Of a DNA stretch of 37,509 nucleotides, positions 1-37,509 are shown one piece after another. How positions within the stretch are numbered: the stretch's first letter is position 1; each line of letters begins with the position of its first letter. Under the pieces are notes generated by a model. That model was not told where the DNA came from. It did not search any database and was given only the letters and a program-made list of their open reading frames with translations. Origin of the DNA: Deltaproteobacteria bacterium (GTDB taxonomy: Bacteria > Desulfobacterota > DSM-4660 > Desulfatiglandales > Desulfatiglandaceae); the NCBI GenBank assembly GCA_019307945.1, contig JAFDIS010000029.1, positions 1 to 37,509 of the forward strand, given 5' to 3'. The position numbers were made by a program, and so were the translations under genes.

Positions 1-21
1 TGCCACCCAAAGGGCTAAGGT

Positions 22-250
22 CTGACAGGATCTACAGGATTCACAGGATTATTTTTTCGGAGTTCCTGTCGGAACGAATGCCGGACGTGGTGCTTGCCTG
101 GAAAACCGGTCCCGGAACGGACCTCGAGGGGGCGTAGCGGGACGTGGCTTGGCGCGTAGGCCCCCTTTCGCCGCAGGCGATGGTGTTTTGCCGGTTTCGT
201 CCGGAAACCGGCAAACAAATCCTGTCCATCCTGTAAATCCTGTCTAAAAA
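22..250. repeat. Mosaic intergenic element with iterated terminal inverted repeats
   Basis: The left end carries ACAGGAT three times at a 9-base period (25-31, 34-40, 43-49). The right end carries the reverse complement ATCCTGT three times at the same period (219-225, 228-234, 237-243). Between them lies a perfect 12-bp-arm hairpin (187-215). No reading frame here resembles a protein. The layout is that of a small non-coding, possibly transposable or REP/MITE-like intergenic element. Its mobility is inferred, and no second full copy is seen in the window. Confidence 0.6.
187..215. repeat. Perfect 12-bp-stem hairpin inside the first element
   Basis: TTTGCCGGTTTC (187-198) and GAAACCGGCAAA (204-215) are exact reverse complements around a 5-base loop, GTCCG. 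It has no T-run after it and follows no gene, so it is not an obvious terminator. It is probably a structural part of the surrounding repeat element. Confidence 0.7.
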
Positions 251-429
251 GAGAATGCATTTGGGTGCGAAGAACGCCCGCGGCTGATCCCGCCAGGGAG
301 GAGGGGAAGAGCACGAGGCAAACGCCGGGCCCGGGTTGGCTTGACCGTGATTCCGGGGGGTGAGAGCTGCTTGGAGGAAGGACGGGCAGGGGAAAAGTCA
401 CAAATCAAGATCTGACCCCCTCCCCCGTC

Positions 430-680
430 CTTGAAGTACGTTGCAGCGACTGAATCCGAAGCGCCTGTCTGCGTGCGGAGACGCACAGGCAGGCAACACC
501 GAAGATGCTGCAAAATCGGAAATCCCGGAGGGTTTCAAATTTTGGTGATCGAATGAAGACCCACGCTCCGCTTGGGCGGACCCCATCGGGTGGTGATTCA
601 GACAGCCTCATTGCAACCGATCTCTGTAGAAACAATGAGGAACCGTTCCTCATCAAAATTTGAAACGCTCAATTTGGGTT
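430..680 (-). repeat. Dispersed ~250-bp repeat, copy 1 (inverted partner at 32618-32978)
   Basis: This stretch matches 32619-32866 read on the opposite strand almost end to end. Shared blocks are CTTGAAGTACGT, the GCGCCTGTCTGC region, GGAAATCCCGGAGGGTTTCAA, GACCCACGCTCCGCTTGG, GGTGGTGATTCAGACAG, and the end CTCAATTTGGGTT (668-680). It is non-coding. The left side stops at about 430, whereas the other copy runs on to a second inverted end, so this copy may be truncated. Together with the element at 22-250 it fills the roughly 700 gene-free bases before the first gene; the short remainder (251-429) shows nothing recognisable. Confidence 0.8.
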
Positions 681-706
681 GAAATATGAGGTCCTTATGG
701 GGGGTG

Positions 707-1417
707 TCAGTCCTTTTTCATCTTCTTCCGCCTGATGCCCGCCAGTCCCAGCAGCCCGGTCCCCACCAGCAGCATGGTCGCAGGCTCGGGGACGGGGTTA
801 GGTCCAGTTCTAACTGTCAAGGTGATCGTGGAATAGTCGAAATGGCAGTCAGGGTCAAAGCCGATGCCGAAATGATCAGACGACTTTGAGTAGGTGGTCA
901 GCAAGCTCAACTCTGAGAGGTCGAAGTTATAGGAGATGTTCGTCGTCCCCGTAAAAAAGTAGTACTTGTTGTCACCCTTAGTCTTATTTGGATCCTTATC
1001 CTTTCTATTGCCGGCGGTGAATAGGTGCACTTGACTGGGGGCATCCTTTTGTGTTTCGAACCAGTCGATAAAATCATCGTTGGTATCGTAAACTTTTGTT
1101 ACGTTTCCCCAGCTGGAAGAGGACGTGTTCGGTGGCACATATACCTCATCCAAAAGGTGGACATAAAGATCATATGGTTCTTGAGTACTCTTATAATAAT
1201 CCCAGTTGCGCAGTCCTGTAATGGAGAGGTTGGCACTTGTGATATATTCTCCACTTGGGGGTGCCCAATTGATACCCCATTGGTAGACACCATTGTGTGC
1301 AAATCTCATGGGGGACGGAGAAAACGTATGGTCCGTATACGTCCCCGCCACGGCACTTCCCGCTGAAAAAAGGAAAACCACCAATAACAGGAATATCGTT
1401 CTTACCGTGTTTTTCAT
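707..1417 (-). CDS. Secreted PEP-CTERM sorting-signal protein
   Basis: A 236-residue exported protein of unknown function. Residues 1-24 form a signal peptide: a short basic start, a hydrophobic core and an AVA/G cleavage site. The C terminus (about 209-236) is a classic PEP-CTERM tail: VPEP, a hydrophobic helix, then the basic RRKKMKK end. In that system the tail is recognised by an exosortase at the inner membrane and the protein goes to the cell surface or extracellular matrix. The body is rich in Tyr, Ser, Thr and Asn with no domain I recognise. AGAGGT precedes the ATG at a suitable distance. No exosortase or polysaccharide genes are nearby, so the sorting machinery must be elsewhere in the genome. 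The sorting call is strong; the role is unknown. Confidence 0.85.
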   Translation of the reverse strand: MKNTVRTIFLLLVVFLFSAGSAVAGTYTDHTFSPSPMRFAHNGVYQWGINWAPPSGEYITSANLSITGLRNWDYYKSTQEPYDLYVHLLDEVYVPPNTSSSSWGNVTKVYDTNDDFIDWFETQKDAPSQVHLFTAGNRKDKDPNKTKGDNKYYFFTGTTNISYNFDLSELSLLTTYSKSSDHFGIGFDPDCHFDYSTITLTVRTGPNPVPEPATMLLVGTGLLGLAGIRRKKMKKD

Positions 1418-1808
1418 TTGGACCTCTTTCTTCAGCCTTTTTCGGTTTTCTGCTTGCTTGTGCCCGGCCGGGGACTCATCCCGGAAGTCTTCATCATCGC
1501 CACTCCCGGCCTATTTCTCCCAACGGCCGAGGCGGATCGCATTTCAAACCTGCCTTATATACAAGCAACCATCGTGCCAAACCGCACGCAGAGCCCAAAA
1601 AGATATGGGCTTTATTTCATTTATGATATCAATAGGTTGAGGCTGCAATTAAGGCGCCTTCCCTCCGATGAGCCTCCCTGGCCCCCAGTCTGTGTAATTC
1701 TTTTCCATCAAGGTAGGGAAATTTTTTTCCATCAAGAGAAAAAAATTACACACTTTTCGTGCCATGGCAGGGGGATGCGTGCCCCTGATGCGGCCGCCCA
1801 CGCGTGCC
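1418..1808. other. Gene-free stretch between the PEP-CTERM gene and the crotonase gene
   Basis: About 390 bases without a convincing coding frame. It holds the upstream region of the PEP-CTERM gene, an A/T-rich part (about 1600-1640), and the inverted and direct repeat structure at 1691-1752. Nothing else is recognisable. Confidence 0.5.
1691..1752. repeat. Inverted repeat enclosing a duplicated TTTTCCATCAAG motif
   Basis: TGTGTAATT (1691-1699) is mirrored exactly by AATTACACA (1744-1752). Between them TTTTCCATCAAG occurs twice (1701-1712, 1725-1736). The structure lies downstream of the crotonase gene, which is read leftward, so it could form a transcript-end hairpin. The T-run expected of an intrinsic terminator is not after the outer arm, so an operator or a small insertion-like repeat is equally possible. 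Confidence 0.5.
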
Positions 1809-2513
1809 CTATTTTGCGGCCATGGCCGCCATGATTGCGGCCCAGCCCTCCTTCAACGCCTCCCGGTGCGTCTCGTTGGCCAGGCCGATCCTCATGGCGC
1901 GCTTGCTGTACTTGATGGAGGCCGCAGGCCACTGGGCGATCTTGAGAGCCGTTTCCCGGGCCGCTGGCATCAGTTGCTCGTGGGGGACCACCTTGTTCAC
2001 CATGCCGATGCGGTATGCCTCCTGCGCGCTGATCTGGTCGCAGGTGAAGAGCAACTCATTGGCGATGTGGCGGCCCACGATGGCGGGAAGGACCGTAAAG
2101 GCGCCGTAGCAGAGCGCGCCCACCTTGGGGCCGATGAAACCCAGAACCGCGTTTTCCGAGGCTATGATCATGTCGCACAGGAGCGCCTGCTGCATGGCGT
2201 CTCCAAGGGTGTAACCGTGAATCGCCGCGATGGTGGGTTTGTCCAGGGTGAAGAGGAGTTCCTCCTGTTTGAGGCTGGTGAATTCTTCCATGTTTTCGAG
2301 GGGATCGTCATTGTCGTGGCCCGAGGAAAAGGCCCGGCCCGCGCCCGTGAGGATCACCACGCGGATCTCGTCGTCGGCCTCCATTTGGGAGAGCGCCTCG
2401 TAAAGCTCGTTTTTCATCTCCAGGTTCATGGCGTTGAGCTTCTCCGGCCGGTTCATGGTTAGGATGCCCACGGGTGCCTGTTTTTGGTAAAGAATGGTCC
2501 GGTATGCCTTCAT
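1809..2513 (-). CDS. Crotonase-fold (enoyl-CoA hydratase/isomerase family) protein without the two catalytic glutamates
   Basis: A 234-residue member of the crotonase superfamily, with the CoA-binding N-terminal signature MNRPEKLNAMN (20-30), the oxyanion-hole region around AGRAFSSGHD (58-67) and the central IHGYTLGDAMQQALLCD block (98-114). In true enoyl-CoA hydratases two glutamates activate water (rat Glu144 and Glu164). Aligned on the CD and LG anchors, those positions are Gln108 and Gly128 here, so simple hydratase activity is unlikely. An isomerase, hydrolase, decarboxylase or other crotonase reaction is more plausible. An excellent ribosome site, AGGAGG, precedes the ATG. The URO-D-like gene lies 86 bases upstream on the same strand and may be co-transcribed. 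The fold is certain; the reaction is not. Confidence 0.85.
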   Translation of the reverse strand: MKAYRTILYQKQAPVGILTMNRPEKLNAMNLEMKNELYEALSQMEADDEIRVVILTGAGRAFSSGHDNDDPLENMEEFTSLKQEELLFTLDKPTIAAIHGYTLGDAMQQALLCDMIIASENAVLGFIGPKVGALCYGAFTVLPAIVGRHIANELLFTCDQISAQEAYRIGMVNKVVPHEQLMPAARETALKIAQWPAASIKYSKRAMRIGLANETHREALKEGWAAIMAAMAAK

Positions 2514-2599
2514 TATTTCCTCCTTTACTGATAATGCGTGGTGCGGCCGCGCAGGGCAGGCGCGGGATTCTTCGGGCTCTTCAAAGGGCCAACAGCGCC

Positions 2600-3727
2600 T
2601 CAGGACACCGTGCCTCGATTTTTCAGATACTCCTCAAACCCTTCCCGCCGCGGGGGCGTGAAGGGGACCTGGTCGAGGTCGTCGGCGATGGGCAGCCGCC
2701 CGTAGGTCTTGCAGGCCGCCACGGCCACATGAATGTGGTCAGGGGGTGTCTCCGCGGCGATCTGGTTGAGGTAGATGCTGAATCCCCCGTTACGACCAAG
2801 GACGTCGATGTAATGCCTGATCCTGGCCGCTATCTCCTCCACGGGGCCTTCCCTGAGGAGTGCCGAGTCCACGCCCGCGGTGACAAAGACCTGATGTTTT
2901 TCCGCAAAATCCCTGACCCGTTCAGGTCCCAGAGCAAAGAGGTCCGGGTCCAGGACGCTCAGAAACCCCGGGCTGCATCGGAGCTTTTGGGCGAAAAGGC
3001 GTTCGGGGTCCCGGGCGTTTGCGTCCCCCCAGTGCCCCCTGATGACCACACGGGGGCCCAGGTGTTCCCGGAGACGTTCCACATAGGAGACCACATATTC
3101 GTCCATCATGTCCAGGGTGATCATGGGCGGCGAGGCCCAGGCGTCATACCCGTCCGCCAGGAGGCGGGGGTTGCCGGTTTCCTCCCTCATCGCCGCCACA
3201 AAGGGAACGATTACCTCGTCGCACAGGAACCGGAACAGGCGGTGGACAAAGCCCGGCCGCTCCACCATGTCCATGACGAGCCGCTCATAGCCCCTGATGT
3301 TGCAGGCCAGGCTGAAAGGGGCGCAGAAAAAGGCGCCCGCCGGTTTTCCCCGCTTCGCCGTGTAGGCCCGGTTCACTTCATGGACCCATGGCATGCGCCC
3401 TGATTTTCGGGGGTCGGGAGGCCTCAGCTTGTCCAGGTCCGAAGGCGAGGAGATCAGCGGCTCGGTCCGGTCCACGTCCGGTATTCCATGCTCGGGGAAG
3501 ACCATTTTCTGGCCCAGGGCCTCGGCCTCGATGTTGTAGATGTCCCAGAGGGTGTTGGGCGCGTCGAACCCGTAGTAGTCGCTTACCCGGAGCTGGATTT
3601 CGGCAAAGGTTTCAGCCTCGGTGAAAAAGCGGCGCGAAGAGACCCGTGCCAAACGGGGGCCGTGGTCCAGGCACTGGGCGGCGATGGGAATGCGTCGCTG
3701 TTGGGGTGGTTTGGTCATCGCGTTCAT
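2600..3727 (-). CDS. Uroporphyrinogen decarboxylase (URO-D)-like family protein
   Basis: About 375 residues from the chosen ATG at 3727, which has AGGGCAAAGG just before it; an ATG three codons later (3718) is also possible. The open frame extends further upstream, but that stretch is rich in Arg, Pro and Leu and overlaps the divergent nucleotidyltransferase gene, so it was discarded. The family is recognised from the TIM-barrel pattern: the PFSLACNIRGYERLVMDM segment, LLADGYDAWASPPMI, and the VIRGHWGDA strand. In this superfamily proteins either decarboxylate uroporphyrinogen III or move methyl groups to or from corrinoids. The H-x-C zinc motif of the methylcobamide:CoM methyltransferases is not seen. 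No haem genes are nearby, so a haem role is not supported. Substrate unknown. Confidence 0.75.
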   Translation of the reverse strand: MNAMTKPPQQRRIPIAAQCLDHGPRLARVSSRRFFTEAETFAEIQLRVSDYYGFDAPNTLWDIYNIEAEALGQKMVFPEHGIPDVDRTEPLISSPSDLDKLRPPDPRKSGRMPWVHEVNRAYTAKRGKPAGAFFCAPFSLACNIRGYERLVMDMVERPGFVHRLFRFLCDEVIVPFVAAMREETGNPRLLADGYDAWASPPMITLDMMDEYVVSYVERLREHLGPRVVIRGHWGDANARDPERLFAQKLRCSPGFLSVLDPDLFALGPERVRDFAEKHQVFVTAGVDSALLREGPVEEIAARIRHYIDVLGRNGGFSIYLNQIAAETPPDHIHVAVAACKTYGRLPIADDLDQVPFTPPRREGFEEYLKNRGTVS

Positions 3728-3931
3728 CCTTTGCCCTTGGCGTTTACGGAAATCCTTGCCGAAAAGATAAGGTTTTCTATAATAGACTTTCAATGACGAC
3801 AATGGCAATGGATTACAAGGCGCCGACTCAAATGAATTTTGAATGCGGATATCACGTGGCACTCCCCTCCTTGGAACCCGGACTGAGAGAGGAAGAGATG
3901 TCGGTAACTGTCCGGGGAGAGAAAAGGCAAG

Positions 3932-4222
3932 ATGGATCGGAAGGAGATCATACACCGCCTGAAGACCTTCAAGCGATCGAACCGGCATCGCGAGAACATT
4001 GAACGGATCGGTCTCTTCGGCTCAGCGGCTCGAGGGCACATGGCTTCGCAGAGTGATATTGACGTGGTGGTGCATTTGAAGCGACAAGATCTCTTTGATC
4101 TTGTCGGCATCAAGCTGGACCTGGAGGGAGACCTTCGGTGCCGTGTAGACGTGGTGAGCTACAGAGAGAAAATGAATCGCTTTCTCAAGCAAAGGATCGA
4201 CAATGAGGCCATCTATGTATGA
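3932..4222 (+). CDS. MntA-like minimal nucleotidyltransferase (antitoxin of a MNT/HEPN pair)
   Basis: A 96-residue pol-beta-fold nucleotidyltransferase. The fingerprint is complete: Gly30-Ser31 in GLFGSAARG, the Asp42-x-Asp44 pair in SDIDVVV, and a third acidic residue Asp73 in RVDVV. In MntA-HepT systems this protein inactivates the HEPN ribonuclease toxin by adenylylating it. The next gene starts inside its last codons (ATG at 4203) and encodes such a HEPN protein, but that gene is broken. GAGAGGAAGAGATG and further purine-rich sequence lie upstream. The enzyme looks intact even though its partner is gone. Function from family and context; confidence high for the fold. Confidence 0.85.
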   Translation: MDRKEIIHRLKTFKRSNRHRENIERIGLFGSAARGHMASQSDIDVVVHLKRQDLFDLVGIKLDLEGDLRCRVDVVSYREKMNRFLKQRIDNEAIYV

Positions 4223-4432
4223 CCGTGACCTTGCACGGGAGATCCTGGACCAGATTTATCGCTCCACTCAAACCATCCTAAAGCGTTTCGAACCCGTTGA
4301 AACGGTTGAAGATTTCACGGGATCAGATTCCAACACTACTTCGATGTGAACGCAGAGGCCATTTTCGAAGTGTGCCGTCAACATGTCCCAAGACTTGCGG
4401 AAGTGCTGAGAAAGATTCAAGCCGACATCTGA
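4203..4432 (+). pseudogene. HEPN/HepT-like toxin gene broken by an internal deletion and frameshift
   Basis: The start ATG overlaps the end of the nucleotidyltransferase gene by 20 bases. Frame one reads MRPSMYDRDLAREILDQIY (residues 1-19) and runs to a TGA at 4347-4349 after 48 codons. From 4334 a different frame resumes with HYFDVNAEAIFEVCRQH and ends naturally at TGA 4430-4432. Together they are the N and C ends of a HepT/DUF86-type HEPN protein (about 110-115 residues). Some 40 central codons are missing, including the Arg of the catalytic R-x4-6-H motif; the His survives in HYFD. No functional ribonuclease can be made. The reading of the two halves as one former gene is an inference from their sequence character and order. 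Confidence 0.8.
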
Positions 4433-4622
4433 GGGCTTAAGGACATGGGTATGATCCTCTCCCGCTACGCCCCCCGAGAGGGGAATGGGACCTCTACCCC
4501 ACCCCTCGGGGCGGTGTTAAGCAATCCCGTGCCGAGGTGTTAGCTGCTGTGTGCCAACGGTAAACGCGCCGCCGGTGCAACAGGGATTGTGCACCGGTCT
4601 TCCGGAAGCGTGGCCCGCGCAC

Positions 4623-4919
4623 CTATTCCACAAAACCGTAGTGGTAGATTTCGTACTCGGTCTTGCCGCCCAGAAGTGCGTCCAGTTCGTCCTGGACCGC
4701 GTTGCGCTCGGCGCTCTCCACCCAGGTCTTCCAGGCCTCCGAAGACTCCCACGTGCTGATCACCAGGTACTCGTCCGGCTTGTCCAGGCGCCTCATGGTC
4801 TCGCCGGAGATGTAACCGGGCTGCTCCGTGGCGAGGATGCGGAGCTTCCGGAAAAGGGGAATGATTTCCTTTGCCTTGTTCAGGGGGACCTTGCGCTTGA
4901 TGAGGACTTTGACCGCCAT
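4623..4919 (-). CDS. Antibiotic biosynthesis monooxygenase (ABM)-fold small protein
   Basis: A 98-residue protein of the dimeric alpha/beta-barrel (ABM) family. Typical features are the N-terminal beta strand MAVKVLIKRKV, the helix KAKEIIPLFRKLRILATEQPG with the conserved QPGYISGET turn, and the YLVISTWESSEAWKTW block (about 51-66). Members include quinone and haem-degrading monooxygenases, and many have no known substrate. A strong ribosome site, AAAGGAG, precedes the ATG. It stands alone between the broken toxin genes with no operon partner, so its role cannot be narrowed. The roughly 190 bases on its 3' side hold nothing recognisable. Confidence 0.8.
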   Translation of the reverse strand: MAVKVLIKRKVPLNKAKEIIPLFRKLRILATEQPGYISGETMRRLDKPDEYLVISTWESSEAWKTWVESAERNAVQDELDALLGGKTEYEIYHYGFVE

Positions 4920-5208
4920 GATGTTCTCCTTTCCTGGGGGTGGATCATTCGGTTGAAAGAACGGGGAGTAGGGGTTTAGTTCTCACGTGCCTTGGCACCT
5001 TGGAAGCACCGGCCTCGGAGTCGGCCGTCCGTAGAGCCGAACAAGAGGTGCGGGTGGCCCGACCGGTGCCGGATGACCAACTCTGATAAATCATATGAGA
5101 ACGAGGGGACTGGTTCAAGGAAAAAGACCGGTTCCTGCAAGGCATTGACTTTAGAGTTCCAAAACGTTAGCTTTAGATCAACTGAAATTGGCAAAATGAG
5201 GGACTTCC

Positions 5209-5364
5209 ATGCCTCGCTATATAGACGCCAAAGAATTCAGGCAGCGGTTTTCGACCATGGCCGAAAAAGTCAAGGGGGCAGGCGAGACCACCGTCCTCAA
5301 GCGATCGATACCTCGATTACAAGTAGAGCCCTGCTGCCCATCCAGGCCTAAGGCTCACGAGTAG
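5209..5364 (+). CDS. Short Phd/YefM-like antitoxin, probably a fragment
   Basis: A 51-codon frame beginning MPRYIDAKEFRQRFSTMAE, with GAGGGA just before the ATG. The N-terminal half resembles Phd/YefM-type antitoxins: a short strand, then the D-A-K-E-F-R-x-x-F helix, then a T-x-V-L-K-R strand. After about residue 35 the expected pattern is lost (VEPCCPSRPKAHE), which suggests a decayed 3' end. A TTGACT at 5145-5150 with a weak -10 (TAGCTT) 17 bases on could be its promoter. No RelE or PIN toxin gene follows; the next gene is an MntA-like protein. The 290 bases before it (4920-5208) hold nothing else recognisable. Confidence 0.4.
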   Translation: MPRYIDAKEFRQRFSTMAEKVKGAGETTVLKRSIPRLQVEPCCPSRPKAHE

Positions 5365-5430
5365 CCGTGCATGGCGGTCAAATGCCGGGGGTAGGGGCCG
5401 TCGAGACAAAAGGGCGATGGAGGTCGTCCA

Positions 5431-5736
5431 ATGAAGGCAAGCCTATCAATCTCCCGTGAAGGCGTTGCGGCCTTCTGCCGGAAGCATGGAATCCGGCGAC
5501 TGGCGATTTTTGGATCGGCGCTGCGGGGAGACTTTCGCCCGGACAGCGATGTGGATGTTCTGGTGGAATTTGAACCGGATCGCATCCCCAGCCTGCTGGG
5601 CATGGCTCGTCTGGAGCGAGAATTGTCTCCGCTTTTCGGCGGAAGGAAAGTGGATTTACGAACGCTGGAAGACCTGAGCCCCTACTTCCGGCATAGCGTC
5701 ATGGAAGAGGCGGAGGTGCAGTATGCGCAAGGGTGA
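5431..5736 (+). CDS. Second MntA-like minimal nucleotidyltransferase
   Basis: A 101-residue nucleotidyltransferase with the full active-site pattern: Gly28-Ser29 in IFGSALRG, Asp40-x-Asp42 in [10 protein letters not shown], and Asp75 in KVDLRTL. It differs clearly from the homologue at 3932-4222 and is not a recent duplicate. The usual helix tail [15 protein letters not shown] is present, so it looks intact. A HEPN-type gene starts at 5723, overlapping its last codons as in working MntA-HepT operons, but that gene is cut short. By family knowledge it would adenylylate and silence the HEPN toxin; here no intact toxin remains. Confidence 0.85.
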
Positions 5737-5851
5737 TGTCGCGCGATTACGGCACATGCTGGACGCGGCCCGGGAAGCCCGTTTTTTCACCGAGGGTCGA
5801 AGCCGCGCCGACCTCGACACCGACCGGCAAGTTGAAGCGATACGCCGTTGA
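5723..5851 (+). pseudogene. Truncated HEPN/HepT-like toxin gene (only the first 42 codons)
   Basis: ATG at 5723 overlaps the preceding nucleotidyltransferase gene by 14 bases. The product [18 protein letters not shown]... ends at TGA 5849-5851 after 42 codons. The start matches the N-terminal helix and the DLDTDRQ segment of DUF86-type HEPN toxins. The sequence leaves the family after DTDRQ, and the remaining 70 or so residues, including the R-x4-6-H catalytic motif, are absent from the DNA downstream. The tRNA-Val terminator begins about 50 bases later. This is a 3' deletion and not a simple stop mutation, because no remnant follows. Confidence 0.75.
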
Positions 5852-5898
5852 TGGAACATGCCGTCATTTTGGCCCCGTTTTTTGCCTGGTTTCGACAT

Positions 5899-5932
5899 AA
5901 AAAAGGGGTTGAGGAAAATCCTCTAACCCCTT
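5899..5932 (-). terminator. Intrinsic terminator of the tRNA-Val transcript
   Basis: AAGGGGTT (5903-5910) pairs with AACCCCTT (5925-5932), and the stem is extended by GAGGA and TCCTC around an AAA loop. Read on the minus strand, the stem is followed by six T residues (complement of 5899-5904). It lies 12 bases after the tRNA 3' end. Confidence 0.85.
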
Positions 5933-5944
5933 GAATTTACTCCA

Positions 5945-6019
5945 TGGTGGGCGGTGCGAGATTTGAACTCGCGACTTCCACCGTGTGAGGATGGCACTCT
6001 CCCGCTGAGTTAACCGCCC
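5945..6019 (-). tRNA. tRNA-Val, anticodon CAC
   Basis: Read on the minus strand, the acceptor arms GGGCGGT and ACCGCCC pair, and CCA is encoded in the DNA. The anticodon arm CCATC / GGTGG encloses the 7-base loop CTCACAC, giving anticodon CAC, which reads GUG valine codons. The T arm carries GTTCAAATC. A strong terminator follows. The D arm (ACTC...GAGT) is also clear. Confidence 0.95.
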
Positions 6020-6035
6020 GCGATACTCGGTTCAA

Positions 6036-6062
6036 ATACTACGAAACAGGGTTCCTTGTAAA
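6036..6062 (-). promoter_or_regulatory. Possible promoter of tRNA-Val
   Basis: On the minus strand TTTACA (complement of 6057-6062) and TAGTAT (complement of 6036-6041) are separated by 15 bases, about 16 bases upstream of the tRNA. The -10 is good, but the spacing is short, so this is tentative. Confidence 0.35.
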
Positions 6063-6086
6063 TAGAAAAGTTGGTCGGAGTACCTC

Positions 6087-6854
6087 CTATGAAAGGCCCA
6101 CCAGGCGTTTCATGACGGCCACCTCCTCGGGCTCCAGGTGCCGGTATCGCCCCACCTTGAGGTCCCCCAGGGCGAGGGAGCCAAACCCGATGCGGATCAG
6201 GTGAATGACGCGGTATCCCGCAGCCTCCGCCATGCGTCTTACCTGGCGGGACTTGCCGCGGGTGATGGTCATGCGGAAAACGCTGCGTGAGGGGCCTTTT
6301 TCCAGGAGAGTGATGGAGGCTGGGCCGCTGGGGCCGTCCTCCAGGCTCACGCCCCTGGAAAGGTCTCTGAGGGCCTTGGGGCTGATAACGCCCGAAACCG
6401 TCACCTTGTACACCCGGGGGATGCGGTAGCTGGGGTGGGTGAGTCTGTAGGCCCACTCCCCGTCGTTGGTGAGCAGGAGGAGACCCATGGTGTCGAAATC
6501 GAGCCTGCCCACGGGGTAGACGCGTTCATTTATGTCGTGCAGCAGGTCCGTGACCAGGGGTCGACCCTGGGGGTCGCTCAGGGTGCAGATGGTGCCGAAG
6601 GGCTTGTTCAGCATCAGGTAGAGACGCCGGGAGGGTCTGGAGATCTCCTTTCCGTCCACCAGGATCCGGTCCCGGCCCCAGAAGGCCTTTGTGCCCACCT
6701 CCCGCACCACCCGGCCGTTTACCGAGACCCTGCCCGCCAGGATCCACTGGTCGGCCTGCCTCCGCGAGCAGAGCCCTGCCAGGGAGAGGATGCGGTTAAG
6801 CCGCAGCGGTTGGTCCTGAGCCGTTGCCGCCTTCTTCTTCTCCCGTTTTCTCAT
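6087..6854 (-). CDS. rluB: 23S rRNA pseudouridine synthase, RluB type
   Basis: About 255 residues from the ATG at 6854; upstream in-frame ATGs lie inside scpB and lack family sequence. An S4 RNA-binding domain (LRLNRILSLAGLCSRRQAD, about 17-60) is followed by the RsuA/RluB catalytic domain. The catalytic Asp119 sits in the GRLDFDTMGLLLLTNDGE signature, and the KSRQVRRM motif near the end is typical. The enzyme isomerises a uridine in helix 89 of 23S rRNA, by homology; RluE/RluF/RsuA relatives are not fully excluded. Its start overlaps the end of scpB by 59 bases, so it is the last gene of the trpS-scpA-scpB-rluB series, a common bacterial linkage. Confidence 0.85.
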   Translation of the reverse strand: MRKREKKKAATAQDQPLRLNRILSLAGLCSRRQADQWILAGRVSVNGRVVREVGTKAFWGRDRILVDGKEISRPSRRLYLMLNKPFGTICTLSDPQGRPLVTDLLHDINERVYPVGRLDFDTMGLLLLTNDGEWAYRLTHPSYRIPRVYKVTVSGVISPKALRDLSRGVSLEDGPSGPASITLLEKGPSRSVFRMTITRGKSRQVRRMAEAAGYRVIHLIRIGFGSLALGDLKVGRYRHLEPEEVAVMKRLVGLS

Positions 6855-7437
6855 CTTGTTGGGCCCCCGTGTCCGTGGGTGTGCCTTCATGGGCGGTTTC
6901 AGCCTCCAGGGCCTTGATTTCCTTGAGTTTCGGCAGGGCGTCGATGGATTCCAGGTCAAAGACCTCCAGGAACCGCTTGGTGGTCCCGTAAATCAGGGGG
7001 CGGCCGGGCAGGTTTTTCCGTCCCATGATCCTGATGAGATCCTTTTCCATGAGGGTCCGCAGGATTCCCCCGACGTCAACTCCCCTCAACCGCTCGATTT
7101 CATGGCGCAGGATGGGTTGCTTGTAGGCGATGATGGCCAGTGTTTCCATGGCCGCCCGTGACAATCGCGTGGGAGTCGATTTGAACATGCGCAGGATATG
7201 CGGGGCATACTCGGCTCGCGTGCGGAACTGATAGCCCCGGGCCACCTTTTTGATCACGAAGCTGCGCGCCATGGCCTCATATTCTTCCCTGAGTTCATCG
7301 AGGGCCTTGCGTACGTCGCCCACGCGCACCTCCGGCAGCCAACCGCAGATGTCCTTGGGCTCCAAGGGCCTGTCCGAGGTGAAGAGCAGGGCTTCAATCA
7401 CTGATTTGAGGTTTTCCCGGTTCATCACCCTCACCAT
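6796..7437 (-). CDS. scpB: Segregation and condensation protein B
   Basis: A 213-residue kleisin-partner protein of the SMC condensin complex, which compacts and segregates the chromosome. Two winged-helix domains are visible: ENLKSVIEALLFTSDRPLEPKDI (residues 7-29), and the conserved RLSRAAMETLAIIAYKQP (about 91-108) followed by EIERLRGVDVGG. The last 40 residues are a Glu/Gly/Thr-rich disordered tail. The gene overlaps the end of scpA by 44 bases if the ATG at 7437 is used. A second ATG at 7425, with GAGGG before it, gives a start closer to the family norm. Overlap suggests translational coupling with scpA. Confidence 0.93.
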   Translation of the reverse strand: MVRVMNRENLKSVIEALLFTSDRPLEPKDICGWLPEVRVGDVRKALDELREEYEAMARSFVIKKVARGYQFRTRAEYAPHILRMFKSTPTRLSRAAMETLAIIAYKQPILRHEIERLRGVDVGGILRTLMEKDLIRIMGRKNLPGRPLIYGTTKRFLEVFDLESIDALPKLKEIKALEAETAHEGTPTDTGAQQDEKTGEEEGGNGSGPTAAA

Positions 7438-8155
7438 TTGGCGCGTCCAAGCGCAGACTGACGCGGATGTCGCTTTGCGGATCCATCTGAAAGACCTTCA
7501 CCAGGCCGATGTTGACCATCTCCAGTAGGGCGAGAAACGTCACGATGCATTCTTCCACCGTGCGGTCTTCTTCGAAAAGCTCCGAGAAAAACAGGGTTCC
7601 GCTTTCCCTCAGCCGGGCCATGATGTGTGCGGTCTTCTGTTTGACGGTCCATCGCTCGAGCCTGAAATTGAGCTGTTCGGGCGGCCTCAGGCGCTCGGTC
7701 ACCTGCTTGAACGCGTCGATGAGCTGGAAGAGGCTCACGTTGAGTTCTTCTTCGGCCTGGTCCGCCTCGGAAAGGACGTCCCCCGGTATCCTCCTGGAAA
7801 ACACGTCCCGGTCAAGGATGGGGCGCGCGGCGAGATCTTGGGCCAGTTCCTTGTAACGCATGTATTCCAGCAACGGCCTGGCAAGTTCCATGCGCGGGTC
7901 CTCGGCCTCTTCGTCGTCCGCGTATTCGGGGAGCAGCATCTTGGACTTGATGTGCATAAGGGTGGAGGCCATGAGAAAAAAGTCGCCCGCCAGGTCGATG
8001 TTCAAGGATTTCATCAGGTCCAGGTATTCGAGGTACTGCTTGGTGATCGTGGAGATGGGGATGTCGAAGATGTCCACCTCGTTCTTATGAATGAGGTGGA
8101 GAAGGAGGTCCATGGGTCCCTCGAATATTTCAAGCTTGACCTCGTAATAATTCAC
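7394..8155 (-). CDS. scpA: Segregation and condensation protein A (kleisin)
   Basis: A 253-residue bacterial kleisin that bridges SMC heads and binds ScpB. The N terminus YEVKLEIFEGPMDLLLHLI (about 3-21) is the family hallmark. The FLLMASTLMHIKSKMLLP stretch follows, and the C-terminal winged helix ends with VTFLALLEMVNIGLVKV. It starts with GTG, with GGGGA about ten bases upstream. It sits 20 bases after trpS and overlaps scpB, so trpS, scpA, scpB and rluB are probably one transcription unit. Confidence 0.93.
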   Translation of the reverse strand: MNYYEVKLEIFEGPMDLLLHLIHKNEVDIFDIPISTITKQYLEYLDLMKSLNIDLAGDFFLMASTLMHIKSKMLLPEYADDEEAEDPRMELARPLLEYMRYKELAQDLAARPILDRDVFSRRIPGDVLSEADQAEEELNVSLFQLIDAFKQVTERLRPPEQLNFRLERWTVKQKTAHIMARLRESGTLFFSELFEEDRTVEECIVTFLALLEMVNIGLVKVFQMDPQSDIRVSLRLDAPNGEGDEPGKPQISD

Positions 8156-8175
8156 CTTGGATTTCCCCTGACCCC

Positions 8176-9159
8176 TCAGATCTTGACCGCGGCACGGACT
8201 TCCTCCAGGGTGCGTCCAGCCACCCGGGCGGCTCTCCGGTTGCCCTGGGCCACGATTTCCCGCACCCGTTCCGGATCCGCTTCCAGTTCCCGCCTCTTCT
8301 CCCTAATCGGCGCCATGCCCTCCACCAGGTTGCGGGCCATGATCTTCTTGCACTCCACGCACCCGATGCCGGCCGAGCGGCACTCTTCATTGACCCGGGC
8401 CACGGTCTCAGGCTCCGAATAGATCTCGTGGAACGTGTAGACATTGCACACGTCGGGATCCCCGGGGTCGCTTCTCCGCGCCCGCTGTGGGTCCGTGATC
8501 ATCTGCATGACCTTTGTGCGGATCTCCTCTTCCCCGTCGGAGAGGAAAATGGCGTTCCCATAGCTCTTGCTCATCTTCCTGCGGTCCAATCCCAGGAGCT
8601 TCGACGTGGGTGTGAGGAGCACGTCGGGCACCGGGAACACTTCGCCGTAGAGGTGATTGAAGCGTCGGGCGATCTCCCGAGTCAGTTCCACGTGGGGGGC
8701 CTGGTCCTCGCCCACGGGTACGCCGTTGGCCTTGTACATGAGTATGTCTGCGGCCTGGAGCACCGGGTAGCCCAGGAAACCATAGGTGTAGACATCCCGC
8801 TGGGAGAGTTCCCGCAGTTGCTCCTTGTAAGTGGGGTTGCGCTCCAGCCAGGGCAGGGGGGTGATCATGGAGAAGATCAGGTGGAGTTCCGCGTGCTCCT
8901 TGATCGCCGACTGCACGAAAAAAGTGGAGACATCCGGGTCGAGGCCCACCGATATCCAGTCGATGATGATGTCGAGAGTGCTTTCGCGGATGATGTCGGG
9001 GTTGGCATATTCGCTGGTCAGCGCGTGCCAGTCCGCTATGAAATAGTAGCAGCGGTACTCTTCCTGGAGTTGCTTCCAGTTGAGCAGGGCCCCGTGCAGG
9101 TGTCCCAGGTGCATTTTTCCGGTGGGTCTCATTCCGCTCACGATTACCTTTTTGCTCAT
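8176..9159 (-). CDS. trpS: Tryptophanyl-tRNA synthetase
   Basis: A 327-residue class I synthetase that charges tRNA-Trp with tryptophan. The HIGH motif is HLGH (17-20, in TGKMHLGHLHGAL), and KMSKS is exact (195-199, KMSKSYGN). GYPVLQAADILMYKA and VPVGEDQAPHVELTREIARRFN are typical TrpRS blocks. The ATG at 9159 is preceded by AAGGAGAAGCAAGGA. The open frame extends 84 codons further, but that part overlaps the 3' end of the neighbouring nucleotidyltransferase gene and has no family sequence. First gene of the trpS-scpAB-rluB series. Confidence 0.95.
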   Translation of the reverse strand: MSKKVIVSGMRPTGKMHLGHLHGALLNWKQLQEEYRCYYFIADWHALTSEYANPDIIRESTLDIIIDWISVGLDPDVSTFFVQSAIKEHAELHLIFSMITPLPWLERNPTYKEQLRELSQRDVYTYGFLGYPVLQAADILMYKANGVPVGEDQAPHVELTREIARRFNHLYGEVFPVPDVLLTPTSKLLGLDRRKMSKSYGNAIFLSDGEEEIRTKVMQMITDPQRARRSDPGDPDVCNVYTFHEIYSEPETVARVNEECRSAGIGCVECKKIMARNLVEGMAPIREKRRELEADPERVREIVAQGNRRAARVAGRTLEEVRAAVKI

Positions 9160-9277
9160 TCCTTGCTTCTCCTTAAAATGTCGATCGCTGGGCCGCTCAC
9201 CGCGGGGCGAGAGCCCGGCCCGGGGGATTTTATCCTCGCTTGGGCCGAGAAAATCAAGGGGGACGCAACCACGCGGA

Positions 9278-11974
9278 TCATGCCGCGCCGGGCCCCGGCT
9301 CGAAGTTCCTCCGGACGAACCGCTTCTCGCCCGCCTTTGTCCTGACCTGGTTGTTGAGCCTTGCCTCCAGGAGACGCTCGAAGATTCGGCTGAAATGGGG
9401 ACCAGGCTCATAGCCCATGGCTATCAGGTCCTTGCCTGTCAACAGCACCCTGGTATCTCTCAACCTCGTAAAATATCTCGATATGAGCCTTTTCACCTTT
9501 TCGTTTCCCGCCTTTGCCATGACGTAGAGGAGCATTTCCGTATCATAAGGGGCGAGCAATGTATAGAGGTGATAATTGTCCCCGTTGAAACGGAAAAGTC
9601 GCCTCAGAAGAAGCTCTTCGTTTTTCCGCTGATCCATGAGCCTCCTGCTCTCCGGATCGGTGAAGCCCAGCCGCCGGCCGAGTTCGTCCAGGGCGTCCTG
9701 GCCCAGTCCGCTGATGAGTCCGTACCAGTAGACCTTCCAGGGCCGGAAGACCTCTTCCAGATAGAGCAATTGGTACCAGGCCACCACCTTCTTGATCTCG
9801 TCGAAAAGGCTCAGGAGCTTGTCGCTTCCCTCCAGGTGGGGCGAGACGAAACGGAGCAGGTCCAGGCGCGCCATTCGTTCGACGCCCTTTCGAGGATCTT
9901 CTTCCTTGAGGATCAGTTTCAGTTCCATGAAGAGCCGCTTCCCTGAAAGCTCCCGAAAGCAGTCGATCTTGACCGCATTGCGGATCAGGGAAAGGGTCAG
10001 CTTTCCGATCTTGAACCCAAAGCGCTGTTCGAACCTGATGGCCCTCAGCACTCGGCTCGGGTCCTCCACGAAGCTCAGGTTGTGCAACACCCGGATGACA
10101 CCCTCCTTGATGTCTTTCTGGCCCCCGAAAAAGTCGATCAGCGTGCCGAAATTCTTCGGGTTGAGCTTCACGGCCAGGGTGTTGATGGTGAAATCGCGGC
10201 GGTAGAGATCCATTTTCAAGGAACTGGTCTCCACCACCGGAGGGGCGGCCGGGGATTCGTAGTATTCCAGGCGGGCCGTGGCCACGTCCACCTTGAAACC
10301 GTCTGGGAAGACCAGAACGGCGGTGGCGAATTTCCGGTGGCTGCGTACGCGAACGTCTTTCCCTTCCGCAAAGGCGTGGGCGAATCGGATTCCGTCCCCC
10401 TCCACCACGATGTCAACGTCCAGGTTGTCCCTCTTGAGCAGGATGTCACGCACGAGCCCGCCCACGAGGTAGACCCCATAGCCCAGTTGATCTCCCACGG
10501 TTCCGAATTCCTTGAGGAGCCGCACGATCCCGGCCGGGAGGCGTTCCTTCAGAAGTCCAGTAAGGCTCTTCTTCCGCAGGGAGGACGGTGCGTTCCCGTT
10601 ATGGTAGAGAAACTCAGGAACGATGGGTTCTCCCACCAGGATGTTCAACAGGTCAGTTCGGGTGATCACTCCCAGCACCCGGCCTTCCTCCACCACCGGC
10701 AGGATCCTGAGGCGGTTGCGGACGATCAATTCCTGGATTTCACTCATGGGCGCCTGAGGCGGGACCGTGGTGACCTCGATATTCATGTAGTCCCGGACGG
10801 GGACGTGTTCGAGGCCGAAAAAAGCCGCCTTTTCACCCACCTGCCTGGTGATGTATCCCAGCAGTGATTCGGCTTCATTCACCACCAGCAGCACGTTGAT
10901 ATCATAACGGGTCATCAGTTCCGCGGCCTTTCCCACGGAATCATCGGGAAGGATGTGAATGGCGGGCGAGGTCATCAGGTCCCGGGCCGTCTTGACCGGC
11001 TGGATCCCTTTCGCCAGAAGGGACATGAGGGTCTGCTCCACCTGCACCAGGGTCTGGTTTCGGATCGTGGCAGACGCCGCGTATGGGTGACCTCCTCCCC
11101 CCAGGGCCAGGGCCACGTCCGCCACGTTCACCTCTTCCTTGCGGCTCCGCGCCACCAGGTGAACCCGGTCTTCCATTTGGGCCAGGGCGAAGACCACGTC
11201 GAGGTTCTCCATCTCGATGAGCTTGTGCACAAGGACCGCAAAATCGCCGATGTATTCGTCACGGATCACCTTGGTGATGACCACTTCCACGCCGTTGATC
11301 ACGTGCTTGGCCGCGGCCCTGGTCAGGTCGTGGAGGAGCCAGATCTGCTGTGCGGTGAGTTCGCGGGTCATCAGGTCGGCGATTATGTTGTGGTTGGCGC
11401 CCTGCTCGGTAAGCCAGGCCGCCGCCCGGTAGTCGTCCGGGGTGGTGGAGGCGAAGGTGAAGGAACCCGTGTCTTCGTGGATACCGAGGCACATGACCGT
11501 TGCCTCGTCCGGGGTCAGGGGTATCCCGCGTTCCCTGATCAGGTCGGTCAGGATGGCCGTTGTCGAGCCGGTGGGCCGAACGATTTCCAACTCGCCCCTG
11601 ATATCTTCGCCCGATGCGGGGTGATGGTCGTAGATGTGAATTTCCAGGCCGTCCCTGTCGAGGATTTCCACGAATTTGCCGATGCGGCTTCGCTGCCTGG
11701 TGTCCACCAGGATGAGTTTTTCCACGCGGGACAGGTCCACCTGCCTCAGTTTCATGAAGTTGAAAAGGTAGGATACGGAATGAAGAAAAAAGTTGCGCAG
11801 GCTCTTTTCCTGAGACCCCGAAAAGACCAGGGCCGCCTCGGGGTAGAGTTTCGAAGCGGCGATCATGGACGCGAGGGCGTCGAAATCTGCGTTGACGTGG
11901 GTCGTTATAACCTCGCGTACCGCGGGGGCCGCCTCTTTGCGCCCCGGGCCCTTATCCGATTTGGCGTCCTTCAT
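9278..11974 (-). CDS. DHH phosphoesterase - CBS - tRNA nucleotidyltransferase (A-adding type) fusion
   Basis: An 898-residue multidomain enzyme. Residues about 20-330 are a DHH/DHHA1 phosphoesterase: HVNADFDALAS, DTR, DHH at 116-118, and GGGGHPYAAS at 292-301. Two CBS domains follow (about 330-450, with ARDLMTSPAIHILPDDSVGKA and RILPVVEEGRVLGVITRTDLL). From about 490 it is a class II poly(A) polymerase/tRNA nucleotidyltransferase: VYLVGGLVRDILL, catalytic NLDVDIVVEGDG (517-528), the RRDFTINTLAV motif, and an RNA-binding tail. Such fusions in Aquificae and Deltaproteobacteria add the terminal A of CCA, with a separate CC-adding enzyme. Some may also process nanoRNA or cyclic dinucleotides through the DHH part. 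Which bases it adds cannot be read from sequence alone. Confidence 0.9.
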   Translation of the reverse strand: MKDAKSDKGPGRKEAAPAVREVITTHVNADFDALASMIAASKLYPEAALVFSGSQEKSLRNFFLHSVSYLFNFMKLRQVDLSRVEKLILVDTRQRSRIGKFVEILDRDGLEIHIYDHHPASGEDIRGELEIVRPTGSTTAILTDLIRERGIPLTPDEATVMCLGIHEDTGSFTFASTTPDDYRAAAWLTEQGANHNIIADLMTRELTAQQIWLLHDLTRAAAKHVINGVEVVITKVIRDEYIGDFAVLVHKLIEMENLDVVFALAQMEDRVHLVARSRKEEVNVADVALALGGGGHPYAASATIRNQTLVQVEQTLMSLLAKGIQPVKTARDLMTSPAIHILPDDSVGKAAELMTRYDINVLLVVNEAESLLGYITRQVGEKAAFFGLEHVPVRDYMNIEVTTVPPQAPMSEIQELIVRNRLRILPVVEEGRVLGVITRTDLLNILVGEPIVPEFLYHNGNAPSSLRKKSLTGLLKERLPAGIVRLLKEFGTVGDQLGYGVYLVGGLVRDILLKRDNLDVDIVVEGDGIRFAHAFAEGKDVRVRSHRKFATAVLVFPDGFKVDVATARLEYYESPAAPPVVETSSLKMDLYRRDFTINTLAVKLNPKNFGTLIDFFGGQKDIKEGVIRVLHNLSFVEDPSRVLRAIRFEQRFGFKIGKLTLSLIRNAVKIDCFRELSGKRLFMELKLILKEEDPRKGVERMARLDLLRFVSPHLEGSDKLLSLFDEIKKVVAWYQLLYLEEVFRPWKVYWYGLISGLGQDALDELGRRLGFTDPESRRLMDQRKNEELLLRRLFRFNGDNYHLYTLLAPYDTEMLLYVMAKAGNEKVKRLISRYFTRLRDTRVLLTGKDLIAMGYEPGPHFSRIFERLLEARLNNQVRTKAGEKRFVRRNFEPGPGAA

Positions 11975-12080
11975 GGGTCGTCTCGGATTCCGGCTTCCGT
12001 GTGGATCGGAGACAAAAAAAGCCGGGCATCAAAACTGCACCGGCTGCGGAGAGGCCCCAAGAGCCTCCTTCACGGCTGCT

Positions 12081-12446
12081 TCAGATTCCCTTGAGTTTCT
12101 CGTCCTTTTCCTGCTTTGTCTTACAGTCGATGCAGAGGGTAGTGACCGGCCGCGCCTTGAGCCTTCCCTCGGCGATCTCTTCACCGCACTCCTCGCAGAT
12201 CCCGTAGGTGCCGTTCTCTATCCTTTCGAGGGCCTCCTTGATCTTGCCGATCAATTTTCGTTCCCTGTCCCGGATCCGGAGCATGAAATTGCGATCCGAT
12301 TCCATGGTGGCACGGTCGGTCGGATCCGGGAAATTGTCACCCTGGTCGGTCATGCCGCTCACCGTCCTGAGGGCCTCATCGAGAAGATCGTCCAGGCGCT
12401 GATTCAACAGGTTCCTGAAATACGCTTTTTTCTTTTCCGTCAACAT
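12081..12446 (-). CDS. dksA: DksA/TraR-type zinc-finger transcription factor
   Basis: A 121-residue RNA-polymerase secondary-channel factor. A long coiled-coil N-terminal part includes the acidic SDRNFMLRIRDRERKLIGKI region. A four-cysteine zinc finger (CEEC ... CIDC, about 84-109, with YGICEECGEEI) follows, then a basic tail. DksA couples (p)ppGpp to promoter control, in particular rRNA repression. The acidic tip motif DPTDRATMESDRN fits DksA better than the short TraR proteins. It lies 106 bases before the DHH-CBS-nucleotidyltransferase gene on the same strand. The nearest AGGGAG is 17 bases before the ATG, so its ribosome site is weak. Confidence 0.88.
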   Translation of the reverse strand: MLTEKKKAYFRNLLNQRLDDLLDEALRTVSGMTDQGDNFPDPTDRATMESDRNFMLRIRDRERKLIGKIKEALERIENGTYGICEECGEEIAEGRLKARPVTTLCIDCKTKQEKDEKLKGI

Positions 12447-12547
12447 GGTGGTGTGTTACAGGCTCCCTAAAAAATACTCACTCCTAGCATATCACTGTCG
12501 TGAAGTAAAGACAGAAGTAAAACCGGCCGCCCGTGAGGGACCCGGTC

Positions 12548-13711
<1,164 letters not shown>

Positions 13712-13769
13712 TCATCCAGCCTCGCTGCCACGTACTTTCATGTACGCCATATTATTCGGAGTTTCTTTA

Positions 13770-13786
13770 GCGGCGCAAAGCGCCGC
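13770..13786. repeat. GC-rich hairpin in the rpoZ-dnaJ spacer
   Basis: GCGGCGC (13770-13776) and GCGCCGC (13780-13786) are perfect arms around AAA. A second small inverted motif, ACGTACTTTCATGTACG, lies at about 13731-13747; its first part resembles the CTGCGACGTACTTCAAGTACG end region of the dispersed repeat at 32847-32871. There is no T-run, so a REP-like or RNA-processing element is more likely than a terminator. Confidence 0.45.
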
Positions 13787-13852
13787 CTCAGTCCCCACCC
13801 CTGTCGGGGCGGGTCCCCGATCTCCCATGCCTTGCCTGTGAGCATTAAACCG

Positions 13853-14167
13853 TTACGCCTTTTCGGAAGAGGCCTCTTCCTGGGAGACAACAGGGGCGGT
13901 ATCCGCCTCGGCCGCCGGGGCCGGACCTTCCGGCAGGGCCTCCGCCGCCTCGGCCTCCTCCAGAAGACGTTCCAGGTCTTCGGGTTCCGCCTTGCGTACC
14001 TTGCCGGCCGCTATTTCCCGCAGGGAGACCACTATATCCTTGTTCTTTGACTGTACCAGGGGTTCGGCCCCTCTCCTCAGTTGCCTCACGCGTTTGGCCG
14101 ACAGGTGGATCAACGCGAACCGGTTGTTCACCTTCTGCAAGCAGTCTTCAACCGTGATTCTGGCCAT
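13853..14167 (-). CDS. rpoZ: RNA polymerase omega subunit
   Basis: A 104-residue subunit that helps assemble beta' into RNA polymerase and contributes to a ppGpp site. The start [30 protein letters not shown] is the family signature, with [16 protein letters not shown] following. The last 40 residues are a Glu/Ala/Pro-rich tail. The ATG at 14167 is preceded by AGGAGAGG. The open frame continues 40 codons upstream, but that part has no family sequence and was excluded. It is divergent from comM. Confidence 0.93.
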
Positions 14168-14486
14168 GGTCCTCTCCTGATCCCGGATCGGGTTTGTGGG
14201 GAAGATATCCGGCGACACCCCCTCCGGCCCCACCCCCTCAACGGGCCTCTTTTCAGGTTCGCGAGGGTTCCCCCCCGGATGAATCAAATTGCGTCCATCC
14301 GGTTTTGCCTTCGCAAAACGCCATGCTGCATGATACCATGGCGCCCTTCGGTCCTCTGGGGAGGGAAGGCGGGGCCGTTTCCCGCCGTCCCTTCGAATTC
14401 ACAAATAAACTTTACTTTCTATCATTTTCCATGGTAGTTGTAAAGTCGATTTGTTGGAATATTTCGCCTGTCGATTCCAGACTCCC
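14168..14486. other. Divergent intergenic region between rpoZ and comM
   Basis: About 320 bases holding the start regions of two divergent genes. The comM side (14400-14470) is A/T-rich, with TTTACT, TTGTAAAG and AATATTT that could form a promoter, but no pair has ideal spacing. No RNA gene or small coding frame is convincing. Confidence 0.4.
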
Positions 14487-16016
14487 ATGCTCGCAAAGAT
14501 ACTCAGCAGCGCCGTCATCGGCATTGACGGCTACCTCGTGGAAGTGGAAGTGGATATAGCCAGGGGACTGCCATCCTTTTCCACGGTCGGGCTGCCCGAC
14601 GGGGCCGTGCGAGAGAGCAAGGAACGGGTCAAGGCCGCCATCAGGAATTCAGGGTACCGTTTCCCCGCCGACCGCATCACGGTGAACCTGGCGCCCGCGG
14701 ACGTGAAAAAGGAGGGGTCGGCTTTCGACCTACCCATGGCCCTTGGAATCCTGGCCGCCACAGGCCTCCTGGACGGCGCCGGCCTGGCGGACCATATCTA
14801 TCTGGGGGAATTGGCCCTGGACGGGACTCTCAGGCCCGTCAGAGGCGTCCTGCCCATGGCCGTTTCCGCCCGTTCCCTGGGTGTCGGCGGCATGTTCCTG
14901 CCTCTTCAAAACGCACCCGAGGCCGGCGTGGTGCAGGGCCTCCAGGTCTACCCGGTGCGGAGCCTTGCGCAGGTGGTGGAACACCTCAAGGGCTTGTCCA
15001 AAATAAGTCCCCTTTCCCGTGAAATCAACGACCTTGCCCGCGATGCGGCGTACGAAATTGATTTCATTGACGTACTCGGTCAGGAAAACGCCAAGAGGGC
15101 CCTTCAGGTGGCGGCGGCCGGCGGTCACAATCTCATCATGATCGGGCCTCCCGGGGCGGGCAAGACCATGCTGGCCCGGCGGCTGGCCACGATCCTGCCG
15201 CCGCTGACCTTTTCGGAGGCACTGGAGACCTCCAAGGTCTACAGCATACTGGGGCTCATGCCGGGCGAGGGCGGGCTAATGACCCACCGCCCGTTTCGGT
15301 CGCCTCATCACACCATCTCGGATGCGGGGCTCATAGGGGGCGGACACAACCCAAAGCCGGGGGAAGTGAGCCTGGCTCACAACGGCGTGCTGTTCCTTGA
15401 CGAAGTTCCCGAATTCAGGAAAAATGTACTGGAGGTGCTGAGGCAGCCCATGGAAGACGCGAGGGTCACCATATCCCGCGCCAATTCAACGGTGACCTAC
15501 CCGGCAGATTTCATGCTGGTGGCCGCCATGAATCCGTGCCCGTGCGGGTACCTGGGGGACGAGAAGCGCTCGTGCAATTGCTCGCCGCTTCAGATCCAGC
15601 GTTACCGCGCCAAGCTGTCCGGGCCCCTCCTGGACCGCATCGACATTCACGTAGAGGTGCCCGCCGTACCTTACAGGGAACTCACGGGCATGGTGCAGGG
15701 GGCCTCGTCTTCGGACCTGCGGGAAGGGGTGTTCCGGGCGAGAAAGATCCAGGGCGATCGCTTCCGGCGCTCCAGGATCTTCACGAACGCCGGGATGCGG
15801 AGCCGACAGATCAAGCGCTACTGCTCCGTGGATAATGATTCCCACCGTCTGCTGGAACATGCCATGGAGACCCTGGGTCTCAGCGCCAGGGCCTATGCCA
15901 GGATCCTGAAGATCGCCCGGACCATCGCGGACCTGGAAGAAAGCCCCCGGGTCTCGTCCAGGCACGTGGCCGAGGCGATTCAGTACCGAACCCTGGACAG
16001 GAGTCTGCTTCATTGA
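14487..16016 (+). CDS. comM: YifB/ComM-family magnesium chelatase-like AAA+ ATPase
   Basis: A 509-residue helicase-like AAA+ protein. In ComM the ring promotes branch migration during natural transformation; in many bacteria the role is unproven. The N-terminal domain starts MLAKILSSAVIGIDGYLVEVEVDI, with GLPDGAVRESKERVKAAI after it. Walker A is GPPGAGKT (220-227) and Walker B is GVLFLDEVPEF. The NPCPCGYLGDEKRSCNC block and the SGPLLDRIDIHVEVP sensor are characteristic. The ATG at 14487 matches the family start; 12 in-frame codons upstream were left out. Its stop overlaps the mrcA start, so the two are translationally coupled. Confidence 0.92.
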   Translation: MLAKILSSAVIGIDGYLVEVEVDIARGLPSFSTVGLPDGAVRESKERVKAAIRNSGYRFPADRITVNLAPADVKKEGSAFDLPMALGILAATGLLDGAGLADHIYLGELALDGTLRPVRGVLPMAVSARSLGVGGMFLPLQNAPEAGVVQGLQVYPVRSLAQVVEHLKGLSKISPLSREINDLARDAAYEIDFIDVLGQENAKRALQVAAAGGHNLIMIGPPGAGKTMLARRLATILPPLTFSEALETSKVYSILGLMPGEGGLMTHRPFRSPHHTISDAGLIGGGHNPKPGEVSLAHNGVLFLDEVPEFRKNVLEVLRQPMEDARVTISRANSTVTYPADFMLVAAMNPCPCGYLGDEKRSCNCSPLQIQRYRAKLSGPLLDRIDIHVEVPAVPYRELTGMVQGASSSDLREGVFRARKIQGDRFRRSRIFTNAGMRSRQIKRYCSVDNDSHRLLEHAMETLGLSARAYARILKIARTIADLEESPRVSSRHVAEAIQYRTLDRSLLH

Positions 16017-18364
16017 AAAGGCTGCTCAAAATCCTCATCGGATTTCTTTGCGTCATCACCCTCCTCCTCATTGGAACGGCTGCGGGCTTCTGGTACCTGT
16101 GGTCCAGCAACCTTCCCTACATCGGGTCCCTGGAAGAGTACCGCCCGCCCATTATCTCTCAGGTTTTCAGCGACGACGGTGAGCTGATCGCCCGGTTCTG
16201 GGAGGAGAAGAGGATCGTGGTCCCACTCGAGGACTGCCCGCCCCACCTGGTCCATGCCTTCGTGGCGGCGGAAGACGCCCGGTTTTTTGAGCACGAGGGC
16301 GTAGATTTTCAGAGCATCACCAGGGCCTTTATAAACAACCTCATGGCCCGTAAGATCCAGCAAGGAGGCAGTACCATCACCCAGCAGGTGACCCGCTCTC
16401 TCCTGCTCAAGAATACGAAACGGACCTACCGCCGAAAGGCCAGAGAAGCCATCTTGTCCCTCCAGATCGAAAAGAGGTTCAGCAAGGAACGAATTCTCTT
16501 TCTCTACCTGAACCAGATCTACCTGGGCCAGGGCGCCTACGGCGTGGAGGCGGCCGCAAGGACCTACTTCGGGAAATCCGTAAAAGACCTCAACCTCGCA
16601 GAATCGGCCATGCTGGCGGGCCTGCCCCAGGCACCGTCCCGGTACTCGCCCCTGAACCATTTCAACCGGGCCAAGGCGCGCCAGAAGTATGTCCTGGGAA
16701 GAATGGTGGAAGAAGGCTATATCACGAAAGAGCAGGCTAAGGAGGCCTACGAGAGCGAGCTGGAGCTCAGGACCGAGCACGAAAACGTTTTTGCCAGGGC
16801 TCCCTATTTCGCGGAGTATGTTCGTCAGTATCTGGTGGATAAGTACGGCAAGGAGCGCCTTTATCGGGGCGGGTTCAAGGTATACACCACCTTGAATCTG
16901 CGGATGCAGGAGGCCGCCAGGGAGGCTATCCTGAAAGGGACCCGTGAACTGGACAAGAGGGAAGGGTACCGCGGGCCCCTGACGCATCTGGAGCCCGACG
17001 AGATCCCCCTGTTCCTGGAAAAGGCGGCGCTGGAGGCGCGGGAGCGGGCCTATGAACCCGGGCTCGTGGTTCGCGCCGTGGTCACCGAGGTCTCGGATCG
17101 TCTCGAGGAAGTCAGGGTGGGAATGGGCGAGGCGGAAGGGAGACTGCCGCTTTCCAGGATGAAGTGGGCGCGCAAGCCCGATCCCGGGAAGGCCTACTGG
17201 GCGGCACACCTCAAGAAACCTTCCGAGGCCCTTTCAGTGGGAGATGTGATTCTGGTGCGCCTGAGAAAACAGGGAGCCCGGTCGGGGGAATGGGAGGTGG
17301 CCCTGGAGCAGGAACCCGAGGTGCAGGCGGCGCTCCTGTGCATGGAGCCCCGCACCGGTCGAGTGAAGGCCATGGTGGGAGGGAGGGATTTCGCCATAAG
17401 CCAGTTCAACCGTGCCATTCAGGCGCGGCGTCAGCCTGGATCCGCCTTCAAGCCCATCATCTATTCCGCGGCACTGGACTGGGGAATGAGTCCCGCCCGG
17501 ATTCTCCTGGATTCCCCCTATATCGCCGAATCCGGGTCCGGCAGTGACATGTGGAAGCCCAAAAACTACAAGGAGCGTTTTTTCGGCCCCACCCTGTTCC
17601 GGACCGCGCTGGCCAAATCGCGCAACGTGATCACCGTGAAGATCCTCCGGGAGATCGGCATCCCCTATGCGGTCCAGTATGCCAGGTGGCTGGGCATCGA
17701 GTCGGACCTCACGCCGGACCTTTCCCTTGCCCTGGGCTCATCCGGTGTCTCGCTCATGGAACTCACCAGGGCTTACGCGGTGTTCGCCAACGGGGGCATG
17801 CTGGTCGAGCCCCTTTTCGTGGAACGGGTGGTGGACCGGGACGGCCGGGTGATCGAGGAAAACCAGACCAAGGCCGAAGGCGTGATCCCTGCCGAGACCG
17901 CCTACGTGATGACCGATCTCCTCAAGGCCGTGGTCAAGGAAGGCACCGGGTGGCGCATCAAGGCCCTCAAGCGACCCGCGGCGGGCAAGACGGGAACCAC
18001 AAATGATTTGCGTGACGCCTGGTTCATGGGCTACACGCCCGATCTGGTCACCGGTGTCTGGGTGGGCTATGACGACCGCAAACCCATGGGCAGGGGGGAG
18101 ACCGGCTCGCGGGCCGCGGCGCCCATCTGGCTCTATTTCATGCGCGAAGTATTGAAGGATCGTCCGGTGAAGGACTTCCCGGTCCCCGGGCGGGTGGTTT
18201 TCGCCAAGATCGACGCAAAGACGGGGCTCCTGGCGGGGCCCTATTCGGAAAAAACCGTGTTTCAGGCCTTCGAACAGGGCACGGAACCCACCCGGTACTC
18301 CCCCAAACCCAAGACCGCCAAGTCGGGACAGTTTCTCCAGTACGACATGGACGCCGGGGGGTGA
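16013..18364 (+). CDS. mrcA: Penicillin-binding protein 1A, bifunctional transglycosylase/transpeptidase
   Basis: A 783-residue class A PBP that polymerises and cross-links peptidoglycan in the periplasm. It starts with TTG inside the comM stop region (4-base overlap), with AGGAG eight bases upstream. One N-terminal membrane anchor spans residues 5-27. The GT51 domain has catalytic Glu87 in EDARFFEHEGVD and the QGGSTITQQ motif (117-125). An OB-like insert follows (about 345-430). The transpeptidase domain has the nucleophile Ser477 in SAFK, KSRN for the second motif and KTGTT at Lys659. All active-site motifs are intact. The GC-rich hairpin at its 3' end may end transcription. Confidence 0.95.
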   Translation: MKRLLKILIGFLCVITLLLIGTAAGFWYLWSSNLPYIGSLEEYRPPIISQVFSDDGELIARFWEEKRIVVPLEDCPPHLVHAFVAAEDARFFEHEGVDFQSITRAFINNLMARKIQQGGSTITQQVTRSLLLKNTKRTYRRKAREAILSLQIEKRFSKERILFLYLNQIYLGQGAYGVEAAARTYFGKSVKDLNLAESAMLAGLPQAPSRYSPLNHFNRAKARQKYVLGRMVEEGYITKEQAKEAYESELELRTEHENVFARAPYFAEYVRQYLVDKYGKERLYRGGFKVYTTLNLRMQEAAREAILKGTRELDKREGYRGPLTHLEPDEIPLFLEKAALEARERAYEPGLVVRAVVTEVSDRLEEVRVGMGEAEGRLPLSRMKWARKPDPGKAYWAAHLKKPSEALSVGDVILVRLRKQGARSGEWEVALEQEPEVQAALLCMEPRTGRVKAMVGGRDFAISQFNRAIQARRQPGSAFKPIIYSAALDWGMSPARILLDSPYIAESGSGSDMWKPKNYKERFFGPTLFRTALAKSRNVITVKILREIGIPYAVQYARWLGIESDLTPDLSLALGSSGVSLMELTRAYAVFANGGMLVEPLFVERVVDRDGRVIEENQTKAEGVIPAETAYVMTDLLKAVVKEGTGWRIKALKRPAAGKTGTTNDLRDAWFMGYTPDLVTGVWVGYDDRKPMGRGETGSRAAAPIWLYFMREVLKDRPVKDFPVPGRVVFAKIDAKTGLLAGPYSEKTVFQAFEQGTEPTRYSPKPKTAKSGQFLQYDMDAGG

Positions 18365-18380
18365 CTCATCCCCCCCCCGG
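18354..18380. terminator. Possible shared terminator between convergent genes
   Basis: CCGGGGGG (18354-18361) can pair with CCCCCCGG (18373-18380). The hairpin sits exactly between the end of mrcA and the end of the convergent aminotransferase gene. A T-run is missing on both strands, so termination would be weak or assisted. Confidence 0.4.
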
Positions 18381-18397
18381 ATCTTCCATCGGGTGTG

Positions 18398-19711
18398 TCA
18401 GCCCCTGTTCAGCTCCAGCACCCCTTTCAGGATAGTGTCGAACAGCTCCGGGATGTCCGATTCCTCCACGCAGGAAAATGCAATGCGAAGATCGGACTGG
18501 CCCAGGGCGATGAGTCCCACCCCGTATTTTTCCAGCAGGTGGACTCTCAGGTCTTCCGCGGGCACCGTCTTGAGCCTCAGGCACATGAAGTAGCCGGAGT
18601 TGAAGGGATAGACTTCCCAGGCCTCCTGGAACCGGGGATTTTCAAGGACCTTGCGCACGGTCTCGGCACGGGCACGCATGATCCGGAACTTTTCCGCCTT
18701 CTCGTCCCGGTATCCTGCGGATCCCATGGCCTTGAGGAGGATCTCCTGGCTCAGGTGGGAGGCGTTGGAGATGGATCCGCGCACGGCTCCGGCGGTCTTT
18801 CGCTCCAGGGCATCGAAGACCGCCTCGTGCTCCTTTTCAAGGGCCGGGCCGTAGGTGATGAACCCCACCCTGAGACCCCACACGAAGTCCTCCTTGGTGG
18901 CCCCGTCCAGCTTCACCGGCAAAAGGCGCGGGTGGATTCCTGCAAGGCGCGCGAAGATGGACTCCTTGAGGCAGGCATCATCGTAGAACAGGCCGAAATA
19001 GGCGTCGTCGGTGAAGACAAGCACGTTCTTGCCCTCCTCGGCCGTCTCCTGAAGGACTTTGCAGATCTTTCGGGCCTCTTCCTCGTTCACCGTGTAGCCC
19101 GTGGGATTGTTGGGGAAGTTCAGGATGACCACCACCTTGTCCCTTTGGGCGGCGGCTTCCCTGACACAGGCGGCAAAGGCCTCGAGGTTGAACCCGCCGG
19201 CGGTGTCGAACAGGGGATATCTCCGTATCAGCGCCCCGCGTCTGACCCCGAAGATCAGGTTGTAATTACCCCACATCTTGTCCGGCAGGACGATTACGTC
19301 GCCGGGGTCCACCCAGACATCCGAAAGGACGCTGAGACCGTGCGTGATGGCGTGGCTCACCACGGGCAGGGAAATTCTCTTGTCCGCCAGGCTCGGATTC
19401 TTTTCGAACAACGACTCCCGCCATGCCTCCCTGAGCGGCTTGATGCCGAAAGAGGGGGCATAGGTCAGGGCCTCTTCAGGCTCCAGTCCCCCGATCAGGT
19501 TCATGATGGAAGGCAGGTACATGGTTCTTCCCTTTTCCGTGGCCATACCGATGGTGGCGTTGAACCGGTAGGCCTTTTCCTTCGCCTCGGCGCTCTGGGA
19601 CAATATTCCTTTCGGGAAGAACAGCTCCTTTCCCGCCCTGGAAAGCATCTCGTATAGATGGACGTTGGACTCCTGCAGGATCGTGTTCAGCTCGGTCGCC
19701 AGTGGGTTCAT
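18398..19711 (-). CDS. PLP-dependent aminotransferase, class I/II fold
   Basis: About 437 residues from the ATG at 19711, which has GAGGAAAGGAAAAG before it. It is a fold-type I PLP enzyme. NFPNNPTG (198-205) marks the substrate/cofactor loop, D235-D236-A-Y238 holds the pyridine ring, and Lys273 in DGATKEDF is the Schiff-base lysine, with the phosphate-binding Arg281 in GLRVGF. It transfers amino groups between an amino acid and a 2-oxoacid. The substrate cannot be told from these motifs; aromatic or aspartate-type substrates are possible. It stands alone, convergent with mrcA and divergent from the beta-oxidation cluster. Confidence 0.85.
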   Translation of the reverse strand: MNPLATELNTILQESNVHLYEMLSRAGKELFFPKGILSQSAEAKEKAYRFNATIGMATEKGRTMYLPSIMNLIGGLEPEEALTYAPSFGIKPLREAWRESLFEKNPSLADKRISLPVVSHAITHGLSVLSDVWVDPGDVIVLPDKMWGNYNLIFGVRRGALIRRYPLFDTAGGFNLEAFAACVREAAAQRDKVVVILNFPNNPTGYTVNEEEARKICKVLQETAEEGKNVLVFTDDAYFGLFYDDACLKESIFARLAGIHPRLLPVKLDGATKEDFVWGLRVGFITYGPALEKEHEAVFDALERKTAGAVRGSISNASHLSQEILLKAMGSAGYRDEKAEKFRIMRARAETVRKVLENPRFQEAWEVYPFNSGYFMCLRLKTVPAEDLRVHLLEKYGVGLIALGQSDLRIAFSCVEESDIPELFDTILKGVLELNRG

Positions 19712-19820
19712 GGTTCTTTTCCTTTCCTCGGCTTTCACAAGCTTTTTCGAATGTATAAAGCCAAATAGTTTTAGCGGAGCGTGCGCGATTGTCAAGGGAA
19801 ATGAGCCAATGGGTTTTGGC

Positions 19821-19849
19821 TTGACTTGAAAACGGGGCCTTTATATATC
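19821..19849 (+). promoter_or_regulatory. Sigma70-like promoter of the beta-oxidation/mutase cluster
   Basis: TTGACT (19821-19826) and TATATC (19844-19849) are separated by exactly 17 bases, about 165 bases before the thiolase ATG. It is the only good promoter seen in the roughly 300-base gene-free stretch 19712-20015. The rest of that stretch shows nothing recognisable beyond the thiolase ribosome site. Confidence 0.6.
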
Positions 19850-20015
19850 AAGGGTCAGGTTTTCAGGCGGGAGGGCATCGGAGGAAGATTCCCTCTCAGC
19901 GGGCGGTCTCCCGCTGACCTCATCCCTTCCTAACTGAAACCCTTCCCGGTGCCCGTCCGCCATACAGATTTCGGGGCACGAGCAAGTTCTTAATCCAACT
20001 AAAGGAGAATGACCC

Positions 20016-21299
<1,284 letters not shown>

Positions 21300-21388
21300 G
21301 TGAAGCCCACGCGGCCCGGGGGCGCAGGGGAGGCCATCCCCGTGCCCGCGGCCTGAGCAGACAACCTTAAAAAACTAGGGAGGGCAAC

Positions 21389-22177
21389 ATGTCCTTTGAA
21401 AACATCATCTTTGAGATCGACGGGGCCATCGCGGTGATCCGCTTCAATCGGCCCAAGGCCCTCAATGCCATCAACCCCGACGTCCTGAAAGAAGTCAACC
21501 AGGCCATGGATCAGGTGGAAGCGAATTCCGGCGTGAAGGTTCTCATCCTGACAGGGGAGGGTGACAAGGCCTTCGTGGCGGGGGCGGACATCGCCCACAT
21601 GGTGAATCTCACACCGCTTCAGGGGCGCAAGTTTTCCCGTGACGGCCAGGAACTCATGTTCAGACTGGAGGCCCTGCCCATACCGGTCATCGCCTGCGTG
21701 AACGGTTTCGCCCTGGGCGGCGGCACGGAGATCGCCATGGCCTGCGATTTCATCTATGCCTCTGAAAACGCCAAGTTCGGCCAGCCGGAGATCAATCTGG
21801 GCATCATCCCGGGCTTCGGCGGCACCCAGCGGCTGGCGCGACTCGTGGGCAAGGCCATGGCCAGGGAGCTTTGCATGACCGGAGCCATGATCAGCGCGGC
21901 GGAGGCCAAGGAAATCGGGCTCGTCAACAAGGTTTTTCCGCCCGATCAACTGTGGGAGGAGACCATGAAGACGGCGCGGGTCCTGGCGTCCAAGGGCAAG
22001 GTCTCCATGAAGGCGGCCAAGCAGTGCATCAACCGCGGCTACGAGGTGGACCTGCGGTCGGGTTGTTACATGGAGGCGGACGGTTTCGCCGTGTGTATCA
22101 CGAGTCCGGACCAGAAGGAAGGAATGAGCGCCTTCCTGGAGAAGAGGAAACCTGAATTCAAAGGGGAGTTGAGCTGA
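21389..22177 (+). CDS. Enoyl-CoA hydratase / 3-hydroxybutyryl-CoA dehydratase (crotonase)
   Basis: A 262-residue crotonase that hydrates crotonyl-CoA to 3-hydroxybutyryl-CoA. Unlike the homologue at 1809-2513, both catalytic glutamates are present: Glu114 in GGGTEIAMACD and Glu134 in FGQPEINLGIIPGFGG. The oxyanion hole AFVAGADI is also intact. GGGAGGG precedes the ATG. The acyl-CoA dehydrogenase gene starts two bases after its stop, so the pair is translationally linked. A GC-rich imperfect hairpin lies in the 89 bases between thiolase and this gene (about 21313-21353). Confidence 0.92.
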   Translation: MSFENIIFEIDGAIAVIRFNRPKALNAINPDVLKEVNQAMDQVEANSGVKVLILTGEGDKAFVAGADIAHMVNLTPLQGRKFSRDGQELMFRLEALPIPVIACVNGFALGGGTEIAMACDFIYASENAKFGQPEINLGIIPGFGGTQRLARLVGKAMARELCMTGAMISAAEAKEIGLVNKVFPPDQLWEETMKTARVLASKGKVSMKAAKQCINRGYEVDLRSGCYMEADGFAVCITSPDQKEGMSAFLEKRKPEFKGELS

Positions 22178-22179
22178 TC

Positions 22180-23328
22180 ATGGATTTCGAACTGACCGAA
22201 GAACAACAGATGGTCCGGGACATGGCCCGGCGTTTTGCGGAGGAACAGATCAAACCCAAGGCGGCGGAACTGGACGAGACCCATGAACACCCGGCCGACA
22301 TCATCAAGCAGTTGGCGGAGTTGAAGATGCTGGGGATCGCCGTTCCCGAGGAATACGGGGGCGGCGGGATGGACTACGTGAGTTACGTCCTGGCGCTCAT
22401 CGAGATCTCCAAGGGCTGTGCGTCGACGGGCGTGATCATGTCCGTGAACAATTCCCTGTACTGCTTTCCGGTGCAGGCCTACGGGACCGAGGAACAGAAA
22501 AAGAAGTACCTTACTCCCTGTGCCGCGGGCGAAAAACTGGGATGTTACGGACTCACCGAGGCGGGCGCGGGCTCGGATCCGGCCCGGATGCGGACCGTGG
22601 CCGTTCGGGACGGGGATGAATGGGTAGTCAACGGCGAGAAAAAATTCATCACCAACGGCAACGTGGCCTCCTATGCGGTGATCGCGGCGGTTACGGAAAA
22701 AGGCAAAGGGTACAAAGGGATAAGCTCTTTCGTGGTGGACCTGGAGAATACGCCGGGCTTCAAGGTGGGCCGGGTCGAGGAGAAAATGGGCATAACAGCC
22801 TCGGGCACGGCCGAGCTGGTATTCGAGGACGCCCGTTTTCCCGCCGACTCCCTGCTGGGCGAACCGGGGCAGGGATTTCGACAGATGCTCACCACCCTGG
22901 ACGGGGGCCGTATAGGCATCGCATCCCAGGCGATCGGTATCGGCAGGGCCGTGCTGGAAGAGGCCGTCGAGTACGCCAACACCAGGGAGCAGTTCGGCAA
23001 GACCATCGCCCAGTTTCAGGCAATCCAGTGGAAACTGGCGGACATGGCCACGGAGCTGGATGCGGCGGAGTTGCTCACCCTTCGCGCTGCATGGCTCGAG
23101 GATCACAAAAAGCCCTACGAGAAGGCCGCGGCCATGGCCAAGATGTACGCGTCGGACGCGGCGATGCGCGCCTCGGTGGAAGGTGTGCAGATCCTGGGCG
23201 GGTACGGTTACTGCAAGGAATACCCCATGGAAAGGCACATGCGGGACGCCAAGATCTGCCAGATCTACGAAGGAACCAACGAGATCATGCGCATCGTCAT
23301 TGCAAGGAGTCTCTTGAGAGGCAAGTGA
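22180..23328 (+). CDS. Short-chain acyl-CoA dehydrogenase (butyryl-CoA type)
   Basis: A 382-residue FAD enzyme that oxidises a short acyl-CoA to the 2-enoyl-CoA. Family blocks are in order: LTEEQQMVRDMARRFAEEQI, GCYGLTEAGAGSDP, WVVNGEKKFITNG, and DGGRIGIASQAIGIGRA. The catalytic base is Glu364 in QIYEGTNEIMR, the position used by butyryl-CoA dehydrogenases. The LLGGYGY segment (ILGGYGYCKEYPMER) is intact. Electrons would pass to an electron-transferring flavoprotein, which is not in this window. Tight linkage to crotonase and thiolase supports butyryl-CoA as substrate. Confidence 0.92.
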   Translation: MDFELTEEQQMVRDMARRFAEEQIKPKAAELDETHEHPADIIKQLAELKMLGIAVPEEYGGGGMDYVSYVLALIEISKGCASTGVIMSVNNSLYCFPVQAYGTEEQKKKYLTPCAAGEKLGCYGLTEAGAGSDPARMRTVAVRDGDEWVVNGEKKFITNGNVASYAVIAAVTEKGKGYKGISSFVVDLENTPGFKVGRVEEKMGITASGTAELVFEDARFPADSLLGEPGQGFRQMLTTLDGGRIGIASQAIGIGRAVLEEAVEYANTREQFGKTIAQFQAIQWKLADMATELDAAELLTLRAAWLEDHKKPYEKAAAMAKMYASDAAMRASVEGVQILGGYGYCKEYPMERHMRDAKICQIYEGTNEIMRIVIARSLLRGK

Positions 23329-23418
23329 GAGGCCTGCAAAAGGCCTGACCGAGACCGATCCTCTCATCGACCGTTTCGGGAAGGGGCGGCACGGAAGAAA
23401 CCCCGGGTTGCCGGAGCC

Positions 23419-23440
23419 TTTCCGCGCCTAGGCGCGGAAA
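23419..23440. promoter_or_regulatory. 22-bp perfect palindrome before the mutase gene
   Basis: TTTCCGCGCC followed by TA and GGCGCGGAAA forms an exact 22-base palindrome, about 90 bases before the mutase start and inside the 200-base gap after the acyl-CoA dehydrogenase. In RNA it would fold into a 9-bp stem with a CTAG loop. It has no T-run. It could be an operator dividing the cluster or an RNA-stability hairpin. Confidence 0.5.
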
Positions 23441-23528
23441 ATAGAGGCGCAGGCCGGAGCATGTGCGACCTCCCCGAATCCAAACGATACATCCACGGCG
23501 TGGAAACCCCATAACCGGGAGGTGTCAG

Positions 23529-25214
23529 ATGTCCGGGCTCTTCGATAAAAAGATTTTCGACGACCTTCGTGCGTCGCGCGAGAAATGGGAACAGGAGTTA
23601 AAGAAGGCCTTTGATGCAAGGCCCGAGAGACTCGAACGGTTCGCAACGGTGTCGGACCAGGAAATCGAGAGGATCTACACGCCCGAGCAGGTCCGCGAGT
23701 TGGACTTTCAGCGGGACATCGGATTCCCCGGACAATTTCCTTTTACGAGGGGCTGCCAGCCCTCCATGTACCGCGGCCGCCTCTGGACCATGCGGATGTT
23801 CGCGGGGCTGGGAACCGCCAAGGACACCAACGAGCGGTTCCATCACCTCGTGAAGGCGGGCCAGACCGGGCTCTCCACGGCCTTCGACATGCCCACCCTC
23901 ATGGGGTACGACTCCGACTCGCCCAAGGCAAGGGGTGAGTGCGGCAAGTGCGGGGTGGCCATCGATACGCTGGTGGACATGGAGGACCTCTTCGAGGGCC
24001 TCCCCATCGACCGTATCACCACCTCCATGACCATCAATCCGCCGGCGTCGGTGATCTGGGCCATGTACATCGCCGTGGCCGAAAACCGGGGCATTGACCG
24101 CCGAATAATCGGGGGGACCATCCAGAACGACATGCTCAAGGAGTTCATCGCCCAAAAAACCTTCATGTGCCCCCCCGAGCCCTCGGTACGCGTGATCACG
24201 GATACGGTGGAATTCGGCACCCGGGAAGTGCCGCGGTGGAACACCATCAGCATCAGCGGATATCATATTCGGGAGGCGGGCTCCACCGCGGTCCAGGAAC
24301 TGGCCTTCACGCTGGCAGACGGCATCGCCTACACCCAGGCCGCCGTGGACCGGGGCCTTGATGTGGACGATTTTGCTCCCCGTTTTTCCTTTTTCTTCAA
24401 TTCCCACCTCGATTTTTTCGAGGAAATCGCCAAGTTTCGGGCTGCCAGGAGGATGTGGGCCAAGATCATGAAGGAGCGCTTCAGTGCTAAAAACCCGCGA
24501 TCCTGGTGGCTGCGTTTTCATACCCAGACCGCCGGGTGCTCCCTCACCGCTCAGCAGCCTTACAACAACGTGGTACGGACCGCCCTGGAGGCCCTGGCCG
24601 CCGTGCTGGGCGGGACCCAGTCCCTGCATACCAACTCCCTGGACGAGGTGCTTGCCATACCCACGGAAGAGGCGGCCACCATCGCCCTGAGGACCCAGCA
24701 GATCATCGCCGAGGAGTCGGGCGTGGGCAATACCATCGACCCCCTGGGGGGGTCCTTCTTCGTGGAGGCGCTGACGAATCGCATGGAGGAGGAGGCTTTC
24801 GAAATCATCCATAAGATAGATGACATGGGGGGTATGCTCGCGGCCATCGAACGGCATTATCCACAGCAGGAGATCGCGGACGCGGCCTATCATTACCAGA
24901 GGCAGATCGACGAGGGGAAACGCACCGTAGTGGGGGTGAACAAGTACGTGACCGAGGAGGAGATCCCGGTCGAAGTCCTGGAGATCGACGAGGAACTGGA
25001 AAAGATCCAGATCGAAAAGACGAACCGCATCAAGAATGAGCGCGACCAGGTTCGGGTACGCGAATGCCTGGAGCAGGTCGGCGGGGCCTGCAGCGGAGGG
25101 GGCAACGTGATGGAGCCCGTGATCGCGGCCGTCAAGGCCCACGCCACTCTGCAGGAGGTATGCGACGTCTACCGCCGTGTTTTCGGAGAATACAGGGATC
25201 CGGGCATCTATTGA
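23529..25214 (+). CDS. icmA: Coenzyme B12-dependent acyl-CoA mutase, large subunit (isobutyryl-CoA mutase-like)
   Basis: A 561-residue large subunit of a B12 acyl-CoA mutase, with the substrate TIM barrel but no B12 domain (that is the separate gene at 25348). GGGAGGTG precedes the ATG at 23529. Family blocks: [63 protein letters not shown], and [13 protein letters not shown]. Two residues choose the substrate in this family: methylmalonyl-CoA mutase has Tyr and Arg, isobutyryl-CoA mutase has Phe and Gln. Here they are Phe91 (RMFAG) and Gln209 (FIAQKTF). The split size (561 + 137 residues) also matches IcmA/IcmB. The likely reaction is isobutyryl-CoA to butyryl-CoA. Methylmalonyl-CoA would lack its carboxylate-binding arginine. 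Other Gln-type mutases (2-hydroxyisobutyryl-, pivalyl-CoA) remain possible. Confidence 0.85.
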
Positions 25215-25347
25215 TCCCGCCGAAACAGGCCGGCCTGAGAAGCCCCCGCACCGGGTCGCGGGACGCCGTGCGGGGCGGCGGGCCCCCGCCGGCGGGGTCG
25301 GGGCCCGGGACGATTCCGGGAGCACACGAAATCATATCGGGGGAATC

Positions 25348-25761
25348 ATGACGGGAAAGAGAAGAATAAGGATCATGGTGGCTAAGCCCGGCCTGGACGG
25401 GCACGACAGGGGTGCCAGGATCATAGCAAGGGCGTACCGGGACGCCGGCTACGAAGTGGTCTATACCGGGCTTCACCAGACGCCGGAAGAAATCGTGGAG
25501 GCGGCCATCCAGGAGGATGTGGACATGATCGGGCTGTCCAGCCTTGCAGGCGCCCACAACTACTTGTTCCCGCGCACGGTGGAGCTGCTCAAAGAAAAGG
25601 GCGCCGATGATATCGTGGTGTGCGGCGGGGGGATCATCCCGGACGAGGATATCCCCACGTTGAAGGCGGCGGGTATCAGGGAGATCTTTACACCGGGCAC
25701 CCCCCTGGACGTAATCGTGAAGTGGGTGGCCGACAACGTGGAGCCGAGAGGAGAATATTGA
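25348..25761 (+). CDS. icmB: B12-binding small subunit of acyl-CoA mutase
   Basis: A 137-residue cobalamin-binding Rossmann protein that pairs with the large subunit just upstream. The D-x-H-x-x-G motif is LDGHDRG, with His19 as the lower cobalt ligand, followed by SSLAGAH and the [11 protein letters not shown] strand-loop that holds the nucleotide tail. The start at 25348 was chosen because the family sequence begins there ([16 protein letters not shown]) and GGGGGAA precedes it; the longer open frame upstream overlaps the mutase gene. It ends five bases before the GTPase gene. Confidence 0.92.
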
Positions 25762-25765
25762 GACA

Positions 25766-26728
25766 ATGAACGATCTCGTGGAAAATGTGGTCAAGGGGGA
25801 TATTCGGGCGGTGGCCCGACTCATCCGGGATATCGACGACGGTATTCCCGGTGTCAGGGAGGCCCTCAAGGCCCTCTACCCCCACACGGGCAAGGCCTAC
25901 GTGCTGGGGATCACCGGGTCGCCCGGGGTGGGCAAAAGCACCCTGGTGGACCAGATGGTGAGCCACCTTCGCAGGAAAGAGAAGACCGTGGGAGTGCTGG
26001 CCGTGGATCCCACCAGTCCCTTCAGCGGCGGCGCCATACTGGGAGACCGGGTGCGCATGCAGCGGCACAGCCTGGACGAGGGGGTCTTCATCCGGTCAAT
26101 GGCCACGCGCGGTCATTTCGGCGGACTCACCCAGTCCACGCGGAGCGCCATCGACGTGCTGGATGCCATGGGAAAAGATTACATCATCGTCGAGACCGTG
26201 GGGGTGGGCCAGGATGAAGTGGATGTTGTCAAGAGCGCCCATACCACCGTGATCGTGGTGATTCCGGGGATGGGGGACGACATCCAGGCCATCAAGGCGG
26301 GCATCCTGGAAGTGGGCGACATCTTCGTCATCAACAAGGCCGACCGGGAGGGATCCGACAAGACCCTGAGCGACCTCAGGCTCATGATCGACATGGACCA
26401 GAAGAAGTACGAGGACGGCGGGTGGAAACCTCCCATAGTGAAGGCGCAGGCCGTGTTCGACAAAGGGGTGGAAGAGGTCCTTGAAGAGGTGGAAAAGCAC
26501 CGGGCCTACCTCCTGGAGACCCAGGGGGAGATCGACTTCAGGCGGAGTCCCAAGAGGGTCAGGGAAGAACTCATGGACCTGGTGAAAAACCGCGTGATCG
26601 AGGAAGTCCTGGGCAAATTGACCGAGACCGGGGATTTCGATGCCGCGGTGGAAGCCATAGCCAGAGGGGAAAAGGATCCCTACTCGGCATGTGATGAATT
26701 GGTCCTGCCCCGCCTGGAAATCCATTAG
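25766..26728 (+). CDS. meaB: MeaB/ArgK-type GTPase chaperone of the B12 mutase
   Basis: A 320-residue G3E-family GTPase that gates cofactor loading and protects B12 mutases from inactivation. Walker A is GSPGVGKST (51-59). Also visible are the VDPTSPFSGGAILGDRVRM block with the switch residues, the ETVGVGQDE Walker B-like segment, and the NKAD base-recognition motif. GAGAGGAG stands about nine bases before the ATG. Its place directly after the two mutase genes matches MeaI in streptomycete Icm systems and MeaB in Mcm systems. Confidence 0.93.
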   Translation: MNDLVENVVKGDIRAVARLIRDIDDGIPGVREALKALYPHTGKAYVLGITGSPGVGKSTLVDQMVSHLRRKEKTVGVLAVDPTSPFSGGAILGDRVRMQRHSLDEGVFIRSMATRGHFGGLTQSTRSAIDVLDAMGKDYIIVETVGVGQDEVDVVKSAHTTVIVVIPGMGDDIQAIKAGILEVGDIFVINKADREGSDKTLSDLRLMIDMDQKKYEDGGWKPPIVKAQAVFDKGVEEVLEEVEKHRAYLLETQGEIDFRRSPKRVREELMDLVKNRVIEEVLGKLTETGDFDAAVEAIARGEKDPYSACDELVLPRLEIH

Positions 26729-26780
26729 CCCTCATCCCGACGCAAGGGGCAGCGTGGGCGGATGATGAAGGAGGGTTCGC

Positions 26781-27014
26781 GTGGAGGCGCTCTTCTGGTG
26801 GGTACGCCACGTCGTCTTCACCCTGGCCGGCGTGTTTTTCCTGGCCTTCGGGATACAGGTCCTCGTTGCGGCATACCGCCTGCGTGAGCCCTTCCTGTTT
26901 CTTATGACTTTTTTTGCTTCCAACCTCATGATACTCATCAGCGCGGCCCTGCTGGTGGTATTCCTGACGCGGATGATTCGGAAATATCTTGATATAAAAA
27001 AAACAGCAAAATAA
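26781..27014 (+). CDS. Small two-helix membrane protein, unknown function
   Basis: A 77-residue protein with a GTG start and a very good ribosome site, GAAGGAGGG. Two hydrophobic helices are clear (about 5-30 and 39-62), joined by a short basic YRLREP loop, and the C-terminal tail is basic (RMIRKYLDIKKTAK). I recognise no family. It lies 52 bases after the GTPase gene and ahead of the regulator. Its place inside the cluster suggests a linked role, but nothing in the sequence says what. Confidence 0.7.
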   Translation: MEALFWWVRHVVFTLAGVFFLAFGIQVLVAAYRLREPFLFLMTFFASNLMILISAALLVVFLTRMIRKYLDIKKTAK

Positions 27015-27019
27015 AGATG

Positions 27020-27049
27020 TTAGGTTAAACTAATCATGTAATCCATGAT
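27020..27049 (+). promoter_or_regulatory. Adjacent palindromes upstream of the XRE-cupin gene
   Basis: TTAGGTTAAACTAA (27020-27033) is a near-perfect 14-base palindrome. It abuts a second one, ATCATG-TAATC-CATGAT (27033-27049). They end 20 bases before the regulator's ATG. The position suggests an autoregulatory operator for that HTH protein, which is an inference; the same motif is not seen before the other genes of the cluster. Confidence 0.5.
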
Positions 27050-27069
27050 ATTTTTCGCGGAGGGGATCC

Positions 27070-27618
27070 ATGGCGGCCCGTAAGAAATCTCAACCCATCG
27101 GCAAAAGGCTCTTCAAACTGCGCAAGGATCGCGGCATGACCCTCAAGAACCTGGCCAACGAGACCGGGTTGGCAAGCCGCTATATCTCGCAAGTGGAAAA
27201 GGGCGAGGTGATCCCGCCTGTTTCCGTGATCCTTCAGCTATCGAGGGCCTTGGAAGTGGACTCCAGTATCCTGCTCCAGGAGGAAAAGGCCAGGGCCAAG
27301 AAGAAGTCCAGGGACGACTACCAGAAAAGGACCGAGGACTACACTTATGAGACCCTGACGCCCGAGTCGCGGCACAAGCACCTGAAGGCCTTCAAGATCT
27401 TTATCGACCCCAAGGCCGAACACAAAGGGGTGAGCTACCAGCACCTGGGCGAGGAATTCCAGTACGTGCTCAAGGGCAAGGTGGAGGTGATGGTGGGCGA
27501 AAATCGAAACGTCCTGGGCCCCGGCGAATGCCTGCATTTCAATTCATCCATTGTGCACAGGCTGCGCAACGTAAGTTCGGAGAGGGCCGAACTGCTCGTG
27601 GTGCTATACACGCCCTGA
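27070..27618 (+). CDS. XRE-family transcriptional regulator with cupin sensor domain
   Basis: A 182-residue regulator. Residues about 10-65 form a Cro/C1-type helix-turn-helix (IGKRLFKLRKDRGMTLKNLANETGLASRYISQVEKG). Residues about 105-180 form a cupin barrel (GEEFQYVLKGKVEVMVGENRNVLGPGECLHFNSSIVHRLRN) that usually binds a small ligand. Similar proteins control small-molecule and fatty-acid or amino-acid catabolism. GAGGGGA precedes the ATG, and palindromes lie just upstream. Its place between the mutase module and the second acyl-CoA dehydrogenase makes it the likely local regulator; the ligand is unknown. Confidence 0.88.
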   Translation: MAARKKSQPIGKRLFKLRKDRGMTLKNLANETGLASRYISQVEKGEVIPPVSVILQLSRALEVDSSILLQEEKARAKKKSRDDYQKRTEDYTYETLTPESRHKHLKAFKIFIDPKAEHKGVSYQHLGEEFQYVLKGKVEVMVGENRNVLGPGECLHFNSSIVHRLRNVSSERAELLVVLYTP

Positions 27619-27784
27619 GCCCCGAAAAGTGAGGCCCCGGCAGCGTGCCGGAAAGCCGCCGCGGTTGCGCGGCATGCGCAACTTTCCGAAGGCCCGGAGC
27701 CCGCAGTCTATCAACCCCTCCGCGACGGTTCGGCGGCAAAGGCCGTTGCGGTCCATTTCGATCGTGGTACGGGAAAGGTTGGAC

Positions 27785-28927
27785 ATGGCATATCAACTCA
27801 CGGAAGAGCAACGCATGATCCGGGCCATGGTGCGGGATTTCGCCCGGGACGTCCTGCTCCCCACGGCGGCCGAAAGGGACCGGAGCGGCGAATTCCCCGC
27901 GGAGAACCTGAAGACCATGGGCGAACTGGGGCTCATGGGTATGAACGTGCCCCCGGAGTACAACGGCGCGGGCGTGGACACCGTGAGCTACTCAGTGGCC
28001 CTGCAGGAAGTGGCCTACGCCTGTGCGGCCACGGCCGTGATCATGTCCGTTCACAATTCAGTGGGTTGCGGGCCGATCTACCTTTTCGGGTCAGACTACT
28101 TGAAGGAGACCTTCCTGAAACCCCTGGCTGCGGGGGAAAAGCTAGGGTCCTTTGCATTGACGGAGCCCGGCGCCGGGTCGGATCCCGCGGGCCAGCGGAC
28201 AACGGCGGTGCGGGACGGAGATTCCTGGGTGATCAACGGGACCAAGATGTTCATCACGAGCGGCAAGAACTCCGATCTCACCGTGGTCACCGCTTACACG
28301 GACCGGGAGAAGAGGCACAAGGGCATAAGCGCCTTTGTGGTGGAGAAGGGAACGCCGGGGTTCAGCGTGGGAAAGGAAGAGGAAAAAATGGGGCTTCGGG
28401 CCTCGGACACGGTGGAACTGATCTTCGAAGACTGCCGGGTGCCGGCCGAAAATCTCCTGGGAGAAGAGGGGGACGGATTCGTCATCGCCATGGCCTCCCT
28501 TGACGGGGGCCGGATCGGGATCGCGTCCCAGTCCGTGGGGCTCTCCCAGGCCTGCCTGGACGCCGCCGTGAGCTACGCCAAGGAGAGGGTTCAGTTCAAC
28601 AAACCCATCTCCAGCTTCCAGGGGATCCGGTGGATGATCGCGGACATGGCGACACAGATCGAGGCGGCCAGGCTCCTGACCTTCAATGCCGCCGCCATGC
28701 GGGACCGGGGGGAGAATTTTACGGCCGCAGCCTCCATGGCCAAGGTTTTCGCGTCCGAGACCGCCAACAAGGTGGCCTACCAGGCGCTCCAGATTCACGG
28801 AGGCTACGGCTACATGAAGGAATATCCCGTGGAGCGTTACTACCGCGACGCGCGGGTGCTTACCATCTACGAGGGGACCTCCGAAATTCAACGGACCGTC
28901 ATCGCCAACCATGTCATCGGGAAGTAG
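27785..28927 (+). CDS. Second acyl-CoA dehydrogenase
   Basis: A 380-residue flavoenzyme of the short-chain acyl-CoA dehydrogenase family. Blocks are LTEEQRMIRAMVRDFARDV, GSFALTEPGAGSDP, WVINGTKMFITSG, DGGRIGIASQSVGLSQA and HGGYGYMKEYPVER. The catalytic base Glu363 is in TIYEGTSEIQR, the butyryl-type position and not the internal position of isovaleryl-CoA dehydrogenase. The ATG at 27785 has GGGAAAGG upstream; the open frame before it is not family sequence. It is clearly distinct from the enzyme at 22180 and may serve another chain, for example a branched acyl-CoA. The methyltransferase gene overlaps its last 17 bases. Confidence 0.9.
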   Translation: MAYQLTEEQRMIRAMVRDFARDVLLPTAAERDRSGEFPAENLKTMGELGLMGMNVPPEYNGAGVDTVSYSVALQEVAYACAATAVIMSVHNSVGCGPIYLFGSDYLKETFLKPLAAGEKLGSFALTEPGAGSDPAGQRTTAVRDGDSWVINGTKMFITSGKNSDLTVVTAYTDREKRHKGISAFVVEKGTPGFSVGKEEEKMGLRASDTVELIFEDCRVPAENLLGEEGDGFVIAMASLDGGRIGIASQSVGLSQACLDAAVSYAKERVQFNKPISSFQGIRWMIADMATQIEAARLLTFNAAAMRDRGENFTAAASMAKVFASETANKVAYQALQIHGGYGYMKEYPVERYYRDARVLTIYEGTSEIQRTVIANHVIGK

Positions 28928-29849
28928 AAACGGTGGGTCGGAAGGTCCGGTTTTCGAATCCTACCGGGGCATGATCCCTGATTTCGACAAGTTTCTGGAA
29001 GCCCTGAAAAGACCTCCCCCCGTCCATCTACGTGTGAACACCCTCAAGGCCGAACCTCGGGACGTGGCGGTCTCACTGAAAAAGCGGGGCGTTTCCGTCC
29101 GGCCCTCCCTCAAGGACAACCAGGTCTTCCTTACGGCCCGGGGGCTCGCCAACCCCGGGCGTCTGCCCGAGTATTTCCTGGGGCATATCCATCCCCAGGC
29201 CTTGACCTCATGCCTGGCGGCGCCGGTGCTGGCGCCGGAGGAGGATACGGCGGTGCTCGACCTGTGCGCCTCGCCCGGGGGCAAGACCTCGCACCTGGCG
29301 CAACTAATGGGCAACACGGGACTCATCGTGGCCAACGAGCTCTATTCGAGCAGGCACCGGGCCCTGGGTCACACCCTCGATCGACTGGGCGTCCTGAACA
29401 CGGTGATCACGGGATACCAGGCCCAGGAATTTCCGTTGAGGCGGCGTTTTTCCCGCGTCTTGGCCGATGTGCCCTGCTCGGGCGAGGGACGGTACCGATG
29501 GACGGAGCAGAGACCCGCTCCACGCGGGGGCTCCAGGTCGTTTCGAGCCAAGATCGTCGAGACCCAGCGGCGGATCATTCTTCGCGCCTTTGATCTCCTG
29601 GAAAAGGGGGGAATGCTGCTGTACGGCACATGCACCTATGACCCGGAAGAAAACGAGGCCGTGGTGCGTTTCCTCCTGGACGAGAGGGACGCAAGGCTCC
29701 TACCCATCGATCTGCAGGTCGACCGGGAGCCCGGCCTTACGGAGTGGAAAGGTAAAACCTTTGGAAAGGAACTCAAAAAGACGGCCCGATTCTATCCCCA
29801 CCGTGTCGACTCCGTGGGATTCTTCATGGCCCTCGTGGGCAGGGCCTGA
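28911..29849 (+). CDS. NSUN/RsmB-RsmF-type RNA cytosine-5 methyltransferase
   Basis: A 312-residue SAM-dependent RNA m5C methyltransferase. The N-terminal part has the family's IPDFDKFLEALKRPPPVHLRVNTLK. The SAM loop is LDLCASPGGKT (SPGGKT 121-126). The two catalytic cysteines are Cys189 in DVPCSGEG and Cys241 in GTCTYDPEENE. The end, RFYPHRVDSVGFFMALVG, is the normal end of the catalytic domain. Whether it modifies 16S rRNA or tRNA is not clear. It overlaps the upstream acyl-CoA dehydrogenase gene by 17 bases, probably by chance of compact packing. A PUA-like domain follows at once in the +1 frame. Confidence 0.88.
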   Translation: MSSGSRNGGSEGPVFESYRGMIPDFDKFLEALKRPPPVHLRVNTLKAEPRDVAVSLKKRGVSVRPSLKDNQVFLTARGLANPGRLPEYFLGHIHPQALTSCLAAPVLAPEEDTAVLDLCASPGGKTSHLAQLMGNTGLIVANELYSSRHRALGHTLDRLGVLNTVITGYQAQEFPLRRRFSRVLADVPCSGEGRYRWTEQRPAPRGGSRSFRAKIVETQRRIILRAFDLLEKGGMLLYGTCTYDPEENEAVVRFLLDERDARLLPIDLQVDREPGLTEWKGKTFGKELKKTARFYPHRVDSVGFFMALVGRA

Positions 29850-30315
29850 GGCTGTAAGTGAAATCACGGGCTACCTGGGGGAGCGGTTCGGGTTCGCATC
29901 CCATCTATTCTCGGACTACCGGTGGCTGGTCACGAAAGAGAGCTGGTGGCTGGTGCGAAACAGCGAGTTCCTCCGGGAAGCGGGAAGGCTCAAGGTCTCA
30001 CGTGTGGGTATGAAGGCCGTGAGCCGGGTGGGGGCCTTCATCAAGCCCACCACACGCTTCGCACAGGCCTTCGGGCATGCCGCCTCCCGGGCGAAAGTAA
30101 CCGTGGACAGGGTGACACTGGCGAGACTAATTGAGGGGCGGACCGTACCCCTGGACCTGGACCTGGAGCCGGGCTATGTCATTCTGGCCCTCCCGGGGGA
30201 CTGCGTTCTCGGCATGGGGCTTTATCTCAATGGCACCCTCCGAAGCCAGCTTCCCAGGAAAGAGTTGCATGCCGCGATGTTCTCAAGGGCCCCCGACGAA
30301 ATCATCCACGCTTGA
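29848..30315 (+). CDS. PUA-like RNA-binding domain of RsmF type, in the +1 frame after the methyltransferase
   Basis: From 29848 an open frame of about 155 codons reads ITGYLGERFGFASHLFSDYR, then VGAFIKPTTRFAQAFGHAA, LARLIEGRTVPLDLDLEPGYVILALPG and GMGLYLNGTLRSQLP. This resembles the C-terminal domain that follows the catalytic domain in RsmF-like methyltransferases. It begins exactly where the methyltransferase stops but one base out of frame. No ATG, GTG or TTG stands in frame ahead of its conserved part; a CTG at 29875 is the nearest weak candidate. Either one base has been lost or gained in a single fused gene, or the domain is made by frameshifting or from an unusual start. Confidence 0.6.
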   Translation, partial: EAVSEITGYLGERFGFASHLFSDYRWLVTKESWWLVRNSEFLREAGRLKVSRVGMKAVSRVGAFIKPTTRFAQAFGHAASRAKVTVDRVTLARLIEGRTVPLDLDLEPGYVILALPGDCVLGMGLYLNGTLRSQLPRKELHAAMFSRAPDEIIHA

Positions 30316-30378
30316 AAAGACCTCGCGTGCGGCCGCGCCCCGCCCGTTTCCGATCCCCGCCCAAGATTCCCGCGTGAC

Positions 30379-30966
30379 TCAGATGATGAGCCTGACGCCC
30401 CCGAAGTCCGCGAGCCCATAGATGAAATGGGTGCCGGGCGAGCCGATGAACATCAGGTTGGTGGGGATCTTCCACTCCTCGGACAATTTTTGCACGAGCT
30501 CCGGGCTGAAGACCCCCGTCAAGACCACGAATTCTATTTCGATATTGGGGTAGGCCTGGTTGAGGAAATCCAGGTCATGCTTGAGGTTGGGTGGGACCTC
30601 GTCCTCGGAACGGACCACGGTGACGATCTTGATGCGGTTCGTGTGCTCGTTCTGCTGCACGTACAGCATGGCCCGGTTGAGGTTCGCCAGGTTGTCTCCA
30701 CGGGTGAAAAAGACGATTTGCTGGGAGTTGATTTCCTCGATCTTGGCGCGGATCCACTGGGAGATCGCCGTCATATGTTTGATGGCGGACATGAGCGTGG
30801 TGCGCACGAGAAAGAGACAGGCTTCGAGGATCGTGATGCGCCCCAGCATGATGGCCACCAACAGCATGACGGGGACAAAATATTCCAGTAAAACCGCAAG
30901 GTAGGGCGGATTCAGAATGGCGTTACCCACCAGCCCCGCGACCACCGCGCCCACGCCCAACAACAC
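30379..30966 (-). pseudogene. 3' remnant of a large APC-type permease
   Basis: About 195 codons remain, opening at a GTG (30966); the frame is open back to about 31014. The start is two membrane helices (LGVGAVVAGLVGNAI and LEYFVPVMLLVAIML). After it comes a soluble domain beginning INSQQIVFFTRGDNLANLNRAMLYVQ and ending GLADFGGVRLII. I recognise this as the C-terminal end of long amino-acid-permease-like transporters (usually 600 residues or more). The ten or so N-terminal helices are missing, and the DNA before it is the upstream region of the divergent tolC-like gene. A truncated gene is the simplest reading; a short stand-alone protein is possible. Confidence 0.65.
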
Positions 30967-31201
30967 CGCGGGAAGGGGGGCGACGTGAGGCCGCGGGAGT
31001 CTCGCCCTTTTTGTCTATTCCGAAGGGATCGGTTGGAGGCCGCTCCGCCTTGAATATTAACTTTGGGATAGGGAAAATGCGCAAAATTAGTTCTTGCAAT
31101 TTCGCGTGAAATGACTTTCTATAAAAGAATCTAGAATAACGACATTTTGAATGCCTTGTTAAAGTCAGCCCGGCCCATTGAGGCTGGTGGGGAGTGAAAA
31201 A

Positions 31202-32590
31202 ATGATAGCCGGTAGGAAGTCCCCCAGGACAAAACGGCCCACCTTGCGGGCGGCGCGAACAGCCCTTCGGGCCCTTTGTGCCGCCCTGTTCCTTGGAACC
31301 TTTTGCGCATCGCCGGGGGTCTACGCCCAGGACCTCCTGACGCTCTACCGGCTCGGTCAAAAAAACGACCCTGAAATTCAACGTGCACGGTACGAACACA
31401 TGGCGAAAAGGGAGGCCATGAAACAGGCCATTGCCGGTTACCTCCCGGTTCTGACGGCCCAGGGCGAATACGTGGACACCTCTCAGGATATCGTGAGCAG
31501 CGACAACACGGTCTTTGCCAAGGGCGAAACCGATTTCAAGACCAAGACCTACACCCTGACCCTCACCCAGCCCCTCATCAATTATGCCTCCTTCATGCAG
31601 ATCAGCCAGGCCGGCGCCAAGGTAAGCCAGGCGAACATGACCTTCGAGGCGGCAAAGCAGGATCTCATGATCCGGGTGGCGGAGCGGTACCTGGCGGCGC
31701 TGGCGTCCAAGGACAACCTGGGCTTTTTACGGGCCGAGGAAACAGCCGACCGGGGGCATTACGAGCTGGCCAAGGCGAGGCACGCCATGGGCCTTGCCCC
31801 CATCACGGACCTTCACGACGCCAAGGCCCGCATGACCGAGGTGTCGGCCCGGGTCTTTGAGGCGGAAACGGTGTTGGACGACGCCAGGGAGGCACTTCGT
31901 GAGGTCTGTGGAGAGCATGTGGGTGATCTGGCCTCACTGAGACAGGAGGTCCCCTTGAAGGACCCCTCACCTGACGACATGAACCTTTGGATCAAAGGGG
32001 CACCGGATCGCAACCCCGAGGTGTTGGCCCAGCGCTTTGCGGTGGAGGCGGCGCGGCGAGAAGTAAGCCGTCAGAACGCGGGGCACTGGCCTACGGTGGA
32101 CCTGGTGGGCAGGCACAACAACCGTGACACGGACGGAAGCTTGTTTGGCGGCGGCAGCGAAGTGGAGACCACGGAGATCCTGGTCCAGGCCAATTTCACG
32201 CTTTTTCAGGGAGGGTATGTGCTTTCACGCGCACGGGAGGCGAAAAATCTCTTGCGGGCCGCCCAAAGGGAGCTTGAGAGGCTGGAGCGCTCCGTCAAGC
32301 GGCGGGTGAGGGCCGCTTTCCTGGGCGTGAAAAGCGCCATCAGCCGGGTAAAGGCGCTGGAAGAGTCGGTCAGGGCCCAGGAACTGACGCTGGATGCGAA
32401 AAAATACGGGTTCAAGTCGGGCCTTTATACCAGCCTGGCCGTGCTGGACGCCGAGCGTGATCTTTACCTTGCTAAACAAAAACTCTCCCAGGCGCGCTAC
32501 GACTACCTCCTCAACAGCCTGCGCCTGAAGCGCGCCGCCGGAATCTTGAAGGAGGAGGATTTGGAAGTAATAAACGGCTGGTTTCAGTGA
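31202..32590 (+). CDS. TolC-family outer-membrane efflux/secretion channel
   Basis: About 462 residues from the ATG at 31202, which has GGGGAG eight bases before it. A signal peptide spans residues 1-42, with a basic start, a hydrophobic ALRALCAALFLGTFCAS core and cleavage after VYA. Two outer-membrane efflux protein repeats follow: DLLTLYRLGQKNDPEIQRARYEH and the TLTQPLINYASFMQISQAGAKV segment, then NPEVLAQRFAVEAARREV and FTLFQGGYVLSRAREAKN. Long helical stretches fit the periplasmic coiled barrel. TolC-like channels work with an inner-membrane pump and an adaptor; neither is nearby, so the cargo is unknown. Confidence 0.88.
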   Translation: MIAGRKSPRTKRPTLRAARTALRALCAALFLGTFCASPGVYAQDLLTLYRLGQKNDPEIQRARYEHMAKREAMKQAIAGYLPVLTAQGEYVDTSQDIVSSDNTVFAKGETDFKTKTYTLTLTQPLINYASFMQISQAGAKVSQANMTFEAAKQDLMIRVAERYLAALASKDNLGFLRAEETADRGHYELAKARHAMGLAPITDLHDAKARMTEVSARVFEAETVLDDAREALREVCGEHVGDLASLRQEVPLKDPSPDDMNLWIKGAPDRNPEVLAQRFAVEAARREVSRQNAGHWPTVDLVGRHNNRDTDGSLFGGGSEVETTEILVQANFTLFQGGYVLSRAREAKNLLRAAQRELERLERSVKRRVRAAFLGVKSAISRVKALEESVRAQELTLDAKKYGFKSGLYTSLAVLDAERDLYLAKQKLSQARYDYLLNSLRLKRAAGILKEEDLEVINGWFQ

Positions 32591-33564
32591 GAAGCCGGGC
32601 CGAGCAGGTTTCCCTTCCCCAAATTGAGCGTTTCAAATTTTGATGAGGAACTGTTCCTCATTGTTTTTAGGGAGATCGCTTGGAATGGGGCTGTCTGAAT
32701 CACCACCCAACGGGGTTCACCTAAGCGGAGCGTGGGTCTTCGTTCGATCATCAAAAATTGAAACCCTCCGGGATTTCCGATTTTGCAGCATCTTTGGTGT
32801 TGCCTGCCTGTGCGTCTCCGCATGCAGACAGGCGCTTCGGATCCAGTCGCTGCGACGTACTTCAAGTACGTCTCACTCCTGAATCCTCGCGCGCCTTGCA
32901 CCTGCCTGCCGCAGGCAGGTCTGCCGCAAACTCGAAAGGCAGGTCTGCCGCAAACTCGAAAATAGCTCAATTTGGGTTCCAGAAACACGGCCTCGGGATC
33001 GGGGTTGTATCGGTAAGGGGCGATCTCCCGGGACCCCAACGCGCGGTAAAGGGACCTTGCAGCCTCCTGGGGCCCCTGGGTGTCAAGCCGCATGCTCTCG
33101 TACCCCGCACGTGCGGCCTCCTGGATGAGGTGTTCGCAGAGCCCCCTACCCATTCCTTTTCCGCGGAACCCAGGGTACACGTAAAGGCGCTTCATTTCGC
33201 AGACCCCATCCCCCCAGGACCTGAACCCTGCGCCTCCTGAAACCGCCCCGTCCGTTATGGCCAGGTAGAATCCCCCATCCGGGCGTCCGTAGTGGGATGC
33301 GAAGTGTTGGATCTCGGTATCGAGCCCCTGGAACGCGAGGTCCATGTCCAGCCACCGCACGTAGTCCGCCACCACCCCCAGCGCCCTTTGGTAATCAGCC
33401 GGGCTGCTACAGCGCAGGATTTCGGTCCGTGGCTCCCGTGCCTGGGGGTCTTGGGCCCATGATGCCTGCCCGGGTGTCCTGCTCCATTCCCGCCCCGGTT
33501 TCCAGGGGCGTTCCCCTTCATGACGCGCCTCCAGACCTCTTCCCAGCCGGGCGCGCTGAGACAA
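32584..33564 (-). CDS. GNAT acetyltransferase with a C-terminal tail supplied by a repeat insertion
   Basis: The core (32978-33564) is a GNAT N-acetyltransferase. VCEMKRLYVYPGFRGKGMGRGLCEHLIQEA carries the acetyl-CoA loop R-G-K-G-M-G-R-G, and ARAGYESMRLDT, SLYRALGSREIAPYRYNP complete the fold. At VFLE the frame enters the dispersed repeat: the codons for PKLS lie in its inverted end CCCAAATTGAGC. It then reads some 130 codons of repeat, ending at 32584 across the end of the tolC-like gene. This tail (with FRVCGRPAFRVCGRPA) is foreign. The core alone would be about 195 residues. The start is uncertain: the frame opens at a TTG (33564), and the first 45 residues are not family-like. Confidence 0.7.
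   Translation of the reverse strand: MSQRARLGRGLEARHEGERPWKPGREWSRTPGQASWAQDPQAREPRTEILRCSSPADYQRALGVVADYVRWLDMDLAFQGLDTEIQHFASHYGRPDGGFYLAITDGAVSGGAGFRSWGDGVCEMKRLYVYPGFRGKGMGRGLCEHLIQEAARAGYESMRLDTQGPQEAARSLYRALGSREIAPYRYNPDPEAVFLEPKLSYFRVCGRPAFRVCGRPACGRQVQGARGFRSETYLKYVAATGSEAPVCMRRRTGRQHQRCCKIGNPGGFQFLMIERRPTLRLGEPRWVVIQTAPFQAISLKTMRNSSSSKFETLNLGKGNLLGPASH
32618..32978 (+). repeat. Dispersed repeat, copy 2, with inverted ends
   Basis: The ends CCCAAATTGAG (32618-32628) and CTCAATTTGGG (32966-32976) are exact inverted repeats. 32619-32866 matches 430-680 on the other strand. The remaining part to 32978 is absent from that copy. It is non-coding, MITE-like, and sits between the tolC-like gene and the GNAT core, into whose 3' end it appears to have inserted. 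Confidence 0.8.
32914..32961. repeat. 24-bp direct tandem duplication
   Basis: The unit beginning GGCAGGTCTGCCGC and ending AAACTCGAAA occurs twice head to tail (32914-32937, 32938-32961). It lies within copy 2 of the dispersed repeat and contains the inverted CTGCC/GGCAG motif. Confidence 0.85.
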
Positions 33565-33795
33565 CCCTTAGGATTCGCAATCATAACCCAACCGCCGTGG
33601 CCCCACAAGGGGCAAGTGGACCTGAGCAAACCGCCTCTTACCCGGACCCGGAATCGCTTGCAACTCCATAAAACAAGACCTGACCCCATTTTTTATTTTT
33701 TGTCTTCAGGAATGCGCGAAGGTGTCGTACACTGCCGGGGTTCGGTCTCTTTTCCCGGCGCGGAGATGAGCAATCCCGGCATGGAGGAGGACCCC
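33565..33795. other. Intergenic region before the SDR gene
   Basis: About 230 bases with no gene. It contains AAACAAGACCTGACCCC (33671-33687), which resembles CAAATCAAGATCTGACCCC at 401-419, and an A/T-rich run after it (33688-33708) that may hold the SDR promoter. Confidence 0.4.
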
Positions 33796-34557
33796 ATGAA
33801 ACTGAAGGACCGGGTCGCTCTGATTACGGGTGCGAGCAAGGGCATCGGCAGGGGAATTGCGGTTCGGTACGCCAAGGAGGGCGCCAACGTGGTGGTGGCC
33901 AGCCGTTCCCTGGACCTCCTTTCGGCAGTCGCGGATGAAATCAAGAGAGATGGGGGACATGCCCTGGCGTACGAGGTGGACGTCAGAAGCCACGAAAGCA
34001 TCCAGATGGTGGTGGACCAAACGGTAAACGCCTTCGGCAGGCTGGATATCATGGTCAACAACGCGGGCATTTCCATGGCGCACCCCTCCGTGGACCTTTC
34101 CCCGGAGGACTGGACCCGGGCGGTTGAAACCGACCTTTTCGGTGTCTTTTACGGCTGCCAGTCCGCTGCAAGACAGATGATGAAGCAGGCCGGAGGATGC
34201 ATCATCAACATCACTTCCATGTATGGGCGGGTGGCCGTGCCCATGCGGGCGGCCTACTGCGTCAGCAAGGCGGGGGCGAACATGCTGACCAAGGTGCTGG
34301 CCAGCGAGTGGGCGTCCTGGAAGATCCGGGTCAATGCCATCGCCCCTGGGTACATCCGAACCGATCTCGTCCAGGGCGTCATCGACAAGGGGATGCTTCC
34401 TGTCGGGGCCATTGAAAAACGAACGCCCCTGGGCCGCATCGGGGAAGTGGAAGACGTGCTGGGGGCCGCCGTCTACCTGGCAAGCGACGAGGCGGCGTTT
34501 GTGACGGGGTCGGTCCTCACCGTGGACGGCGGCTGGACGTCTTACGGGTACCTCTGA
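33796..34557 (+). CDS. Short-chain dehydrogenase/reductase (SDR), FabG-like
   Basis: A 253-residue classical SDR, an NAD(P)-dependent oxidoreductase. The cofactor motif is TGASKGIG (11-18), followed by NNAG (88-91). The catalytic triad is Ser141, Tyr154 and Lys158 (YCVSK). The position that is usually the tetrad Asn (in NLxGVF) is Asp113 here (TDLFGVF), which is unusual. APGYIRTDLV and the end LTVDGGW are typical. GGAGGAGG precedes the ATG at 33796; the upstream open frame is not family sequence. It could supply a 3-hydroxyacyl-CoA or 3-oxoacyl reductase activity, but it is far from the beta-oxidation genes, so this is only a thought. Confidence 0.88.
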   Translation: MKLKDRVALITGASKGIGRGIAVRYAKEGANVVVASRSLDLLSAVADEIKRDGGHALAYEVDVRSHESIQMVVDQTVNAFGRLDIMVNNAGISMAHPSVDLSPEDWTRAVETDLFGVFYGCQSAARQMMKQAGGCIINITSMYGRVAVPMRAAYCVSKAGANMLTKVLASEWASWKIRVNAIAPGYIRTDLVQGVIDKGMLPVGAIEKRTPLGRIGEVEDVLGAAVYLASDEAAFVTGSVLTVDGGWTSYGYL

Positions 34558-34679
34558 TCCGGGCAAGACGACCTTCGCTGCGTTCTGGCCTCGGTGCAAG
34601 CCTCCTTCGCTGCCGTGGCCTTCAAGACCGAAGGGTCTGTGCTCACCCCACAGGACCTTCCAGGGACACGGAAACCCCT

Positions 34680-37432
34680 TTTTCAGTTCCCTCTTCGTAG
34701 GGACTTCCTGTGAAACAGTACGGGTCGGTGAGTCATTGAGTCTATGGGTCTATCTTTTCGTAGGGACTTCCTGTGAAACTCGACATCACGACCTTCCCCT
34801 GTCCATCGCACCGAACAAACTTTCAGTTCCCTCTTCGTAGGGACTTCCTGTGAAACCAGAAGAAAAATATCAAAGAGAAGTCATAGAACCACTTTCAGTT
34901 CCCTCTTCGTAGGGACTTCCTGTGAAACTCAATTCTGAGGATATTATTGAACATGAAAAACTAACTTTCAGTTCCCTCTTCGTAGGGACTTCCTGGGAAA
35001 CGCCTGTTCAAGAAGCGCTCGGCATCGTTCTACCCGGACTTTCAGTTCCCTCTTCGTAGGGACTTCCTGTGAAACTGAAAAACTGCGATATGCGTTATAT
35101 CGACTGCCAAAGCTTTCAGTTCCCTCTTCGTAGGGACTTCCTGTGAAACGGGGCTTATATCTCCTCCCCCAGGATTTCTTCCAACCTTTCAGTTCCCTCT
35201 TCGTAGGGACTTCCTGTGAAACTTTTTTCGGGCTCTCACAAAAGAGAAGACATAACGAACTTTCAGTTCCCTCTTCGTAGGGACTTCCTGTGAAACTCCT
35301 TCTCCTTCTCCTTCTCCTTCTCCTTCTCGTAACTTTCAGTTCCCTCTTCGTAGGGACTTCCTGTGAAACTAAAGAAGACCAGCTCCCATCGTTCGGCGTT
35401 AAACACTTTCAGTTCCCTCTTCGTAGGGACTTCCTGTGAAACCTGTTCTACCGCGATTTTCCATTCCGGGGTGTCCACTTTCAGTTCCCTCTTCGTAGGG
35501 ACTTCCTGTGAAACCTGTTGGTTTAAGCGGTACTATCTTGAGAAGATAATTCTTTCAGTTCCCTCTTCGTAGGGACTTCCTGTGAAACATCTTTAGTTGC
35601 CCTTCTTTGCGCTCCATCACCAGGCCTTTCAGTTCCCTCTTCGTAGGGACTTCCTGTGAAACGCCACCCGGTAGAGCGCTCCGTAGTCCAGTCCCAGCTT
35701 TCAGTTCCCTCTTCGTAGGGACTTCCTGTGAAACTGGTTTATAAGCTGAGTGATCCAAGTGGATTCTTGACTTTCAGTTCCCTCTTCGTAGGGACTTCCT
35801 GTGAAACTCCGGGGGAGAGAAAATAACTCCGCTCAGTCCCAAACCTTTCAGTTCCCTCTTCGTAGGGACTTCCTGTGAAACTTTTGCCCAGTCACACGCT
35901 GCGTTACTGCCGCCATACTTTCAGTTCCCTCTTCGTAGGGACTTCCTGTGAAACGGTTCCGAAACTGGTGATGAAGAGCCCGAAGAAATAGACTTTCAGT
36001 TCCCTCTTCGTAGGGACTTCCTGTGAAACTTCCCAGGCTCCAGGCGCATTGGCCTAAATCTATTTACTTTCAGTTCCCTCTTCGTAGGGACTTCCTGTGA
36101 AACTATCGCCGAGGGGATTTTTATGTTGGATCTGAAACTCTTTCAGTTCCCTCTTCGTAGGGACTTCCTGTGAAACCCAGGGCGGCCACATCCCCGGGAC
36201 CTTTCACGGGCCTTTCAGTTCCCTCTTCGTAGGGACTTCCTGTGAAACCGATTTGGCTTTCCCGGATCCGTAGCGGCAACATCGCTTTCAGTTCCCTCTT
36301 CGTAGGGACTTCCTGTGAAACCCACCTACAAGCCCCCGCCTGGGGGGATATATCAACACTTTCAGTTCCCTCTTCGTAGGGACTTCCTGTGAAACAGGTG
36401 GTCCACGACTTCGAACATATCCACCTTGAACACTTTCAGTTCCCTCTTCGTAGGGACTTCCTGTGAAACTTAATAAAGCTCTAGAACGCTCTAGGAGGGC
36501 TGTTTTATACCTTTCAGTTCCCTCTTCGTAGGGACTTCCTGTGAAACCTACGCCAAAAATGGTTTTGTGTTCCCTGAGTTCTATGCTTTCAGTTCCCTCT
36601 TCGTAGGGACTTCCTGTGAAACTTGGTTTCAAGAATAACTATCGACAGACTGGGTATGCTTTCAGTTCCCTCTTCGTAGGGACTTCCTGTGAAACTTCCG
36701 CCTGTGAAAGTAATAATTATCGGTAGCCAGTACTTTCAGTTCCCTCTTCGTAGGGACTTCCTGTGAAACCCTTCACGTCTCCTGCAAAGGAAAAGCCCCT
36801 TATTCCTTTCAGTTCCCTCTTCGTAGGGACTTCCTGTGAAACCGATCACCTGGTCACTGTTGCCGCATCCACCACGAGCCTTTCAGTTCCCTCTTCGTAG
36901 GGACTTCCTGTGAAACACCTCGAAGAGGATGAGTTGTATGAACTCGTTCTCGAACTTTCAGTTCCCTCTTCGTAGGGACTTCCTGTGAAACAATTCCAAT
37001 GCCATGTTTAAAGGCTAATCCACTCCTACTTTCAGTTCCCTCTTCGTAGGGACTTCCTGTGAAACCCCCGTCAACTACCGCTACCCCTGCCCCGACGCAG
37101 CGCCTTTCAGTTCCCTCTTCGTAGGGACTTCCTGTGAAACGGATAATGCGGTCATCAACATGGTGGCGGGCGTGATCACTTTCAGTTCCCTCTTCGTAGG
37201 GACTTCCTGTGAAACTCATCATCGCCAGACCATACCCTCAAAACACTGATCTTTCAGTTCCCTCTTCGTAGGGACTTCCTGTGAAACCCCCACGAATCTC
37301 GTGTATCGCAATAGGCACAACGTCTTTCAGTTCCCTCTTCGTAGGGACTTCCTGTGAAACGAGAATTGAGGCATTCGTCGCCCGCCTGGGTCAACCTTTC
37401 AGTTCCCTCTTCGTAGGGACTTCCTGTGAAAC
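34680..37432 (-). CRISPR. CRISPR array, 38 repeats of 37 bp and 37 spacers
   Basis: On the plus strand each repeat starts CTTTCAGTTCCC, continues TCTTCGTAGGGA and ends CTTCCTGTGAAAC. Repeats start at 34680, 34743, 34820, 34892, 34965 and so on to 37396. Spacers are mostly 33-40 bp. Inner arms TCCCT and AGGGA form a 5-bp stem with a 6-base loop. The minus-strand form begins GTTTCACAGG and ends GGGAACTGAAAG, like known repeats whose 8-base tag ends TGAAAG. The first repeat has a changed first base, the second has lost its first 11 or so bases to divergence, and the fifth has one substitution; the right-hand repeats are uniform. Decay at the left and the repeat form indicate minus-strand transcription with the newest spacers at the right. 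No cas gene is in the window. Type I or III cannot be decided from the repeat. Confidence 0.97.
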
Positions 37433-37509
37433 AGATAGGCAACCGGCCGAAATATTAGCACGATTTTCGCGGATCAGGCCAGTATTTTTCGCAAAGTGTT
37501 CTTCTGATC
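37433..37509 (-). promoter_or_regulatory. Probable start of the CRISPR leader
   Basis: Seventy-seven bases flank the last repeat. Read on the minus strand they contain GCGAAAA twice (in TTTGCGAAAAAT and CCGCGAAAATC) and a -10-like TAATAT about 20 bases before the first repeat. The A-rich, gene-free character fits a leader. The window ends before it can be seen whole. Confidence 0.5.

Follow-up and report, generated by a model that had tools for sequence, protein, structure and literature searches.

Bacterial MITEs are short, multicopy elements with terminal inverted repeats, a target duplication, no coding signal of their own and shorter forms, and REP palindromes are mobilised by the Y1 (RAYT) transposase. 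One report gives REP repeats a length of 20–40 bp (PMC3733652). In-frame fusions of the frames of intragenic MITEs are described in a review as not unusual, and as especially frequent for the RPEs of Rickettsia, which it reports as in-frame residents of many genes that share a conserved peptide (PMC10969869). Among the enterobacterial RU elements, the account of RU-1 in Delihas 2007 has this repeat joined to an Erwinia amidase gene, ECA3499, at the 3′ end, the normal stop having apparently been eliminated (PMC2759123). Here we describe a window of 37,509 nucleotides, the whole stretch of deltaproteobacterial DNA that was analysed, in which a short dispersed repeat similarly forms the end of an enzyme reading frame. 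The host genome (G000) comprises 4.16 Mb in 185 contigs and is 98.5% complete.

The open reading frame in question occupies 32584–33564 on the minus strand and is listed with 326 aa and the start codon TTG. Its residues 80–177 match the Pfam family Acetyltransf_1 (E 1.2e-16, 61.5 bits against a curated cut-off of 20.7), which makes it a member of the GNAT acetyltransferases. The GNAT core (32977–33447, minus strand, 157 codons) has coding-like codon usage and no internal stop or frameshift, and its 3′ end is cut by the repeat element. The preliminary description had the frame leaving the core exactly at the inverted end of the repeat, and this is borne out: GAA at 32979–32977 is the last GNAT codon, and from 32976 the frame reads the 12-bp terminal repeat CCCAAATTGAGC on the bottom strand as Pro-Lys-Leu-Ser (PKLS). 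This right-hand junction, 32976/32977, is a genuine element end. The tail with its stop runs over 32584–32976 (minus strand) and does have the 130 codons given in that description, although they do not all pass through the element, 119 lying within it and 11 beyond. The reported 24-bp tandem repeat encoding FRVCGRPA twice is likewise as described, with two copies that are 100% identical at 32913–32961, inside the element. This duplication preserves the frame and is missing from the other complete host copies that we read (L130, L131 and L139).

The element itself is a MITE-like, dispersed, palindromic repeat of 359 bp (32618–32976). CCCAAATTGAGC stands at both of its ends, on the plus strand at the left (32618–32629, flanking 5-mer CCTTC) and on the minus strand at the right (32965–32976, flanking 5-mer TTCCA on the top strand), as it does in L131 and L139, with one mismatch at one end of L130. 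Complete host copies measure 261–359 bp. The single-strand fold of the element lies well beyond that of shuffled sequences (z −7.2), and a search of 32400–33200 against Rfam matched no family up to E 1. On a codon-usage score trained on the 19 long ORFs of the window, the six frames of the element score between −0.35 and −0.12 per codon, and it contains no transposase gene. At least 46 BLAST segments of it occur in the host genome, a lower bound with 40 of 74 candidates scored, and a degenerate form of the 12-bp end (two degenerate positions) is found at 33 host sites against 0 for the reversed pattern, so the repeat is not a product of chance. At least 14 host contigs start or stop exactly within the element. 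A second, truncated copy in the window (426–678, minus strand, 253 nt, 92%) is inverted, with its left end at 678. Some copies also carry a 19-bp palindrome, CCTGCCTGCCGCAGGCAGG, which lies at 32901–32919 in the window and recurs in L139, L148 and L149; it is missing from the others and resembles a nested micro-insert. The minus-strand ORF at 710–1510, whose stop is 28 nt from the left end of the truncated copy, ends in PVPEPATMLLVGTGLLGLAGIRRKKMKKD, which we take to be a PEP-CTERM-like sorting signal.

Taken as a family, the element has a target duplication of fixed length, as in other MITEs, although not every copy shows it. We compared 16 right with 24 left host ends, allowing at most three mismatches in the end sequence; matching pairs were noticed by eye first, and all combinations were then tested. 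Six pairs, involving five right ends, match over exactly five bases, all of them across different contigs (C3/C81, C17/C69, C46/C184 or C166, C87/C27 and C105/C52), whereas the controls, over 45 shifts, averaged 0.6 such pairs and never exceeded 2. Matches over four bases are at the control level (2 versus 1.8) and there are none over six, from which we conclude that the target duplication is 5 bp. Pieces of the element, mostly short, are present in 29 of the 61 genomes searched, the host counted; none of the 61 is a same-genus relative. One of these genomes, G049, belongs to another family of the order and contains copies whose ends are of the same type. At 40 loci of relatives we collected end pairs spaced by under 700 bp and carrying no more than two mismatches between them, which yielded 15 distinct candidate copies; 14 are in G049 and one, L262, is in G047 (L237 was left out as a second reading of L164). 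A perfect 5-bp direct repeat flanks seven of the 15, all in G049, and eight are without one. Three end pairs in G049 (L249, L240 and L255) stand 80, 91 and 116 bp apart with perfect 5-bp duplications; deletion forms of the element thus also seem to be mobile.

The window copy resembles bacterial MITEs in being short and multicopy, with inverted ends, a family-wide target duplication, no coding signal and shorter forms, and it differs in that its autonomous parent was not found in the stretches read and its family has no name in the sources cited. Around the known ends at the 40 loci of relatives, no end pairs with a 5-bp duplication are spaced 700–4500 bp apart; a parent would be expected to carry a transposase flanked by CCYAAATTGAGC. 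Six further single host ends, extra sites of the degenerate 12-bp end, were inspected by eye, and at three of them (C25, C36 and C165) element sequence does not come next. A Y1 transposase was rejected as the mobiliser, the two Y1_Tnp matches being partial and both in open frames of 45 codons; with these, the 359-bp length and the 5-bp duplication of the family, the element does not belong with the REP/RAYT repeats. What is new here is one more MITE family, without a name in the sources compared, which may already be in print; two families within a single bacterial order are documented here as carrying it, with its 12-bp ends and 5-bp duplication.

The element cuts genes, as four ORFs abutting its ends, chosen by eye and scanned against profiles, are truncated there. 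A carboxyltransferase (L143) breaks off at profile position 423 of 493, the match to an AMP-binding enzyme starts at 316 of 384, an ammonium transporter begins at 283 of 399, and a kinase begins at 74 of 263 with its match stopping at 169; the copies beside the carboxyltransferase and the kinase lie at contig ends. The missing halves did not come to light: none of four host matches to the ammonium transporter covers profile positions 1–221, none of ten host matches to the carboxyltransferase is a lone C-terminal piece, and at L131 and L152, the latter an old, partial copy (69%), no missing gene half was seen by eye within 600 bp across the element. The four ammonium transporter matches lie at three host places (C174, C111 and C120), and all are C-terminal (profile positions 222–399); no N-terminal part was matched, even though the assembly is 98.5% complete.

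To locate the native end of the GNAT gene we aligned 84 homologues of 38–49% identity with a core query that ended three residues inside the element. Four came from the genome search, being the closest, the window itself aside, of 36 genomes with a match, with the weaker ones left out, and 80 were loci kept among at least 584 relatives. In 79 of the 84 a stop follows 0–10 residues from the aligned core end, placing the native stop within a few codons of the junction; four others extend 13–28 residues past it, and in L091 no stop occurs in the 40 residues kept. By eye the common ending is (F/Y)(M/L)ELxL, compared with FLE followed by element-derived PKL in the window, so about three final codons, together with the stop, have been replaced by the element. 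In the 40 residues after the core end, none of the homologues has the tail.

The 5′ side of the gene is also irregular. In 77 of the 84 homologues a possible start codon lies between −12 and +8 of the residue at which the core query begins, and none is in frame at these positions in the window. The sole in-frame start downstream of the last in-frame stop is the TTG at 33564, 43 codons before that residue, and the 39 codons upstream of the core (33448–33564, minus strand) score −0.20 per codon, as off-frame sequence does. The GNAT gene, without an ordinary start, may be dead, may use an unusual start or may contain a sequencing error.

On its other side the element is followed by an outer-membrane-efflux-like gene, TolC-like by eye (31178–32590, plus strand), which is convergent with the GNAT gene and has its stop 27 nt before the element. 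The two flanks of the window copy do not look like the two sides of one insertion. CCTTC and TTCCA share three matching bases (TTC) and no 5-bp match, and when the flanks are joined without the element the GNAT frame meets no stop for 129–130 codons and runs antisense to the neighbour. Both observations suggest that the left flank and the right junction probably do not stem from a single insertion. The missing duplication is suggestive rather than proof, since eight of the 15 copies in relatives also lack a perfect one; in the host, it is absent from all four complete copies (three matching bases in the window, two in L130, none in the others) and from all five same-copy pairs, the window copy included. 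No remainder of the native GNAT was recognised by eye past 19 left ends, so the original insertion has not been seen from its other side. The preliminary description treats the element as an insertion; at the window copy the missing duplication suggests that its two flanks do not belong to one and the same insertion. The flanks could have been separated by recombination among the copies, by a deletion adjoining the element or by misassembly, each of which fits.

Taken together, these data lead us to think it likely that a MITE cut off the last GNAT codons of a gene that was probably already failing, and that the tail is an accidental, passive read-through that has not been selected. A non-autonomous, palindromic MITE-like element with 12-bp terminal inverted repeats and a 5-bp duplication would have inserted in the last few GNAT codons. 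To judge by the sequence across the element, which does not resemble the second flank of that insertion, the final residues and stop would later have been parted from the gene, by recombination between copies, by an adjacent deletion or by a draft misjoin at the repeat. By chance the GNAT frame enters the only bottom-strand frame that is stop-free in this copy, giving a 130-codon tail on paper, presumably a passive sequence rather than a selected protein part, on a gene that has no ordinary start and is probably failing. Several observations count against this reading. A core free of stops and frameshifts, with coding-like usage, indicates a gene that was functional until recently or still is, and the location of the element, between convergent genes, is a harmless one. 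The tail frame is stop-free in the consensus of the other copies too, and the 24-bp duplication preserves it. The lack of a perfect duplication at eight copies in relatives, and of a GNAT remainder past the left ends, weighs on the same side.

The misjoin named among the three causes may also be considered on its own, and the two accounts overlap at this point. An artefact of assembly, with a GNAT-side and a TolC-like-side locus joined through a repeat that has tens of copies, is in our view a serious but lesser possibility for the junction across the element. The absent duplication would be expected of such a join, as would the contigs that break within the element and the gene halves not seen by eye across it at L131 and L152. 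Two contiguous host copies also have a right end that matches an end on another contig (C3:10577-10887, which contains an N gap, and C46:26144-26404, with two candidate partners); some copies that are contiguous in the assembly are thus not simple insertions. Against an artefact, the 24-bp duplication of the window copy and its six near-private bases might have let an assembler walk through it, although three of the six recur in one to three other copies, which weakens the point; in addition, neither window flank found a partner among the 16 right and 24 left host ends. Were the junction an artefact, the GNAT/element boundary at 32976 would stay as it is and only the exit of the tail would change.

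It is improbable, in our judgement, that a working GNAT has gained a new C-terminal extension from the element, with the tail translated and retained. All 119 element codons are open, the 24-bp duplication is in frame and the core is intact, and extensions of this kind have been proposed for RPE and RU elements in the parts of the literature that treat them (PMC2759123, PMC10969869). The open frame is less remarkable than it appears, in that among 2000 dinucleotide shuffles of the element the tail frame was open in 43 and any of the six frames in 405. Nor is it unique to the window copy, as the other copies have a consensus without stops in the same frame (PKLSDFRVCGR...FETLNL); 10 of 27 other aligned copies, many of them partial, have a stop in register (nine TGA and one TAG). 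The core scores +0.24 per codon and the tail −0.18, compared with an average of +0.37 for 593 in-frame windows of tail length from the training ORFs, of which 24 come down to the value of the tail. For off-frame windows the average is −0.32, and the tail is equalled or exceeded by 38% of them. The core lies under the in-frame mean, with 20% of in-frame windows no higher, but exceeds 98% of the off-frame ones. By codon position, the six near-private changes are at 1, 2, 1, 3, 1 and 3, with no concentration at third positions, a number too small for a test, and they give no sign of constraint. The absence of the tail from all 84 homologues and of an ordinary start codon from the gene also speaks against a kept extension.

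A search with the tail in 85 genomes of the order gave matches in five, the host counted. Nearly all host matches and most of those in G049 fall on element copies already listed; open frames as long as 217 codons contain several of the host matches. Apart from a few matches in G014, G022 and G047, neither this search nor the 84 homologues turned up the same tail without the element ends, the finding that had been named beforehand as decisive against capture of the repeat. Of the two outcomes put forward in the preliminary description, damage to the gene at its 3′ end is the one favoured, by the homologue ends near the junction, the off-frame-like usage of the tail and the stop-free joined flanks; the other, mobile DNA turned protein-coding, gains no positive support from a tail seen in no homologue, with stops in other copies and no third-position bias.

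The resemblance to the RU elements lies in a short, non-autonomous mobile repeat in frame at the 3′ end of an enzyme gene, and the differences in sequence, in length (127, 168 and 103 bp for RU-1, RU-2 and RU-3) and in host group (PMC2759123); here, moreover, there is a single case, with an off-frame-like tail on a gene without an ordinary start. With RPEs the element shares a palindromic repeat within protein-coding genes and an in-frame read-through (PMC10969869, in the section on these repeats). It differs from an RPE-type coding element, for which open in-frame insertion recurs, in the stops of 10 of 27 copies and in the two frame-0 entries of recognisable genes that were seen, GNAT and the L143 carboxyltransferase; the latter enters through the other element end, loses part of its domain and stops 26 codons into the element. 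The GNAT case is a further example of an in-frame element tail, with weaker signs of function than its precedents. We find it very doubtful that the one bottom-strand frame of the family, open in the consensus, supplies ready-made C-terminal tails, with GNAT as a young functional case in which ELxL has become EPKL followed by a 127-residue tail with many arginines. It is most unlikely that the element is a non-mobile, terminator- or REP-like structural repeat at gene 3′ ends, where the GNAT gene evolved to end: the strong fold agrees with this, as do the nine of 31 ends that follow the stop of a crudely called gene at a distance of 2–139 nt, but at 16 of the 31 ends the closest called gene points away from the element (at 15, toward it), the ends inside four recognisable genes indicate insertion, and the 5-bp target duplications, which do so too, largely refute it.

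The preferred reading, a gene end lost to a MITE, illustrates how repeats of this kind truncate genes and leave draft genomes with long, spurious C-terminal tails. Matching 5-bp flanks on different contigs offer a practical check, as they suggest which contig ends may go together and which of the contiguous copies are hybrids, and could improve assembly. Elsewhere in the window, the last 2.8 kb (34680–37509) hold a CRISPR array of 37–38 repeats (CTTTCAGTTCCCTCTTCGTAGGGACTTCCTGTGAAAC), one spacer of which, near 35296–35328, is a CTCCTT microsatellite.
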